Below, piece by piece: positions 1 through 64,000 of a stretch of 64,000 bases of DNA. Location: contig JALHMS010000026.1 of NCBI GenBank assembly GCA_022843925.1, forward strand, positions 1-64,000, in the 5' to 3' direction. Position 1 is the first letter of the stretch. Every line of letters begins with the position of its first letter. Under the pieces are notes generated by a model. It ran no database searches and was not told the DNA's origin. It saw only the letters and a list, made by a program, of their open reading frames with translations. Both the position numbers and the translations under genes were made by a program. Origin of the DNA: Burkholderiales bacterium. GTDB taxonomy: Bacteria; Pseudomonadota; Gammaproteobacteria; Burkholderiales; Ga0077523.

Positions 1-236
1 ACGCCGTCGTCGTTGAGCTGCAGGCGGAACACCTGCCAGGCGTTGCGCTCCAGCGGCGTCAGGCGTCGGTCGAGGAACAGTCGGCGCGGCACGCTCTCAT
101 GGCGGTTGCCGCTGTAGAGGAAACCGTCGGCGGCCGGCGCCGTTCCCTGCGCCGGCTGCAGGTGCTGCAGGGCATCGTCGAAGAGCGCGGACAGCGCAAC
201 GGGGCCTTCGCGCCGTGGTACGCCACCCGTGCTCAT
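1..236 (-). CDS. STY4528-type ICE replication protein, N-terminus only (runs off the window)
   Basis: Only the first 78 residues are in the window; the gene continues leftwards beyond base 1. The ATG at 236 follows the stop of the DUF2857 gene by three bases, so the two are translationally linked. The visible part includes a segment reading LTPLERNAWQVFRLQLN, which resembles the start of the STY4528 family of pathogenicity-island replication proteins that normally follows DUF2857 in PFGI-1/SPI-7-type ICEs. Family assignment rests on this short match and on gene order, so it is an inference. In ICEclc the gene at this position is inrR, and whether this is the same gene cannot be decided from the fragment. 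Confidence 0.6.
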   Translation of the reverse strand, partial: MSTGGVPRREGPVALSALFDDALQHLQPAQGTAPAADGFLYSGNRHESVPRRLFLDRRLTPLERNAWQVFRLQLNDDG

Positions 237-239
237 GGC

Positions 240-800
240 CTACACCAGCCCCTGGTCGATCCAGTTTCGTATTGCCGCCCACACCACCGACATCGGCAGG
301 CTCAGCGCCTCGGCCAGGTCCATGGTCAGCGCCAGCATCGCCATGTCGTCGGACAGGGCGATATGGCGCTCGGTGACGCCGGCCTTCCAGCGCTCCCACA
401 AGGCCACGTCCTGCGCCTCATCGAGCACCGGATGCCGGCCCTTGCGCTTGGGCAGCCCGAGGATGTCACGGCGCAGCGCCACTTCCTGATGCGTGAGGCC
501 GTAGAACTTGCTGACCATCTCCGTGCTCGCCCCCAGGCGCAGCATGCGGTCCACCGTGGCGATCTCCCGCTCCACGTCGTGCACCTGGCTCAGAAGCCGC
601 TTCAATACCTCCCGGTTCACCGACACCGAACACCACGACACCGTGGCATTCACCAGCATGCTCACGAGTTCGGGGTGCTTCAGCGCATCCAGCTCCTCCT
701 CGCCGAAGCCCATGGCCTTGCAGCGGCGCAACTGGCCGTTGCGCAGGTCATGCAGGGCCTGGGCGATCACGGCCTGGTTGAGCGGGTGCGGTGCCGACAT
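240..800 (-). CDS. DUF2857 ICE regulatory protein (BisC candidate)
   Basis: A protein of 186 residues. The ATG at 800 is chosen because AGGAGG lies seven bases before it; the longer open frame to 842 has no such site and overlaps the preceding gene. The sequence has the DUF2857 features of PFGI-1-type ICEs, including a central helix-turn-helix-like stretch (FYGLTHQEVALRRDILGLP) and a Trp-rich C-terminus. It follows the ParB-like gene by 19 bases, in the same operon as alpA and parA. In ICEclc the protein at this place, BisC, acts with BisD as the FlhDC-like activator of transfer-competence genes. Giving that role to this gene is inference from synteny. Confidence 0.72.
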   Translation of the reverse strand: MSAPHPLNQAVIAQALHDLRNGQLRRCKAMGFGEEELDALKHPELVSMLVNATVSWCSVSVNREVLKRLLSQVHDVEREIATVDRMLRLGASTEMVSKFYGLTHQEVALRRDILGLPKRKGRHPVLDEAQDVALWERWKAGVTERHIALSDDMAMLALTMDLAEALSLPMSVVWAAIRNWIDQGLV

Positions 801-819
801 ACGGGAGCCTCCTGCGCGC

Positions 820-2469
820 TCAGGACTCGTGGCCCGGGTCACCGGCTTCCAGATCCAGCAGCCGGCGCGCCAGGCGCAGCAGACGGAACAGCTTCACCAG
901 CGCAGCATCGCTCAGGCGTGTGGCCGAGCCGCCATGGCCATGGAGCAGCGCCGCCAGCTCGTCGGCCAGCCGCGCGCGGTCCAATCCGTTCGCGGCGGGC
1001 GGCGCCGCGCTCAGCGCATGCAGCAGGGTCAGCACCGCCCGCGCGAACGCCGGCAGCACCTTCGCCTGGCCCACGGCCGGCGCCACGCAGACGAAGCCGA
1101 TGCCGCCGTCGCTGGCCTCGATGTGGTCGGCTACCGCCGCATCCCCGGCGATCTCGCGCGCGAACTGCGCGATGTGCACCCGCAGCCGATCCGGCGCGTC
1201 CAGCCCCGGCTCGACATACCAGACGTCCGAGATGGGATAGAGCCCGCCGACCTGCACGGGGATCGCACGCAGCGCATCGGCCTCGAAGTCGGGCAGCTTG
1301 TCGCCGAGCTGGTCCGCGACCATCCGCTGGATGGACTGCAGGCGCTCGGTGGTCGGTGCCGGTGTCACGATGTGCCCTTGCAGGCGCTCGTCGTGTTGCC
1401 CGTGCTGTTCCTCCGGCGCTCCGGGCGATGCAGACGGTGTCGCTGCTGGCGCCGGAGGCGTGGCGTCGCGCGGCACAGACGAGGCGGGTGGCTGCTGAGG
1501 CGCGGAGACCGGCGGGGGAGGAGCAGCAGGCACGACAGGCGCTGCCGGTGGCGTCGGCACCGCTGGTTCGCTGGTCAGCGCACGCTGGCGGCTTTCGCTG
1601 TCGTTGATCTCCAGCGCCAGCGTGTCGTAGTCCGCTTCCAGCAGCTCGGCCATCTGGCCCACCAGCTCGTCCTGCACCCGCTGCGGCGAGAAGTCGTCCG
1701 GCTGTGTGTCGAACTGCGTCAGTACGTCCTGAAACAAGGTGGCGAAGTCCACGGCCACGGTGCGGCCCAGCGCACGCCGCTCCCAGGTGCGCTCGCACGC
1801 CTTGCGCAGCACCGCGAGCCGGTCCACCTGATGCCGGCCCAATCCGCCGTACAACAGCGTCGGGATCGCCGGCAGCAGATAGCGCACCGCATCGTTCATG
1901 CGGCTGATGTGTGACTGCGGCACCGGATAGCCGTCGGCAGTCAGCCGCCGCGCGAGTTCGCTCTGCGACAGCGCCTGGCCGCTTTCCTGCTCGTAGAACT
2001 CGCGCGCCTTCTCGATGCCCAAGGCCCGCTCGATGAAGGTCAGCCCGCCGCGCAGCTCGTTCTCGGCCAGATGCCCGGTCAGCGCCACGATTTCGCCGCG
2101 CGCCGGCCACGGGCGGAACAGGCACGCAATGCGGAAGAAGCGTTCCTCCTTGGTCTCGCTCCACAACTCGCGCAGGATCGCCAGCCGCGTGTTGCCGCCG
2201 TTGCGAATGATGTAGTGCGCCTCGCCCGGCCTGCGCGTGATCGCGGGGGGCGCGTCCAGCCCGCGTTCGCGGATGGACGCCTTGATCTCCGCATAGGCCG
2301 GGTTGCGCGTCACGCGCGGGTCGTGGTCGTAGGGCCGCAACTGGTCCAGCGTCACCACCATCGGCGTGTCGGCGATGGGGTCGCTCAAGGTCGCGGCCGA
2401 AGGGCCGCTGCGCTCGAAGCCGGTGGCCAGCAGCTTGGCAGCCATGTCCTGCGGCGTCAGCTCAGCCAC
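820..2469 (-). CDS. ParB-like ICE protein (BisD candidate)
   Basis: A 549-residue protein of the PFGI-1-class ICE ParB family. The GTG at 2469 is chosen because AGGAG sits seven bases upstream; it overlaps the stop of the small gene before it by eight bases. The N-terminal third has the ParB/Srx fold pattern (VTLDQLRPYDHDPR, then IRERGLDAPPAI and a GGNTRLAILREL motif), followed by a helix-turn-helix region (SQSELARRLTADGYPVPQSH). A Pro/Ala-rich linker at about residues 310-370 leads to a separate C-terminal domain. Such proteins sit between parA and DUF2857 in this ICE family. In ICEclc the equivalent, BisD, is half of the bistability activator; this name is inferred from position. Confidence 0.75.
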   Translation of the reverse strand: MAELTPQDMAAKLLATGFERSGPSAATLSDPIADTPMVVTLDQLRPYDHDPRVTRNPAYAEIKASIRERGLDAPPAITRRPGEAHYIIRNGGNTRLAILRELWSETKEERFFRIACLFRPWPARGEIVALTGHLAENELRGGLTFIERALGIEKAREFYEQESGQALSQSELARRLTADGYPVPQSHISRMNDAVRYLLPAIPTLLYGGLGRHQVDRLAVLRKACERTWERRALGRTVAVDFATLFQDVLTQFDTQPDDFSPQRVQDELVGQMAELLEADYDTLALEINDSESRQRALTSEPAVPTPPAAPVVPAAPPPPVSAPQQPPASSVPRDATPPAPAATPSASPGAPEEQHGQHDERLQGHIVTPAPTTERLQSIQRMVADQLGDKLPDFEADALRAIPVQVGGLYPISDVWYVEPGLDAPDRLRVHIAQFAREIAGDAAVADHIEASDGGIGFVCVAPAVGQAKVLPAFARAVLTLLHALSAAPPAANGLDRARLADELAALLHGHGGSATRLSDAALVKLFRLLRLARRLLDLEAGDPGHES

Positions 2470-2698
2470 GGCCGTTCTCCTGCGCCTGCCGGTCGGCGCG
2501 GCGAAGTTGCGCGCGGGCATTGCGGTCGGCACGGTGGTCGCTCGCAGTCGAACTGGTGTAGATCGACGCGCAGCCTGGTTTCGTGAATTTCAGGTGCCCG
2601 CCGGACGTGCGCACCACGCGCCAGCCTTCGCCCAGCGCGAACTCGATCAGCGCGCGCAGCCGTTCACGGCCGCGCGCCAGTTCATGTGCGCTCGCCAT
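2462..2698 (-). CDS. Small protein in the ICEclc shi position
   Basis: A 78-residue protein. The ATG at 2698 has GGAGG eight bases upstream and lies inside the last 17 bases of parA, so translation is coupled. Its middle part (GWRVVRTSGGHLKFTKPG) resembles the short RNA-binding fold of HicA-like proteins, with the conserved GGH-x-K/F pattern, but the rest is basic and glutamine-rich and no family is certain. In ICEclc a small gene called shi lies between parA and bisD and contributes with parA to growth arrest of transfer-competent cells. The shared position is the only support for a similar role here. Confidence 0.5.
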   Translation of the reverse strand: MASAHELARGRERLRALIEFALGEGWRVVRTSGGHLKFTKPGCASIYTSSTASDHRADRNARAQLRRADRQAQENGRG

Positions 2699-3548
2699 GG
2701 CTGGCCCCTCCCGCATCGGCCCGGCCGGTGACCAGCGCGAAGCGCTCCCGCCACGCGGGGAACAGCTCGCCGGCCAGCGTGCGCATGGTGTCCAGCGCCG
2801 CGGGCGCCGTGCGCCCAGCCGGCCGCCGGTACTCCACCCGGTGCACCGGCAATCCTCGTGTCGCAGCGCGCGGATAGGCTTCGATGGCCGGCACGTTGGT
2901 GTCCAGCACCTGCACGCCGGCCTGTTCCTGGAACACCTGTCGCAGCGCCTGCTGGACCAGCCGCGCGTTCGACGACACCGGATGCACGCGGTTGATGAGC
3001 AGGCGCAGCGGCGGTGGCTCGATGCCCAGGTGCCGATACGGCGCGATGTCCTCGATCAGTTGCAGCGTGCCGCGCCGCAGCTCGCGCGCCGCGAGGATCT
3101 CCGGCGTCACCGGCGACAGCGCCAGGTCGGACGCCAGCACCGCCATCTCCAGCAGCACGCTGCGCGCGCCCTGGGTGTCGATCAGCAGCAAGTCATAGTG
3201 CGTGCGGAAGACGGGCAGCAAATGGCGCAGTCGCAGGCGCCCATCCGGTGCGTGCAGCAGTAGCGTGTTCAGCTCGCCGCGGTCGTCGTTGGAGAGCACC
3301 AGGTCCAGGCCCGCGATCGCGGTGCGCGACACCAGTTGCTCGATGCGCCGCTCGTTGAAGGCCAGCATCTCGTAGATGCCGCCGGGCGCGCGCACGTCCA
3401 GCGTGAAGTAGCTCGACAGCGTGGGCTGCACGTCCAGATCCAGCAGCAGCACGCGCAGCCCGGCATCGGCGATGAAGCCGCCCAGGTTGGCTGCCGTCGT
3501 GGTTTTGCCCACGCCGCCCTTGGTCGAAATGATGGACACCACCTGCAT
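2682..3548 (-). CDS. parA: ParA-type partition ATPase of the ICE
   Basis: A 288-residue P-loop ATPase of the ParA/Soj class. The deviant Walker A motif KGGVGKTT is at residues 10-17 and the switch region (LLLDLDVQPTLSSYF) follows at about 40-55; a Walker B-like LLLIDTQG is near 120. The ATG at 3548 is chosen for its GAGGAG six bases upstream; the upstream ATG at 3572 has none. It is in the PFGI-1/ICEclc order alpA-parA-small gene-parB. ParA proteins of such elements stabilise the excised form or, in ICEclc, take part in the growth-arrest programme with shi. Biochemical class is clear; the exact role in this element is inferred. Confidence 0.88.
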   Translation of the reverse strand: MQVVSIISTKGGVGKTTTAANLGGFIADAGLRVLLLDLDVQPTLSSYFTLDVRAPGGIYEMLAFNERRIEQLVSRTAIAGLDLVLSNDDRGELNTLLLHAPDGRLRLRHLLPVFRTHYDLLLIDTQGARSVLLEMAVLASDLALSPVTPEILAARELRRGTLQLIEDIAPYRHLGIEPPPLRLLINRVHPVSSNARLVQQALRQVFQEQAGVQVLDTNVPAIEAYPRAATRGLPVHRVEYRRPAGRTAPAALDTMRTLAGELFPAWRERFALVTGRADAGGASHGERT

Positions 3549-3588
3549 GAGCTTCTCCTCGTCGAATGGCATGAACCGAGAAGAAGCG

Positions 3589-3807
3589 TCAGGCGCGTTC
3601 TTTGAGGCGATCGGCGATCCACTGTTCGATCTCCACCGAGTCCCAGCCCACCGCGCGCACGCCCAGGCGCAGCGCCTTGGGGAACTTGCCTTCCTTCATC
3701 AGGCTGTAGATGTGCGCGCGCTTGAAGCCGGTCTTGGCTTCGACCTCGGCGCGGCGCAGGATGCGGTGTTCGGTCGGTGCTGCCGTGGCGGCGGTCTGCG
3801 AAGACAT
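3589..3807 (-). CDS. alpA: AlpA-family excisionase-like regulator
   Basis: A 72-residue MerR/AlpA-type winged-helix protein: ILRRAEVEAKTGFKRAHIYS, then MKEGKFPKALRLG and VGWDSVEIEQWIADR, the standard AlpA layout. The ATG at 3807 is preferred because AAGGAG lies eight bases upstream; a GTG nine bases earlier sits directly on that site. It is the first gene of the operon leading to parA and the ParB-like gene, as in ICEclc, where the alpA promoter is the bistable switch point. AlpA proteins act as DNA-binding regulators or excision factors; which applies here is not visible. Confidence 0.85.
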   Translation of the reverse strand: MSSQTAATAAPTEHRILRRAEVEAKTGFKRAHIYSLMKEGKFPKALRLGVRAVGWDSVEIEQWIADRLKERA

Positions 3808-3880
3808 GAGGGTCACTCCTTAACGCTCAGTGGCGCTGATTGGCGTGACTCGAATTAAGAACGCCGCGTTGAAGAAAGAC

Positions 3881-3915
3881 ACCGCAAATGCGGTATTCGC
3901 GACCGCAGATACGGT
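3881..3915. promoter_or_regulatory. Two 14-bp palindromes upstream of alpA (candidate operator)
   Basis: ACCGCAAATGCGGT at 3881-3894 is a near-perfect palindrome (six-base arms, two-base centre). ACCGCAGATACGGT at 3902-3915 is a close copy. Their starts are 21 bases apart, two turns of the helix, so both face the same side of the DNA. They lie 74-108 bases before the alpA start codon, in the short gap between alpA and the BisR-like gene, where an activator of the alpA operon would be expected to bind. The binding protein (BisR-like, BisDC-like or AlpA itself) is not known from the sequence. Confidence 0.65.
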
Positions 3916-3925
3916 CTGGCATCGC

Positions 3926-4687
3926 TCAGGAAGTTGTGCTCTGCAAATTGCGCCGAGCCAGTGCGAACTTGGCCTGCAGGGTGCGCTCGGTGATGCCCAT
4001 CGCGTTGCCGTGGTGCGCCACCATCGCGCTGATGATGGCCTCCTGCGTCAGGAAGCTGGAATACGGCATGCCGCTGGGCGACTTGCCCAGCAGCAGCGTC
4101 AGTAACCCGCCAACGATGTTCAGGTAGGTCGATTCGCTGCGCGGCCCCGGCGTGTTCGCACGCTCCGCGTCGGCCGCGCAGGCGGCGTGCGTTCTGAGCA
4201 GCGCCTCATGCTCGGCGCGCAGCGTCTCGTGCACGCCCAAGTGTTCCGCCAGCCGCGCCTTGATCGCTTCCCGCTCGACCAGCAATGCGCCCACTGTGTC
4301 CAGGCTGATCGCCGGGTGAAGCGCACGCTCGATCTCATCGAACAGAAACGCCGGTTTCTCGCCGGGGTAGTAGTGCGCCATCCAGGCTTTCAGATCGACG
4401 TGCCGCACCGTCAGCGACGAGTCGTCCATCGCCAGGCCTTGCGTGTCCCGCCCCAAGCCCTCCTTGCCATACGGCATCTCGCCGTGAGCCAGCGCATCGA
4501 AGATTCTTTCGGCGTTCAACCGCAGCATCGGCCAGCGCGGAAACTCCGTTGCCTCCGGCAGAGGCCGCTGTCCCAAGGTCGCCAGGATGCGCCGCTCGAA
4601 GCGCAGCAATCCGCTCCAGCGGATTGCCGCCTCGATCGGGCGGTAGTAGGTCTTGGCGCCATCGGCCAGGCTGCTCGACTTCGGCAT
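3926..4687 (-). CDS. BisR-like ICE regulator
   Basis: A 253-residue protein of no domain I can name. The ATG at 4687 has GGAGG eight bases upstream and is preferred over the ATG at 4702. The N-terminal half is rich in Trp and Arg, and a segment near the C-terminus (LTQEAIISAMVAHHGNAMGIT, shown in part) looks like a helical DNA-binding or oligomer region. In ICEclc a protein of about 250 residues without recognised domains, BisR, is encoded just upstream of alpA and activates it. Size, strand and position all agree with that here. The match to BisR is inference that an alignment would settle. Confidence 0.55.
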   Translation of the reverse strand: MPKSSSLADGAKTYYRPIEAAIRWSGLLRFERRILATLGQRPLPEATEFPRWPMLRLNAERIFDALAHGEMPYGKEGLGRDTQGLAMDDSSLTVRHVDLKAWMAHYYPGEKPAFLFDEIERALHPAISLDTVGALLVEREAIKARLAEHLGVHETLRAEHEALLRTHAACAADAERANTPGPRSESTYLNIVGGLLTLLLGKSPSGMPYSSFLTQEAIISAMVAHHGNAMGITERTLQAKFALARRNLQSTTS

Positions 4688-5216
4688 ATCGCGCGCCTCC
4701 ATTCGTCATCGCACCGAGTCCAAGCACGCGCACCCGCCGTACAGGCGGCGTGCGTGGCTGTCCAGGAATCTCCGGGCGAAACGAGCAGGTGGCGAAGCGG
4801 CGAAGACCGTGGCATCGTTGATGCCGCCGGTTTCGTTGCGAGATGCGCGCCTTGCTGCGCATGGCGCCATCACTCACAATTCGCAAGCCGCGAAACACGC
4901 TGTCACCAGCGTCATTCGCGGGCACCATGCTTGACCCGGATAACCAGGCCAAAGTCTTTGCAGGGAAAGAGGCCCAGTAAAGCGCGATCAGCTCAACACG
5001 CCAGAGCCGATGCGCATGCGGCAAGCACTGTTGCGCCGCGCGTCTTCGCTGTGACGCGCCACGATGGGCATGCGAAGTTGCTCGCAGGATGCCAACGGCA
5101 AGCGCGAGCAACGCCTGAGTGCAGCGCGCCCGTGCACCGCCAATGGAATCCCGCTGTGGCAAAACAGGTCTGGCGCTTTGACCAAAATGGAATCGGTCAA
5201 CCCGCCTGAGGCAGCC
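4688..5216. other. 529-base gap upstream of the BisR-like gene
   Basis: No reading frame on either strand has protein-like composition or a convincing start here. The gap separates the BisR-like gene from the stop of the LysR gene that precedes it on the same strand, so it should hold the promoter of the BisR-like gene. An imperfect inverted repeat is visible around 4725-4756. I see no clear -35/-10 pair or LysR box. Confidence 0.5.
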
Positions 5217-6128
5217 TCATGCGAGCCGTTGCGTATCCAACGGCATATGGCCGACACGCTGCGCACGGTCGATGAAGTGGCGCAGCGGCTCTGACATCGC
5301 GCCCTCGGGATGTAGCAGGTAGGTCGTCAACGCCGCCGAGTCTTCATCCAGCGGCCGGACGATCACGTCCGCCTGCCGGCATGCCACCACGTGCGCCGCG
5401 GTGGAAAACCCCACGCCATAGCCGGCCGCCACCAGGGCCAGCATCAGCGAGTGGGTTGTCACGTACTCGGCCACGACCGGCGGTGTCTCCACCAAGCGCA
5501 GAAGGCGCTCGCATTGCCGGCTGCACTCCTGACAAACCTGCGGGTGGCACAGCACCAGCGGGTAGCCCACCACCTCTTCCAGCGGTACCCGCTTGTGCGC
5601 CAGCAAGGGGTGCCGCGCGGGTATGGCCACCACCAACGGGTCTTGCCACACCGGCCTGGCGACCACCCCGGCCTCCATCTCGCCGGCCATCGCAAAGGCC
5701 GCGTCGTAGAGGTCGTTGCTCAGCCCGCCCACCACCTGCGACAGCGGCGCCTCGAACAACCGGATGCCCACTTCCGGCGCCTCCTCCCGGCACAGCGCGA
5801 GCAACGCCGACAGCCGGGTCCGCCCGACGCCGCCGGCCAAGGCGATGCGCAGGGTGCCCCGGTGTCCCGCCGCCACCGCCCGCGCCTTGGTCTGGGCTTG
5901 CTCAAAGGCCAGCAGCACGCGCCGGGCCTCCTCCAGGAACACCTGCCCGGCCGGGGTCAGGCGCACGGTGCGCGGCGTGCGCTCCAGCAGCGTCACGCCC
6001 AGGTCCGCCTCCAGTTGGCGGATCGTGCGCGACAGGGGCGACTGCTCCACATGCAGGCGCCGTGCCGCCCGGCCAAAGTGCAACTCCTCGGCCACGGCGA
6101 TGAAACAGCGAAGATGGCGTAAGTTCAT
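5217..6128 (-). CDS. LysR-family transcriptional regulator (ICE-borne)
   Basis: A 303-residue LysR regulator. The helix-turn-helix is at residues 1-60 (MNLRHLRCFIAVAEELHFGR, then AARRLHVEQSPLSRTIRQLE), followed by the usual effector-binding domain. The ATG at 6128 is chosen because the family starts at this point and a run of six G lies about ten bases upstream. The effector domain carries a cluster of cysteines (CHPQVCQECSRQC) that its relative at 6961-7869 mostly lacks. It sits upstream of the BisR-like gene. In ICEclc a LysR protein, TciR, activates bisR, so this is a candidate for that role by position only. Confidence 0.85.
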   Translation of the reverse strand: MNLRHLRCFIAVAEELHFGRAARRLHVEQSPLSRTIRQLEADLGVTLLERTPRTVRLTPAGQVFLEEARRVLLAFEQAQTKARAVAAGHRGTLRIALAGGVGRTRLSALLALCREEAPEVGIRLFEAPLSQVVGGLSNDLYDAAFAMAGEMEAGVVARPVWQDPLVVAIPARHPLLAHKRVPLEEVVGYPLVLCHPQVCQECSRQCERLLRLVETPPVVAEYVTTHSLMLALVAAGYGVGFSTAAHVVACRQADVIVRPLDEDSAALTTYLLHPEGAMSEPLRHFIDRAQRVGHMPLDTQRLA

Positions 6129-6317
6129 GTGATTCCCCCCAGAAAGTGGAGTCCATTCCTCTGGCCGTAGGGAACGGCATGAGTGCTTCCCGGTGGCGAT
6201 GCCGGTCACAGAGGCTTTCCAGTTGCCGCCATCCGGCCTTCAGTCGCCGGCGAGGCGGCGAGTGTCCAGGCAAGGCCGGGTTATTCCATCGGTGTTGCCA
6301 TATCACACAAAACCACG

Positions 6318-6343
6318 GAGAATCAATAATAATTCTCATTAGC
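6318..6343 (+). promoter_or_regulatory. Fur-box-like inverted repeat
   Basis: GAGAAT at 6318-6323 and ATTCTC at 6332-6337 form an inverted repeat with an AT-rich eight-base centre, followed by ATTAGC. The whole resembles betaproteobacterial Fur boxes of the AATAATTCTCATT kind. It lies 24 bases before the exbD fragment, an iron-uptake gene piece, which fits an iron-responsive origin. With its gene broken the site may be without function. Confidence 0.5.
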
Positions 6344-6360
6344 ATCTGTGTCTGAATGGA

Positions 6361-6620
6361 GTGAAGCCGATCAAGCCCGACGTGGCGAACCTGTCTGTCA
6401 CCACCCACGGCAGCGTGTTCTGGAACGACGAACGCATGGGCGACGAGCAGCTCGCGCAGCGGCTGCAGGCCTCCGCGCCGCGTCAACCGCAGCCCGAGGA
6501 CTTCATCCGCGGCGACCGCCTGGTGGATCTACGAGCGCGTCGCCCAGGGGATGGCGGCTACGCAGAAGTCCGGGGTGTTGGAGCTGGGCTTCGTGACCGA
6601 CCAGGGCACGAGCGGGGTGA
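6361..6620 (+). pseudogene. exbD: exbD fragment (frameshifted C-terminal half)
   Basis: The frame from 6361 encodes a stretch typical of the periplasmic half of ExbD: VANLSVTTHGSVFWNDE, then GDEQLAQRLQ and PQPEDFIRGDRLV. At about 6527 one extra A shifts the frame; removing it gives VVYERVAQ, and the following sequence in that frame reads AATQKSGVLELGFVTDQ, the normal ExbD ending. The N-terminal membrane helix and any exbB or tonB partner are missing. ExbD is part of the TonB energy-transfer complex. This is therefore a broken remnant, stranded between two LysR genes of the ICE. Confidence 0.75.
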
Positions 6621-6960
6621 GCCGAAAGACACCCCCATGAAACTGCATCGGCACGCCCGCCCTGACGCCGGCGTGTCGTCGTCGGCTGCACCGATCGCGG
6701 ACACCAGCCCGCGTGCGCGCCTGCGCGCGTGCCCGGCACACCGGCTGATTTACCAGCGTTGCGGACGCAGCACACTGACCATCAGCATTCAATGCCCGGG
6801 CTGTGTGCGCCGGCCTGCTCCGCGCGTGTCGGCGACGGGCCTGTTCCCGACGGGCATGAGTGCTTCGACGCGATGCCATCGAAGGAGGTGCTGACGGGAT
6901 GCGGATGAAGATGCTGGCGCCCGATAGGCCGAACCAGAAGAAGACAAACAGGAGGTGGCC

Positions 6961-7869
6961 TTGGATTTCAGGTTGCTGCGTTACTTCGTCGCAGTTGCGG
7001 AAGAACTGCATCTGGCCCGTGCAGCCGAGCGTCTGGGCATCGAGCAATCACCTGTGTCGCGTGCGATGCGCGACCTGGAAAGCCAGCTTGGCGTGCAGTT
7101 GTTCGACCGCAGCACACGCCTGACGCGGCTGACCTGGGCCGGCCAGGTGTTCCTCGGCGAATGCCGGCGCGTGATGGCCACCGTGGAGCAGGCAGTCAAG
7201 AGCGCCAAGGCGGCGGCACAGGGCTACCAGGGCCATCTGCGCATCGCCATCTGCGACAGCCTGGCGCAGCCCCGCATCGCCACCCTGCTGGCACGCAGCC
7301 GTGAGGATGAGCCCGAGCTGGAGATTCGCGTCTTCGAGCTGCCGTTCGCGCAGCAGCTCAAGATGCTGCACGACGATCTGCTGGACATCGGCTTTGCGTT
7401 GTCAAACGCGGTGCATGATGGCCTCGTCGCCGAGCCGGTGTGGACCGATCCGCTGTCGGTGATCGTGCCCACACGCCATCCCTTGCTGGCACACGTGCAG
7501 GTGCCGCTGGCCGAAGCCCTGAAGTTCCCGCTGGTTCTGTGCCATCCCGAATCGGGATCGGGCTGCCGCCATCAGATTCAAGCGATGCTGCAGGACGCAG
7601 GCACGCCGCTCAAGCTGGTCGATGAAGTGACCAGCCTGGGCGTGATGTTGACCCTGGTCGGCGCCGGCTACGGCATCGGCTTCGCCATCGCCTCGCAGGT
7701 GCAGACGCTACAGCGCCCGGACATCTCCATTCGCCCGCTGGCCGGCACCCCGCCGATGCTCTCTACCTACCTGCTGCGCCGCCGGGGCGAACCCTCGGAG
7801 CCCATGAGGCGGTTCATCGAGCGGGTGAAAGACGGGGACGCGCCGGTCGATGATGAGCCAGTCCTTTGA
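6961..7869 (+). CDS. LysR-family transcriptional regulator (second ICE copy)
   Basis: A 302-residue LysR protein with N-terminal helix-turn-helix (DFRLLRYFVAVAEELHLARA, then AERLGIEQSPVSRAMRDLE) and a standard effector domain. TTG at 6961 is preferred as start because GGAGG lies five bases upstream and family members begin at this point; a GTG two codons earlier overlaps that GGAGG. It is clearly related to the LysR protein at 5217-6128 along its whole length, and the two genes point away from each other. It is the last gene before the predicted right end of the ICE. Confidence 0.85.
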   Translation: MDFRLLRYFVAVAEELHLARAAERLGIEQSPVSRAMRDLESQLGVQLFDRSTRLTRLTWAGQVFLGECRRVMATVEQAVKSAKAAAQGYQGHLRIAICDSLAQPRIATLLARSREDEPELEIRVFELPFAQQLKMLHDDLLDIGFALSNAVHDGLVAEPVWTDPLSVIVPTRHPLLAHVQVPLAEALKFPLVLCHPESGSGCRHQIQAMLQDAGTPLKLVDEVTSLGVMLTLVGAGYGIGFAIASQVQTLQRPDISIRPLAGTPPMLSTYLLRRRGEPSEPMRRFIERVKDGDAPVDDEPVL

Positions 7870-8101
7870 GGACGCAGCTCACCTGTCCGTTGCGGTCTGT
7901 GGCGTGATGTGTCAGTAGACAGATAGACTTCGGAATGAAATCCGATGCTCTGGCTGTTGATGGATGTGCTTGGCTCGCTTTGGATCACCCGCAACGGCCT
8001 GCGTTGACCAGGCCGAAGACTTGAGTCCACAATCGAGTCCATTCCGTGACGCCTGGATCGGAAAAGACGTTCGTAATAAACGAGTTAGCGAACGGGTGCT
8101 G
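7870..8101. other. ICE terminal non-coding segment
   Basis: These 230 bases lie between the last LysR gene and the predicted attachment site. They hold no convincing gene on either strand. Conserved ends of ICEs usually carry recombinase or accessory-factor binding sites; none can be named here. Confidence 0.45.
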
Positions 8102-8119
8102 TTCCCTTCACCCGCTCCA
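8102..8119 (+). other. attR: 18-bp copy of a tRNA-Gly 3' end
   Basis: TTCCCTTCACCCGCTCCA reads as the end of a tRNA-Gly: T-loop end, T-stem 3' side, acceptor 3' strand CACCCGC, discriminator T and CCA. No tRNA 5' part precedes it, so it is not a gene. ICEclc-type elements insert at an 18-bp tRNA-Gly 3' end, with the intact tRNA at the integrase end and the bare 18 bp at the regulatory-gene end. That is the arrangement seen: ICE regulatory genes to the left, host genes to the right. The left end and integrase are outside the window. Confidence 0.75.
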
Positions 8120-8826
8120 GATCCTGTCCGGTGGCTGCTCACCATCGACCGCTGCGGGCGCACCCCAGGAATACACCGGCCGATTCACCGGCCGATTCAC
8201 CGGCCAATTCACCGGCCTCATTCTCCCAGGTCGTGGACTCCCCGACCGTAGTGCCGCTCCTGCACGCAGACACCCGCATCTAGAAGCGAGACCATTCTGC
8301 TGACTCCGGCCAGCGCGCGCGGTCCGGAATGCAGCCGGCGCGGTGGGCGCTGCGCCGATTGGGATGCGTGGATCGGCCCGCAGAGCGGAATCCTGTGCGA
8401 TCACAACCGCGGCTCGATGGTCCGTTCTCGGCGAACCCGTCCGCATTCGTCCCGTCGCCCGACGTCCTCCGATACTCGGCGTCGAGCGCTGTGTCGCGGG
8501 CGATCGACTGGACGGCAGACCAAACCGACGAGCACTTCTCGATCGACGGCTGCGTCGCCGTGACGACGCCCGGGATCACGTTCCCCCGGCGTGTCCGATC
8601 CGCGATGTTTGCATGCCCGTTTCCGGACGACGGCGTGGCCAGGGCCTGTTCGCGCGGGTGTCCACAGTGCGAACAGGCCCGACGCACTTCGCTCGGCGCT
8701 GTGCCGATCGTGCGACCGTGCACCGTATCGGTCGGGGCGTGGCGTGCGTGCAGGCGGTGCGCTAGAGTGGCCGCTAGCGTCCGTCAATGCAGGCAAGGAA
8801 TCCGGCAAGGATCTGCTGTTCGTCGC
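8120..8826. other. Host intergenic region between attR and the cyclase gene
   Basis: About 700 bases without a convincing gene. An open frame runs from 8329 into the cyclase gene, but its translation is rich in Arg, Cys and Ser without any domain pattern. The minus-strand frame at 8280-8723 is similarly unlike a protein. Apart from the tandem repeat at 8174-8221 I see no named element. Confidence 0.5.
8174..8221. repeat. 12-bp tandem repeat, about four copies
   Basis: CACCGGCCGATT occurs twice without a change, then as CACCGGCCAATT, then as a decayed fourth copy. It starts 55 bases to the host side of the predicted attR. The units contain CCGG/GGCC palindromic cores. No coding or CRISPR explanation applies: the unit is short and there are no spacers. 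Confidence 0.8.
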
Positions 8827-10467
8827 ATGCACGAAGAACCTCCTCTCGATATGCAGCAGCTGTACGGCGCGATGGTGGATCGCGCTCCGGTGGCGATCTT
8901 CGTCCACTCCGGCGACCGCATCATCTTCATCAACCAGACGGGCGTCGCACTGCTCGGCGCGGCGCATCGCGGCGAGATCCTCGGGCGCAACCGGTTCGAA
9001 TTCCTGCATCCCGACGATGTCGATCTCTCCGTCGCGCGGGTCACGAAGATGGCCGCGGGCGGGCTCGTTCCCCGCATCGAGCAGCGCTATCGCCGCTTGG
9101 ACGGTACCTACGTCTATGGCGAGGCCGAGGCCATCGGTCTCGAACACCAGGGCCGCAAGGTTTTCATCGTCTTCGTTCGCGACGTCACGGTGCGCCGCGC
9201 CCGCATGGAGGAGCTGCGTCGGGCGCGGGCCGCCATGGAACTGGCGCCGGACCCGATCTTCCTGATCGACCGCGAAACCCTCGCGTACACCGACGTGAAC
9301 GCCGCGGCGTGCCAGATGCTCGGATACCCGCGCCAGGAGCTGCTCTCGAAAGGTGTGATGGATGTCACCGTCGGCGCTGTCGCGGCGGATTTCCATGCAC
9401 TCTTCGACGCCGTCGCGGCCGCGGGGCAGGAGCATGTCTCCGAGGAACATCGCGTGCGGCATTTCCGGCGCCGCGACGGGACGACGGTCCCCGTGGAGAT
9501 CCGCCGCAGCGCGCTCCGAAGCGACGGACGCGATCTGATCGTCTCCGTCGCACGCGATCTCTCCGAGCGCCTGCGGATCGAGGAGGCCCTGCGGCTGCGC
9601 GATCGCGCGATCGAGGCGAGCGACAGCGCGATCCTGCTGGTGGACATGCGCGACCCTTCCCAGCCGGTCGAGTACGTCAACCGGGCCTTCGAACGCATGA
9701 CCGGGTACCGCGCCGCCGAGACCATCGGTCGCAACTGCCGTTTCCTGCAGCGGGGCGATTCGCAGCAGCCGGAACTCGATCGCCTGCGCGCGGCGATCGC
9801 TGCGGGCACGGATGCCCATGTGCTCCTGCGCAACTACCGCAAGGACGGTCGCCTCTTCTGGAACCGGCTCAACGTGTCGCCGGTCCGGGACGACGGCGGG
9901 ACCATCACGCACTACGTGGGTGTCTCCACGGATGTCACCGATCTCACGGCCGATCGTCACGAGCTGCAGCACCGCGCGACGCACGACCCGCTCACGAGTC
10001 TCGCGAATCGTCATCTGCTCGGCGAGCAGCTCGAACGGGCGCTGGCGCAGGCCGAGCGCCACGGACGCGGCCTTGCCGTGGTCTTCGTCGATCTCGACGG
10101 CTTCAAGGAGATCAACGACCGGCTGGGTCACGCCGTCGGCGATGCGATGCTGCGCATTGCCGCGCGTCGACTGGAAGCGTGCGTGCGCGAAGGCGACACC
10201 GTCGCGCGAACCGGGGGGGACGAGTTCGTCCTCGTGCTCACCGACCAGACCACGGAGGACCGCCTCGCCGCGGTGCTCGAGCGGGTGCGCGAGACGCTCT
10301 CGCTCGACTATCCGGTCGAGGGGCAGTCGCTTCCCATGTCGTGCAGCATCGGCGCGAGCATCTATCCGCGTCACGGCGTCACGGCGGATGTCCTCGTGCA
10401 GGAGGCCGATCGCGCGATGTACGCGGCGAAGAACGCGGGGCGCAACGCCTGGCGCGTCGCGCCGTGA
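8827..10467 (+). CDS. PAS-PAS-LOV-GGDEF diguanylate cyclase
   Basis: A 546-residue protein with two PAS domains (about 10-125 and 130-250), a LOV-type PAS (about 255-380) and a GGDEF domain (about 385-546). The LOV domain has the flavin signature GRNCRFLQ with the photoreactive Cys at residue 304, NYRKDG and FWN. The Gln normally found in the last strand (GVQxDVT) is Ser367 here. The cyclase active site GGDEF is intact at 463-467, and an RxxD inhibitory site lies at 454-457. It should make c-di-GMP, probably under blue-light control. ATG 8827 is chosen because the frame before it is not protein-like. No transmembrane segment is seen, so it is likely cytoplasmic. Confidence 0.88.
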   Translation: MHEEPPLDMQQLYGAMVDRAPVAIFVHSGDRIIFINQTGVALLGAAHRGEILGRNRFEFLHPDDVDLSVARVTKMAAGGLVPRIEQRYRRLDGTYVYGEAEAIGLEHQGRKVFIVFVRDVTVRRARMEELRRARAAMELAPDPIFLIDRETLAYTDVNAAACQMLGYPRQELLSKGVMDVTVGAVAADFHALFDAVAAAGQEHVSEEHRVRHFRRRDGTTVPVEIRRSALRSDGRDLIVSVARDLSERLRIEEALRLRDRAIEASDSAILLVDMRDPSQPVEYVNRAFERMTGYRAAETIGRNCRFLQRGDSQQPELDRLRAAIAAGTDAHVLLRNYRKDGRLFWNRLNVSPVRDDGGTITHYVGVSTDVTDLTADRHELQHRATHDPLTSLANRHLLGEQLERALAQAERHGRGLAVVFVDLDGFKEINDRLGHAVGDAMLRIAARRLEACVREGDTVARTGGDEFVLVLTDQTTEDRLAAVLERVRETLSLDYPVEGQSLPMSCSIGASIYPRHGVTADVLVQEADRAMYAAKNAGRNAWRVAP

Positions 10468-11552
10468 CGGTGGATCCGACGAGCGATGCGCCGTTCGCCG
10501 GGCGCATCGTGGCTTGGCAGCGCGTGCACGGGCGCCACGACCTGCCGTGGCAACGCGTGCGCGACGCCTACCGTATCTGGCTCTCCGAGATCATGCTTCA
10601 GCAGACGCAGGTCACGGCGGTCATTCCGTACTACGAACGCTTTCTCGCACGCTTTCCCGACGTCGCGACGCTCGCGGCCGCACCCCTCGACGATGTGCTC
10701 TCGCTCTGGAGCGGCCTCGGCTACTACGCGAGGGCGCGGAATCTCCATGCCGCGGCGCGCGCCGTGATGACCGAGCATGCAGGGGAGTTTCCGCGCGCTG
10801 CCGATGCGCTCGCCACGCTCCCGGGCGTGGGGCGATCCACCGCCGCCGCGATCGCGGTGTTCTCGTTCGGTGTCCGCGCGGCGATCCTCGATGGCAACGT
10901 GAAGCGGGTGCTCGCGCGGTGGCGTGGCATCGACGGATGGCCCGGGAGTCCGGCCGTCGAGCGGTCGATGTGGGCGCTGGCCGATTCGCTGCTGCCTGTG
11001 GAGCACGTCGAGGCTTACACGCAGGGGCTCATGGATCTCGGCAGCAGCGTGTGCGCGCGGAGCCGGCCGCAGTGCGGTGCGTGTCCCGTGCGCACCGACT
11101 GCGTGGCCCATCGCGATGGCACGACGGCCCGGCTGCCGGCCTCACGCCCCGCAAAGGCGCGGCCTGAACGCGCAGTCGCGATGCTCCTGATGCGGCACGA
11201 CGGCCGGGTCTTCCTCGAACAACGGCCGCCGAGCGGCATCTGGGGCGGGCTGTGGTCGCTGCCCGAGATGGCGCAGGACGCGACGCTGGTCGACACGTGC
11301 CGCGAGCGTTTCGGCGTGCGCGTCTTGACGTCCATGGCCGGCCCATCGCTGCGCCACGGCTTCACGCACTTCTCGCTGACGATTCATCCCTGGCATGTCG
11401 AGGTGGTCCCGGAGCCGCGGCAGGTCGGCGAGGCAGCCGGGCGATGGTTCCCGATCACCGAGGCGCTCGCGTCCGGCGTGCCGGCGCCAGTGCGCATCCT
11501 GCTGGAGGGGTTGGACGCGTCCGCGTTGCCGCTCTTCAACCGCGCCGGATGA
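10464..11552 (+). CDS. mutY: Adenine DNA glycosylase MutY
   Basis: A 362-residue MutY, which removes adenine opposite 8-oxoguanine. The catalytic region (WLSEIMLQQTQV), helix-hairpin-helix (LPGVGRSTAAAI) with the catalytic Asp in ILDGNVKRV, and the iron-sulphur Cys pattern C-x6-C-x2-C-x5-C (CARSRPQCGACPVRTDC) are all present. The C-terminal third is the NUDIX-like domain that recognises 8-oxoguanine. The GTG at 10464 overlaps the stop of the cyclase gene (GTGA), so the two are coupled. Length is normal for the family. The 3' end overlaps the converging LON-domain gene by 17 bases. Confidence 0.95.
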   Translation: MTVDPTSDAPFAGRIVAWQRVHGRHDLPWQRVRDAYRIWLSEIMLQQTQVTAVIPYYERFLARFPDVATLAAAPLDDVLSLWSGLGYYARARNLHAAARAVMTEHAGEFPRAADALATLPGVGRSTAAAIAVFSFGVRAAILDGNVKRVLARWRGIDGWPGSPAVERSMWALADSLLPVEHVEAYTQGLMDLGSSVCARSRPQCGACPVRTDCVAHRDGTTARLPASRPAKARPERAVAMLLMRHDGRVFLEQRPPSGIWGGLWSLPEMAQDATLVDTCRERFGVRVLTSMAGPSLRHGFTHFSLTIHPWHVEVVPEPRQVGEAAGRWFPITEALASGVPAPVRILLEGLDASALPLFNRAG

Positions 11553-12123
11553 GGTGGAGGGCGCGGTCGAGGCGCGCGAGCGGATCGTTCGCCACGAGCA
11601 TCCGCTGCTTTTCGAGTGCGTCGAAGGGCAGCACCTCCGCCAGCCGGTAGCTGACCCACGAGGCATCCTCGAACCGGTGCGGCGGCGGGAACCACGCGTC
11701 GCCCACGCGCTCGATCAGTTGCTGCAGGACCCTCACGCACAGCGAGTGACTTTCGGGCACCGGAACGCTGGTCTCCGGTACGAGCGTCACCACATCGCCG
11801 CGCAGCAATCCGTCGTCCTGCACCCGCGTCGTCAACAGGCGGAAGCGCTCGGTACCGGCCGTCATCACGTGATAGAGATCCGGCTCGGGCATGTCCCACT
11901 CGATGATCGATGCGAGGCAACCCATGTCCGCCGGCATCGCGGGCGAGCCCACTTCCTTCCCTTCCTGGATCAGGCAGACCCCGAAGTCGGTGCCGTCGCG
12001 CAGGCAGTCGCGAAGCATCGCGAGATAGCGAGGTTCGAAGATCCGCAGCGGCAGCCGGCTGCCTGGGAACATCACAGTGCCCAAGGGGAACAGCGGAACA
12101 TCTCTGCGGCGGTCGGTGGCCAT
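11536..12123 (-). CDS. LON substrate-binding domain protein
   Basis: A 195-residue protein made only of the N-terminal LON substrate-binding (PUA-like) domain: VPLFPLGTVMFPGSRLPLRI (residues 9-28), FEPRYLAML, and DFGVCLI. The protease and ATPase parts of Lon are absent, and there is no sign they were ever present. Such stand-alone proteins are common in proteobacteria; their role is not settled. It lies nine bases after ubiX on the same strand and ends inside mutY on the other. Confidence 0.9.
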   Translation of the reverse strand: MATDRRRDVPLFPLGTVMFPGSRLPLRIFEPRYLAMLRDCLRDGTDFGVCLIQEGKEVGSPAMPADMGCLASIIEWDMPEPDLYHVMTAGTERFRLLTTRVQDDGLLRGDVVTLVPETSVPVPESHSLCVRVLQQLIERVGDAWFPPPHRFEDASWVSYRLAEVLPFDALEKQRMLVANDPLARLDRALHLIRRG

Positions 12124-12132
12124 GGCGTCGGG

Positions 12133-12780
12133 TCAGTCGGTGCGGCGATCGTCGGGGGTGTCGCGCCCGCCCCAGCGGGGCACGAGCGCGTGGGGGACGC
12201 GCAGTTGATCGAGGATGCGCGCGACGACGAAGTCCACGAGGCCGCCCACGCTGTCGGGCCGATGGTAGAAGCCCGGATTGGCCGGCAGGATCACGGCCCC
12301 GGCCTTCGCCAGACGCAGCATGTTCTCCAGGTGCAGCACCGAGAACGGCGTCTCGCGCGGCACGATCACCAGCGGTCGACCCTCCTTCATGCTGACGTCG
12401 GCGGCCCGTTCGATGAGATTGTCGGCGAGGCCCGCGCTCACCGCGGCGAGGGTCCCCATGGAACAAGGGCAGATCACCATCGCATCGGCCGTATTGGAGC
12501 CGGAGGCCACGGGGGCGTACCAGTCGTCCCGCCCGAAGACTTCCAGGCGATCCTCTGCCACGCCGTGGCGATCGAGGAAGTAGCGGCGGGCCTCCCGGGG
12601 CTGGGCCGGCAGCTTCAGATCCATCTCCTGGTGCGCGACGATCTGCGCGACCTGGGAGTAGATCAGCCAGACCCGCACATCCGCCTTCAGCAGACATTCG
12701 AGCAGGCGCAGTCCGTAGGTCATGCCCGATGCGCCGGTGAAAGCGAGCGTGACGGTGCGGGGGCGTGTGGCAGTGGTCAT
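12133..12780 (-). CDS. ubiX: Flavin prenyltransferase UbiX
   Basis: A 215-residue flavoprotein that makes prenylated FMN for the UbiD decarboxylase of ubiquinone synthesis. The N-terminal FMN loop is TGASGMTYGLRLLE (about residues 14-27). The SNTADAMVICPCSMGTLA stretch and the R-E-TPFS motif (VPRETPFSVLHLENM) match UbiX/Pad1. The ATG at 12780 is chosen because the open frame before it, up to 13140, lies within the gene at 12777-13418. It overlaps the upstream adhesin-E-like gene by four bases. Confidence 0.95.
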   Translation of the reverse strand: MTTATRPRTVTLAFTGASGMTYGLRLLECLLKADVRVWLIYSQVAQIVAHQEMDLKLPAQPREARRYFLDRHGVAEDRLEVFGRDDWYAPVASGSNTADAMVICPCSMGTLAAVSAGLADNLIERAADVSMKEGRPLVIVPRETPFSVLHLENMLRLAKAGAVILPANPGFYHRPDSVGGLVDFVVARILDQLRVPHALVPRWGGRDTPDDRRTD

Positions 12781-13418
12781 CGGGGGGCTCCGCCCGGGGG
12801 CGTGGCGGGCGGTGCGGCCGGATCGATCGATGTCGTCGCGGTGGGCGTGGTTGCCGCAGCCGGTGCCGGTTGGGATTGCGCTGCCTCCATCCGGAGGCGC
12901 AGCACCGATGCCTCCAACTGGTCGACCTCCATCTTCAACTGCTCGAGGTCCTTCCGCCGCGCGGCGAGCTGCGCCTCGTCGCGGGCGAGATCGGCGTCGC
13001 GTCGCCTGCGCGCTTCCACGAACGGACACATGACATTGCCGAAGCGATCCCCGATCGTCTCGGGCACGATGGCCACGGCTTCGGCATCGGCGTTGCTGGA
13101 GGCTTCGAGTGTCACGCCCTCGTCGGCGAAGACCTGCCACGCGAGTGCCCGCACGGTGTGGTCGCGGCAGTGGATGCGTTCCTGGTAGATGGCGCTCTTC
13201 GCCATGCCCGTCCGGACCCGCACGGGCTTCGCGAAGGTCACCCGCCGCCAGTAGGTGATCTCGTCTCCGCGGACGGAAATCATGGATCGGTCGTACGCGT
13301 GCTGGTCGTTGCCGCTCGCATCGACGCGGGCCCAGTCGGCCGCCATGCCAGTGACCGGCGACGCCCCCGCGGCGAGGAGCGCCAGCACCACCGGAACGCC
13401 GAGGTGGCGCGGGATCAT
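12777..13418 (-). CDS. Surface-adhesin-E-like exported protein with coiled coil
   Basis: A 213-residue protein with an N-terminal signal peptide (about residues 1-26, ending GMAA). The first half follows the adhesin-E-like pattern found in many betaproteobacterial exported proteins: W-x-x-V at the start, then [18 protein letters not shown], and two Cys (HCRDH, MCPF) that may pair. Residues about 130-180 form a charged coiled coil, followed by a low-complexity Ala/Pro/Thr tail. It overlaps both rapZ (four bases) and ubiX (four bases), so it is in their operon. Function is unknown. Confidence 0.7.
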
Positions 13419-14278
13419 TTCCGCGGCAGCAGCTCGGCGGCGGAGAGTTCGCGATGCCTGAGCAGGACGGGCCGGGAGGCGCGGAAGTGGGTCGCCAGCG
13501 ACTCCGCCAGGAACACCGAGCGGTGCCGGCCGCCCGTGCAGCCGATCGCGATCGTCAGGTAGCTGCGGTTGTCACGCTCGAAGCAGGGAAGCCACCGCTC
13601 CACGAAGCCCTGGATGTCGTCCCGCATGGCGAGGACGACCTCCGATGCGCCGAGAAACTCCACGACCGCCTGGTCCCGCCCCGTGAGCAATCGGAGCCGC
13701 TCGTCGTAGAAGGGGTTGGGCAGGCAGCGGACGTCGAACACGTAGTCGGCGTCGAGCGGGCTGCCGTGCTTGAATCCGAACGACTCCACGAGCAGCGTGA
13801 GGCCCGCGAAGCCGGTCGCGTCGACGAACTCGCGCACCCACGCGCGCAGCGCGTTGGCCGACAGGTCGCTGGTGTCGATGCGATGGGCGGCTTCCTTGAG
13901 GGGGTCGAGCAGGTCGCGCTCGCGCTCGATGCATTCGGGCAGTGTGCTGATGCCGTCCGACAGCGGGTGCCGCCGCCGGGTCTCGGAGAAGCGCTTCACC
14001 AGCGTGTCGGTCTTCGCCTCGAGGAACAGCACCTTGGCGTCCCCGATGCGGCCCCGCAACGCCTGCATGGTGCGGGGCAGTTCATCCAGCCCCTGACCAC
14101 TGCGGACGTCGACGCTGACGGCGACCCGCGCGTAGCCCGCCTGATCGAGGAAGTCCACGAGGGACGTCAACAACTTGGCGGGAAGGTTGTCGACGACGTA
14201 GAAGCCGCTGTCTTCGAGCACGTTGAGGGCGATGCTCTTGCCGGAACCGGACAGACCGCTGATCAGAACCAGGCGCAT
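13415..14278 (-). CDS. rapZ: RNase adapter protein RapZ
   Basis: A 287-residue RapZ (YvcJ) P-loop protein. Walker A is GLSGSGKS at residues 8-15, followed by [17 protein letters not shown]; the C-terminal domain has the conserved [17 protein letters not shown]. In enterobacteria RapZ directs RNase E to the GlmZ small RNA and so controls glucosamine-6-phosphate synthase. In other bacteria it is a GTP/ATP-binding protein of less certain role. It lies downstream of hprK in the usual rpoN-hpf-ptsN-hprK-rapZ order. Confidence 0.95.
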
Positions 14279-14451
14279 GGATGGGCTCAGGACTCTTGAA
14301 GGACTCTACTGCGCGGCCGGATTGCCGAACTGCCCATGGTCGTACTCCCGATGCATTCTACGGACCCGTTGACACGTCGGACCAGCGCGTCGTTCGCCGG
14401 GCGGGCGACGTCCCTGCGCGCATAGGTCCCACGCCGAACGACGACGAACAT

Positions 14452-15396
14452 TCAGCCGCCGTCGTCGCCCAGGTGCTGCTCCTGGCGACGGATGAAATCC
14501 TGGGTGCTGTCGATGCCGCGCAACTGCAGCACGTAGTTGCGGACGGCCGCCTCCACGAGCACCGCGAGGTTGCGTCCGGCGGCGACCGGCAACTGCACCT
14601 TCCGGATCGCGACGCCCATGATCTCCTCGGTCGTGGCATGCAGCGGCAGCCGCTCCAACCCGGGCACCTGCCCCTGCACCGGCCGTTCGAGCTGCACGAT
14701 GAGCTTCAGGTTCTTGCGGATGCGCACCGCCGTCTCGCCGAAGATGGTGCGGATGTTGAGCATGCCGAGACCGCGGACCTCGAGGAAATCCTTCAGCATC
14801 TCCGGACAGCGCCCCTCCAGGGTCTGCGGCGCGATGTGGTACAGCTCGGCCACGTCGTCGGCCACCAGGCCGCTGCCACGGGTGATGAGCTCCAGCGCGA
14901 GTTCGCTCTTCCCGACGCCGCTGTCGCCCGTGAGCAGCACGCCCATGCCGAGCACGTCGAGCAGCACGCCGTGCCGGGTCACGAACTCGGCGAGCTCCCG
15001 CCCGAGATACGTGCGGATCACCCAGATGATCTGGAGGCTGGGGACCGGCGAGGACAGCATCGGAACGTTCATGCGCGTTGCCAGTTCCAGCAGGAGGCTG
15101 GAGGGCTTCTCACCGTCGCTCAGGATGATGCAGCAGCCGCCGCTGGCGGCCAGATTGGCGATGACCTTTTCCCGCGATCCCCCGTCGAGGCCCGCGAAGT
15201 ACTCGGCCTCGGTGTGGCTGAAGATCTGGATCCAGTTCGGGTGGATGTAGTTCAGGTGGCCGATCAGGCCCTTCCCCGAGCTGCTGATGCGGCCCGAATC
15301 GAGGGTGGGCACGTGGTCGTGGTCGCCCTGCAGCCAGGACAGGCGCAGTTCGGTGCGGTTGTCCTCAAACAGCTGCGCGATGCTGAGCTGGGGCAT
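14452..15396 (-). CDS. hprK: HPr kinase/phosphorylase
   Basis: A 314-residue HPr kinase/phosphorylase. The Walker A motif GDSGVGKS is at 157-164, followed by the capping region with the HPrK signature (EVRGLGMLNI). It adds and removes phosphate at a serine of HPr-like PTS proteins; in Gram-negative bacteria with a PTS-Ntr the partner is usually NPr. The start overlaps ptsN by 32 bases, which suggests tight coupling. No ptsH or ptsI is in the window. Length is normal. Confidence 0.95.
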   Translation of the reverse strand: MPQLSIAQLFEDNRTELRLSWLQGDHDHVPTLDSGRISSSGKGLIGHLNYIHPNWIQIFSHTEAEYFAGLDGGSREKVIANLAASGGCCIILSDGEKPSSLLLELATRMNVPMLSSPVPSLQIIWVIRTYLGRELAEFVTRHGVLLDVLGMGVLLTGDSGVGKSELALELITRGSGLVADDVAELYHIAPQTLEGRCPEMLKDFLEVRGLGMLNIRTIFGETAVRIRKNLKLIVQLERPVQGQVPGLERLPLHATTEEIMGVAIRKVQLPVAAGRNLAVLVEAAVRNYVLQLRGIDSTQDFIRRQEQHLGDDGG

Positions 15397-15850
15397 GGGG
15401 ATCCCAGGTGGTGATCAGTTTCTGGACCGCGATGGCGTCCGGGGCGTCCATCAGCTGCTGGCGGAGTGCGCGGTCGCTGAACATCTCCGCGAGCTCCGAC
15501 AGGATCTGCAGATGGACGTCGGTGGCCTTCTCCGGAACGAGAAGGATGAAGACGAGACTGACCGGGTTGCCATCGGGCGCTTCGAACGGAATCGGCTGAC
15601 GGGTCCGCACGAAGGCGCCGACGGCGTCCTTCAGACCCTTCAAGCGGCCGTGGGGGACCGCGATGCCATGACCGAGTCCTGTGGAGCCCAGCTTCTCTCG
15701 GGCGAACAGGCTGTCGAACACGCCGCTCGCCGAAAGCCCGAGCGAGTTCTCGAAGACCAGGCCGGCGTGCTCGAACACTCGCTTCTTGCTCGTCACGTCC
15801 AGATCGACGAGGACGCGGGACTCCGGCAGAAGGCGGGACACCAGGGTCAT
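15365..15850 (-). CDS. ptsN: PTS-Ntr EIIA component PtsN
   Basis: A 161-residue EIIA-Ntr protein. The phosphorylated His is residue 67 in GIAVPHGR. EIIA-Ntr receives phosphate from NPr and regulates potassium transport and other processes rather than sugar uptake. It lies between hpf and hprK, 21 bases after hpf, in the conserved rpoN cluster. Confidence 0.95.
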   Translation of the reverse strand: MTLVSRLLPESRVLVDLDVTSKKRVFEHAGLVFENSLGLSASGVFDSLFAREKLGSTGLGHGIAVPHGRLKGLKDAVGAFVRTRQPIPFEAPDGNPVSLVFILLVPEKATDVHLQILSELAEMFSDRALRQQLMDAPDAIAVQKLITTWDPHAPAQHRAAV

Positions 15851-15871
15851 GGACGTACGGGGCGGTGATCT

Positions 15872-16192
15872 CTAGGGTGCGAGGTGCTTCAGGCCCGGCT
15901 CGCCATGGTGCCCCGTCTGTCGCTGCTTGTGTTCGAGGACCATCCGGTCGAGCTTGTCGGCCAGGGCGTCGATCGCGGCATACATGTCGGGCTCCTCGGC
16001 GACGCAGAAGAAATCCCGACCGGGCACGTGCAACGTGACCTCGGCCTTCTGCGTGAGCTTCTCGACCACGAGGATCACCCGGGCATCGATGACGTGATCG
16101 AAATGGCGGGTCACCCGCGCAAGCTTCGTCGTGACGTACTCTCGCAGGGAGTCCGTGATCTCGAGATGGCGTCCGGTGAGTTGGAGGTTCAT
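15872..16192 (-). CDS. hpf: Ribosome hibernation-promoting factor (short form)
   Basis: A 106-residue short-type HPF/YfiA protein. It begins MNLQLTGRHLEITDSLREYV and shows the beta-alpha-beta-beta-beta-alpha pattern of the family with the conserved DMYAAIDALADKLDR helix. It binds the 30S decoding centre and helps store inactive ribosomes in stationary phase. It follows rpoN by seven bases. The long C-terminal dimerisation domain of other bacteria is absent, as expected. Confidence 0.95.
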   Translation of the reverse strand: MNLQLTGRHLEITDSLREYVTTKLARVTRHFDHVIDARVILVVEKLTQKAEVTLHVPGRDFFCVAEEPDMYAAIDALADKLDRMVLEHKQRQTGHHGEPGLKHLAP

Positions 16193-16199
16193 CTGTCCC

Positions 16200-17714
16200 T
16201 CAAATGGATTTGCGCAGATTGACCGGGAGGATCTGCAACGATTCGCGGTACTTCGCGATCGTGCGTCGCGCCACCACGATGCCCTGCTTGCCGAGTATCT
16301 CGGAGATCTGGCTGTCCGAGAGCGGGTGCTTGGAGTCTTCCTCGCCCACCAGCTGCTTGATGAGCGCGCGGATGGCGGTGGCCGAGCAGGCGCCGCCGGT
16401 CTCGGTGGAGACGTGGCTGCCGAAGAAGTACTTCAATTCGAAGATGCCACGCGGCGTCAGCATGAACTTCTGCGTCGTCACGCGCGACACCGTGGACTCG
16501 TGCAGTCCGAGGATCTCGGCGATCTCGCGCAGCACCAGGGGCCGCATGGCGACTTCGCCGTGCTCGAAGAAATGCCGCTGCCGGTCGACGATGCACTGCG
16601 ACACCCGCAGGATCGTGTCGAACCGCTGCTGCACGTTCTTGATCAGCCACTTCGCCTCCTGCAACTGACCCGAGAGCTGCTGGTAGGAGGAGTCGCGGTT
16701 GCGCGAGAGGATGTCGGCGTACATGCGGTTGATGCGCAACTTGGGCATCGCATCCGGATTCAGTGCAGCGATCCACGCGCCCTTGATCTTGCGGACGATG
16801 ACGTCGGAGACGACGTACCGGGCGTCTTCCTTGGAGAAGGTCAGGCCGGGGCGGGGGTTGAGCCCGATGATGAGTCTCTGCACTTCCCGCAGGACGTCGT
16901 CCTCGCAGCGCAGCGCCTTCTTGAGCTTCGCGTAGTCGCGGGTGGCAAGGGCATCCAGGTGGTTCTTGACCACCGTGAGGGCCATCTGCCGGTACGGGGT
17001 GGACTCGGGCATCGCCTGCAATTGCAGCTGGAGGCATTCGCCCAGAGTCCTGGCGCCCACGCCGGCGGGTTCCAGTTGCTGCAGGTGACGCAGGCAGACG
17101 AGGAGTTCCTCCTCGTCGATGCCGAGTTCCTCGGGCAGCAGGGCCGCGAGCTCGGCGAGGTCCTGCTTGAGATAGCCGTCGTCGTCGAGGGAGTCCACCA
17201 GGAGTTCCGTGATCCGCTTGTCGCGGTCCGGCATGGTGGTCATGTTCAGTTGCCAGAACAGATGTTCCCGGAGCGACGGGCTGCCGGTGGGCACCTGCGG
17301 GAAATCGCCATCCTCACCGTCGGCGTTTCCGCCGCTGCCCGCGTAGGAGCCTTCGTCCACCCAGTCCGCATCGTCCATCGCTTCGCGCGCGGGCTCGTCT
17401 CCCACGTCGGGCACTTCCGGGACGTCGGGTGGCGCCTCGTAGTCGTCGGCGGGTGTCTCGGTCGCGGATGTGGTGGCGGCGTCGAACTCCTGGATCTCGC
17501 CGGTGGGCTGTGCTTCCGCTGCGGCCGTGGCGGCGGCGGCGGCGCCTTCCTCGCCCTCTTCCTCCTCGCGCTCGAGCAGGGGGTTCTCCTGGAGGAAGCG
17601 TTCGAGTTCCTGATTGAGTTCCAGTGTGGACAGTTGCAGCAGACGGATCGACTGCTGAAGCTGTGGCGTCAGCGTCAGGTGCTGGGACAGCTTGAGCTGC
17701 AGGGAGGGTTTCAT
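16200..17714 (-). CDS. rpoN: RNA polymerase sigma-54 factor
   Basis: A 504-residue RpoN. Region I is the Gln/Leu-rich start (MKPSLQLKLSQHLTLTPQLQ), region II is the acidic linker at about 55-150, and region III ends with the RpoN box ARRTIAKYRESL near 485. It recognises -24/-12 promoters and needs an enhancer-binding ATPase. The window also holds such an activator (41461-42915) and two matching promoters (24041-24055, 24884-24898). It follows lptB by 36 bases. Confidence 0.96.
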   Translation of the reverse strand: MKPSLQLKLSQHLTLTPQLQQSIRLLQLSTLELNQELERFLQENPLLEREEEEGEEGAAAAATAAAEAQPTGEIQEFDAATTSATETPADDYEAPPDVPEVPDVGDEPAREAMDDADWVDEGSYAGSGGNADGEDGDFPQVPTGSPSLREHLFWQLNMTTMPDRDKRITELLVDSLDDDGYLKQDLAELAALLPEELGIDEEELLVCLRHLQQLEPAGVGARTLGECLQLQLQAMPESTPYRQMALTVVKNHLDALATRDYAKLKKALRCEDDVLREVQRLIIGLNPRPGLTFSKEDARYVVSDVIVRKIKGAWIAALNPDAMPKLRINRMYADILSRNRDSSYQQLSGQLQEAKWLIKNVQQRFDTILRVSQCIVDRQRHFFEHGEVAMRPLVLREIAEILGLHESTVSRVTTQKFMLTPRGIFELKYFFGSHVSTETGGACSATAIRALIKQLVGEEDSKHPLSDSQISEILGKQGIVVARRTIAKYRESLQILPVNLRKSI

Positions 17715-17750
17715 CGGATGCTGACGTGCCGGTAGCGCGAGGGTTGGAGG

Positions 17751-18515
17751 CTAGAGCCTGAAGTGTTCACCGAGGTAGACCTTGCGCACCGCGTCATTGT
17801 AGACGATCTCCTCCGGGTGCCCGCAGGCGAGCACGGAGCCGTCGTTGATGATGTAGGCACGGTCGCAGATGCCGAGGGTCTCCCGCACATTGTGGTCGGT
17901 GATGAGCACCCCGATGCCACGTTCCTTGAGGAATCGGATGATCCGCTGGATGTCGATCACCGCGATCGGATCCACGCCGGCGAACGGTTCGTCCAGCAGG
18001 ATGAAACGCGGGTTGCTCGCCAGCGCGCGGGCGATCTCCACCCGACGGCGCTCGCCTCCGGAGAGGCTGATCGCCGGGCTGTTGCGCAGATGGCTGACGT
18101 GCAGGTCGTGCAGCAACTCGTCGAGCCTGTCGTCCACGCTCGCGCCGAGCGACTGCAACTCCAGGACGGCGAGCACGTTCTCCGCGACCGTCAGCTTGCG
18201 AAAGATCGAGGGCTCCTGCGGCAGATACGACAGCCCCAGGGAGGCACGGCGATGGATCGGCATGCGCGAGACCGACTGGCCGTCCAGCAGGATCTCGCCC
18301 TTGTCCACGGGGACCAGCCCCACGATCATGTAGAAACAGGTGGTCTTGCCCGCGCCGTTCGGTCCGAGCAGACCCACGACCTCCCCGCTCTTCACTTCGA
18401 GGGAGACGTCCTTCACGACGGTCCGAGCCTTGTAACGCTTCTGCAGATGGGAAGCGCGCAATTCGCTCACCGTGGCGGGCGAGGAGAGCGAGGCGTCGGC
18501 GGCGGGCGCGTTCAC
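17751..18515 (-). CDS. lptB: LPS export ABC transporter ATPase LptB
   Basis: A 254-residue ABC ATPase that powers lipopolysaccharide transport from the inner membrane with LptF/LptG. Walker A is GPNGAGKTT, the signature is [11 protein letters not shown], and Walker B runs [13 protein letters not shown]; all match LptB closely. An extra 20-residue N-terminal tail rich in Ala/Ser precedes the core. The start overlaps the end of lptA by four bases. LptF and LptG are not in the window, as is usual. Confidence 0.95.
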
Positions 18516-19156
18516 TTCGGCCGGGTTTCCAGACTGCCTGCCGGCTTGAGCCGCGTGCCGGGGGCAGGCTTCTCGTCGGGGGGATTCTTGGGTTTGGGGA
18601 GGATGACCGCGCGGACCCGTCCGTCGGGATTGGCGGGTGTGGCGGCGGACTTGCCACCGCCCAGCACCTGGAAGAACTCGGTCTTGGCGCTGTAGGAGAT
18701 GTAGTCGCCGCGGACCTCGTCGGTGCCCTTGAGCAGGCGGGCGACGCCGAACATCTGCAGCATGTCGTTCTTGCCGTCGTACTCGAGGCGGTCCGCGAAC
18801 CCTTCGATGTACTCGTCGGTGCCATCGCGCCGCTGGCGGAACTTGGCCGGTCGCCCGTAGGCGATCCCGAACTGGAATCCATCTGCATCCTGCCGAACAT
18901 TCACCCGGTCTCCTTCAAGCTTCAGCGTGCCCTGCGTCAGCACCACATGGCCTTCGAAGACGGACTCCTTCCTGGCGTCGTCCACGAGCATGCGGTCTGC
19001 CTCGATGTTCATCGGCTTCTCGCGGTCCGATTTGTCCGCGCGGGCCGGCGACGCGCCGCAGGCGAGCAGTCCGACCATCAGGCTGAACAGCAGGCCGACC
19101 GCCGCGTGCGCGAGGCTATTTACGACCGGCCGAGGGCAAACTGAGGGGCGTGGCAT
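18512..19156 (-). CDS. lptA: LPS transport periplasmic protein LptA
   Basis: A 214-residue periplasmic protein with a signal peptide (residues about 10-40, cleavage near SPARA). The OstA/LptA beta-jellyroll repeats follow ([20 protein letters not shown]). LptA forms the bridge between LptC in the inner and LptD in the outer membrane. It overlaps the end of lptC by 41 bases, so a start slightly downstream is possible. The C-terminal tail is Pro/Lys-rich. Confidence 0.92.
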
Positions 19157-19712
19157 ATGTGACCTTCACTCGGGAAAGGATCTCCAGGACGCGGGCGCGA
19201 TTGTCGAACTTCATGCCGACACCGGTCACGCGATTCTCCCCCTGAATCATGGTGAGCGGTTTGTCCGTCGTGGCGAGATCCTGGTCGGGGAGCAGATGCA
19301 GGAACTCCGTGTCGAGCGACATGGCGGGCTTGCCGTCGTACGGATCGCGGACGATGTTGACGTCACCGACGAAGTCGACCGCCTCGCCATCGGCGGAGAC
19401 GAAGGCCTCCGATGCGCGCACGTGCACCGGCGCCGTCTTCGGGTCGAAATGCACGAAACGGGGCGTCTCCACCTTCGTGCTCTTGTCATCCGGGAAATGC
19501 AGCATCCGGCTGCCCTGGATCGCGTACCTGACGGAGCCGTCCGGATTCATGCGCTGGGCGGAGAAGTTGTCGATGATGAAATCCGGATCGTGCCGGGTGC
19601 TGCCGTCCCTGGGCGGTGGCGGTGCCTGGACACGTTGGTCGATCCACAGCGTGATCGCTGCCAGGATCGCGAGCAGGGCCACGGGATACCACCGGAACAG
19701 TTGATCGGTCAT
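19116..19712 (-). CDS. lptC: LPS transport protein LptC
   Basis: A 198-residue LptC: one N-terminal membrane helix (WYPVALLAILAAITLWI, about residues 8-24) and a periplasmic jellyroll domain (DPDFIIDNFSAQRMNPDGSV). It passes LPS from LptBFG to LptA. The ATG at 19712 overlaps the kdsC stop by four bases; longer frames upstream lie inside kdsC. Confidence 0.93.
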   Translation of the reverse strand: MTDQLFRWYPVALLAILAAITLWIDQRVQAPPPPRDGSTRHDPDFIIDNFSAQRMNPDGSVRYAIQGSRMLHFPDDKSTKVETPRFVHFDPKTAPVHVRASEAFVSADGEAVDFVGDVNIVRDPYDGKPAMSLDTEFLHLLPDQDLATTDKPLTMIQGENRVTGVGMKFDNRARVLEILSRVKVTYATPLSLPSAGRK

Positions 19713-20236
19713 GCGAGATAGGCCCGCAGGCGTGCGTCGAGCGTGCCCTGCGCGCGCATGATGAGTTCGCACACCTCGCGGACGGCACCGCGCCCCCCGT
19801 CCGCCGACGTCACGTGATGGGCGTGCTCTTTGGCGAGGACGTGTCCGCCCGGAACGGAGAAGGCCAGACCGCACCGGCGCAGTACCGGAATGTCGACCAC
19901 ATCGTCGCCCATGTAGCTGGCGGCCTCGGGCGCCAGACCGGTGGCTTCCAGGATCTCCGCGAAGCCCGCGCGCTTGTCTTCCACGCCCTGCCACAGAAGC
20001 CGGATCCCGAGGTTCGCAGCCCTGAGTTCGACGCATCGTGACCGCCGGCCGGTCAGGATCGCGACGCGCACCCCGGAGTCGGACAGCATCTTGAGGCCGA
20101 GCCCGTCGAGGACGCTGAATCCCTTGGTCTCGTTGCCCTGGTCGTCCAGGAAGAGCGTGCCGTCGGTCATCACGCCATCGACGTCGAAGATGGCGATGCG
20201 GATGCCTCGGGCTCGCGCTTCGATGTCGCTCGTCAT
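19709..20236 (-). CDS. kdsC: Kdo-8-phosphate phosphatase KdsC
   Basis: A 175-residue HAD-family phosphatase. The catalytic motif is FDVDGVMTDG (residues 18-27), with ILTGRRS and the GDDVVDIPVL motif further on. It hydrolyses 3-deoxy-D-manno-octulosonate 8-phosphate in the LPS core pathway. It is preceded by kdsD, four bases apart, and followed by lptC, the standard order. Confidence 0.95.
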   Translation of the reverse strand: MTSDIEARARGIRIAIFDVDGVMTDGTLFLDDQGNETKGFSVLDGLGLKMLSDSGVRVAILTGRRSRCVELRAANLGIRLLWQGVEDKRAGFAEILEATGLAPEAASYMGDDVVDIPVLRRCGLAFSVPGGHVLAKEHAHHVTSADGGRGAVREVCELIMRAQGTLDARLRAYLA

Positions 20237-20239
20237 CGC

Positions 20240-21232
20240 CTAGACCACCTTCGCGCTGAAGAGATCGTGCATGTTCAGGGCGCCGACGAGGAGGCCGGCG
20301 TCGTCGACGACCAGCAGCCCGTTGATCCGATGTCGCTCCATCTCCTCCACGGCCTCCACCGCGAGTCGCTGGGGTCCGATGCATCGCGGGCGCAGGGTCA
20401 TCACGTTGTCGACCAGTGCCGTCGAGAGGTCCACTTTCCGGGCGAGCGCCCGGCGGAGATCGCCGTCGGTGAACAGGCCCGCCACCCGCCCGTCGGGATT
20501 GACCACCGCCGTCATGCCGAGCCCCTTGCCGGTGATCTCGAAGAGCGCATCGGAGACGGCAGCCCCCGCGGGAACGCGGGGGACGGCGTCCCCTGCGCGC
20601 ATGACGTCGCGCACGTGGGTGAGGAGCCGCCGCCCGAGACTGCCACCCGGATGGGACCTCGCGAAGTCGTCGGCGCCGAAGCCCCGTGCCTCGAGCGCCG
20701 CGACTGCGAGCGCATCACCCAGCGCGAGAGCCGCCGTGGTGCTGGCCGTGGGTGCGAGTCCGAGCGGGCAGGCTTCCTCGTCCACGCGCGCATCGAGGTG
20801 CACATCGGCTTCGCGCGCGAGGGCGGATGCGGCGTTGCCGGTCATGGCGATGAGTTTCGCGCCGCGGCGCCGGACCAGGGGAACGATGGTGAGGAGTTCC
20901 GCGCTCTCGCCAGAGTTGGAGAGCGCGATCATGACATCGCCCGAGGCGATCATGCCGAGGTCGCCGTGGCTCGCCTCGGCCGGGTGGACGAAGAAGGCCG
21001 GCGTTCCCGTGCTGGCGAGGGTGGAGGCGATCTTGCGCGCGACGTGGCCCGACTTTCCCATGCCGCTCACGACGATGCGGCCACTGCACGCGAGGATGAT
21101 CGCGAGCGCATTCGCAAAGGTTTCGTCGAGGCGGGATGCGAGGGCGGCGACCGCCCGGGATTCGATGTCGAGCACGCGTTTGCCGAGCGCGATTGCCTCG
21201 TCTGCGTTGAGCTTTCCGAGTGGCGCGTGCAT
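20240..21232 (-). CDS. kdsD: Arabinose-5-phosphate isomerase KdsD
   Basis: A 330-residue enzyme converting ribulose 5-phosphate to arabinose 5-phosphate for Kdo. It has an N-terminal SIS domain (SGMGKSGHVARKIASTLAST, EASHGDLGMI) and two C-terminal CBS domains (about 210-330). The ATG at 21232 is the family start; the long frame before it is antisense to the kef gene. It is the first gene of the kdsD-kdsC-lptC-lptA-lptB-rpoN run and diverges from the antiporter gene 70 bases away. Confidence 0.95.
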   Translation of the reverse strand: MHAPLGKLNADEAIALGKRVLDIESRAVAALASRLDETFANALAIILACSGRIVVSGMGKSGHVARKIASTLASTGTPAFFVHPAEASHGDLGMIASGDVMIALSNSGESAELLTIVPLVRRRGAKLIAMTGNAASALAREADVHLDARVDEEACPLGLAPTASTTAALALGDALAVAALEARGFGADDFARSHPGGSLGRRLLTHVRDVMRAGDAVPRVPAGAAVSDALFEITGKGLGMTAVVNPDGRVAGLFTDGDLRRALARKVDLSTALVDNVMTLRPRCIGPQRLAVEAVEEMERHRINGLLVVDDAGLLVGALNMHDLFSAKVV

Positions 21233-21301
21233 GGCACGAGTATAGCCCACGGACTCGTGATGACATGACGTCGTGCGGCTGCGTGATAGATTCGGTCGGC
21301 A

Positions 21302-23305
21302 ATGACTGCGCCTCTCGATATCGCTCTCGTACTGCTCGCCACCGCCGTTGTGGTGGTGGTCGCCTGCCGACTGCTGAAATTGCCGCCCCTCGTGGGTTAC
21401 CTGGTGGTCGGCCTCGCGATCGGACCGCATGCGCTGGGCTGGTTGCCCGACGACGAAGGGACGCGGCATCTCGCCGAGTTCGGCATCGTGTTCCTGATGT
21501 TCTCGATCGGTCTGGAGTTCAGTCTCTCCAAGCTGGTCGCGATGCGTCACCTGGTGTTCGGGCTCGGCGGGCTGCAGGTCCTGATCGCGCTGGCGGCAGG
21601 CGTCGGCGTCAGCGTGGCGGTCGGCATCGGCTGGAAGGCCGGGATCGTCCTCGGTGGTGCGGTCGCGATGAGTTCCACGGCGATCCTCGGCAAGATGCTC
21701 GCGGAGCGACTGGAGCTGGGGTCCCTGCATGGCCGCCAGATCATGGGCGTGCTGCTCTTCCAGGATCTCGCGGTCGTGCCGCTGCTGATCGTTCTGCCCG
21801 CCTTCGCGGCACCGTCGGCCAATCTCGGGGCGGACCTCGGGCTCGCCTTCCTCAAGGCGGCGGTGGTGCTCGTGCTCCTGCTGGGCGTGGGCCAGCGCCT
21901 GGTGCGGCCCTGGTTCCACCTGGTGGCCGCCCAGAAGTCCGCCGAGCTGTTCGTCCTCAACGTTCTTCTGTTCACGCTCCTGCTCGCATGGCTCACGGAG
22001 ACCGCCGGGCTGTCGCTCGCACTCGGGGCCTTCCTCGCGGGGATGCTGATCTCGGAGACCGAGTACCGCCTGCAGGTGGAAGACGACATCAAGCCGTTCC
22101 GGGATGTGCTCCTCGGGCTCTTCTTCATCACCGTCGGCGCGCTGCTGGATTTGCGGCTCGTCGTGCAGCACTGGGTCGTGGTCAGCATCCTGGTCGTCGC
22201 TTTCCTCGTCCTGAAGGCGGTGGCTGCGGCAGGCCTCTCGAGACTGTTCGGCGCCGACGCCGGCGTGGCGGTGCGCGTGGGCCTCGCGCTGGCCGGTGCG
22301 GGGGAGTTCGGCTTCGTCCTCGTGGCCCGCAGCCGCGAACTGGACATCGTTCCGGCGGCGACGCTCCAGGTGGTGCTGGCGGCACTCCTCATCTCGATGC
22401 TTGCATCACCCTTCATCGTCCAGGCGACCGACGGTCTCGTCCGGCGATGGGTCCGTTCGGAGTGGATGCGGCGGGCGATGGCGTTGCACGAGATCGCGGT
22501 GCGGACCATGGGCAACGAGGGCCACGTCATCATCTGCGGCTATGGCCGCAGCGGCCAGAATCTCGCGCGCCTGCTCGAGCAGGAGTCTTTGCAATTCATC
22601 GCGCTGGACCTCGATCCGCAGCGCGTGCGGGAGGCCGCGATCGCCGGGGAATCCGTGGTGTTCGGCGACGCCGCCCGCCGGGAGGTGCTCCTGGCCGCCG
22701 GTCTCGTGCGTGCGGCGGCGCTGGTGATCTCCTACGCCGACACGACGTCGGCGCTGCGGATCCTGGCCCATGCCCGCGAGGTGCGTCCCGACCTGCCGGT
22801 GATCGTCCGGACCGTCGACGACGCTGACATCGAGCGCCTGCAGGCGGCGGGCGCGGCGGAGGTCGTGGCGGAGATCATGGAAGGCAGTCTGATGCTCGCC
22901 TCGCATGCCCTCATGCTGCTCGGGGTGCCGCTGCATAGGGTGCTGCGGCGCATCCGCGGAGCCCGCGAGCAGCGGTACAGCCTCTTCCGCGGCTTCTTTC
23001 CCGGCGCCACCGACGAGGGGGAGGAGGTCGGAGAACCGATCCGTCTGCATTCCGTGCTGCTACCGCCCGGGGCCGGCGCAGTGGGGCGGACGCTCGCCGA
23101 ATTGGGGCTCGACGCGATTCCGGTCGATGTCACGGCGATCCGACGACGCAACATCCGCAGCCTGGATCCGACGCCCGATGCGTTGCTTTCCGAAGGCGAT
23201 GTGGTCGTGCTGCGAGGGCGCGAGTCCGAGCTGGCGGCAGCCGAGATGGTGCTGCTGCAAGGGGTGTCCTCCGGCCGGTCGCGGTCGGCGCCGGAGCCCG
23301 CCTGA
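21302..23305 (+). CDS. Kef-type cation/proton antiporter (CPA2)
   Basis: A 667-residue protein with about 12 membrane segments (1-385), a TrkA-N nucleotide-binding domain (about 400-530; ICGYGRSGQNLARLL is its dinucleotide loop) and a TrkA-C domain (about 580-650). This is the KefB/KefC layout: monovalent cation efflux gated by a cytoplasmic regulatory domain. The substrate ion cannot be read from the sequence. It is divergent from kdsD, a placement common in betaproteobacteria. Confidence 0.92.
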   Translation: MTAPLDIALVLLATAVVVVVACRLLKLPPLVGYLVVGLAIGPHALGWLPDDEGTRHLAEFGIVFLMFSIGLEFSLSKLVAMRHLVFGLGGLQVLIALAAGVGVSVAVGIGWKAGIVLGGAVAMSSTAILGKMLAERLELGSLHGRQIMGVLLFQDLAVVPLLIVLPAFAAPSANLGADLGLAFLKAAVVLVLLLGVGQRLVRPWFHLVAAQKSAELFVLNVLLFTLLLAWLTETAGLSLALGAFLAGMLISETEYRLQVEDDIKPFRDVLLGLFFITVGALLDLRLVVQHWVVVSILVVAFLVLKAVAAAGLSRLFGADAGVAVRVGLALAGAGEFGFVLVARSRELDIVPAATLQVVLAALLISMLASPFIVQATDGLVRRWVRSEWMRRAMALHEIAVRTMGNEGHVIICGYGRSGQNLARLLEQESLQFIALDLDPQRVREAAIAGESVVFGDAARREVLLAAGLVRAAALVISYADTTSALRILAHAREVRPDLPVIVRTVDDADIERLQAAGAAEVVAEIMEGSLMLASHALMLLGVPLHRVLRRIRGAREQRYSLFRGFFPGATDEGEEVGEPIRLHSVLLPPGAGAVGRTLAELGLDAIPVDVTAIRRRNIRSLDPTPDALLSEGDVVVLRGRESELAAAEMVLLQGVSSGRSRSAPEPA

Positions 23306-23321
23306 CGGCGTCCTTCCTCGG

Positions 23322-23987
23322 TTACTGCATCAGCCAAGTGATGGCGCAGTTGGCCTCCGCCTGTCCCGCCACCTCCCAGCGAGTCCCACCTCCCGTCAGG
23401 CAGCGCGACTCGTTCGGGGCTTCTCCCGTGGTGCCGATCGGCGAGAACCGGAGCGATCCGGAATCCGGCAGGCCGTCGTCCAGTTTCCGGTCGATCTCGG
23501 CCAGCGTGGCGGCAGGGATCAGATTGCCAAGGTGAAGATTCAGGCGGATGGGGGCGCGTCCGGCGTAACGATCGTTGGTGGCGAGGCGCGGGGTTGCGCC
23601 GAACGGGCTCACGGGCGCGGATTCCGGGGTCTCGGCGCCGTTCCCGTATCGATAGCCTCCTGCCAGGAAACCGGCGCGCGAGAGGTGTTCCCAGGCCGCG
23701 ACGGATTCCGACACGCCCGCGGCAGGCGCCACGAGCCCGTCGCCGTTGCCGTTGACAGTGGTGCCGGGAATGTCGGTGGTTGCCCGCGGGGCGTCGCCGG
23801 GATGGGTCCGATAACGGTCGACGAAGCCGTGGTGGGCGATGCGGAGCGCCTCGGCCTGTTGCATCAACCCCCGGCTGCGCGCGGTGTGGCGGAGTTCGGT
23901 CGCTGCCAGGACGGCACCGCCAAGCAGGCCGACAACCAGGAGAGCGACTGCTAACTCCACCAGGTTGAAGCCCCTCTGAACTACCAT
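23322..23987 (-). CDS. Type IV pseudopilin (twin of the one at 24137)
   Basis: A 221-residue prepilin. The cleavage site is QRGFNLVE with Glu5, followed by a hydrophobic helix (LAVALLVVGLLGGAVLA). The ATG at 23987 places the site eight residues from the start; the frame before it is not protein-like. It shares most of its length with the pseudopilin at 24137-24832, including RYR-x-HPGD, GNGDG, WEHLSRAGFL, AEIDRKLDDG and Cys near the C-terminus, so the two are tandem duplicates. A sigma-54 promoter match lies 54 bases upstream. Confidence 0.85.
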   Translation of the reverse strand: MVVQRGFNLVELAVALLVVGLLGGAVLAATELRHTARSRGLMQQAEALRIAHHGFVDRYRTHPGDAPRATTDIPGTTVNGNGDGLVAPAAGVSESVAAWEHLSRAGFLAGGYRYGNGAETPESAPVSPFGATPRLATNDRYAGRAPIRLNLHLGNLIPAATLAEIDRKLDDGLPDSGSLRFSPIGTTGEAPNESRCLTGGGTRWEVAGQAEANCAITWLMQ

Positions 23988-24040
23988 GGTTCCCGCTGCC
24001 CGCACGTCCGATTCCGAGAATTCGATCGAGAAGGCGATCA

Positions 24041-24055
24041 GCAGACAATGTGCCA
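24041..24055 (-). promoter_or_regulatory. Sigma-54 promoter for the pseudopilin at 23322
   Basis: On the minus strand the sequence is TGGCACATTGTCTGC, with T on each side. The -24 GG and -12 GC are spaced as in the consensus TGGCACG-N4-TTGC, with two changes at less conserved places. The predicted RNA start leaves a leader of about 40 bases to the ATG at 23987. The same arrangement precedes the twin gene. Confidence 0.7.
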
Positions 24056-24088
24056 AAACGATAGATTTTCGGCGGCGCCAGCGCCAAC

Positions 24089-24113
24089 AAAAACGGAGGC
24101 CGAAGCCCCCGTC
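24089..24113 (-). terminator. Rho-independent terminator after the pseudopilin at 24137
   Basis: On the minus strand a GC-rich stem with a UUCG tetraloop (GGGGGC TTCG GCCTCC, flanked by ACGG/CCGT) is followed by a run of T. It lies 24 bases after the stop at 24137 and before the next sigma-54 promoter, so the two pseudopilin genes appear to be separate transcripts. Confidence 0.75.
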
Positions 24114-24136
24114 TGGTCAGTCGAATTACAACCTGA

Positions 24137-24832
24137 TCACAGCAGTGTCGCCGCCCCGCAGTTGGTGGCACCGCCCTGGAGATTCCACGACTTGGTGGTG
24201 TCGCCGATCAGACAAGTCGTCTCGGGAGTGCTGAAGCCGGAGAACTGAAAGGATCCGGAGTAGGGCGCGCCGTCGTCCGTCTTCCGATCGACCTCGGCCA
24301 TGATCTCGACGGGCACGAGGGCGCCCGTCTTCAGGTTGTGGCGCTTCGACGGGGTCGTGGACGCCGCGGTCCCGGCCCCATAGATCTGGTCATAGGCGAC
24401 CTGGATGACCTGTCCGTAGGGGTTCCTCGGACTGGCCTCGGCGGACCCGTAAACGAAGTTCCCGTTCAGGAAGCCGGCCCGGCTCAGGTGATCCCAGGCG
24501 AGCTTGTCTTCATCGGCCACGGACGGCGGTGTCCCGCTGTCTGCGGTGGCCGCGGCCTCGATCTGGCCGTTGCCGTTGCCCCGATTGATGGTCCCTGCAC
24601 CACCGAGGTTGGTCGGGGCTGCCGAGTAGTCGCCCGGGAAGGCGCGGTAGCGGTCCTGGAAGCCGTAGAAGGCCGCCTTGATGCCGTCCTGCTGCGAGAT
24701 GAGGTTGCGGACGCGCGCGCTGGTGATCAGTTCCTGGCCTTTAAGAATGCCGCCGAGGAGAAGACCGATGATCACGAGCACGATCGCGATCTCGATCAGG
24801 GTGAAGCCGTGCTGACGTTTTGGTATGGACAT
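24137..24832 (-). CDS. Type IV pseudopilin
   Basis: A 231-residue prepilin with cleavage site QHGFTLIE (Glu5 present) and a hydrophobic helix (IAIVLVIIGLLLGGILKG). The mature domain has the PulG-like FPGD motif (RYRAFPGDYSA), GNGNG, WDHLSRAGFLNG and two Cys near the end that could form a loop. The ATG at 24832 gives a short leader. It is the twin of 23322-23987. Either could be the main subunit of the pilus encoded further right, since no other MshA-like gene is in the window; that is inference. Confidence 0.88.
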   Translation of the reverse strand: MSIPKRQHGFTLIEIAIVLVIIGLLLGGILKGQELITSARVRNLISQQDGIKAAFYGFQDRYRAFPGDYSAAPTNLGGAGTINRGNGNGQIEAAATADSGTPPSVADEDKLAWDHLSRAGFLNGNFVYGSAEASPRNPYGQVIQVAYDQIYGAGTAASTTPSKRHNLKTGALVPVEIMAEVDRKTDDGAPYSGSFQFSGFSTPETTCLIGDTTKSWNLQGGATNCGAATLL

Positions 24833-24883
24833 GATGGAAGGTCCCCGAATGTGATGCCGGAGCATGCCGGTGGGACCCTATTG

Positions 24884-24898
24884 GCGAAGTCCGTGCCA
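24884..24898 (-). promoter_or_regulatory. Sigma-54 promoter for the pseudopilin at 24137
   Basis: On the minus strand the sequence is TGGCACGGACTTCGC. It agrees with TGGCACG-N4-TTGC at all but one place (TCGC for TTGC), with the essential GG and GC spaced correctly. The predicted RNA start gives a leader of about 40 bases before the ATG at 24832, matching the geometry at the twin gene. Confidence 0.78.
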
Positions 24899-25053
24899 GC
24901 GCGAGATTTGATCGGAGTGTGAGTATCAATGCACCGATGCTCAGCGATGCGGCGCCGAGGCATCGGCGTGAATCCAGGCAATGTCCTGATCCGAATATGC
25001 AATTCGGGTTTCGCGGCGATTCGCGAAGCCACGGGCCGCGCGGAGCACATCCG

Positions 25054-25800
25054 TCAGGGTTTCGTCGTGGGTGTCGAGTTTCCGACGGTTTCCATCGCTT
25101 CCAGCCGGGAGGTGAGGAACGCGATCTCGTGCGGTTCCGTGACCGTGCCGCTTGCGAGCAGACCGCCCAGCAGGGCCCGCGCCGCCTCGCGTTCGCCGGC
25201 GTCCTCTCGCAGGAAGATGTGCATCTGTCGGGCCCATGCGGGGACGGTGGGGAGGTTCGCGTGGTCACGGATCGCATCGGCGTACTGGATGGCAAGTGGC
25301 ATGTCGCCCAGTCGGTGGCGCGCCATGATTGCCATGTGCGCCAGCCACGGCCAGCGGCGGGCCGGGTCGCGCAGGAACTCCCGGTGGACGAATGCCGCCA
25401 TGGCGCGCTGGCGTTCCGGGCTCCCTGACACCTGGGCATAGAGGTGAGATGCCATCACCAGGGGGTACTGGGAGACCGGGTCCAGCGCCAGCAGGGTGGC
25501 GAGCCACTGCTCGACCCGGGTGTAGTCCAGGGACGCGAAGGGGAGGCTCACCCCCGGCTGATTGTCGAACGACTGCAATCGCAGGGCCGCGCCGTAGGCC
25601 AGGGCGATCGGCTCGCCGAGCGCCGAGACCCGCATGGTGTCGACGCCTGGCGGCGGGTCGAGATCCACTGCGCTCGCGCCGGGGTTCCCGATCAGGATCC
25701 GCAGGATGATCTCGACCGCGATGCTGCCGACCAGCGCGCCCTGCAGCCATCGGGGCACGGCGCCGAGCGGGCGTTCGCGGTCGCGCCCTCCTGTCCTCAC
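25054..25800 (-). CDS. Membrane-anchored helical-repeat protein, unknown
   Basis: A 248-residue protein that I cannot assign to a family. One hydrophobic segment near residues 18-34 (QGALVGSIAVEIILRILIG) should anchor it; the rest looks like TPR-type helical pairs (YPLVMASHLYAQVS, AIQYADAIRDHANLP, REAARALLGGLLASG). The GTG at 25800 overlaps the stop of the permease gene, so the two are coupled. It lies between an ABC permease and the twin pseudopilins. A scaffold role for one of these is possible but not shown. Confidence 0.6.
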   Translation of the reverse strand: MRTGGRDRERPLGAVPRWLQGALVGSIAVEIILRILIGNPGASAVDLDPPPGVDTMRVSALGEPIALAYGAALRLQSFDNQPGVSLPFASLDYTRVEQWLATLLALDPVSQYPLVMASHLYAQVSGSPERQRAMAAFVHREFLRDPARRWPWLAHMAIMARHRLGDMPLAIQYADAIRDHANLPTVPAWARQMHIFLREDAGEREAARALLGGLLASGTVTEPHEIAFLTSRLEAMETVGNSTPTTKP

Positions 25801-26594
25801 GTGTTCTTCCGGTACAGATCGAAGGCGGCCGCCGCGAGCAGGAGCGCGATGCACGCGAGGGCCTGGCCAGCGATGCCGGCGAGATCGGCCGCACCGGGAG
25901 GCGCCTCCACCAGCCACTCGACGCGGGTGAAGCGCCCGAGGTCCGGCAGCAGCAGCGAGAGGGCCTGGGCAAGTCCGCCGGAGAACCGGTCGGACCAGCC
26001 CGGCGTGACGAACGGACTCGCGGTCGCTATCAGGACCACCGCCCCGATGCTCCGTGCCAACACGTAGAGCCCGAGTGCGAACGCCGCGGCCGGGAGCACT
26101 CCCGCCATGGTCACCGCCGAGAAGAGACACGCAGCGACGACGATCCACGACTCCAGCATCAGCGAGGCCAGCCACGTGACCGCGGCGCCACCGGGCGAAA
26201 CGATCGCGACGGGCACCCAGAAGACCGCGGACGTGGCGGCCGCGACGACCATCAGACCGACCGCGCGGCCGGCCAGGTACTGGGCTCGCGAAAGATCGAG
26301 GGACAGGAGCAGTTCGGTCCCGCGGTCCTGCGCTTCGCGGACCTGGCTGCCCACCGTATGGAGGCAGATGACGAAGATGGCCGCCATGCGGCATCCGGCC
26401 GCGAGGAACGCGGTCTGCGCCCGGTTGCCCTCGGTGATGGTCAGCGAACTCCCGAACCAGCTGGCAAGCAGCAGGGCCCCGGCGGTGCCGACCGCGAGCC
26501 AGGGCAGTCGCGTGCGTCGCGCCTCCAGCACGGCCATCCCCGCGATGACGCCGATGCGGCCTCGGGCCGATGCGATACTTGCCTTCCTCGTCAT
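25797..26594 (-). CDS. ABC-2-type transporter permease
   Basis: A 265-residue protein with about six membrane segments, opening with a short cytoplasmic tail and ending FDLYRKNT. The pattern (EARRTRLPWLAVGTAGALLL, then REAQDRGTELLLSLDLSR in the first loop) is that of ABC-2 permeases of the NatB/CcmB-like kind. No ATPase is beside it; the nearest on the same strand is at 42923-43720, at the far end of the pilus cluster, and may be its partner. The ATG at 26594 is the first in a protein-like frame. Confidence 0.75.
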   Translation of the reverse strand: MTRKASIASARGRIGVIAGMAVLEARRTRLPWLAVGTAGALLLASWFGSSLTITEGNRAQTAFLAAGCRMAAIFVICLHTVGSQVREAQDRGTELLLSLDLSRAQYLAGRAVGLMVVAAATSAVFWVPVAIVSPGGAAVTWLASLMLESWIVVAACLFSAVTMAGVLPAAAFALGLYVLARSIGAVVLIATASPFVTPGWSDRFSGGLAQALSLLLPDLGRFTRVEWLVEAPPGAADLAGIAGQALACIALLLAAAAFDLYRKNT

Positions 26595-26688
26595 GGGCGA
26601 TGCTTCCGGATCCGGTGAGTGCTTCGTGAATGGTGCCGTCGCGCACCGTAGTCCCGATTGCTGAGAGAACACGATCGTAAGGCAACCA

Positions 26689-28434
26689 TTGCAGACCCCG
26701 CCACTCAACCCGATGCTCTCCGACGAGCCCCAGCGCGGTGCCGACGGCCCCCCGGCGCCGACCCAGGCGCGGCCCAACCTGGCCCTTGCGCTGATGCTGC
26801 TTACGCTGCACGCGGCGCTCGTCCTGGGGTTGGGCACCGGCGCCTCGCGCGCCATGCTGCTCGCGCACTTCGGCCTCTTCCTGCTGTGGCAGCCGGTATG
26901 GTCGGGGACGCGGCGCCTCGTTGCGAGTCGTGCCCTCATGGTGGTCTCGGGAGGCGTGCTGCTCGTCTGGGCCGACACCTGGTGGTTGCTGGGCATCTGG
27001 ATCGCGCTGCTGTTCGCGCTGATCGGCGGCAATGTTCCCGGCATGCGGGCTCTGCGCCCGCGCATCGCGCCGCTGGTCGCCGCGCTCTATCTGCTGATGG
27101 CCCTGCTGATGTGGGTCGTCCCGAACCTGTTCCATCCGGTCGCGACCGATTCCTTCCTGGCCCTCGTCGTGCGATACGGACTGCCGGCACCGCTGGTGAT
27201 GATCCTCGCATTGCCGGGCGATCCGCGCGATCAGTCCGCGCAGGGCATCGATCCCGTCTCCACCGTGCTGCTCTTCCTCATGGTGATCGTGCTGACGCTG
27301 GGTGCGCTCTTCGTCCAGCAGATCACGGCGAACGAGTATCCGATCGCGCTCGTCCAGACGGTCATGGGTCTCGCCGCCGTGCTCTTCCTGCTCTCGTGGC
27401 TCTGGGATCCAAGGGGCGGATACGCGGGCTTCGGTCAGCTGGTGTCGCGGTACTTCCTCAGCCTGGGCGTGCCCTTCGAGCGATGGATGCACAGCCTCGC
27501 CGATCTCGCCAGTCGCGAGGGCGATCCCCAGCGGTTCATGACGCTGGCGGCCGAGCGCATGCTCGAACTGCCCTGGCTCTCGCAGGTGGAGTGGTCGAGT
27601 CGCAGCGGCACCCAGGGCAGCTCCGGACTCCCCACCCAGCATCAGACCGCATTCGAGTTGCGCGGACTCAAGCTTCGGCTGCACACCAAGTGGCGGCCCG
27701 GACCGGCGTTGCTGCTCCACATGCATCTGCTCGCACGCCTGCTGGGCGACTACCACGACATGAAGGAGCGCGAGCGGGCGCAGCGGGATTCCGCCTACCT
27801 GCAGGCGATCTACGAGACCGGTTCCCGCGTCACGCATGACGTGAAGAATCTGCTCCAGTCGCTGCGCTCGCTCTGTGCGGCCGCGGAGTCGGAGGCGGGC
27901 GCCGACGATGCGTCGTTGCGGCTGCTGATCCAGCGCCAGCTACCCCAGGTGGCGCAGCGGCTCCAGAACACCCTCGAAAAGCTGGAGGCCCGTCCCCAGT
28001 CGTCGGTGGCGGACGTCGTGGCGGTGGACTGGCTCCGGTTGCTCGCCCAGCGCTACGCCCACGAAGACATCCGGTTCACCGCGGAGTCCCTCGACGAGAC
28101 CGTGAAGCTGCCGGCGGAGCTTTTCGACAGCGTCGCCGAGAATCTCCTGCAGAACGCGCTCGAGAAGCGGCGGCTGAAGCCCATCGGGACCATCGCGCTG
28201 CTCCTCGACCGCGATGCTGCCGGCTTCTGCCGCCTGTCGGTGCGGGACGACGGCCCTGCGGTCCCCGATGCGGTGGCGAGCCGGCTGTTCTCGGGTCCGG
28301 TCGCTTCGGAGAACGGACTGGGTGTCGGGTTGTACCAGGCTTCGCGCCAGGCGGTCGCGGCCGGGTACGAACTGACCCTCGCGGACAACCGGGACGGCGA
28401 TGTGCGGTTCGCGCTGGCGCGGACGGGCGCCTGA
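26689..28434 (+). CDS. Membrane sensor histidine kinase
   Basis: A 581-residue kinase. About eight membrane segments (30-230) are followed by a cytoplasmic part. The phospho-acceptor His is in the motif SRVTHDVKNLLQSL, the N-box is ENLLQNALEK, and DDGPAVPD is the G1 box, with GLGVGL as G2. The H-box HD-x-KNLL resembles PrsK-type kinases of exopolysaccharide loci. TTG at 26689 has AAGG six bases upstream; an ATG at 26713 is the alternative. It is on the opposite strand from all pilus genes around it, and the sigma-54 activator at 41461-42915 is its likely partner (inference). Confidence 0.85.
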   Translation: MQTPPLNPMLSDEPQRGADGPPAPTQARPNLALALMLLTLHAALVLGLGTGASRAMLLAHFGLFLLWQPVWSGTRRLVASRALMVVSGGVLLVWADTWWLLGIWIALLFALIGGNVPGMRALRPRIAPLVAALYLLMALLMWVVPNLFHPVATDSFLALVVRYGLPAPLVMILALPGDPRDQSAQGIDPVSTVLLFLMVIVLTLGALFVQQITANEYPIALVQTVMGLAAVLFLLSWLWDPRGGYAGFGQLVSRYFLSLGVPFERWMHSLADLASREGDPQRFMTLAAERMLELPWLSQVEWSSRSGTQGSSGLPTQHQTAFELRGLKLRLHTKWRPGPALLLHMHLLARLLGDYHDMKERERAQRDSAYLQAIYETGSRVTHDVKNLLQSLRSLCAAAESEAGADDASLRLLIQRQLPQVAQRLQNTLEKLEARPQSSVADVVAVDWLRLLAQRYAHEDIRFTAESLDETVKLPAELFDSVAENLLQNALEKRRLKPIGTIALLLDRDAAGFCRLSVRDDGPAVPDAVASRLFSGPVASENGLGVGLYQASRQAVAAGYELTLADNRDGDVRFALARTGA

Positions 28435-28435
28435 A

Positions 28436-29305
28436 TCAGGGAAGGGCGCCGGCGGTGGTCATGCGGGAGAGCAGAAGGCTGGGCGAGATCCACAGCACGA
28501 TGTCGTCGAACTCGTTGTCGGCCTCTTCCCGGCGGTCGCGGCGTTCGCGGGCGACGAAGATATCGTCGCCGTCCTGATTCTCGAGTTCATCGGCGGGTAT
28601 CACCCTGCCGGTCTCGCCGCCGTTGCGACCCAGCGACCAGATGACCACCATCGCGCCGCCGTTCGACAGGACCTGATTCCCTGTCCCGCTGCAGTTGGCG
28701 GTGGTGCACACGGTAAAGAAAAGGCTGTCGCAGCTTGCGGCCTGGGCGATGGCCTGCATGGTGGCATGCCGCATGCCGGCGCCGGAGCCCGGGCTGGTGG
28801 TGAGGGGGCGGATCACCGCCACAGGCCCCGTTCCGCGGTTCGAGCAATCGATGCTGTTGGTGTATTTGTTGACGTTGCTCAGGCTTACCGCGTATCGGAT
28901 CCGGTTGTTTTCCGTACCGTAGGCGTCGCGATAGAAGCCTTGATCGTCCACGGGCGACAGTCCGAGGGTGACGGCTGGCAGGAACCCTGAGTTGGCCGCG
29001 CACTCGCCGTTGCCGGCATTGCCCGTGGGTGCCAGGAAGGCTTCGACGCCGTTGCTGTTCCCCGCCGCCGGGCAGGGCAGGCGACCATGGGATGCCGCGA
29101 AGCCCATCAGAGCCTCCCGCGCGGTATCGAGCTGGCGGCGGGATTCGGCAGCGCGCTGTTGATCCATCTGCGTCGCGAGGGGGACCAGCAGCGCAGACAG
29201 CAGTGTCGCGACGATCACCAGCCCGATGGCGAGTTCGATCAGCGAGAAGCCCCGCGCCTGTGAGCGGTGGCGGCGATGAGGGGGAAGGCGAGAGATCAGG
29301 GGCAT
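28436..29305 (-). CDS. Prepilin-like protein of the MSHA-type locus
   Basis: A 289-residue prepilin with a basic leader and cleavage site QARGFSLIE, then a hydrophobic helix (LAIGLVIVATLLSALLVPLA). The mature part has GRLPCPA and several Cys (ECAANS, DCSNRG, SCDSLF, VCTTANC). It shares the RLPCPA motif with the neighbour at 29296-30909. Its start overlaps that gene's stop by ten bases. Large minor pilins of this kind are usual at the end of MSHA-type operons. Confidence 0.85.
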   Translation of the reverse strand: MPLISRLPPHRRHRSQARGFSLIELAIGLVIVATLLSALLVPLATQMDQQRAAESRRQLDTAREALMGFAASHGRLPCPAAGNSNGVEAFLAPTGNAGNGECAANSGFLPAVTLGLSPVDDQGFYRDAYGTENNRIRYAVSLSNVNKYTNSIDCSNRGTGPVAVIRPLTTSPGSGAGMRHATMQAIAQAASCDSLFFTVCTTANCSGTGNQVLSNGGAMVVIWSLGRNGGETGRVIPADELENQDGDDIFVARERRDRREEADNEFDDIVLWISPSLLLSRMTTAGALP

Positions 29306-30909
29306 GGCGTCACCACGGCGACGTCTGTGGAAGAAGGACCAACCTCCACACAATACGCGAAGTCGTCCTGCGTCGAGGTGGCCACCAGGTCGCTGCGGTA
29401 GCTGTAGCCCAGCCCCGCAGGATCAGGAGGCGCCGACGCCCTGGGAGCCGCTGCGATGTTCTCCAAGTTGAAGGGATTCTCCAGGTAGTTCGCGTAGGTC
29501 TCGCGGACCGGCAACGGTGTCGGGCTGGCCGCCGACCACTGCGGACGGTTCTGACCCGTCAGGCGGCGCCCTGCAAAGATCACGATCGCGGCGTATCGAG
29601 CCGGACTGCCGTTGACCCTCAGACAACGGTTCACACCGGCATCGCCCCCGCAAGTGGCGTTGTCGCGCGGGATGTCCGGGGTGTAGTCGGGAGAGACCGC
29701 GTAGTAGAGATGGTCCCGCCACTGGTCCCACGCCGATCGCACAGGCGCCATCTGCGCATTGCAAGAGCCGCCATCGTGCTGAAGCAGCGTTCCCGCGGTG
29801 TTGCCGAAGCTGCGGTCGGCATCCCCACCGTTCAGGGGGCCGCCCGACATTGCCGACGGTGCGCGCCCGGCGAGCAGGTCCGGCGTGCTGGCGATCGGCG
29901 CGCCCGGCGCGGTCTGGGTCAGCGCGAACGGCTGCTCCCGTGCGCCTGCCCAAGGCAGCCGGCGGTCGTTCGCGTTGGCTGTGCCGGCGTACCTTGCCAG
30001 ACAGAGGGCCACGGCATAGGTGAGCAGGCGTTGGCGACCCAGGTCTGATCCGGTCACGTTCGGCAGCGGTCGCACGCCATAGTCCTTGCGCCGGGCCGCC
30101 GCCTCGACGAGTTCTGCCGTGGTGATGATTACGATGCGGTCGTTCACCCGCTCTCGTCCCGTGGCAGGGTCAATGCCGCCGTCGATCACCACGCTCGTGG
30201 CCGGCTCGGCCGGCGACGCGTTCGTCGCCATGGTGTGGTTGCTGGCACCATGGTCGGCTTCGAGATAGTCCGCCGGCACGTAGCTGCCGGGACACGTTGC
30301 CGCACCGGCTGCGGTCGCGCGGGTCTGGTCCAGTGCAGGACCGGGGGCGATGATCACGGCGGCCACCCGGTCCGCCACCAGCGAGCCGTCGGCGCGCAGG
30401 ACGCGAATCTGGCCCTCGGTGTCCCAGTTGAAGATGTCGCTGCTGCGGGGCGCATGCTTGAATCGTCCTGAAACCACGTACCACAGGCACTCGCCGGCAC
30501 CGTCACGCGGCACCGGTATCCCGAGTGTCCGCCAGGGCAGGTGCCCGACGACGGTCGCATTCTGATCACCGCATCCCAGGGGCGCGGTGGAGCCCTCGGG
30601 ATTCGTCTCCGTCGGTGGCCAGATTGCGGGACACGGTAGGCGACCCGGCATGTCCCGGAGGCCGTCGAACGTGTGGTCCATGCGCCCGACCGCATACGCG
30701 ATCAACGCCTCCTTGGCGCGCGCCAGCGCATCCCGGGTGGCATCGGTTCGGACCTGCGCCCCCCGCTGCCCGACCATTGCGTTGCCCACCAGCACGACCG
30801 CAAGCACACCCGCGACCACGAGGACGACCAGCAGGCCCAGGCCGCGCTGCGATGCGCGACGCCCGCGTCGCCTAGGAATCGCCACCGGAGTCCGCGTCGC
30901 CGACTTCAT
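29296..30909 (-). CDS. Large prepilin-like protein without Glu5
   Basis: A 537-residue protein. A basic leader ends QRGLGLLVVLVVAGVLAVVL; the mature N-terminus starts Leu instead of Phe and has no Glu at position 5. This is typical of GspK-like tip pseudopilins, but the long Cys-rich mature domain (GRLPCPAIW, CGDQN, CLWYV, CNAQM, CLRV) is not GspK. The ATG at 30909 has GGAGG eight bases upstream. It overlaps the end of the MshK-like gene. I infer a pilus-tip or adhesin role. Confidence 0.7.
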   Translation of the reverse strand: MKSATRTPVAIPRRRGRRASQRGLGLLVVLVVAGVLAVVLVGNAMVGQRGAQVRTDATRDALARAKEALIAYAVGRMDHTFDGLRDMPGRLPCPAIWPPTETNPEGSTAPLGCGDQNATVVGHLPWRTLGIPVPRDGAGECLWYVVSGRFKHAPRSSDIFNWDTEGQIRVLRADGSLVADRVAAVIIAPGPALDQTRATAAGAATCPGSYVPADYLEADHGASNHTMATNASPAEPATSVVIDGGIDPATGRERVNDRIVIITTAELVEAAARRKDYGVRPLPNVTGSDLGRQRLLTYAVALCLARYAGTANANDRRLPWAGAREQPFALTQTAPGAPIASTPDLLAGRAPSAMSGGPLNGGDADRSFGNTAGTLLQHDGGSCNAQMAPVRSAWDQWRDHLYYAVSPDYTPDIPRDNATCGGDAGVNRCLRVNGSPARYAAIVIFAGRRLTGQNRPQWSAASPTPLPVRETYANYLENPFNLENIAAAPRASAPPDPAGLGYSYRSDLVATSTQDDFAYCVEVGPSSTDVAVVTPCP

Positions 30910-31465
30910 CCAGTCGACCTCCTCGCCGTCGCGCCGGGGCTGTCGTGGCGGAGTCACCCGCTGCCCCACCCGCGGCGTCCACCGGCATGTCCGGAGGCGA
31001 TGCCGGCGCCTGCAACGTCCGCCGCCTCCGATACCCCTCCTCGATCGTCCCCGACATCGCTTCCAGCGACTGCCCCACCTTCAGGCGGACGCGTCGTTTC
31101 GATCCCGGGACGGCGAACCCGACGCTGTCCCGCGCGATGGTCCCCGCGCCGATGTCGGCCTCCTCGAAACGGCTGCTGACGGGCCTGCCGTTCACCCAGA
31201 CCGTCGCCTCGCCGTCGCTGCGCTTGACGACACCGTGAAGGGTGACGACCTGCGGCGGCGGTGCTTTCGGTACCGGCGCCGACCTGGCTGGCGTCGGCGC
31301 GGGACGGTTGCGGTTCGCGATCGCCTCGCGGCGTCCGGCGTCGAGCTGGTCACGCTGTTCGGGCGTGAAGAAGAGGCGGCCGGCCATGCGCTCCTGAGCG
31401 TGTGCCGGCACTCCGGCAAAGAGGGCAAGCAGCGACCACAGGGCCCAGGACCGCGGTTTCGTCAC
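30872..31465 (-). CDS. MshK-like pilus accessory protein
   Basis: A 197-residue exported protein with a signal peptide (ALWSLLALFAGVPAHA, about residues 7-22). A short beta-rich domain (VTLHGVVKRSDGEATVWVNG) followed by a segment reading VRLKVGQSLE fits MshK/PilP-like periplasmic proteins. The GTG at 31465 overlaps the mshJ-like stop (GTGA). The C-terminus is Pro/Arg-rich without structure. Confidence 0.65.
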   Translation of the reverse strand: MTKPRSWALWSLLALFAGVPAHAQERMAGRLFFTPEQRDQLDAGRREAIANRNRPAPTPARSAPVPKAPPPQVVTLHGVVKRSDGEATVWVNGRPVSSRFEEADIGAGTIARDSVGFAVPGSKRRVRLKVGQSLEAMSGTIEEGYRRRRTLQAPASPPDMPVDAAGGAAGDSATTAPARRRGGRLDEVGDADSGGDS

Positions 31466-32067
31466 GATTTCGGCGCTCCTTCGGTCGGGTCTTCGACGGT
31501 GATCCAGCTCAGGTCGCATTCGGCGTTCAGGTTGGGTTGTTCCGGCGAAGCAGCCACGCCGATGCGGGTCATCGCGCACCCGGTGATGATGAACACCCCG
31601 CGGCGGGCCCCCGCCAGGCGCTGGAAGAAGTCCATCAGGTCCCCCTCGTGGAGGAGCTGCAGCTTGACCCGCATGGAGGACTGGTGCATTGCGAGGCCGG
31701 CAGTGCCCAGGGTCGCCGCCGGAAAGTTCTCCTGCTGGCCGATCTGGTAGTCGACTCCGTACAACTGGGCCTCGCTGTTCGCGGTGCGAAGGCTGTCGAC
31801 CCAGTCGAGCCGCTGTTCCGCTCCGACGAAGCCGATTTCTTCCAGCCGATCGTAGACGGGTCCGTACCGCATGATGAGGTCCTTCTCGAGACCTGCATTG
31901 GCCTTGCGTGCCCTGGCGGCGGACAGGATCTGTTGTTGGTTGGCCCGACGGACTTCGGCCTCCTCGACGGAGCGCCCCGTGTACAGCACGCCGACGATGG
32001 CGAGAATCGTCACGATCGCGAAGAGCGCTCCGGGCAGGGCGAGCCGGCGCAGGAGGTGGTTTTTCAT
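31462..32067 (-). CDS. MshJ/PilO-like inner-membrane protein
   Basis: A 201-residue protein with one N-terminal membrane helix (ALPGALFAIVTILAIVGVLY), a coiled coil to about residue 85 and a C-terminal alpha-beta domain. This is the PilO/GspM-like layout of MshJ. The ATG at 32067 overlaps the end of the upstream MshI-like gene by four bases, as in other MSHA operons. Confidence 0.72.
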   Translation of the reverse strand: MKNHLLRRLALPGALFAIVTILAIVGVLYTGRSVEEAEVRRANQQQILSAARARKANAGLEKDLIMRYGPVYDRLEEIGFVGAEQRLDWVDSLRTANSEAQLYGVDYQIGQQENFPAATLGTAGLAMHQSSMRVKLQLLHEGDLMDFFQRLAGARRGVFIITGCAMTRIGVAASPEQPNLNAECDLSWITVEDPTEGAPKS

Positions 32068-33632
32068 CGCGGCGTGCCTTCGGGTTCGCGCAGCACGACC
32101 GACATCTCGAACTGGGCGCCCACCTGCTGCTCCACCCGGGCATTGGTGCTCCCGGAGAGCGCCTGCCTGGAGCTGTCGTCCAGTGGCAGCTTGAGGATCT
32201 TGATCTCGGCCACGCGGGGATCCTGACGGAGGTCCTCGGCGAACTCGCGGATCGTGACCACCGCGGTGCGGTAATCCCCGCGGAACGGGGTGATCTCGCC
32301 CGACAGGAGACCGAACTGCCGCGGGGTGCCGTCCACGCCCGACGGGGAGCCGACCGTGGCGAACGCCGTCGCGGCGTCCGGCGCGCGGCTGTGCCGCCAT
32401 GCGATCGAGTTCAGGCTGATGGTCGGGTGCATCTCCAACTGGCGGCTCACCACGGCGAACAGATCCTCGGGCGTCCGGGCCCGTTCCCGGAGGTGGTCGA
32501 AGGCGTCCACCGTCAGCTTCAGCGTCTGGGCCGGTGCCGGCGACGCGGGGAACTGTCGGGTGAGCTCCGCGTACGTGGCCTGGAGTTGTGCCGTTTCACG
32601 GGCGAGACCGGCCGATTCGGCGTCGACGCGCTGGACGGCGGTGATGTTGAGGAGGATCCACACACTGCCGACGACGGCGACGCCCGCGGCCGTGCCCATC
32701 AGCCAGCGCCCGGCCTGATGGACGCGATAGCCCTCGAGAAGGGCTGACGGTGCCAGGTTCTCGGCGGGGGGCGATCTGCCGAGCAGATGCAACGGAAGGG
32801 CATCCGGCGTGGCCTCGAGCGCGGCCAGCGGAATTTTCAGGCGCTTGGCCAGCTCCTGTCGCCCGATGCGGCGCGCACGCACGGGCACCTGCGCACCCGC
32901 GACGGTCTCGCGCAGCGCTTCGAGGGAATCGTCCTGGTCGAGCAGGATGACATCCACCACTTCATCGGCGGCGGTGGCCTGCAGCGCATTCAGGTACATC
33001 CGGGTGTTGATGATCTCGGTGGCCGCGCCGCCACTGCCGCCCGCCGACGTGTCGTTCGTACCGCGCAACGGCGTGAGACGCGAGAAGCGGAACTGGCCAT
33101 CCCGGAGGAACGTCTGGCGCATGCCGGCAGCGTGGCGCGACACGATGAGCTGTGCCCGGCCCGTGAGACCCAGCGACCGGACCGCCGACGGGGTGACGGT
33201 CGGCGCCGTGAACACGCCGGCGATGGGCATGCGGAGTTCCGTCGCGATCTCGATCCACGGCAGCACCGTCGATGTCTCGGTCAGGGCCGCGAGGAGGAAT
33301 TGATCGTCGCTGCGCTGGCCGCGCACCCGACTGCGGCGCTGGAGCCGCGCGGACACGAAGGGCGACGTCCGGTATGTCTGACGCAGCTTCCGGTCAAGCA
33401 TCGCCCGTCGGTCCGCCGCGCCCACGCGGGGCAGGGCCTCCAGACGGTAGTCCTCGTCCACGGTGTCGACCATGAAGAGCACCGGCACCCCCGGCAATGT
33501 CTTCAGCAGCAGCGAGAACTCGGCCTCGCCGGCCTCGTCCGGATCGAACCGCAGGCAGGTGCCGAGGCCGCTCTTCCAGAGGGCGACCGTCACACCGGAG
33601 GCCGAGATGCAGACGAGCAGACGGGTGTTCAT
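32064..33632 (-). CDS. mshI: MshI-like (PilM-PilN-like) assembly protein
   Basis: A 522-residue protein. The first 290 residues have the actin-like PilM/MshI arrangement (LLVCISASGVTVALW; FLLAALTETSTVLPW), then one membrane helix near residue 315 (LMGTAAGVAVVGSVWILLNI), a coiled coil and a C-terminal domain of PilN type. MshI proteins are shorter in Vibrio; this one appears to combine the PilM and PilN parts in one chain. It follows mshG by one base. Confidence 0.75.
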   Translation of the reverse strand: MNTRLLVCISASGVTVALWKSGLGTCLRFDPDEAGEAEFSLLLKTLPGVPVLFMVDTVDEDYRLEALPRVGAADRRAMLDRKLRQTYRTSPFVSARLQRRSRVRGQRSDDQFLLAALTETSTVLPWIEIATELRMPIAGVFTAPTVTPSAVRSLGLTGRAQLIVSRHAAGMRQTFLRDGQFRFSRLTPLRGTNDTSAGGSGGAATEIINTRMYLNALQATAADEVVDVILLDQDDSLEALRETVAGAQVPVRARRIGRQELAKRLKIPLAALEATPDALPLHLLGRSPPAENLAPSALLEGYRVHQAGRWLMGTAAGVAVVGSVWILLNITAVQRVDAESAGLARETAQLQATYAELTRQFPASPAPAQTLKLTVDAFDHLRERARTPEDLFAVVSRQLEMHPTISLNSIAWRHSRAPDAATAFATVGSPSGVDGTPRQFGLLSGEITPFRGDYRTAVVTIREFAEDLRQDPRVAEIKILKLPLDDSSRQALSGSTNARVEQQVGAQFEMSVVLREPEGTPR

Positions 33633-33633
33633 G

Positions 33634-34836
33634 TCAGAACTTGAGTTTCCCGATCAGATCGTAGATCGGCGTGAGGATCGCGAACAGGATCAATGCCATC
33701 AACCCGCCCAGCACCACCGTCAGGGCGGGACCCATCACCTTGAGCGCGCGGTCCACGCCGTCCTTCACGTCCCGGCTGTAGAAGTAGTTCACGTTGAGCA
33801 GGGCGCGGTCGAGGGCGCCCGTGTTCTCGCCCACCTTCAGCATGCGGATCACGAGCGGCGGGAAGATGCCGAGCCCGCGGAAGGTGTCGGACATCGGTTC
33901 GCCGGCATTGATCTGCTGCCCTGCCCGCCGCAGACCCTCGGCGACAACCCGGTTACCCACGATGCCCTCGCTCGCTCGGATCGCGTCGAGGATCGTGATG
34001 CCCGACTGGTACATGAGCGCGAAGAAGCTGGCGAATCGCGCGAGGATGATCTTCTGCAGGATCGGGCCGAGCACGGGGACGCGGAGCTTGAGGCGATCGT
34101 AGGCGAACGCCGCCCGCTCGTTCGATTTCACCGATGCCACGACGGCGATCGTCGTGATCACCGGCAATCCGAGGACCAGCCACCAGTACCGCACCGTGAA
34201 GTCGGACGCTGCGATCAATGCGCGGGTCTGGAGCGGCAGGTCGACGCGCATCGTCTGCAGCACCCCCACCACCTGCGGCACGAGATACATGAGCAGGAAG
34301 AGCATCACGCCGAGCACGACCAGGAAGACCATCACCGGGTAGATGAGCAGCTTCTTGGTCTCGGACGCCAGCTCGTCCTGCCACTTGAGCGTGCTCCACA
34401 GGCTTTCGAACACGTCGGTGAGGCGGCCGGTCTGCTCGCCGGCGCGGATCAGGCTGACGAACACGCCATCGAACACGTTCGGGAAGGCAGCCATCGCCTG
34501 CGACAGCATCTTGCCGCCTTCGATGTCCTCCAGGAGCGCCGCGATGACCTGCCGGAATCGCGCGCTCTCGACGCTGTCGCGCACGTCGCGCAGGCCCTCG
34601 AGGAGCGGGATGCCGGCGCGGGTCATCTGCTCCATGTCGAAGCAGAAGCTGATGAGGTCCTTGCGCTCGACGCGGACGCCCCGGATGCCCGCGGTGCCCC
34701 GCAGTTCGCGGGCCGTCACGAGATCGAGGCCGAGCCGCTTCAGCCGGAGTTCGAGGTCGACGTCGTTGATCGCATCGATGCGCCCGCGGGCGAGGCGCCC
34801 GACACCGTCCATGGCCTTGTAGCGGAAGGTGGGCAT
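33634..34836 (-). CDS. mshG: MshG/GspF-family platform protein
   Basis: A 400-residue inner-membrane platform protein with two GspF domains (about 65-190 and 270-390) and three membrane segments. Family motifs are present: EQMTRAGIPLLEGL, AGEQTGRL and the mirrored MYQSGITILDAI, VGENTGALD. The ATG at 34836 is the family start (MPTFRYKAMD). It recruits the MshE ATPase to the pilus base. Confidence 0.92.
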   Translation of the reverse strand: MPTFRYKAMDGVGRLARGRIDAINDVDLELRLKRLGLDLVTARELRGTAGIRGVRVERKDLISFCFDMEQMTRAGIPLLEGLRDVRDSVESARFRQVIAALLEDIEGGKMLSQAMAAFPNVFDGVFVSLIRAGEQTGRLTDVFESLWSTLKWQDELASETKKLLIYPVMVFLVVLGVMLFLLMYLVPQVVGVLQTMRVDLPLQTRALIAASDFTVRYWWLVLGLPVITTIAVVASVKSNERAAFAYDRLKLRVPVLGPILQKIILARFASFFALMYQSGITILDAIRASEGIVGNRVVAEGLRRAGQQINAGEPMSDTFRGLGIFPPLVIRMLKVGENTGALDRALLNVNYFYSRDVKDGVDRALKVMGPALTVVLGGLMALILFAILTPIYDLIGKLKF

Positions 34837-34876
34837 GGCGGGCGGTGGCGGACCGGACGACGGGAGCGCCGGCCCG

Positions 34877-36636
<1,760 letters not shown>

Positions 36637-36640
<4 letters not shown>

Positions 36641-38001
36641 TCTACGGCGGCGGACAGCTTCGCCACGCGCGCCGTCACCTGGGCGCTATCGAAGCCTGCC
36701 CGACCCCGGGCCCGGGCGAGGTCCAGCGCCTTGCGGTAGTAGCCCACGGCGATGCCGCGCTGCCCGACGTGCTCCAGGCCGACGGCCAGGTTGTACGCGT
36801 AGTCGGGGTTGGTCGGTTCGAGCTGATGGGCCTGGAAGTAGGCCTGCTGCGCATTGCTCCACTGGGACTGCGACGCGTGGAGATGTCCCAGCGAGGCGTA
36901 CAGCAGGGCGGACGGATCGCGCGCGATCAACTGCTTGAGCCGCGTCTCGCTGGCCACCGGGTCGACCTGGCCGGAAAGCCCGATCAGGCCGGCCTGGGCG
37001 GCGGCGTTCTGCGGGTCGAGTTGCAGCACGCGGTAGTACTGGTCCGACGCGCGGTCGGCCTGGCCCTGCTGCCAGGATGTGGCGGCCAGACCGAGCAACC
37101 CGTCGATGTTGCGGTCGTCCGCGGCGATCACGGATTCGTAGAGCGTTCGCGCGCGCTCCAGGTCGCGGCGCTGCAGGGCGTCGTAGGCCTCGGTCAGACG
37201 GGCCTGGGTGGCGTCCCCGGCCTCCGTGGGTCGGACGCGGACGCCTTCCTGCAGCGGGCGTTCGGCCTGACGGGCGACGACTTCGCCCATTTCGGTCCCC
37301 TGCGCCTCACGCATGGCTGGCCGTGCCGTGCGCCGCGGCCGGGTCGCGGGCCCGCTGCCGTCGTCGTTCCCGGACGGAGCGACACTCGGTGGGGGCGGGG
37401 CGGTCGGCGATTTACCGGCGTCGGCCGTCGCAACGCTTCGGGGCGGGGCCGGAGCCGGCATCGGCGCAAGCGGGGGCGCGGGGACCACACCTTCCGTCGG
37501 CTGCGCGGGCGTGGTGTCCACGGCCGGCATCGGCGCGGGTGCCGGTGGTTCGGGCCGCGCTGCCTCCTGGCGCGGTGCCTGGGGGGCGGTCGAAGGTCTG
37601 GCCGATGCCGTCGGCACATCGCGACTCGCGCCGCCGCCGGCGAAGAAGGCCGGGTTGCTGATCGCGATGTAGACGTAGACGAAGTAACCCACCAGGAAGA
37701 GCAGCGCGGCGATCGCGAAGAGGTGGACCGGGTGATCTCGGATCCACTCCATCGGTTCGAATCGGTCCTCCTGCGGACCACGGCCGGGCGGCTCGTCGAG
37801 CCCGCCCGTGGCGACCCCGTTGCCGACACCGAGGCTGGCGCGGCTGCGGACACCGGCGTCCGGATCGCGCCGAGGTGCGCGGGGCGGTTCGATGTCGCCT
37901 GGTTCCAGCTCGATCGCGAGCGCGTTCCGGCCATCGGGAAACGCGCCCTGCTCCTCCCGGTTCTTGGAGGCGCGCTGCAGCGCCTTGAGCAGGAGGCTCA
38001 T
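36637..38001 (-). CDS. mshN: MshN-like TPR protein
   Basis: A 454-residue protein: short cytoplasmic start (MSLLLKALQRASKNREEQG), one membrane helix near 95 (LFAIAALLFLVGYFVYVYIA), a Pro/Ala-rich stretch to about 250 and TPR repeats to the end (AYDALQRRDLERARTLYESV; YNLAVGLEHVGQRGIAVGYY). This is the MshN layout. It overlaps mshL by four bases and mshE by four. Confidence 0.82.
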
Positions 38002-39839
38002 TGCGTCGGCTGGGCCGTTGCGGGCGCCGCGAAGGAACCGGGTTTCGGCAACTGGTCACGCAGGAACCGCAATTCCTCGGCATCCACGGACGGGTTCTTG
38101 ACGACCGTGGGCCGCAGGAAGATCACCAACTCCGTTTTCACGGCCCGCTCGTTGCGATACGCGAAGGCGTCTCCGACGCGGGTGCTGCCGATGCCCGGGA
38201 CCTGATCGCGGTCGCGCTTGATCTCGTCCTTGATGAGACCGCCCAGGATGGCAGTCTGTCCGCTCGCGAGCTGGAGCACGGATTCGATCTCGCGCACCTC
38301 GACGATCGGGATCCGGTTCTCGATGGTGAGCAGCGGATTCGGATCGAGGACGAAATCCACCTCGCTCGCGACGGTGGGTCGGACGGTGAGGGTCACGTTG
38401 CCGGTCTCGTTGATCTGGGGCGTGAGCGACATCATCAGGCCCACCGGGACGGTCCGGGCGATCGTGGTGACGGCGTTGAGGATGTTGCCTCCGATCGCGC
38501 CCTGGCTCTGTTGCTGCTGCACCTGGAAGTAGACGAGGTTGCGCACGACGCGCAGCAGGGCGGTCTGATTGTTGACTGCCATCACCTTCGGGCTCGACAG
38601 CACGCGCGTGTTGCCGAACTGCTCGAGAAGCTTGATGGCGGCGAAGATGCCCGACTGGGCGCTCGATCCGAACGTGAGTGCAGTGAAGGGCGTGTTGGCG
38701 AGGCGTGCGGTCCCCAGAAGCTGTTGCCGGAACTCGATGCCGGACCCCGGCGTGCGGGCGATCCGACCCCAGTCCACGCCCGACTGATAGGTGCGGGACA
38801 GCGTGACCTCGACGATCGTGGCTTCGATCAGGACCTGCCGTTGCGATGCCGCCATCACGGAGTCGAGATACTCCTGCACGAGACCCTGCTGCTGCTCGGT
38901 GGCCAGCACGGTCACGGTGCCGGCCACCGGATTCACGGCGACCTCGTTCGTGACATCACCGGGCAGCGGGATCCCTTGCTGGCCGTCGAACGCGCTGGCG
39001 AAGAGATCCCGGGCGTTGGGGCCGGCCCGGGCGACGGCCTCGGCCTGGGCGATGCGTTCCTCCCGTTGCGCGCGCTGGGTTTCGGCGCGGGTGGCGCGGT
39101 CCTCCAGGGACAGGGCCTGCGTGCGGGTTGCGGAAAGGATCGCCTTCACGTTCCGCTCCAGCACTTCCCAGAAGTCGTTCTTGGACCGGGTCGTGACCGT
39201 GGAAGTGGAGGAATTCGTCCCGCCTGTGCCGCCTGCGCCACCGCCGCCGCCACCACCACCACCACCACCACCGGCACCCGCTGCGCCCGTGCTAACGGTG
39301 CCGATCTGCCCGGAGATCGACACCACCGAATCGGTCTCGCGGGAGACGTTCACGTAATTCACTCGGTATGTCTTCACGTACGGGGAGTCGGGCATCACCG
39401 AGATGGTGCGACCCTCCTGCTTCCACCGCAGGTTCACCTGCTTCGCAATCCGGTCGAGGATCGCGGGCAGCGTCTCGTCGATCGCGTTGAGACTCACGAG
39501 GCCGTTCAGGGCCGGATGGATGTCGATGTTCTGCTTGGTGTCGCGCGCGAGGGCGAGCAGCAGTTCCTTCAACGGGACCTCGTTCACGACCACGCTGTAC
39601 GTCGCCTGCTTCGGCTGCGGCCTGGGAGGGGCGACGCTGGGGGTGGTGACCGGCGGGAGGATGTCGTCCTGCCCCGTGCCATCGCCGCGCGCGGACAGGT
39701 GCTGGTCCGACACCGGAAGCCTGGGACCGGCGGGTGAACAGGAAGCGAGGAACAGGCACAACCAGATGCCGAACGCGGATGGGAACCAAGCGTGCGCCCG
39801 GCAGCTAGGCGACCTTCGACGGGGCAGCGAGACGGTCAT
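37998..39839 (-). CDS. mshL: MshL-type secretin (outer-membrane lipoprotein)
   Basis: A 613-residue secretin. The signal peptide ends in the lipobox LASC (Cys near residue 34). A secretin/TonB short N-domain follows (VPLKELLLALARDTKQNIDI), then a Gly-rich loop, the N1-like region, and the secretin core (RVLSSPKVMAVNNQTALLRV; VPVGLMMSLTPQI; LASGQTAILGGLI). It forms the outer-membrane pore. The start overlaps the ATPase gene stop (ATGA). The Gly-rich loop is described separately. Confidence 0.93.
   Translation of the reverse strand: MTVSLPRRRSPSCRAHAWFPSAFGIWLCLFLASCSPAGPRLPVSDQHLSARGDGTGQDDILPPVTTPSVAPPRPQPKQATYSVVVNEVPLKELLLALARDTKQNIDIHPALNGLVSLNAIDETLPAILDRIAKQVNLRWKQEGRTISVMPDSPYVKTYRVNYVNVSRETDSVVSISGQIGTVSTGAAGAGGGGGGGGGGGGAGGTGGTNSSTSTVTTRSKNDFWEVLERNVKAILSATRTQALSLEDRATRAETQRAQREERIAQAEAVARAGPNARDLFASAFDGQQGIPLPGDVTNEVAVNPVAGTVTVLATEQQQGLVQEYLDSVMAASQRQVLIEATIVEVTLSRTYQSGVDWGRIARTPGSGIEFRQQLLGTARLANTPFTALTFGSSAQSGIFAAIKLLEQFGNTRVLSSPKVMAVNNQTALLRVVRNLVYFQVQQQQSQGAIGGNILNAVTTIARTVPVGLMMSLTPQINETGNVTLTVRPTVASEVDFVLDPNPLLTIENRIPIVEVREIESVLQLASGQTAILGGLIKDEIKRDRDQVPGIGSTRVGDAFAYRNERAVKTELVIFLRPTVVKNPSVDAEELRFLRDQLPKPGSFAAPATAQPTQ
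39238..39274. repeat. Trinucleotide repeat coding a 12-Gly run in MshL
   Basis: On the plus strand CCG and CCA triplets repeat (CCACCGCCGCCGCCACCACC and on), giving twelve Gly in a row on the coding strand inside mshL. The CCA part is a perfect seven-fold repeat. The loop lies between the N-domain and the coiled segment of the secretin. Such runs can change length by slippage in steps of one residue without breaking the frame. Confidence 0.8.
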
Positions 39840-41443
39840 CGTTCGGTGGCGTTCCCTACGGTATCGGCCGGTCGGACATCGGTGGAGCTGTCGATCCGTG
39901 CCACGGATTCGAATTCTGCCCGCACCGTCCGCAGGTTGCGGAGGAACGGCTGGAAGCGCCGCAACTCCTGCGGCAAGGCCTCGATGGCATCCGCCGCCTC
40001 CGCAGGAGTCGCGTACAAGCCACGGATCACGGTGAGGGAAGGTCTGGCTTCGGCAGATTTACGGTACACAAAAATACTTTCACTATCAATAGATTTGGGG
40101 AGGTTCTTCAAATACTGCCGGAGGTATGCGTGGTCGGCTGCGCCCAGGAGTTGAAGGGTGTACCCGGCCTCCGGATGGGCGGCCAGCCATGGGCCGGTGG
40201 CGCGCGTGCGGCGACGCATGGTGTCGTCGAGTGCGTCTGCGGTCGGCGGCGGCGCCACGGGCGTCGTCATAGGGGCGACCGGCTTGGCGATGGAGGGTGC
40301 GGTCTGCGCCGCGATCGGCGCCGCCGCGGTCTGCGCGGCAGTCGTTGGCGTGGTGGCCGGCGTGGGCGCCATCGGGACCGGCGGCGCGGCGGCGGGTTGG
40401 TCGGGCGGCCTGGCTGACGGGGCGTCGGGAAGTTCGGTGTCGAGCCGGAGAGCGGGCCGGACTGGCGCGGGCGCGATCGGGCGCGTGACCGGCTGCACGG
40501 CGATCGACGGGGCGGTCTGCCGTCCGGCGAAGTGGTCGTAGATCAGCCAGCCCGCCACGGCCGCGCCGGCCACGAGCAGCCCGACGAGCGCGAGGCGACG
40601 CCTTCCCGGGGCGGAGGCCCGGGGCGCGGGTTGACGGCTGAACTCGCTGTCCGCGATGGCTTTCCGGACATGGGCGGCGGTGATGGTGTGGGTGTTCTCG
40701 GCGTACGCGGCGAGAAGGGCCTTGTCGGCGATGATGTTGACGCGCCGGGTGAGACCTTCGCTCGCCTGGGCGATCTGATCGATGATCTTGGGCGCGAAGA
40801 GCGCCGGGCCGCGGTAGCCGGCAGTGCGCAGGCGGAATCCGATGTACTCGGCGATTTCGTTCCGGTTGAGCGGCGCGAGGTGGAAGCTGTGCGTGATGCG
40901 TTCGCGCAGTTGCCGGATGTGGGCTTTCTGGAGGTTCTCGTTCAGCTCGGGCTGGCCGAACAGGATGATCTGTAGGAGCTTCTCCTGCTCCGTCTCGAGG
41001 TTCGACAGCAGCCGCACCTCCTCGAGGGTCTCCAGCGGCATCCCCTGGGATTCCTCGATGAAGAGCACCACCCGGCGTCCTTCACCGTGGCGGGCCACGA
41101 GGTAGTTCTGGAGGACGTGGATCAGCTCGACCCGCGGGGTGTCCCGCGCCTGCCGCAGCTGCAGCTCGAACGCGATGGCCCGCAGGATCTCGTCGGGCGA
41201 GACGTTCGGGTTCGCGAGATAGATCATGTCGACCGTGCTGCCGAGGCGCTGCTGCAGCACCCGGCAGAGCATCGTCTTCCCGCTGCCGACCTCGCCGGTC
41301 ACCTTGACGATGCCCTCGCCCTGCGAGATCGCGTAGAGCAGCGCACCCAGCACCTCGCCCCGGCTGCCGCCCTCGAAGAAGAAATCGGTGTCCGGCGTGA
41401 TCTTGAACGGCGGACGCGAAAGACCGAAGGCGGCGTAGTACAA
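39836..41443 (-). CDS. mshM: ExeA/MshM-like ATPase with C-terminal SPOR domain
   Basis: A 535-residue protein. An AAA ATPase domain (residues about 1-265) of the ExeA/MshM family carries Walker A GEVGSGKT and Walker B VVLFIEESQ. A membrane helix near 285 (LALVGLLVAGAAVAGWLIYD) and a Pro/Ala-rich stretch lead to a SPOR-like domain (YTLQLLGAADHAYLRQYL) that binds denuded peptidoglycan. TTG at 41443 gives the family start (YYAAFGLSRPPFKITPD); no ATG fits. It probably positions the secretin in the cell wall. Confidence 0.82.
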   Translation of the reverse strand: MYYAAFGLSRPPFKITPDTDFFFEGGSRGEVLGALLYAISQGEGIVKVTGEVGSGKTMLCRVLQQRLGSTVDMIYLANPNVSPDEILRAIAFELQLRQARDTPRVELIHVLQNYLVARHGEGRRVVLFIEESQGMPLETLEEVRLLSNLETEQEKLLQIILFGQPELNENLQKAHIRQLRERITHSFHLAPLNRNEIAEYIGFRLRTAGYRGPALFAPKIIDQIAQASEGLTRRVNIIADKALLAAYAENTHTITAAHVRKAIADSEFSRQPAPRASAPGRRRLALVGLLVAGAAVAGWLIYDHFAGRQTAPSIAVQPVTRPIAPAPVRPALRLDTELPDAPSARPPDQPAAAPPVPMAPTPATTPTTAAQTAAAPIAAQTAPSIAKPVAPMTTPVAPPPTADALDDTMRRRTRATGPWLAAHPEAGYTLQLLGAADHAYLRQYLKNLPKSIDSESIFVYRKSAEARPSLTVIRGLYATPAEAADAIEALPQELRRFQPFLRNLRTVRAEFESVARIDSSTDVRPADTVGNATER

Positions 41444-41460
41444 GGGCAGGGGCTCCGCGG

Positions 41461-42915
41461 TCAGGCCGATGTCGAGGGCCGAGCGTGCGGTTCGTCCGCA
41501 CCGGGGCCCCGGGACTGCATCCGGCTGTACAGGGTCGTCCGGTGCATGCCGAGCATGCGGGCGGCGTGCGCGAGATTCCCACGGGTGAGCTGCAGGGCGG
41601 CCTCGACGAAACAACTCTCCCAGGCTCGCATGCTCGAGTCGAGGTCGATGCTGCGACGGGCCGACAGGACGGCAAGGGCGGCTTCCACGCTGGGCACGAA
41701 CGGATCGCCGCCGGGGCCACCGGCGCCTTCGTGAGCCTGGAAGTCGAGTTCCTCGGCGAGTTCGCTCCGGGTGACCTCCCGGCCGGCGTACTTGGTGGTG
41801 AGCCGGATCACGATGTTGCGCAGTTCGCGCACGTTGCCCGGAAAGGCGTAGGCCTGCCACAGGACCTGTGCATCCTCGTCGAGCTTGCATGGCGCGATCC
41901 CGGCCTGGGCCGCGTAGCGGACGCCGAAGTGCTCCAGCAATCGGGTCTTGTCGTCGCCGAGGTCGCGCAAGGGCGGGACCTGGATCGTGAATACCGACAG
42001 TCGGTGATAGAGGTCCATCCGGAAGCGGCCGGCCTTCGTCTCGACGCGCAGATCGCGGTTGGTCGCGGCAATGACCCGGGCGGCGCTCATGCGCAACTGG
42101 GTCTCGCCGACCCGCTGATACTCGCCGTTCTCGAGTACGCGCAGCAGCTTGGCCTGCAGTTCCAGTGGCAGTTCCCCGATCTCGTCGAGGAACAGCGAGC
42201 CTTCCGCGGCATCCTCGAAATAGCCGGAGCGGCCCGCGCTCGCGCCGGTGAAGGCGCCCTTGGCGTAACCGAACAATGTCGGCTCCACCAGCGTCGGGGA
42301 GATGGCTGCACAGTTTAGTGCGAAGTACGGATGCGCCGAACGCGGTCCGCCCCGATGCAGCGCCCGGGCCACGAGTTCCTTTCCGCTGCCGGACTCGCCT
42401 TCGATCAGCACCGGGAACGGGGAGGGGGCGTACTGGCGGATCTGCTCCCGCAGACGGCCGATCGGAAAACTGTCGCCGACGATGCCGTCATCCGCCGGCG
42501 CGGCGCGCTCGGCGTCGCGAAAGCTGAGGGCGCGGACGAGCAGTTGTCGGAGCACCGCCGGCTCGCACGGCTTGGCCACGAAATCCACGGCACCCAAGGT
42601 GCGCGCATGTCGGGCGTTCGCTTCGTCGTTCTGCCCGGAGAGCACGACGATCTTGATCTCGGGTGCGGCCGCGAGGAGTTCGGTGATCAGACGGAAGCCT
42701 TCATCCGGGCGGTGTGGCGTTGGCGGGAGTCCGAGATCCACCAGCGCAAGTCCGGGGACGCGCTCCAGTTGGGCGATCAGGTTGCGCGCCTGCTGCCGGG
42801 ATCCGGCGGCGAAGATGCGGAAGTCCTTGCCGAGCACGAAGTCGAGCGTGTCGGTGATGAGCGGATCGTCGTCGACGATCAGCAGATCCGGCTTCCGGGC
42901 ATCGGGAGATTCCAA
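41461..42915 (-). CDS. Sigma-54-dependent response regulator
   Basis: A protein of about 484 residues. Receiver domain (1-120) with phospho-acceptor Asp60 (ALVDLGLP) and acidic pair at 15-16; AAA+ domain with Walker A GESGSGKE, the sigma-54 contact loop GAFTGA and an arginine-finger region; C-terminal Fis-type helix-turn-helix ([20 protein letters not shown]). Its PrsR-like receiver fits the PrsK-like kinase at 26689. Start is uncertain: TTG at 42915 or 42930, neither with a good ribosome site. It is the likely activator of the two sigma-54 promoters at 24.0 and 24.9 kb. Confidence 0.88.
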
Positions 42916-42922
42916 GGCGTTG

Positions 42923-43720
42923 CTACCCAAGGGGCATGGCCCCGGATTGTGCCAGACGGACCGGGGGCCGCCCCCGGGCGGAATCGTCCGCGGCGAGTTC
43001 CGCAAGGAAGGCCGCTTCGAGACTGTCGGCCCCGTGTCGCGCCCGCAGCGCGTCCGGGCTGCCATCGAAGAGCAGGCGACCATCGTGGAGCAGGGCCATC
43101 CCGTTGCACATCTCGTCGACGTCCGCCAGCGCATGGGACGTCAGGAAGATCGTGGTCCCCGCGGCGTGCCGGGCCGCGAGGGCAGTCTTCAGCGCGGCGC
43201 GCGCCCTCGGGTCGAGGCCGCTCGCGGGCTCATCCAGCACGAGCAGCCGGCGACCGGACAGGAGGCAGGCAGCGAGGCCCAGCTTCTGCGTCATCCCCTT
43301 CGAAAAGCTGCGCACCGGGCGGTCGAGTGCATCGCGGTCGAGTTCCAGGGCGTCCATCGCCTGATGCATCTCCACCACCTGAGAATGCCGGCCGTACAGC
43401 CGGCCCATCGCCGTGAGGAAGTCGCGTCCCGTCAGGTAGAAGGGCGCGCTGAAGCGCTCCGGCAGAAAGGCGAGATGCTGGCGCGCGCCGGTCTGCAGGC
43501 TGCTTTCGCCGAAGATCTCGATCGAGCCGGTGTCGGCGCGATTGGCGTCCAGGAGACAGCGGATGAGCGTGGTCTTTCCGGCGCCGTTGACGCCGACGAG
43601 GCCGTGGAAGGCGCCCGTCGGCACGTCGAGAGTGACCGCCGTCAGGCGCGGCACGCCCGCGAAGGACTTGCCGACGGTACGGAACCGCAGGGCGGGCGGA
43701 TCGGACAGGTGTTCGACCAT
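42923..43720 (-). CDS. ABC transporter ATPase at the head of the pilus cluster
   Basis: A 265-residue ABC ATPase. Walker A is VGVNGAGKTT, the signature is a variant FSKGMTQKLGLA (as in CcmA/NatA-like exporters) and Walker B is LLVLDEPASGLDP. The ATG at 43720 is preferred over the upstream frame start. It has no permease beside it; the ABC-2 permease at 25797-26594, at the other end of the cluster, is the best candidate partner. It diverges from mlaF 128 bases away. Confidence 0.82.
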   Translation of the reverse strand: MVEHLSDPPALRFRTVGKSFAGVPRLTAVTLDVPTGAFHGLVGVNGAGKTTLIRCLLDANRADTGSIEIFGESSLQTGARQHLAFLPERFSAPFYLTGRDFLTAMGRLYGRHSQVVEMHQAMDALELDRDALDRPVRSFSKGMTQKLGLAACLLSGRRLLVLDEPASGLDPRARAALKTALAARHAAGTTIFLTSHALADVDEMCNGMALLHDGRLLFDGSPDALRARHGADSLEAAFLAELAADDSARGRPPVRLAQSGAMPLG

Positions 43721-43848
43721 GTCGGTCCGGAGGTTGGGCGGGTGGGAACCGATTCGACGGTAGCCGAATCGAAGAGGCCCCACAAGCTATCCGCAGGGGC
43801 GGCGCGGGCATCCATTACAATCGGGTTCTCCATGCCCTCGTACTTTCC

Positions 43849-44658
43849 GTGCCGAACGAACCGCTGGTCGAACTGACAGACGTCGCCTTCTCCTACGGCG
43901 CCCGCCCGATTCTCAGTGGGATCCGCATGCGGATCCCGCGGGGGAAGGTCGTGGCGATCATGGGCGGAAGCGGTTGTGGCAAGACGACGATCCTCCGTCT
44001 CATCGGTGGTCAGCTGAAGGCGACTTCCGGCACGGTCCGGGTGGAGGGGCAGGACGTTTCGGCCCTCACCTATGCCGATCTCTACCGATTGCGAAGGCGC
44101 ATGGGGATGCTCTTCCAGTTCGGTGCGATGTTCACCGACCTGTCGGTCTTCGAGAATGTCGCTTTCCCCCTGCGGGAGCACACGAAGCTTCCCGAGTCGG
44201 TGATCCACGATCTCGTGCTGCTCAAGCTCCAGGCGGTGGGTCTGCGCGGGGCGGCGCATCTGCGGCCGGCCGAACTGTCCGGGGGCATGGCGCGGCGGGT
44301 GGCGCTCGCCCGGGCGATCTCCCTCGATCCGATGCTCATCATGTACGACGAGCCCTTCACGGGGCTGGATCCCATCTCGCTCGGCGTCATCGCCAATCTG
44401 ATCCGGCGCCTGAACGATGCGCTCGGCGCGACGTCCATCCTGGTCACGCACGATGTGGAGGCTTCCCTGGGGATCGTCGACTATGTGTACATCGCCGCGG
44501 GCGGCCAGATCGTCGCCGAGGGGACGCCCGATGCGATCCGGGCATCGCAGGACCCTTTCGTGCATCAGTTCGTGAATGGCGAGGCGGACGGACCCGTGGG
44601 TTTCCACTATCCGGGCAGCACCCTCGCAGCGGACCTCGGTCTGGAGGGGCGGTCGTGA
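43849..44658 (+). CDS. mlaF: Phospholipid transport ATPase MlaF
   Basis: A 269-residue ABC ATPase of the Mla retrograde phospholipid system. Walker A is GGSGCGKTT, the signature LSGGMARRVALAR and Walker B MYDEPFTGLDP are typical of MlaF. GTG at 43849 is the start; a -10-like TACAAT lies about 28 bases upstream. It opens the mlaFEDCB operon and overlaps mlaE (GTGA). Confidence 0.94.
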   Translation: MPNEPLVELTDVAFSYGARPILSGIRMRIPRGKVVAIMGGSGCGKTTILRLIGGQLKATSGTVRVEGQDVSALTYADLYRLRRRMGMLFQFGAMFTDLSVFENVAFPLREHTKLPESVIHDLVLLKLQAVGLRGAAHLRPAELSGGMARRVALARAISLDPMLIMYDEPFTGLDPISLGVIANLIRRLNDALGATSILVTHDVEASLGIVDYVYIAAGGQIVAEGTPDAIRASQDPFVHQFVNGEADGPVGFHYPGSTLAADLGLEGRS

Positions 44659-45437
44659 TCGATGCCTTGCGCCAAATCGGGGCCCGCACGGTCGACGGCG
44701 TGTGGAAGCTCGGCTGCGCGACCCGGTTCACCGGAACGATCCTCGCCCGGTCCGGCATGTGCCTCCGCCGGCCCCAGCTGGTGCTCGACCAGATCTACTT
44801 CACCGGTGTGCTCTCGCTGGTGATCATCATCGTGAGCGGGTTGTTCGTCGGCCTGGTGCTGGGCCTGCAGGGCTACGAGACCTTGAAGCGCTACGGTTCG
44901 GCAGAGGCCCTCGGAACGCTCGTGGCCCTTTCGCTTGTCCGCGAGCTGGGGCCGGTGGTGTCGGCCCTGCTCTTTGCGAGTCGCGCGGGTTCCGCGATCA
45001 CCGCGCGGATCGGGATCATGAAGTCCACCGAGCAGCTCTCGGCGATGGAGATGATGGCGGTGGATCCGCACTCCCGCGTGCTCGCGCCGGTCTTCTGGGG
45101 CGGCGTGCTGTCGATGCCACTGCTCGCCGCCATCTTCAGCGCTTTCGGGGTGTTCGGCGGCTATCTGATCGGCGTCGTCATCATCGGGGTCGATTCCGGC
45201 GCGTTCTGGTCGCAGATGCAGGCGAACGTCGATCTCTGGAGCGATGTCATGAACGGGGTGATCAAGAGTGCGGTGTTCGGTGTCGCCGTGACGCTGATCG
45301 CGCTGTTCGAGGGATACGATGCGCCCCCCACGGCGGAGGGGGTGTCCTACGCGGTGACGCGCACGGTCGTCACATCGGCGCTGGCCATCCTGGCGCTGGA
45401 TTTCGTGCTGACCTCGTTCATGTTCACGGGGGTATAG
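44655..45437 (+). CDS. mlaE: Phospholipid transport permease MlaE
   Basis: A 260-residue MlaE/YrbE permease with about five to six membrane segments. The conserved LVRELGPVVSALLFASRAGSAI and EQLSAMEMMAVDP motifs are present. It forms the inner-membrane channel with MlaF, MlaD and MlaB. The GTG start overlaps the mlaF stop. Confidence 0.95.
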   Translation: MIDALRQIGARTVDGVWKLGCATRFTGTILARSGMCLRRPQLVLDQIYFTGVLSLVIIIVSGLFVGLVLGLQGYETLKRYGSAEALGTLVALSLVRELGPVVSALLFASRAGSAITARIGIMKSTEQLSAMEMMAVDPHSRVLAPVFWGGVLSMPLLAAIFSAFGVFGGYLIGVVIIGVDSGAFWSQMQANVDLWSDVMNGVIKSAVFGVAVTLIALFEGYDAPPTAEGVSYAVTRTVVTSALAILALDFVLTSFMFTGV

Positions 45438-45439
45438 AG

Positions 45440-45919
45440 ATGAAGCGCACTACCGTCGACCTCTGGGTCGGCCTCTTCGTGGTGGGCGGGCTGGTGGCGT
45501 TGCTCGTACTGGCCCTCAAGGTCGGCAACGCCAGCACCGTGACTGCAGGGCAGGGTTACAAGCTGACGGCCGAGTTCAACAACATCGGCGGTCTCAAGCC
45601 CCGCGCACCGGTCAAGAGTGCCGGGGTCGTGGTGGGCCGGGTCGAGTCGATCAGATTCGACAACAAGAAGTTTCTGGCGCAGGTGACGCTGCTGATCGAC
45701 AAGACGTACGAGTTCCCGAAGGACAGCAACGCGTCCATCCTGACCTCCGGTCTGCTGGGCGAGCAGTACATCGGCCTCGACGGTGGTGGTGACGATGCGG
45801 TCTTGAAGGACGGCGACCGGATCACCCTCACCCAGTCGGCTCTCGTGCTGGAACAGATGATCGGACGGTTTCTGACGGGCAAGGCTGCCGAGGGACCGAC
45901 CGCTGAAAAAGACCAATGA
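45440..45919 (+). CDS. mlaD: Phospholipid transport MCE protein MlaD
   Basis: A 159-residue protein with one N-terminal membrane helix (LWVGLFVVGGLVALLVLALK) and a single MCE domain (NNIGGLKPRAPVKSAGVVVG; TSGLLGEQYIGLDGG). MlaD hexamers form the periplasmic lipid channel. It starts two bases after the mlaE stop. Confidence 0.95.
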   Translation: MKRTTVDLWVGLFVVGGLVALLVLALKVGNASTVTAGQGYKLTAEFNNIGGLKPRAPVKSAGVVVGRVESIRFDNKKFLAQVTLLIDKTYEFPKDSNASILTSGLLGEQYIGLDGGGDDAVLKDGDRITLTQSALVLEQMIGRFLTGKAAEGPTAEKDQ

Positions 45920-45952
45920 CGGCCCCGGCCGTCACCGTGTAGCGAGGAAATC

Positions 45953-46600
45953 ATGAGAAACCTGCGATCCCTGATGGCGATATGCCTGCCCGTGCTGGCG
46001 CTTGCCCTCGCAGTGGCGGGGCCCGTGCGCGCCGAACCGACCCCTCCCGATGTGCTGGTGCGCACGACCAGCGAGGAGGTGCTGCGCCTGGTGGCCGAGG
46101 ACAAGGACCTCCGCAACGGCAACGCCTCGAAGCTGGTCGATCTGATCGAGACCCGCGTGCTGCCGCAGTTCGACATGTCGAAAATGACCCGGCTCGCCGT
46201 CGGCAAGAACTGGCGTCAGGCGACGCAGGATCAGCAGAAGCAGCTGATCAAGGAATTCCAGACGCTGTTGGTGCGTTCCTACAGTGCCGCCTACAGCGCG
46301 TATCGCCACGTGAAGGTGGACGTCAAGCCGCTGAAGGCGATCGATGGCGAGGACGTCATGGTCAAGACGCAGATCCTGCTGCCGGGTGGTGCACCTCCGG
46401 TGGCCGTCGACTACGCGATGAACGTCACTCCCGACGGCTGGAAGATCTACAACGTGGTCGTGGAAGGCGTGAGCCTCGTGACCACCTATCGCACCGAGTT
46501 CGGTGCGCAGATCGAGCAGGGTGGCATCGACGGGCTCATCCGGAACCTCCAGGAGCGCAACAGCAAGGCTCCCCAGCCGCCGGCGTCCGTCAAGAAATGA
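45953..46600 (+). CDS. mlaC: Periplasmic phospholipid carrier MlaC
   Basis: A 215-residue exported protein with a signal peptide (about residues 1-26, ending VRAEP) and the MlaC/Ttg2D domain (LVDLIETRVLPQFDMSKMTR; WRQATQDQQKQLIKEF; YSAAYSAYR). It shuttles lipids between the outer-membrane MlaA and MlaFEDB. Start ATG 45953 has GAGG ten bases upstream. Confidence 0.94.
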   Translation: MRNLRSLMAICLPVLALALAVAGPVRAEPTPPDVLVRTTSEEVLRLVAEDKDLRNGNASKLVDLIETRVLPQFDMSKMTRLAVGKNWRQATQDQQKQLIKEFQTLLVRSYSAAYSAYRHVKVDVKPLKAIDGEDVMVKTQILLPGGAPPVAVDYAMNVTPDGWKIYNVVVEGVSLVTTYRTEFGAQIEQGGIDGLIRNLQERNSKAPQPPASVKK

Positions 46601-46881
46601 TCAGTCGACAGGACAGCACGCTGCGCATCGCGGGCCCGGTCAACCTCGACACGTTGGGGCCGCTGCTGGGCGAGGCGCGGCAGCTGATGACGCCGGACAT
46701 CGCAGTTCTCGACGTGGGGGATGTCACCGAAGCCGATTCGAGCCTCATCGCCCTCCTGCTGGATCTCACCCGATCGGCGCGGGCTGCCGGCCGATCGCTG
46801 GTTGTCTCCCGCCCCACAGCCGGGCTTGCGAGCCTCGCGGGGCTCTACGGCGTCGACACCCTGCTGCTTCCTCCGGTCTGA
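46597..46881 (+). CDS. mlaB: STAS-domain protein MlaB
   Basis: A 94-residue STAS protein (LRIAGPVNLDTLGPLLGEAR; VTEADSSLIALLLDL). MlaB binds MlaF and controls its activity. It overlaps the mlaC stop by four bases (ATGA), completing the mla operon. Confidence 0.9.
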   Translation: MISRQDSTLRIAGPVNLDTLGPLLGEARQLMTPDIAVLDVGDVTEADSSLIALLLDLTRSARAAGRSLVVSRPTAGLASLAGLYGVDTLLLPPV

Positions 46882-46890
46882 CGGCCGGCC

Positions 46891-47790
46891 ATGGTCCCGG
46901 CGATTTCCGTCAGATCCCTCTCGAAGCGCTACGGCAGCCTCCAGGCCCTCGACGGGGTCGATCTTCAGGTGGAACAAGGTGAGTTCTTCGCCCTCCTGGG
47001 ACCGAACGGGGCCGGCAAGACCACCCTCATCAGTGTCCTGGCGGGTCTCGCACGGCCCGACGCGGGAGACGTTCGCGTCATGGGTCACGATGTGGTCCGG
47101 GACTACCGTTCGGCAAGGCGCGCACTCGGCGTCGTTCCCCAGGAGCTGGTCTTCGATCCGTTCTTCACCGTGCGCGAGACCTTGCGGATCCAGTCGGGCT
47201 ACTTCGGACTGCGGCACAACGACGCCTGGATCGACGAGATCATCGATCGGCTGGATCTCCGCTCGAAGGCCCACGCGAACATGCGGGCGCTGTCCGGCGG
47301 AATGAAGCGGCGAGTGCTCGTCGCGCAGGCGCTGGTGCACAAACCCCCGGTGATCATCCTGGACGAGCCCACGGCGGGCGTGGACGTCGAGCTGCGCCAG
47401 GGTCTTTGGGAGTTCGTCGGCAGCCTCAACGCGGCGGGTCATACGATCGTCCTGACCACCCACTACCTGGAGGAGGCCGAGACGCTCTGCGGACGGGTGG
47501 CGATGCTGAAGCAGGGGCGGGTGGTGGCCCTGGACACCACGCGGAACCTGCTCGCCGACGTGTCGGGTTTGCAGCTCCAGATGCGCCTCGAGCCGGATCG
47601 ACTGCCGGCGCAGTTCGAGGGGCGCGCGCGGCGCGATGCAGAGGGTGCGTGGGTGATGGCGCTCGGGCGGCATGCGGAGATAGCCGATGTCGCGGTGGCG
47701 CTGCGCGCGGAGGGCGTCGAAGTGAAGGATCTCCGGGTTCGCGAGCCCGATCTCGAAGAAGCCTTCGTGCGCATCATGGGGCGCCGATGA
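46891..47790 (+). CDS. ABC exporter ATPase (YadG-like)
   Basis: A 299-residue ABC ATPase with Walker [10 protein letters not shown], signature LSGGMKRRVLVAQAL and Walker B IILDEPTAGVD, and a C-terminal extension. It pairs with the permease that overlaps it by four bases. Such YadGH pairs sit after mla and before bolA-murA in many betaproteobacteria; substrate is unknown. Confidence 0.92.
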   Translation: MVPAISVRSLSKRYGSLQALDGVDLQVEQGEFFALLGPNGAGKTTLISVLAGLARPDAGDVRVMGHDVVRDYRSARRALGVVPQELVFDPFFTVRETLRIQSGYFGLRHNDAWIDEIIDRLDLRSKAHANMRALSGGMKRRVLVAQALVHKPPVIILDEPTAGVDVELRQGLWEFVGSLNAAGHTIVLTTHYLEEAETLCGRVAMLKQGRVVALDTTRNLLADVSGLQLQMRLEPDRLPAQFEGRARRDAEGAWVMALGRHAEIADVAVALRAEGVEVKDLRVREPDLEEAFVRIMGRR

Positions 47791-48542
47791 TCGGGTTCCG
47801 GACGCTGCTGTACAAGGAACTGCTGCGCTTCTGGAAGGTGAGCTTCCAGACGATCGCGGCTCCCGTCCTCACCGCGCTGCTCTACATGCTGGTCTTTTCG
47901 CATGTGCTGGAATCCCGGGTGGAAGTGTTCCCGGGCGTCTCGTATGGCGCCTTCCTGATCCCCGGCCTCGCGATGATGTCGCTGCTCCAGAACGCGTTCG
48001 CCAACACCTCCTCCAGCCTGGTGCAGTCCAAGGTCACCGGGAACATCGTGTTCATCCTGCTGCCTCCGCTTTCGCATGCAGAGTTCTACTGGGCCTACGT
48101 GATCGCCGCGATGGTGCGGGGCATGCTGGTCGGGGCCGGGGTGTTCCTGGTGACCCTCGTCACGGTGTCGGTCCCGTTCCCCAACCTGCTGTGGGCCCTC
48201 GCATTCGCCATGCTGGGTGGGGGAATTCTCGGAGCGCTGGGCTTGATTGCCGGCATCTGGGCGGACAAGTTCGACCAGATGGCCGCCTTCCAGAATTTCG
48301 TGGTGATGCCGCTCACCTTTCTGTCCGGGGTGTTCTATTCGATCCACACCCTGCCACCCTTCTGGCAGGCGGTGTCGCATCTGAATCCCATCTTCTACAT
48401 GATCGACGGATTCCGCTACGCCTTCTTCGGCGCGTCGGATCGATCGCCCTGGATGAGTCTGGCGATTGTGACGGGCTGCTTCACTGCCTTATCATTCGCC
48501 TCCCTCCAGATGATCCGGCGCGGCTACAAGTTGCGGCACTGA
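47787..48542 (+). CDS. ABC-2 exporter permease (YadH-like)
   Basis: A 251-residue ABC-2 permease with six membrane segments and the family motif around GLIAGIWADKFDQMAAFQNF followed by PLTFLSGVFYSI. It is the partner of the YadG-like ATPase just upstream. Substrate unknown. Confidence 0.92.
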   Translation: MIGFRTLLYKELLRFWKVSFQTIAAPVLTALLYMLVFSHVLESRVEVFPGVSYGAFLIPGLAMMSLLQNAFANTSSSLVQSKVTGNIVFILLPPLSHAEFYWAYVIAAMVRGMLVGAGVFLVTLVTVSVPFPNLLWALAFAMLGGGILGALGLIAGIWADKFDQMAAFQNFVVMPLTFLSGVFYSIHTLPPFWQAVSHLNPIFYMIDGFRYAFFGASDRSPWMSLAIVTGCFTALSFASLQMIRRGYKLRH

Positions 48543-48571
48543 CGACATGGCGCGCCCCGCAGGAACCAAGC

Positions 48572-48808
48572 ATGGTCACCCCCGAGCAGGTCCGCAGCTA
48601 CATCCTTGAAAACCTTCAATGCGAGCACGTCGAAGTGGCTGGCGATGGCCACCATTTCGAAGCCGTGATCGTGAGCAGTGTCTTCGAGGGCAAGTCGCGG
48701 GTTCAGCAGCACCAGACCGTGTATCGCGCACTGGGCGATCGCATGCGCGAGGAAATCCACGCGCTGTCGATGAAGACATTCACTCCCGGAGATTGGCCAG
48801 GGCGCTGA
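48572..48808 (+). CDS. BolA-family protein
   Basis: A 78-residue BolA-like protein of the IbaG/YrbA type: residues VTPEQVRSYILENLQCEHVE, GDGHHFEAVIVS, FEGKSRVQQHQTVY and EIHALSMKTFTP. The conserved His near residue 66-70 region and the Cys17 suit binding of an iron-sulphur cluster with a monothiol glutaredoxin. ATG 48572 has AGGA seven bases upstream. It lies between the exporter and murA, the position of ibaG in many genomes. Confidence 0.92.
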   Translation: MVTPEQVRSYILENLQCEHVEVAGDGHHFEAVIVSSVFEGKSRVQQHQTVYRALGDRMREEIHALSMKTFTPGDWPGR

Positions 48809-50281
<1,473 letters not shown>

Positions 50282-50312
50282 AATCCATGTCCATCCTTTC
50301 AGCGTCGCAGCC

Positions 50313-50978
50313 GTGAACGGCATCACCATCGCGCTCTCGAAGGGGCGCATCTTCGAGGAAACACGGCCGCTGCTGGCCGAGGCCGGGATCGTTCCCGCCG
50401 AGGATCCCGAGAGCTCCCGCAAGCTCATCATCGGGACCAATCGGCCCGAGGTGCGGATCATCATCGTCCGCGCTTCCGACGTCCCGACGTATGTCCAGCA
50501 CGGCGGGGCGGATCTCGGCATCGCCGGTCGGGATGTCCTCATGGAGCATGGGGGACAGGGCCTCTACCAGCCGCTCGATCTCGGGATAGCGCGCTGCCGG
50601 ATGATGGTGGCGGTGCCCGAGGGATTCGACTACGCCATGGCGGTCCGCCGCGGCGCCAGACTCAAGGTCGCCACGAAGTATCTGCAAATCGCGCGGCAGC
50701 ACTTCGCATCGAAGGGCGTGCACGTCGACCTGATCAAGCTGTACGGTTCCATGGAACTCGCCCCGCTCGTGGGAATGTCCGATGCGATCGTCGACCTCGT
50801 CTCCAGCGGCAACACCCTCAAGGCGAACCACCTCGTCGCGGTCGAGGAGATCGCTGCCATCTCGGCGCGACTCGTGCTGAATCAGGCGTCGCTCAAGATG
50901 AAGCGCAAGGAGCTGCAGTTCCTCATGGAAGCGTTCGCTCGGGTTGCCAAGCCGTTGGACGCGGAGGTCTCGGTGTGA
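50313..50978 (+). CDS. hisG: ATP phosphoribosyltransferase, short form HisG
   Basis: A 221-residue HisG of the short type, lacking the C-terminal regulatory domain, so it needs HisZ (not in the window) for activity and feedback by histidine. Motifs [12 protein letters not shown] and [14 protein letters not shown] are present. GTG 50313 is the start. It opens the histidine operon. Confidence 0.95.
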
Positions 50979-52276
50979 TGAAGGTGAACCGGCTCGATAC
51001 CCGCACTGCCGATTTCGAAGCGCGCTTCACGTCGCTGCTGGCCTTCGAGAACACCCTGGACCGCAAGCTCGAAGCCACGGTCGCCGACATCCTCACCGAC
51101 GTGCGGACCCGGGGCGACGCCGCGGTCCTCGAGTACACGCGGCGCTTCGACCGACTCGATGTCGCGTCGATGGCCGACCTCGAGATTCCGCAGTCCGAAC
51201 TCCGCGGGGCACTCGAGAGTCTGCCGCCGTCGCGCCGGGACGCCCTCGAGAAGGCGGCCGGCCGGATCCGGGATTACCACGAACGTCAGCCGATCGCGTC
51301 CTGGCAGTACACCGACGCCGACGGGACTTTGCTCGGCCAGCAGGTCACTGCGCTCGATCGCGTGGGTGTCTACGTTCCGGGCGGCAAGGCGGCCTATCCG
51401 TCGACGGTGCTCATGAACACGCTTCCCGCCAAGGTGGCAGGTGTGCGCGAGGTGGTGATGGTCGTGCCGACACCAGACGGGCACCGCAATCCGCTGGTGC
51501 TTGCCGCCGCGGCTGTGGCCGGGGTCGACCGGGTGTTCGCGATCGGTGGCGCCCAGGCAGTCGGCGCGCTCGCCTACGGCACCGCCAGCATTCCAGCAGT
51601 CGACAAGATCGTCGGACCGGGCAATGCCTACGTGGCATCCGCCAAGCGCCAGGTTTTCGGAGTGGTCGGCATCGACATGGTGGCGGGCCCGTCGGAGATT
51701 CTCGTGATCAGCGACGGTACGACGCCGCCCGACTGGGTGGCCATGGACCTGTTCTCGCAAGCCGAGCACGACGAGGTGGCGCAGGCCCTTCTGCTCTGCC
51801 CCGATGCAGCGTTCCTCGATGCCGTCGAGCAGAGCATGGCGCGACTCATCGACACGATGTCGCGGCGGGCCGTGATCGAGGCATCGCTCGCGCACCGCGG
51901 CGCGCTGATTCTCGTACGTGATCTCGACGAGGCCTGTGCCGTGTCCAATCGCGTTGCGCCGGAGCACCTGGAGCTGTCGGTGCAGGATCCCGATCCGTGG
52001 GTGCCGCGACTCCGGCACGCCGGGGCGATCTTCATCGGTCGTTACGCTTCCGAGGCCCTCGGCGACTACTGCGCCGGACCGAATCACGTGCTGCCGACCG
52101 CGCGGTCGGCGCGGTTCTCCTCGCCGCTCGGGGTCTACGATTTCCAGAAGCGCACGAGTCTCATCGGCGTGTCGCGGGCCGGGGCCGGCGTGCTCGGACT
52201 GATCGCTGCCGAACTCGCCGATGGCGAGGGTCTGCCGGCCCACGCCGCATCCGCACGCATGCGGTTGCACGCCTGA
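50978..52276 (+). CDS. hisD: Histidinol dehydrogenase HisD
   Basis: A 432-residue zinc-dependent HisD that makes the last two oxidations to histidine. It shows [30 protein letters not shown] and the metal/catalytic region APEHLEL and [16 protein letters not shown] 50978 overlaps the hisG stop; a GTG three bases earlier is the alternative. Confidence 0.95.
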
Positions 52277-52284
52277 CGTTTCGC

Positions 52285-53400
52285 ATGGAACCCGCGAACC
52301 AAGCCGATTGCGAGAGGGTGCCCGTGAATCCGTCGTCGGTGTTCCGGCCGGAGATTCTCGCGTGGAAGGCGTATCACGTGGCCGACAGCACGGGCATGGT
52401 CAAGCTGGATGCCATGGAGAACCCGTACCCGCTGCCGGACACCGTGCGCCGCCAATTGGGCGAGGCACTCGCCGGCGCGGCGATCCATCGGTATCCGGAC
52501 CCGTCTCCGCAGGGATTGAAAGCGCTGCTGCGCGATCGCCTGGGCCTGCCTCCGGGCATGGAGATCCTTCTCGGCAACGGATCCGACGAGATCATCCAGT
52601 TGCTCTGCCTGGCGGTGGCCCGACCGGGTGCCGTCGTCCTGGGCGTCGAACCGTCGTTCGTGATGTATCGCGTTTCCGCCGCGACCGCCGGTGTGCGGTA
52701 CGAAGGCGTGCCGCTTCGGGACGACTTCTCGATCGACGAGGCCGCGATGCTGGAGGCCATCGATACACATCGACCGGCGCTCATCTTTCTCGCGTGCCCC
52801 AACAACCCGACCGGCAATCTGTTCGATCCGGAGGTCGTCCGGCGGGTGATCCGTCGAGCGTCTGGCCTCGTGGTGATCGACGAGGCGTACCACGCGTTTG
52901 CTGGTGCAACCCATCTTCCAGTTCTCGCATCGGCCCCGAATGTCGTGGTGATGCGCACGCTCTCCAAGCTCGGCCTGGCAGGTCTGCGACTCGGTTTCGT
53001 CGTCGGTGCGCGGGAATGGCTCGGCGAGCTGGACAAGCTCCGCATGCCCTACAACGTGAACGTCCTTACGCAGATCGCTGCGGATTTCGCTCTCCGACAT
53101 CTCGAAGTGCTCACGGATCAGGCAAGGGACATCGTTGCGGAACGGGCGCCGCTGATCGCAGGGCTCTCGCAGCACTCCAACGTGAGCGTGTTTCCTTCCA
53201 GTGCCAATTTCGTGACGTTCCGCGTACCCGATGGCCCGGCTGCGTTTGCCGGGATCAAGGCCCGCGGAGTCCTGATCAAGAATCTCCACGGGGCGCATCC
53301 CCTGCTTGCGAACTGCTTGCGGGTGACCGTCGGCACACCCGATGAGAACCGCAAGTTCCTCGCGGCATTGTCCCAGACCCTAGACCCACGGAACGGATGA
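52285..53400 (+). CDS. hisC: Histidinol-phosphate aminotransferase HisC
   Basis: A 371-residue PLP enzyme. The PLP Lys is in [21 protein letters not shown] and [10 protein letters not shown] are the usual cofactor motifs. The ATG at 52285 gives a short extra tail; a GTG at 52324 with GAGAGG just upstream is an equally possible start and closer to other HisC proteins. It overlaps hisB by four bases. Confidence 0.94.
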
Positions 53401-54014
53401 CCATGGTGACCCCGCCCCAGACCGCGAATCGCGTCGCTGAAGTGCGCCGCGACACCCTCGAGACCCAGATCCGGGTGCGGATCGACCTCGACGGCACCGG
53501 CGTATCGTCCCTCTCGACCGGCATCGGTTTTTTCGATCACATGCTCGACCAGGTGGCGCGGCATGGTCTCTTCGATATCGAAGTCGAGGCAAGGGGTGAT
53601 CTACACATCGACGGGCACCATACCGTCGAGGACGTGGGGATCACGCTCGGGCAGGCGTTCGCGAAAGCGGTCGGGGACAAGAAGGGGCTGCGCCGATACG
53701 GCCACGCGTACGTGCCGCTGGACGAGGCACTGTCCCGCGTGGTGGTCGATCTTTCCGGCCGTCCTGGGCTCGAGTTCGGGGTGGAATTCACTCGTGCGAT
53801 GATCGGGGGGTTCGATGTGGACCTGGCCTACGAGTTCTTTCAGGGGTTCGTGAACCACGCGGGGATCACGCTGCACATCGACAACCTGAAGGGGCGCAAC
53901 GCTCACCACCAGGCAGAGACGGCGTTCAAGGCGTTCGGACGGGCACTCCGTATGGCGGTGGAGCAAGACCCGAGGTCCGCCGGAACCATGCCGTCCACCA
54001 AGGGCGTGCTCTAG
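53397..54014 (+). CDS. hisB: Imidazoleglycerol-phosphate dehydratase HisB
   Basis: A 205-residue single-function HisB. The two metal-binding motifs [11 protein letters not shown] and [12 protein letters not shown] and the GFFDHMLDQ motif are intact. The histidinol-phosphatase domain found in enterobacterial HisB is absent, as in most bacteria. Start overlaps hisC by four bases. Confidence 0.96.
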
Positions 54015-54027
54015 GCGAAGGATGCAG

Positions 54028-54750
54028 ATGGGGTCCACCGGCATGCGAATCGCTGTTGTCGACTACGGGATGGGTAACCTGCGCTCCGTCGCCAAGGCGC
54101 TCGAGCACGTGGCGCCTGCAGCCCGTGTCGTTGTGACCGATGACCCGAAGGAGCTCGCGAGCGCTGAACGAGTCGTGTTTCCGGGGCAGGGCGCCATGCC
54201 GGACTGCATCCGGGAACTCGAGAGTCGCGGTCTGCGCGGCGCGGTGCTGGAGGCCGCGGCACAGAAGCCGTTTCTCGGAATCTGCATCGGCCTTCAGATG
54301 CTTTTCGAGCATAGCGAGGAAGGCGATGTCGCCGGCCTCGCGGTGTTCGCAGGCAACGTCGTGCGCTTCCCGCACGAACAGATGGTCGGTGCCGATGGCC
54401 ACAAGCTCAAGGTGCCCCATATGGGGTGGAACAAGGTGCATCAGACGAGACCGCATCCGCTGTGGCGCGGGATCGAGCAGGACAGCCGCTTCTACTTCGT
54501 GCACAGTTACTTCGTGGCCCCGGTCGACATTGGTCTGGTGGCGGGTACTACGGACTATCCGGCGCCATTTACCAGTGCTGTGAGCGCAGCTAACATTTTC
54601 GCCGTGCAGTTCCACCCGGAAAAGAGCCACTCTGCAGGGCTTCGTCTTCTGGCGAACTTCGTCGCGTGGGACGGGCTTTCCGAAGTTGGCGTTGTCCCTC
54701 TTGATGGTGCTGTTCCCCTCGAGGCTGCAGCGGATCGGAGCCGATCATGA
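54028..54750 (+). CDS. hisH: Imidazole glycerol phosphate synthase glutaminase HisH
   Basis: A 240-residue class-I glutaminase. The nucleophile Cys is in GICIGLQM, and the His/Glu pair is in FHPEKSH; YFVHSYF is also conserved. It supplies ammonia to HisF. The ATG at 54028 has AAGG six bases upstream. The chain runs about 20 residues past the usual end (after FVAWDG), with no family resemblance there. Confidence 0.94.
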
Positions 54751-54832
54751 GCTGGTCTACCTCAGCGAAGTTCCGGATGGCTCCGCCAACCATGCCAAGT
54801 CTCCTTCCAATCTCCGGTATGTCGAGGACGCC

Positions 54833-55579
54833 ATGCTGATCATCCCCGCCATCGATCTGAAGGACGGCCATTGCGTGCGTCTGAAGCAGGGCATCATGGA
54901 GGGCGCCACCGTGTTCTCCGAAGACCCCGGGGCGATGGCAAGCCACTGGCTCGCGCAAGGTGCCCGCCGGCTGCACCTCGTGGATCTGAACGGTGCCTTT
55001 GCCGGAAAGCCCAGGAACGAATCGGCCATCAAGGCCGTGATCGAGGCTGTCGGAGACGATATCCCCGTGCAACTCGGTGGAGGTATCCGCGACCTCGATA
55101 CGATCGAGCGATATCTCGACGACGGCGTCAGTTACGTCATCATCGGCACGGCAGCCGTGAAGACCCCGGGCTTCCTGCACGATGCCTGCAACGCCTTCCC
55201 CGGGCACATCATGGTGGCCCTCGATGCGAAGGAAGGCAAAGTGGCCGTGGACGGCTGGTCGAAGATGACCGGGCACGACGTCGTGGACCTTGCCCAGAAG
55301 TTCCAGGACTACGGCGTCGAGGCCATCATCTACACCGACATCGGTCGCGACGGAATGCTGACCGGGGTGAACGTGGAAGCGACGGTTGCATTGGCGCGGT
55401 CTCTGACGGTTCCCGTGATCGCGAGCGGAGGTGTCGCCACTCTCGATGACGTTCGTCAGCTCTGTGGCGTCGCGTCGGAAGGCATCACCGGCGCCATATC
55501 CGGGCGGGCGCTTTACGAAGGCAACCTCAACTTCGCCGAGGCCCAGAAGCTCGCCGATGAACTGTCGGGTCGGGATTGA
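54833..55579 (+). CDS. hisA: ProFAR isomerase HisA
   Basis: A 248-residue TIM-barrel isomerase. The N-terminal catalytic Asp is in [10 protein letters not shown]; the second, in YTDIGRDGM; phosphate loops VQLGGGIR and IASGGV are in place. ATG 54833 is the family start; the preceding 80 bases are non-coding. Confidence 0.96.
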
Positions 55580-55604
55580 CCCCCTTCACCTCCCTGATGC
55601 CATC

Positions 55605-56375
55605 GTGGGCCTAGCCACTCGAATCATCCCGTGTCTCGACGTGACCGCCGGACGGGTCGTGAAGGGTGTCAACTTCGTCGGTCTTCGCGATGCCGGAGAC
55701 CCGATCGAAATCGCCAAGCGCTATGACGCCCAGGGCGCTGACGAACTGACCTTTCTGGACATCACCGCCAGTTCGGATGGTCGGGACACGATGGTTCATG
55801 TGGTCGAGCAGGTCGCGGCCCAGGTATTCATCCCGCTCACGGTCGGCGGCGGAGTTCGGACCATCGCAGATGTCCGGCGCCTGCTGAATGCCGGTGCCGA
55901 CAAGGTCAGCATCAACACGGCTGCGGTGGAGAACCCCGCGTTCGTGGCCGAGGCCTCCGCACGCTTTGGCTCCCAGTGCATCGTTGTTGCCGTCGATGCC
56001 CGGCGGGTGGCGGCGGAGGGCGGGTCCGGCTGGGAGGTCTACACGCATGGCGGCAGACGGGCGACAGGCATCGACGCGCTCGCGTGGGGGAGGCGCATGG
56101 AGGCCGCCGGCGCAGGCGAGATCCTGCTGACCAGCATGGATCGTGACGGGACCAGACAAGGCTTCGACTTGGACCTCACCCGTGTTTTCTCGGACGCGCT
56201 GGACATCCCGATAATCGCCAGCGGCGGGGTCGGCGGACTCGAGCACCTCGCCGATGGGGTTCAGTTCGGTCGGGCCGATGCGGTGCTGGCGGCAAGCATC
56301 TTCCATTATGGTGAACACACCGTCGGCGAAGCGAAGCGCCACATGGCTTCTCGCGGCATCGAGGTGCGTCTGTGA
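55605..56375 (+). CDS. hisF: Imidazole glycerol phosphate synthase cyclase HisF
   Basis: A 256-residue TIM barrel. Catalytic Asp residues are in RIIPCLDV and LTSMDRDG; phosphate loops LTVGGGVR and IASGGVG are intact. GTG 55605 is the start (GLATRIIPC follows). It works with HisH to make IGP and AICAR. Confidence 0.96.
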
Positions 56376-56782
56376 TGAATCCAGCTTGGATGGCTGAGAT
56401 CCGCTGGACTGCGGATGGACTTGTCCCAGCAATCGCGCAGGACGTCGTTTCCGGGCGTGTTCTCATGTTCGCCCACATGAATCGCGACGCACTGCTGAGA
56501 ACGGTGGAGACGCGCGAGGCGCATTACTGGTCGAGGTCGCGCGGTCGGCTGTGGCACAAGGGCGAGGAGTCGGGCCATACCCAGCGTGTGATCGATATCG
56601 GTCTCGACTGTGATGGCGACGTCCTCCTATTGTCGATCGAGCAGGTCGGGGGGATCGCTTGTCACACGGGTCGGAAGAGTTGTTTCTTCCGGCGATTGGT
56701 CGGAGACGAATGGGTCGTGCAGGATGCAGTCGTGGTGGATCCTGCGGTGATCTACGGCGGGTCGGTAGGAGAGGGATCTTGA
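56375..56782 (+). CDS. hisI: Phosphoribosyl-AMP cyclohydrolase HisI
   Basis: A 135-residue stand-alone HisI. The zinc and magnesium site motifs [10 protein letters not shown] and [12 protein letters not shown] are present, as is [13 protein letters not shown]. The start overlaps the hisF stop by one base (or GTG at 56372). hisE follows as a separate gene. Confidence 0.95.
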
Positions 56783-57102
56783 TGGAGTCCACCATTCTCA
56801 CGCGGCTAGCCGAGACCCTCGAGTCGAGGAAGGGTGCCGACCCTGGAAGCTCCTATGTCGCTTCGCTCTATGCGAAAGGGACGGATGCCATCCTGAAGAA
56901 GATCGGCGAGGAAGCCACCGAGACCGTTATCGCCGGGAAGGGTGGTGATAAACTGCAGATCGTTCGAGAGACGGCAGATCTATGGTTTCACTGCCTCGTC
57001 CTGCTGGCGCATTCTGGCCTGGGTCCCAACGATGTTCTCGCAGAGTTGCATAGACGCGAAGGCATCTCCGGTGTCGACGAAAAGGCCTCCCGGGGCTGCT
57101 GA
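56782..57102 (+). CDS. hisE: Phosphoribosyl-ATP pyrophosphatase HisE
   Basis: A 106-residue all-helical HisE. The [20 protein letters not shown] and EEATETVIA motifs bind the metal and substrate. It overlaps the hisI stop (TGATG) and ends the histidine genes. Confidence 0.95.
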
Positions 57103-57131
57103 CGGGGAGTCGTCGTGAAGGCTGATCTTCG

Positions 57132-57488
57132 ATGAATACCGATACCTGTATCTTCTGCAAGATCGTGCGGGGGGAGATTCCTTCCAGGAAGGTGTTCGAG
57201 GATGACGAATTGATGGCATTCCATGACATCAATCCGATGGCGCCGGTGCATCTTCTTCTTATCCCGCGCGAGCACATCGCTTCGATGGCGGAGTTGGAGC
57301 AGAGGCATCGCAACGTTGTAGGTAACATGATGCTCGTCGCGAACCGACTGGCCGTCGAGCAGGGGTCGCCCGAAGGTTTCAGATTGATCGTGAACACCGG
57401 AAGGATCGGTCGGCAGGACGTTTATCATTTGCACATGCACGTGATCGGTGGGGCAAGTCCGTTGCCCGGCATGATCATGAAGAGTTGA
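57132..57488 (+). CDS. hinT: HIT-family nucleotide hydrolase HinT
   Basis: A 118-residue HIT protein. The histidine triad is HLHMHVIGG (His99, 101, 103), and the N-terminal CIFCKIVRGEIPS motif is typical of the HinT branch. It hydrolyses AMP-lysine and similar phosphoramidates. It stands between hisE and tatA, a common betaproteobacterial place. Confidence 0.94.
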   Translation: MNTDTCIFCKIVRGEIPSRKVFEDDELMAFHDINPMAPVHLLLIPREHIASMAELEQRHRNVVGNMMLVANRLAVEQGSPEGFRLIVNTGRIGRQDVYHLHMHVIGGASPLPGMIMKS

Positions 57489-57531
57489 TGGCTGGGCGGT
57501 CCCGATGGACTGCTGACGAGGAGAAGTAATC

Positions 57532-57762
57532 ATGGGTAGTTTTAGCATCTGGCACTGGTTGATCGTTTTGCTCGTCGTTGTGTTGATCTTCGGCACGAAG
57601 AAGCTGCGCAATGTCGGGCAGGATCTGGGCGGTGCCGTGAAGGGCTTCAAGGACGGGATGAAGAGCGACGACGACAAGGCGGCGCCGGGCGCAAAGCTCG
57701 AAAGTGCCGGTCCGGCGGGGCAGACGATCGATGGTGAAGTCAAGGATCGCTCCAAGGCCTGA
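57532..57762 (+). CDS. tatA: Twin-arginine translocase subunit TatA
   Basis: A 76-residue TatA: one membrane helix ([19 protein letters not shown]), a hinge (FGTKKL), an amphipathic helix ([18 protein letters not shown]) and a polar tail. TatA multimers form the export pore. AGGAG lies seven bases before the ATG. Confidence 0.95.
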
Positions 57763-57786
57763 CACGACTGACGCAGGCGACGCGCC

Positions 57787-58257
57787 GTGTTCGATATCGG
57801 GTTCTCCGAATTCTTTGTGATCGGCATCGTGGCCTTGTTGGTCATCGGTCCCGAGCGCCTTCCGAAAGTGGCCCGCACAGCTGGTCACTTCTTCGGCCGG
57901 ATGCAGCGGTATGTGGCCGACGTCAAAGCTGACCTCAACCGCGAAATGGACGCCTCTGAACTACGGGACATCAAGAACACGGTCACGGAAGCTGCCAATT
58001 CGATGCAGGACGCCATGCAATCCCACGTTGGCGAGATCAATCAAGAGATCAAGAAGGCCGAGGACGAGTTCGGAAAGCTGACGAACCCGATGTTGCATTT
58101 TGGCCTCGCCGGGGGAGCGCACGCTGCCGCGTCAACGTCGACCTCGATGGAATCGAGCGACGAGCCATCGCCGCAGTTGGATTTGGGTCTGGGTGGTGAT
58201 GATTCGGGTGCTTCAGCGGCGGGCAAAGATCCGGAGACCGTACGGGCGAGCAGTTGA
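57787..58257 (+). CDS. tatB: Twin-arginine translocase subunit TatB
   Basis: A 156-residue TatB with membrane helix (MFDIGFSEFFVIGIVALLVI), the GPERLP hinge, a long amphipathic helix and a Ser/Asp-rich tail. With TatC it forms the signal-peptide receptor. GTG 57787 is the start. Confidence 0.95.
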   Translation: MFDIGFSEFFVIGIVALLVIGPERLPKVARTAGHFFGRMQRYVADVKADLNREMDASELRDIKNTVTEAANSMQDAMQSHVGEINQEIKKAEDEFGKLTNPMLHFGLAGGAHAAASTSTSMESSDEPSPQLDLGLGGDDSGASAAGKDPETVRASS

Positions 58258-58333
58258 GCCTCGAACATAGCCAGCTCGATCGTTTGCGGCAGTACAAGCG
58301 ACCCGTCCATCTACAGTTCCGGATACTGCTTTC

Positions 58334-59068
58334 ATGACCCAGCAGGACACCTTCCTGTCCCACTTGATCGAGCTGCGCGACCGCCTCCTGAAGGCGCTCA
58401 TTGCGGTGATAATCGCATTCCTGCCCTGCTTTTTCTTTGCGCCGCAGCTCTACGACATCTTGGCGACCCCGTTGATGGCTGCCTTGCCGGAAGGGGCGCA
58501 CATGATCGCGACTGGCGTGGTCACGCCCTTTCTGGTGCCGGTGAAGGTCGCTTTGTTGGTCGCATTCTGCATGGCGCTCCCCATCGTCCTTTACCAAGCT
58601 TGGGCTTTCGTCGCGCCCGGACTCTACTCGCACGAGAAGCGATTCGTCCTCCCGTTGGTTGTGGCGAGCACTGTGCTGTTCTTCTCGGGAGTGGCGTTCT
58701 GTTACTTCTTCGTGTTCGGCGTCGTATTCAAGTTCGTTTATTCGATTGCTCCGAAGAGCATCGAGGTGGCGCCCGACATCGAGAATTACTTCAGCTTCGT
58801 TCTCGGGATGTTTGTCGCCTTCGGGGTGACGTTCGAAGTGCCGATTGCAGTGGTGCTGCTCGTCAAGATGAAGATGGTTTCGGTCGCCAAACTGCGGGAG
58901 ATTCGGCCATACGTCATCGTTGGCGCATTCGTCGTGGCCGCAGTCGTGACGCCTCCCGACGTGATCTCCCAGATCATGTTGGCCCTCCCTCTCTGGATGC
59001 TCTACGAGGTGGGCATCGTGGTGTCGACATTCATCGAAAAGCCGCAAGAGGAATCGAGCGCCGTCTAG
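58334..59068 (+). CDS. tatC: Twin-arginine translocase subunit TatC
   Basis: A 244-residue protein with six membrane helices. The family motifs HLIELRDRLLKAL and ALPIVLYQAWAFVAPGLYSHEKR, and a Glu in the fourth helix region (FGVTFEVP) are present. It binds the twin-arginine signal. It converges with the degP-like gene ten bases away. Confidence 0.96.
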   Translation: MTQQDTFLSHLIELRDRLLKALIAVIIAFLPCFFFAPQLYDILATPLMAALPEGAHMIATGVVTPFLVPVKVALLVAFCMALPIVLYQAWAFVAPGLYSHEKRFVLPLVVASTVLFFSGVAFCYFFVFGVVFKFVYSIAPKSIEVAPDIENYFSFVLGMFVAFGVTFEVPIAVVLLVKMKMVSVAKLREIRPYVIVGAFVVAAVVTPPDVISQIMLALPLWMLYEVGIVVSTFIEKPQEESSAV

Positions 59069-59077
59069 GCTCGGCCC

Positions 59078-60244
59078 TCAGTCCTCCTGGTTTCTCCTTG
59101 ACGGTGCGGGTCGTTTTCCCACGGTGACTTGGAGTTCGATTTTCTTGCCGTCTCGCGTCACCTGAAGGCGAGCGCTTTTTCCAGGGGCCAGGGCAGCCAC
59201 AAGGTTCAACATTGACGACGAGTCCGTGACCGGTTTGTCGTCCACCCCTGTAAGAATATCCCCAGGTTTGATGCCGGCACGGTCTGCCGGCCCGTTCCGA
59301 AGCACTCCGGCGATCAGGGTTCCCTCGGTCGATCCCATCTTGAAGGACTCGGCGAGTTCGATCGTCAATTCCTGAACCTCGACGCCAATCCAGCCGCGTA
59401 CCACGCTCCCAGACACGATGATCTGATCCATGACCTGTCGTGCCAGACTGACCGGGATGGCGAATCCGATGCCCATGCTACCCCCACTTCGCGAGTAGAT
59501 GGCGCTATTGATCCCCACGAGGTTGCCGCTACTGTCCACCAGCGCTCCTCCTGAGTTGCCCGGATTGATCGCGGCATCTGTCTGGATGAAGTTTTCGAAC
59601 GTATTGATTCCGAGGTGGCTCCGCCCGACTGCGCTGACTATCCCCATCGTGACTGTCTGACCGACCCCGAACGGATTCCCGATCGCCAGCACGACATCCC
59701 CAACCTGCATGGTCTCAGCCTGCCCGAAGGTCACCGCAGGCAGGTTGGCCCCGTCGACACGCAGGACTGCCAGATCTGTCTCAGGATCCGTTCCGACAAG
59801 CTTTGCTCGCAGCTTCCGCCCGTCCGCCAAGGCGATGTCGATCTCTTCGGCGGCCTCGATCACATGGTGGTTCGTCAGGATGAATCCCTCCGCCCCGACG
59901 ATCACCCCTGATCCCAAACTGGATGCCCGCTGTGGTTCGTCCTCCAACTGTTCTCCGAAGAAGCGCCGGAAAAGCGGATCGTTCAAGAGTGGGTGCCTGG
60001 ACGTCCTGACATCCTTGCTGGTGAAGATGTTCACTACTGACGGCATTGCCTTGTTGGCAGCCTCTCGATAGGACGCCGCGTGATGAGCAGCTCCCTGCTG
60101 AATGGCTGCTTCTCGAATGGTGACCACGCTGCCCCCACTGCTAGTGGAGATCGTCACGATATCCGGTCGGAACGTACTGAGAACGAAAAGCACACCCAAC
60201 GAGGCAGTTACCGCTTGGGAGAAGATAAGCCAGTGTTTCCACAT
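59078..60244 (-). CDS. DegS/DegP-like periplasmic serine protease
   Basis: A 388-residue HtrA protein. An N-terminal membrane anchor (about residues 5-23) leads to a trypsin-like domain with His127 (LTNHHVI), Asp157 (ETDLAV) and Ser231 (NPGNSGGAL), then one PDZ domain (about 290-375). One PDZ and a membrane anchor fit DegS/AlgW-type envelope-stress proteases, but no sigma-E regulator is nearby. It converges with tatC and diverges from rplM. Confidence 0.9.
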   Translation of the reverse strand: MWKHWLIFSQAVTASLGVLFVLSTFRPDIVTISTSSGGSVVTIREAAIQQGAAHHAASYREAANKAMPSVVNIFTSKDVRTSRHPLLNDPLFRRFFGEQLEDEPQRASSLGSGVIVGAEGFILTNHHVIEAAEEIDIALADGRKLRAKLVGTDPETDLAVLRVDGANLPAVTFGQAETMQVGDVVLAIGNPFGVGQTVTMGIVSAVGRSHLGINTFENFIQTDAAINPGNSGGALVDSSGNLVGINSAIYSRSGGSMGIGFAIPVSLARQVMDQIIVSGSVVRGWIGVEVQELTIELAESFKMGSTEGTLIAGVLRNGPADRAGIKPGDILTGVDDKPVTDSSSMLNLVAALAPGKSARLQVTRDGKKIELQVTVGKRPAPSRRNQED

Positions 60245-60348
60245 GAAATGATGCGGGCCTTCGTCAGCTAAACTCGCGCATTATGGTGTTTGGCCGTCCT
60301 CGGCGGGAAGCGCGCCGATTCGAAGCCCTGAGACTCGAATACGTTCGT

Positions 60349-60378
60349 TTGACAGGGGTTCGGTTATCTGCCTAAACT
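60349..60378 (+). promoter_or_regulatory. Sigma-70 promoter for rplM-rpsI
   Basis: TTGACA at 60349-60354 and TAAACT at 60373-60378 are 18 bases apart. The predicted RNA start is about 33 bases before the rplM ATG. The -35 is a perfect match, as expected for a ribosomal protein operon. Confidence 0.72.
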
Positions 60379-60417
60379 CACGCCCTTTCTGTTTCTGACT
60401 CTACAGGGATCTTCGAC

Positions 60418-60846
60418 ATGAAGACCTTCTCGGCGAAGCCGCATGAAGTCGTCCGCGATTGGTATGTGATTGACGCATCTGACAAGGTCCTGGGTCGCCT
60501 TGCTTCTCAGATCGCGCATCGTCTGCGCGGCAAGCACAAGCCGATCTTCACTCCGCACGTGGATACTGGGGATTTCATTGTGGTTGTGAATGCCCAGAAT
60601 CTACGGGTTACAGGGCAGAAAGCGCAGCAGAAAATGTATCACCGGCATTCCGGGTATCCAGGTGGGATTTATTCGACGACTTATAAGAAGATGCACGATC
60701 GATTTCCTGGACGTGTCCTCGAAATGGCCGTGAAGGGTATGTTGCCGAAGGGCCCCCTTGGTTATGCAATGATCAAGAAACTGAAGGTATACGCGGGCGG
60801 TGAGCACCCGCATACGGCCCAACAACCGAAGTTGTTGAACGTCTAG
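60418..60846 (+). CDS. rplM: 50S ribosomal protein L13
   Basis: A 142-residue L13. It starts [20 protein letters not shown], has the RHSGYPGGI motif, and ends in the usual [11 protein letters not shown]. It precedes rpsI by five bases, the universal pair. Confidence 0.97.
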
Positions 60847-60851
60847 AGGGC

Positions 60852-61247
60852 ATGATGGCAACAGAGCAGAACAGAGGCACAGGTCGGCGAAAAAGCGCCG
60901 TCGCACGTGTGTTCATCAAGCCTGGCAGGGGAGATTTTCAGGTCAATGGGAAACACGTGGATGAGTTCTTTTCCCGTGAGACGGGCCGTATGGTGGTCCG
61001 CCAAGCCTTGGAAATTACCAACCACACGACAACCTTCGATATCTTGGTCAACGTGACGGGTGGCGGGGAGTCAGGTCAAGCTGGGGCTGTGAGACACGGT
61101 ATTGCGAGGGCACTTGTCGAATATGATTCGGCACTGAAGCCGGTCCTTCGGAAAGCCGGTCTGATTACGCGAGACGCTCGCGAAGTCGAGCGTAAGAAGG
61201 TTGGATTGCGGAAGGCACGGCGGCGTAAGCAGTTCTCGAAGCGCTAG
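60852..61247 (+). CDS. rpsI: 30S ribosomal protein S9
   Basis: A 131-residue S9 with the [11 protein letters not shown] motif, [14 protein letters not shown] and the basic tail [18 protein letters not shown] that reaches the P-site. ATG 60852 is directly followed by a second ATG at 60855, which may be the true start. Confidence 0.97.
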
Positions 61248-61268
61248 ACGCTTACGCGTCGAATTACG

Positions 61269-61300
61269 AAGGGGCCGCTTTTTGCGGCCCCTTTCGTTTT
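61269..61300 (+). terminator. Rho-independent terminator after rpsI
   Basis: A ten-base perfect stem (AAGGGGCCGC / GCGGCCCCTT) with a five-T loop is followed by TCGTTTT. It ends 22 bases after the rpsI stop and closes the rplM-rpsI operon. Confidence 0.9.
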
Positions 61301-61436
61301 CACTATTGAACTGATGGTGAGCGTACGTTGGGTTACCATTAACGTACCGAAGCTACCCTCGTGATCGGATCCTCGAAGCGCTCTGACCGATGATCGGGCC
61401 TTCTTGGTAGAGTTTTCGGGGGGGCGGATTGGTGCA

Positions 61437-61889
61437 ATGTCCGTCACGGCACTTTTCGATGACAGGTCCTATCTCCAGATGGCAGATCAACCAACACCTC
61501 GATCGCACATCACGCCTGGCATGGTTGTTCTCGGTGATGTCGTGTTCGACGGGCACTTGATTGTCGATGGGAAAATCTGCGGAAGCGTGTCCAGTAGTGG
61601 AAGCTCCGCGAGTTGTGTGTCGGTACTTCCCAACGGATGTATAGATGGAAATCTCAGGGCTCAAACAGTCATTGTCGCTGGAAGTGTTCACGGATCAGTT
61701 CAGTCGACGGAGCGAACCACGGTGCTACTCGGGGCTCAGATCCAAGGAGACGTGCGTTACTCCTCGCTCGAGGTTCAAATAGGTGCTCTAGTTTCCGGTC
61801 GTTTCATTCGGGAGGAGTCGGAGTCGTCGGCAAAGGTGGTTGTTTTAAAGTCGACTTCGCTCGATGGTTTTGGCGCGGCTAACCTGTAG
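61437..61889 (+). CDS. Bactofilin
   Basis: A 150-residue bactofilin (DUF583): GDVVFDGHLIVDGKICGSVS and the repeated beta-helix pattern GxVxGxV (SVLPNGCIDGNL; VAGSVHGSV). Bactofilins polymerise into filaments that support cell shape or place other proteins. ATG 61437 is chosen as the first in a protein-like frame; ATG 61479 is possible. It precedes erpA by 45 bases, a pairing also seen in other betaproteobacteria. Confidence 0.88.
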   Translation: MSVTALFDDRSYLQMADQPTPRSHITPGMVVLGDVVFDGHLIVDGKICGSVSSSGSSASCVSVLPNGCIDGNLRAQTVIVAGSVHGSVQSTERTTVLLGAQIQGDVRYSSLEVQIGALVSGRFIREESESSAKVVVLKSTSLDGFGAANL

Positions 61890-61934
61890 CCCGTGCAGTT
61901 TTCATATCAAGAGAAGTACCGTAAGGAGTCAAAC

Positions 61935-62285
61935 ATGAATGCGCTTTCGCCGGCACCTGAACCAATCTTGTTCACGAAGAATGCTGCTTCCAAGGTCAGA
62001 ACACTCATCGAAGATGAAGGAAATGATCACTTGAAGCTCCGTGTTTTCGTCACTGGTGGCGGTTGCTCCGGGTTCCAATATGGGTTCTCTTTCGAAGAGG
62101 CTGCTCAGGAGGATGACACCGCGCTTGAGAAGGACGGTGTCACCCTATTGATCGATCCGATGAGTTACCAGTACTTGGTAGGCGCCGAGATCGACTACCA
62201 AGAGAACGTTGAGGGAGCTCAGTTTGTGATCAGGAATCCGAATGCAACCTCTACTTGTGGATGTGGTTCATCTTTTTCGGCGTGA
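61935..62285 (+). CDS. erpA: Iron-sulphur cluster insertion protein ErpA
   Basis: A 116-residue A-type Fe-S carrier. The three cluster Cys are in GGGCSGFQY and [25 protein letters not shown] is the family core. AAGGAG lies seven bases before the ATG at 61935. It delivers clusters to essential proteins. It is the last intact gene before the insertion-sequence remains. Confidence 0.96.
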
Positions 62286-62329
62286 CACTTCCTGGTTTTC
62301 GCGGGGCAGAAATGCACCGCTTTAGAGTG

Positions 62330-62758
62330 TGAGCCAGAACAGCAAGGCTGGCACTTTGGGTTGACGATAGGTGTTGGTTTCGAACTCCGCTGGCGGGATA
62401 CTGCCGACCGGCGCCAGGGATGGTTGATCCACAACACCGAACAGTAGCGTGATCGGCTCCACCGCTGACGTGTTTTTTCAGGGCCCACGGGGTTTGATCA
62501 TGTCGGTCTTGTACAGCCCATTTCCCTCCGCCGATGCGTTGTTCACCTGTCAGCACTGCAACCTGCAGAGGGCTCGTACCCGCTCAACCAACCACTTGCC
62601 GTAGCGGATCCAAACACGGGGCGAGCCTCCGTCCGACCGGTGGATCAGGCTCGTGTCCCGGATGGGTTTTCGGGTGTGCGGCGCCTCCGCAAGCGAGGTG
62701 AGCACGAACTCGGTGTGCACCGAACGTAACCGGTACCCACCGGCGTCGTATACGCGAC
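62330..62758 (-). pseudogene. Decayed IS3-family transposase (C-terminal part)
   Basis: Pieces of an IS3-type OrfB are readable on the minus strand: TEFVLTSLAEAPHTRKPI, SLIHRSDGGS, then LYKTDMIKPRGP with an internal stop, and near the end VGSIPPAEFETNTYRQ. These match in order the DDE-domain and C-terminal motifs of IS3 transposases (HHSDRGSQY, GLYKTE, PPAEFE). Stops and frameshifts break it throughout, so it is not active. Confidence 0.75.
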
Positions 62759-62761
62759 CGC

Positions 62762-62965
62762 CTACCTGTGCAAGGCTGACTGCATTGGGTTCGCTTCGAA
62801 GTGCTGCTTCCACTGCCGCACCGTGAAGTCCGGCCACCTTGGACGCCCGATGCCGGTCGACCCACTGGAGCGCGTCGACTAAGTAGTCTTACGGGTCGAT
62901 CTTGTGCAGCCTGCAGGCCGCGATCAGGCTGTGCAGGATGTGACCGACCCTGCCTCGATTCCACG
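62762..62965 (-). pseudogene. IS66 TnpC C-terminal fragment
   Basis: On the minus strand the C-terminus of IS66 TnpC can be read: HILHSLIAACRLHKIDP, stop, DYLVDALQWVDRHRASKVA, then after a frame change RQWKQHFEANPMQSALHR. The in-frame TAA stands where family members have Tyr. Nothing else of the IS66 element (tnpA, tnpB) is present. It is wedged between two IS3-type remains. Confidence 0.75.
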
Positions 62966-62974
62966 TACACCAGG

Positions 62975-63837
62975 CTACGCAGCCATGAGGCGGCGTTCTT
63001 CGTCGAAAGGCGTTCGGTAGCCGATCGAGGAATGCAATCGCTCGCGATCGCAAAAGCCTTCAGTCCAATCGACGATGTCCAGACGAGCTTGTGCGCGAGT
63101 CGGATGGCGGACCTGATACACGCGCTCGACCTCCAGTGTCTTGAAGAAGCTTTCCATCGCCGCATTGTCCCAGCAATTGCCCTTCCGGCTCATCGAGGCC
63201 GTCATCCCCTAGGCCCGAATGAGTGCGCGGTAGGATCGACTCGTGTACTGACTGCCGCGATCGGTGTGCATGATCAGGCCGGGGCCGGGTTTGGACCGCC
63301 AGTAGGCGGACTTCAAGGCGTCGCAGACCAGAGCCGCCTGGATCCGCTCGTTCATCGACCAGCCGACGATCCTGCGCGTCGCCAGATCCATGACCACGGC
63401 CAAGTCCAGCCAGCACTCATCGATAGCCGCGTAGGTGATATCGGCAACCCATGCCTGCTTCACGCCCAGTCGTCGAAGCGACGATCCAGCAGGTTCGGTG
63501 CAGTCGGCTTCTCGTGATCCGAATCCGTGATTAGGCGATAGGGCCTGCGGTAGACGGGTCGCAGTCCCTGACGGTGCAGACTCTTGCGGATGCGCTCCCG
63601 CCCCACGGGCGGCCCCGATTCGCGAAGTTGCCGATGAATGCGCTCGCGTCCATAGGAGCGCCGACTTGCCCCATGAATGGCTGCGACCTGCGCATCAAGC
63701 CTCTCGCTTGCCATCGACCGTCGACTCGGTGTTCTCGTGCGCCACTGGCAGAAACCCATGCGTGAGACCTCGAGTTGCCGACACATCCGCCTGACGCTGA
63801 GTTGGTCGCGATGCGCTTCTATCCAGGCGTACCTCAC
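62975..63837 (-). pseudogene. IS3-family transposase OrfB, frameshifted
   Basis: The start GTG at 63837 overlaps the OrfA stop (GTGA), the normal IS3 arrangement. The first part (HRDQLSVRRMCRQLEVSRMG; YGRERIHRQLRESG) runs into a stop at 63460 after FDDWA because one base is missing. The DDE core continues in the next frame (KQAWVADITYAAIDECWLDL; MHTDRGSQYTSRSY), then a TAG follows RALIRA. The rest (MTASMSRKGNCWDNAAMESF) completes a typical IS3 transposase. Two defects mean it is inactive unless suppressed. Confidence 0.88.
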
Positions 63838-64000
63838 CCCGATTCCTTCGCGAAATACGCCGCCGCTTTCCTTACGATTTCGAGATCGAGCTTCGTGCTG
63901 GCAAGTTCGCGTCTCAACCGGCTCACCTCGGCCTCCAACTCGCTCACCGGACGCTTCACCGACACACCGTCGCCTTGCGACTGCGCCGGTACGCCCTTGC
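63834..64000 (-). CDS. IS3-family OrfA, C-terminal part (runs off the window)
   Basis: The last 55 residues of an OrfA: a leucine-zipper-like helix (VSELEAEVSRLRRELASTKL, then DLEIVRKAAAYFAKESG). The ending matches IS3-family OrfA proteins. Its stop overlaps the OrfB start. The N-terminal helix-turn-helix is outside the window. Confidence 0.85.
   Translation of the reverse strand, partial: KGVPAQSQGDGVSVKRPVSELEAEVSRLRRELASTKLDLEIVRKAAAYFAKESG

Follow-up and report, generated by a model that had tools for sequence, protein, structure and literature searches.

What does the end of a tRNA gene mark when it lies between genes of a mobile element and genes of a host? The 18-mer TTCCCTTCACCCGCTCCA occupies positions 8102–8119 of the window, the term used here for the whole stretch analysed, i.e. 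the first 64,000 bases of contig C26 in a draft genome (G000) of 64 contigs and 5.57 Mb. In the 64-kb window no tRNA was found by ARAGORN and no Rfam family at gathering scores; the tRNA end at 8102–8119 therefore stands alone, as a preliminary description of this DNA had stated. It is the sole match in the window at up to 3 mismatches (0.08 expected by shuffling). The exact 18-mer has three copies in the 5.57-Mb draft, at C26 8102–8119, C27:40–57 and C47:20830–20847, where chance would give ~0.0002 (our own arithmetic, with equal base frequencies). The C27 copy is the 3' end of an intact tRNA-Gly(TCC) and the C47 copy that of an intact tRNA-Gly(CCC) (gene at C47:20774–20847). Two intact tRNA-Gly genes thus end in the core, and the absence of any such gene, which the preliminary description had named as evidence against itself, was not observed.

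The positions 8102–8119 are almost certainly the attR of a single integrated ICEclc-family element of the tRNA-Gly(CCC) branch, whose intact tRNA and attL lie on C47. A tyrosine integrase would recombine attP with the tRNA end and rebuild the tRNA gene, and integration would leave the intact tRNA at the left end (C47:20774–20847) and the 18-bp copy at the right end. A direct repeat of the tRNA-Gly 3' end at both borders, with an intact tRNA at one of them, is the arrangement of the ICEclc family, and the CCC anticodon of the target gene is that of the tRNA-Gly(CCC) branch (ICEbph-sal/ICEXTD-like). The features of the element side are:

1–8101 (no strand): right arm of the integrated ICE; the contig starts inside the element; 94.4% identity to the Pvy ICE, 99% covered, and 99.6% to G002:C50 over 7001–8135
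240–842 (minus): bisC-like gene, DUF2857 protein (PF11198, E = 7.5e-64)
820–2532 (minus): bisD-like gene, ICE ParB family (TIGR03764 ICE_PFGI_1_parB, E = 2.1e-120, above cut-off)
2462–2716 (minus): small gene in the shi position; no family match; Pvy copy annotated as HicA-family toxin
2682–3572 (minus): parA (PF13614, E = 2.5e-26)
3589–3816 (minus): alpA-like regulator, 75 aa; open reading frame; the corresponding position in the Pvy plasmid carries an annotated AlpA family regulator
3926–4702 (minus): bisR-like gene, 258 aa; no Pfam domain; 38 related loci in named genomes
5217–6209 (minus): LysR-type regulator (PF03466 and PF00126)
6955–7869 (plus): LysR-type regulator (PF03466 and PF00126), last ICE gene before the border
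8102–8119 (plus): attR core, from its position, the three genome copies, the tRNA ends and the right-end comparison

By order and families, the right end carries the regulatory module bisR/alpA/parA/shi/bisD/bisC of the ICEclc family, and the gene content of the arm agrees with the annotation of the Pvy copy. The name bisC for 240–842 is our own tentative assignment from gene order (order as in the available text of PMC7423338), and the single Bis names, which rest on gene order and missing domains with ICEclc known here by published description, are putative. BisR is given there as a protein of 251 aa, likewise without a Pfam domain (PMC7423338, available text). Conjugation genes of the ICE type (PFL_4706 TraC, TraD and others), another mark of the family, are present in the same genome on contig C34: traC (TIGR03744, 1472.6 bits), TraD (TIGR03754, 1114.4), TIGR03759 (295.2) and TIGR03765 (PFL_4695, 149.5), and also topB. 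The C34 scan covered nine chosen frames of the first 20 kb, four of them with a family match; traC came from a separate genome-wide TIGR03744 match, the only one in the whole genome. By comparison with a relative, the start of C34 falls ~4.1 kb left of the window start in reverse orientation, and it is through relatives that C34 may be linked to the window.

Right border and host flank

The right end of the window recurs in the congener G002 (G002:C50) at 99.56% over 1135 aligned bases (7001–8135), and the flank changes behind the core; the last 16 bases of that alignment fall beyond the core. A scan of named genomes with the BisR-like protein gave 38 loci. In 19 of them the core (up to 3 mismatches) lies behind the conserved end, with unrelated flanks. 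Twenty-four right ends, chosen for having the core (these 19 plus the window, G002, G006, G011 and Pvy), were compared. Their mean pairwise identity was 0.876 at –80 to –41, 0.865 at –40 to –1 and 0.923 in the core, then 0.290 in the first 40 bases after the core and 0.268 in the next stretch, and the host flank of the window was at most 0.45 identical to any of the other 23 flanks over 40 bases. As judged from these alignments, similarity to related elements stops at the core. The right end of G011 has the core variant TTCCCATCACCCGCTCCA, and that of G006 is only 84% like the window's at the LysR gene. That the 18 bases arose by chance, or are a relic of a tRNA with no element involved, has next to no probability given the 0.08 matches expected even at 3 mismatches and the conserved end with unrelated flanks in 24 right ends; both observations refute it.

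The core was absent at up to 3 mismatches in the other 19 of the 38 BisR-like loci. The contig ends within the element in five (L096, L107, L109, L123, L124) and 139 bases past the last similarity in L110. In 13 of the 38, similarity to the window ends before the core and the contig continues (L092, L093, L104, L111, L113, L114, L120, L121, L125–L129): L121 is similar up to 6 bases from the core and then diverges, and similarity is lost at 7883 in L111 and L113 and at 7826 in L120. No core was found at up to 5 mismatches at the departure points of L121, L111, L113 and L120.

Two features follow the core:

8120–8826 (no strand): host flank from attR to the PAS-GGDEF gene; differs from the flanks of the 23 other right ends
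8827–10467 (plus): host PAS-GGDEF gene; PF00990 and PAS domains (scanned on 8773–10464); start codon chosen within an open frame from 8329

Two repeats were seen in the flank: a tandem repeat with a 12-bp step (ATTCACCGGCCG) just behind attR (8171–8217) and a REP-like palindrome at 8642–8680 (GGGCCTGTTCGC-15-GCGAACAGGCCC), with similar short stretches on C8, C9 and C11 of this genome and also in G001 and G006.

The preliminary description had placed ICEclc-type genes to the left of 8102–8119 and host genes to the right. This agrees with the ICE families found on the left and a PAS-GGDEF gene shared with congeners on the right. It had also proposed comparing the 8120 flank with relatives lacking the element: in three of 11 congeners (G004, G005 and G007) tRNA-Gly(CCC) lies directly before a PAS-GGDEF gene, an arrangement that we read as empty sites. 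The anticodon CCC was assigned by ARAGORN for G005 and G007 and read from the sequence for G004; G001, G003, G008 and G010 received no call of site state. The PAS-GGDEF genes of the empty sites encode protein stretches 41–47% identical to the window gene, and in G005 and G007 DNA similarity with the window continues past this gene into the following ones. On the far side of the tRNA, G007 has genes like those of C47 (72% over 1685 bp and 75% over 579 bp), separated from the tRNA by transporter-like genes; from their translations we take the shared genes to be thiG, trmB and hemW. The left neighbour of G005 has nothing in common with C47 except the tRNA. Since C47-like genes in G007 and the PAS-GGDEF gene in congeners lie beside tRNA-Gly(CCC), C47 and the DNA from 8120 onward would most simply be the two sides of one ancestral site. 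The preliminary description had said that an ICE-free relative with 7870–8119 joined to the same flank would count against it, and no such relative was seen. In G006 the same core leads into the same host flank, but this site is itself occupied by an ICE, whose right arm is different. In G009, a different island with tRNA-Gly ends lies upstream of the PAS-GGDEF gene (L041, G009:C73, ~8000–12880), with genes that read in translation as DNA methylase-like and ATPase-like.

Left end, integrase and order of the site

Beyond tRNA-Gly(CCC), C47 has 107 bp more before the contig ends, so that 125 bases run from the core start to the contig end. This 125-base stretch is 95.2% identical to pKF715A of P. 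putida KF715 and 94.9% identical (93% covered) to the P. veronii Pvy plasmid. Each of the two encodes an integrase of 617 aa, with arm-binding, central and catalytic domains, that starts just downstream of the matching left end. The C47 left end is also 98% identical to that of the congener G006 (G006:C48), whose contig continues into an integrase start. Thirty tRNA/left-end loci were fetched from 38 named genomes, and 29 of them have this left end. The integrase start motif lies at base 256–258 from the core start in 27 of the 29 (at 129 in L140; none found in L153), a position that C47 stops 132 bp short of. An IntB13-like integrase beside attL is hence seen as a gene in pKF715A and Pvy and as a start only in G006, C47 ending before its expected start.

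The KF715-type integrase was not found in the assembly. PF00589 has eight matches in this genome; the search with the KF715 integrase gave five, the best-scoring at 31% identity over 402 residues, and two short pieces were similar at 49% over residues 33–111 (with one stop) and at 46% over 46 residues. Because no match comes near the expected identity of at least 90%, the integrase gene is taken as not assembled. Its absence from the draft would also fit a decayed island or scar unable to excise, which we hold to be improbable: recent movement is suggested by the near-identical end (99.6%) that a second species carries next to a different flank, the two cores are intact and do not differ, and traC and TraD are open frames.

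Because an ICE left end follows tRNA-Gly(CCC) on C47 and only 39 spacer-like bases follow the TCC gene on C27, the CCC gene is read as the occupied one and the partner of attR. Entry into tRNA-Gly(TCC) is very improbable. The C27 gene ends in the identical 18-mer and its contig stops 39 bp later, but those 39 bp are the start of the tRNA-Gly(TCC)–tRNA-Thr spacer of G006 with no ICE end, the ICE left end is on C47, and the congener PAS-GGDEF gene lies beside tRNA-Gly(CCC). As far as the contigs reach, the C27 spacer, the C47 left end and the congener flanks refute tRNA-Gly(TCC) as target. The preliminary description had predicted, to the left of the window, an intact tRNA-Gly with the same 18 bases next to an integrase gene. 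The tRNA joined to an ICE left end bore out the prediction; it lies on another contig, two tRNAs end in this way, and the integrase is not in the assembly.

Both ends of an ICE and the ICE conjugation genes occur in this genome, the right border is abrupt, and the site is empty in congeners. The order of the site would be the C47 host genes, tRNA-Gly(CCC)/attL, the integrase (not assembled), cargo, the C34 conjugation genes (reversed), ~4 kb unassembled, the C26 genes from bisC-like to LysR, attR and the PAS-GGDEF gene; for this we infer continuity across the contig gaps, the presence of the integrase and that both ends belong to one element. Two tandem elements at tRNA-Gly(CCC) could instead have supplied the C47 left end and the window right end, respectively. 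In G006 the left end is 98% similar but the right end only 84%, G002 has the window right end at 99.6% and another element's left end at its own tRNA-Gly(CCC), and insertions are layered in L153 and L154. This genome nevertheless has a single TIGR03744 traC match and no fourth core, although an unassembled stretch could hide either; we regard two elements as unlikely and keep to a single one. At its own tRNA-Gly(CCC), the other left end of G002 is similar at 76% over 75 bp, with an integrase start 65% identical to the KF715 integrase at residues 2–50; left ends of another type occur at tRNA-Gly(CCC) in both G002 and G009.

Choice of tRNA gene and place of strand exchange

The TCC and CCC tRNA-Gly genes of this genome are identical in their last 30 bases, which raises the question why tRNA-Gly(CCC) is used and not the same-ended tRNA-Gly(TCC) gene. 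Among the 29 left ends, 28 begin at an intact tRNA-Gly, with anticodon CCC each time, and one (L154) at a 3' fragment. The left-end query contained the tRNA-Gly(CCC) gene and so favoured such sites; TCC matches end at query base 74–81, i.e. without the left end, and a full-length match in G068 (78%) was not among the fetched loci. A search for the TCC gene covered 39 genomes, 28 with a match. Seven, not all independent, have a full TCC gene with the exact core of the occupied CCC gene (G000, G042, G061, G062, G064, G070 and G071; G073 was left out as its TCC match is not an intact tRNA), and the CCC gene is the used one in all seven, i.e. in this genome and the six others. The TCC gene lies between tRNA-Tyr and tRNA-Thr in all six genomes with a long enough contig.

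The 18-bp repeat may then not be what selects the site, a reading to which we give an even chance: either the integrase recognises further tRNA bases outside the repeat, or insertions that follow the TCC gene, which would cut the Tyr-Gly-Thr cluster, are lost. Since the TCC gene lies inside a Tyr/Thr tRNA cluster, selection against insertion there is as good an explanation as integrase recognition. L154, an ICE at a tRNA fragment, weakens a reading in which the integrase recognises the anticodon arm, if the ICE entered the fragment directly. In this locus, of Piscinibacter sakaiensis, the left end sits at a ~36-bp tRNA-Gly 3' fragment (core at 1519, reverse strand) and a whole-tRNA match lies ~2 kb away; elements seem to be stacked there at one tRNA. 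In Lysobacter ruishenii (L153, 1557–1756), the first core is followed after 182 bp by a second core and left end, and an arm pair of the right-end type lies in the interval; a deleted element could leave such a scar next to another element. In L165 (G073:C51), 44 bases resemble the 3' part of tRNA-Gly(TCC) from the anticodon loop on, without an intact tRNA; they may mark the border of a different element, one that enters the TCC gene.

The P. veronii Pvy ICE bears on where within the core the strands are exchanged. It has inserted into a pCAR1-like plasmid, within a gene with a KorB domain. The target reads GCTTGTAG-CC-TTCTCC in pCAR1, the left junction GCTTGTAG-CC-CGCTCCA and the right junction TTCCCTTCA-CC-TTCTCC. 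Only core bases 10–11 (CC) are common to the plasmid target and the ICE at the switch, which places the exchange, by inference, within these two bases:

8111–8112 (no strand): predicted place of strand exchange, from the Pvy plasmid integration and the attL/attR differences at core 3–9

In the Pvy record (NZ_CP039632.3), the two ends of the ICE (L036, 27977–27994, and L053, ~10001) point in opposite directions and some plasmid genes occur twice, from which we take the record to be rearranged or duplicated.

Both cores were available in 18 named genomes, with attL equal to attR in 11 and unlike in seven. One of the seven (L103) was excluded since its attL (L154) is a tRNA fragment; in the remaining six the differences fall at core 3–9, with none at 10–18. 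In four genomes (L097, L099, L105, L117) the tested attL letters pair with the host half of the tRNA, whereas one or more of the attR letters cannot; attR positions up to 9 that arrived with the element would give this pattern. Pairing results for 75-nt tRNAs (G061, G064, G071) were not used, the acceptor position being shifted by one base. The letters of attR can drift after integration, as nothing keeps them. Such drift would look alike, so the plasmid case carries more weight than the attL/attR differences. At core 9 of CSV86 (L118), the attL letter G forms a wobble pair with the host half and the attR letter A would form a regular pair, an arrangement in favour of a switch to the left of that position in this genome; L112, differing only at core 3–4, says little about the switch.

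The two cores of this genome are identical and hence uninformative on the switch point. Unique ICE sequence stops at 8101 and unique host sequence begins at 8120, with 8102–8110 probably element DNA and 8113–8119 probably host DNA. The earlier claim that the border is fixed to the base was thus too strong, the switch lying at about 8111–8112.

A paired repeat precedes the core:

8024–8042 (plus): AGTCCA-N6-AGTCCA, candidate arm-type integrase site, 78 bases before the core, at a conserved place in relatives

It is at the same place in 18 of the 19 named right ends (missing in L112), and a like pair lies at about base 145 from the core start in 27 of the 29 left ends; L140 has none, and L153 has a right-end-type pair at 106 instead. 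The window right pair and the G006 left pair agree in 17 of 19 bases, a level that none of 300 shuffles in two-base blocks attained. C47 ends before the position of the left pair, so that this genome shows the right pair only. The AGTCCA pairs may bind the integrase. A literature search of sources available in part found no published strand-exchange position or arm sites for the tRNA-Gly(CCC) branch, which is no proof of absence.

Comparison with known elements

ICEclc-family elements with an 18-bp repeat at tRNA-Gly(CCC) are already in print (PMC8704644, PMC6563109, PMC9960961 and PMC9298801, in the parts available), and 18-bp repeats with this target have been published for ICEbph-sal (PMC8704644, PMC6563109). 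The present locus extends the branch to the genus of the window organism, where insertions at this tRNA gene recur and two species share an almost identical element end. The natural set of insertions also lets strand exchange be placed within the 18-bp repeat.

ICEclc of P. knackmussii B13 has the order alpA-parA-shi-bisDC driven by bisR, like the window arm (PMC7423338, available text), and, compared by description, an 18-bp repeat at tRNA-Gly and ICE conjugation families. Its repeat GTCTCGTTTCCCGCTCCA and target tRNA-Gly(GCC) (PMC9960961, PMC8704644, available parts) are unlike those of the window element, which by both repeat and anticodon is not ICEclc in the strict sense. The ICEclc operon mfsR-marR-tciR, as described in the available part of PMC4063739, was not recognised in the 8-kb window arm, which has two LysR genes. 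ICEXTD of Azoarcus sp. CIB, likened by published description, has the tRNA-Gly(CCC) target and a repeat ending ...TTCCCATCGCCCGCTCCA, as here (PMC8704644, PMC9960961, available parts).

Among the naphthalene ICEs, the Pvy plasmid copy is 94.4% identical to the window right arm with 99% of 8119 bases covered; it sits in a plasmid gene, whereas the window element is at a tRNA. ICEnahCSV86 of P. bharatica CSV86 (L118) has the same core at its right end. That core reads TTCCCTTCACCCGCTCCA in the CSV86 sequence, versus TTCCCTTCGCCCACTCCA printed for attR in the available part of PMC9298801.

ICEbph-sal, known from Pseudomonas KF strains and pKF715A, has the published repeat TTCCC(T/A)(T/C)(C/T)(G/A)CCCGCTCCA, which covers the window core (PMC6563109, PMC8704644, available parts), and in pKF715A the core and left end are 95.2% identical to C47. 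At megablast sensitivity pKF715A gave no match to the window right arm, and the six ICEbph-sal reported in the available part of PMC9960961 are from Pseudomonas only. The element is placed in the tRNA-Gly(CCC) branch of the ICEclc family and, because its cargo is unseen, is not called ICEbph-sal.
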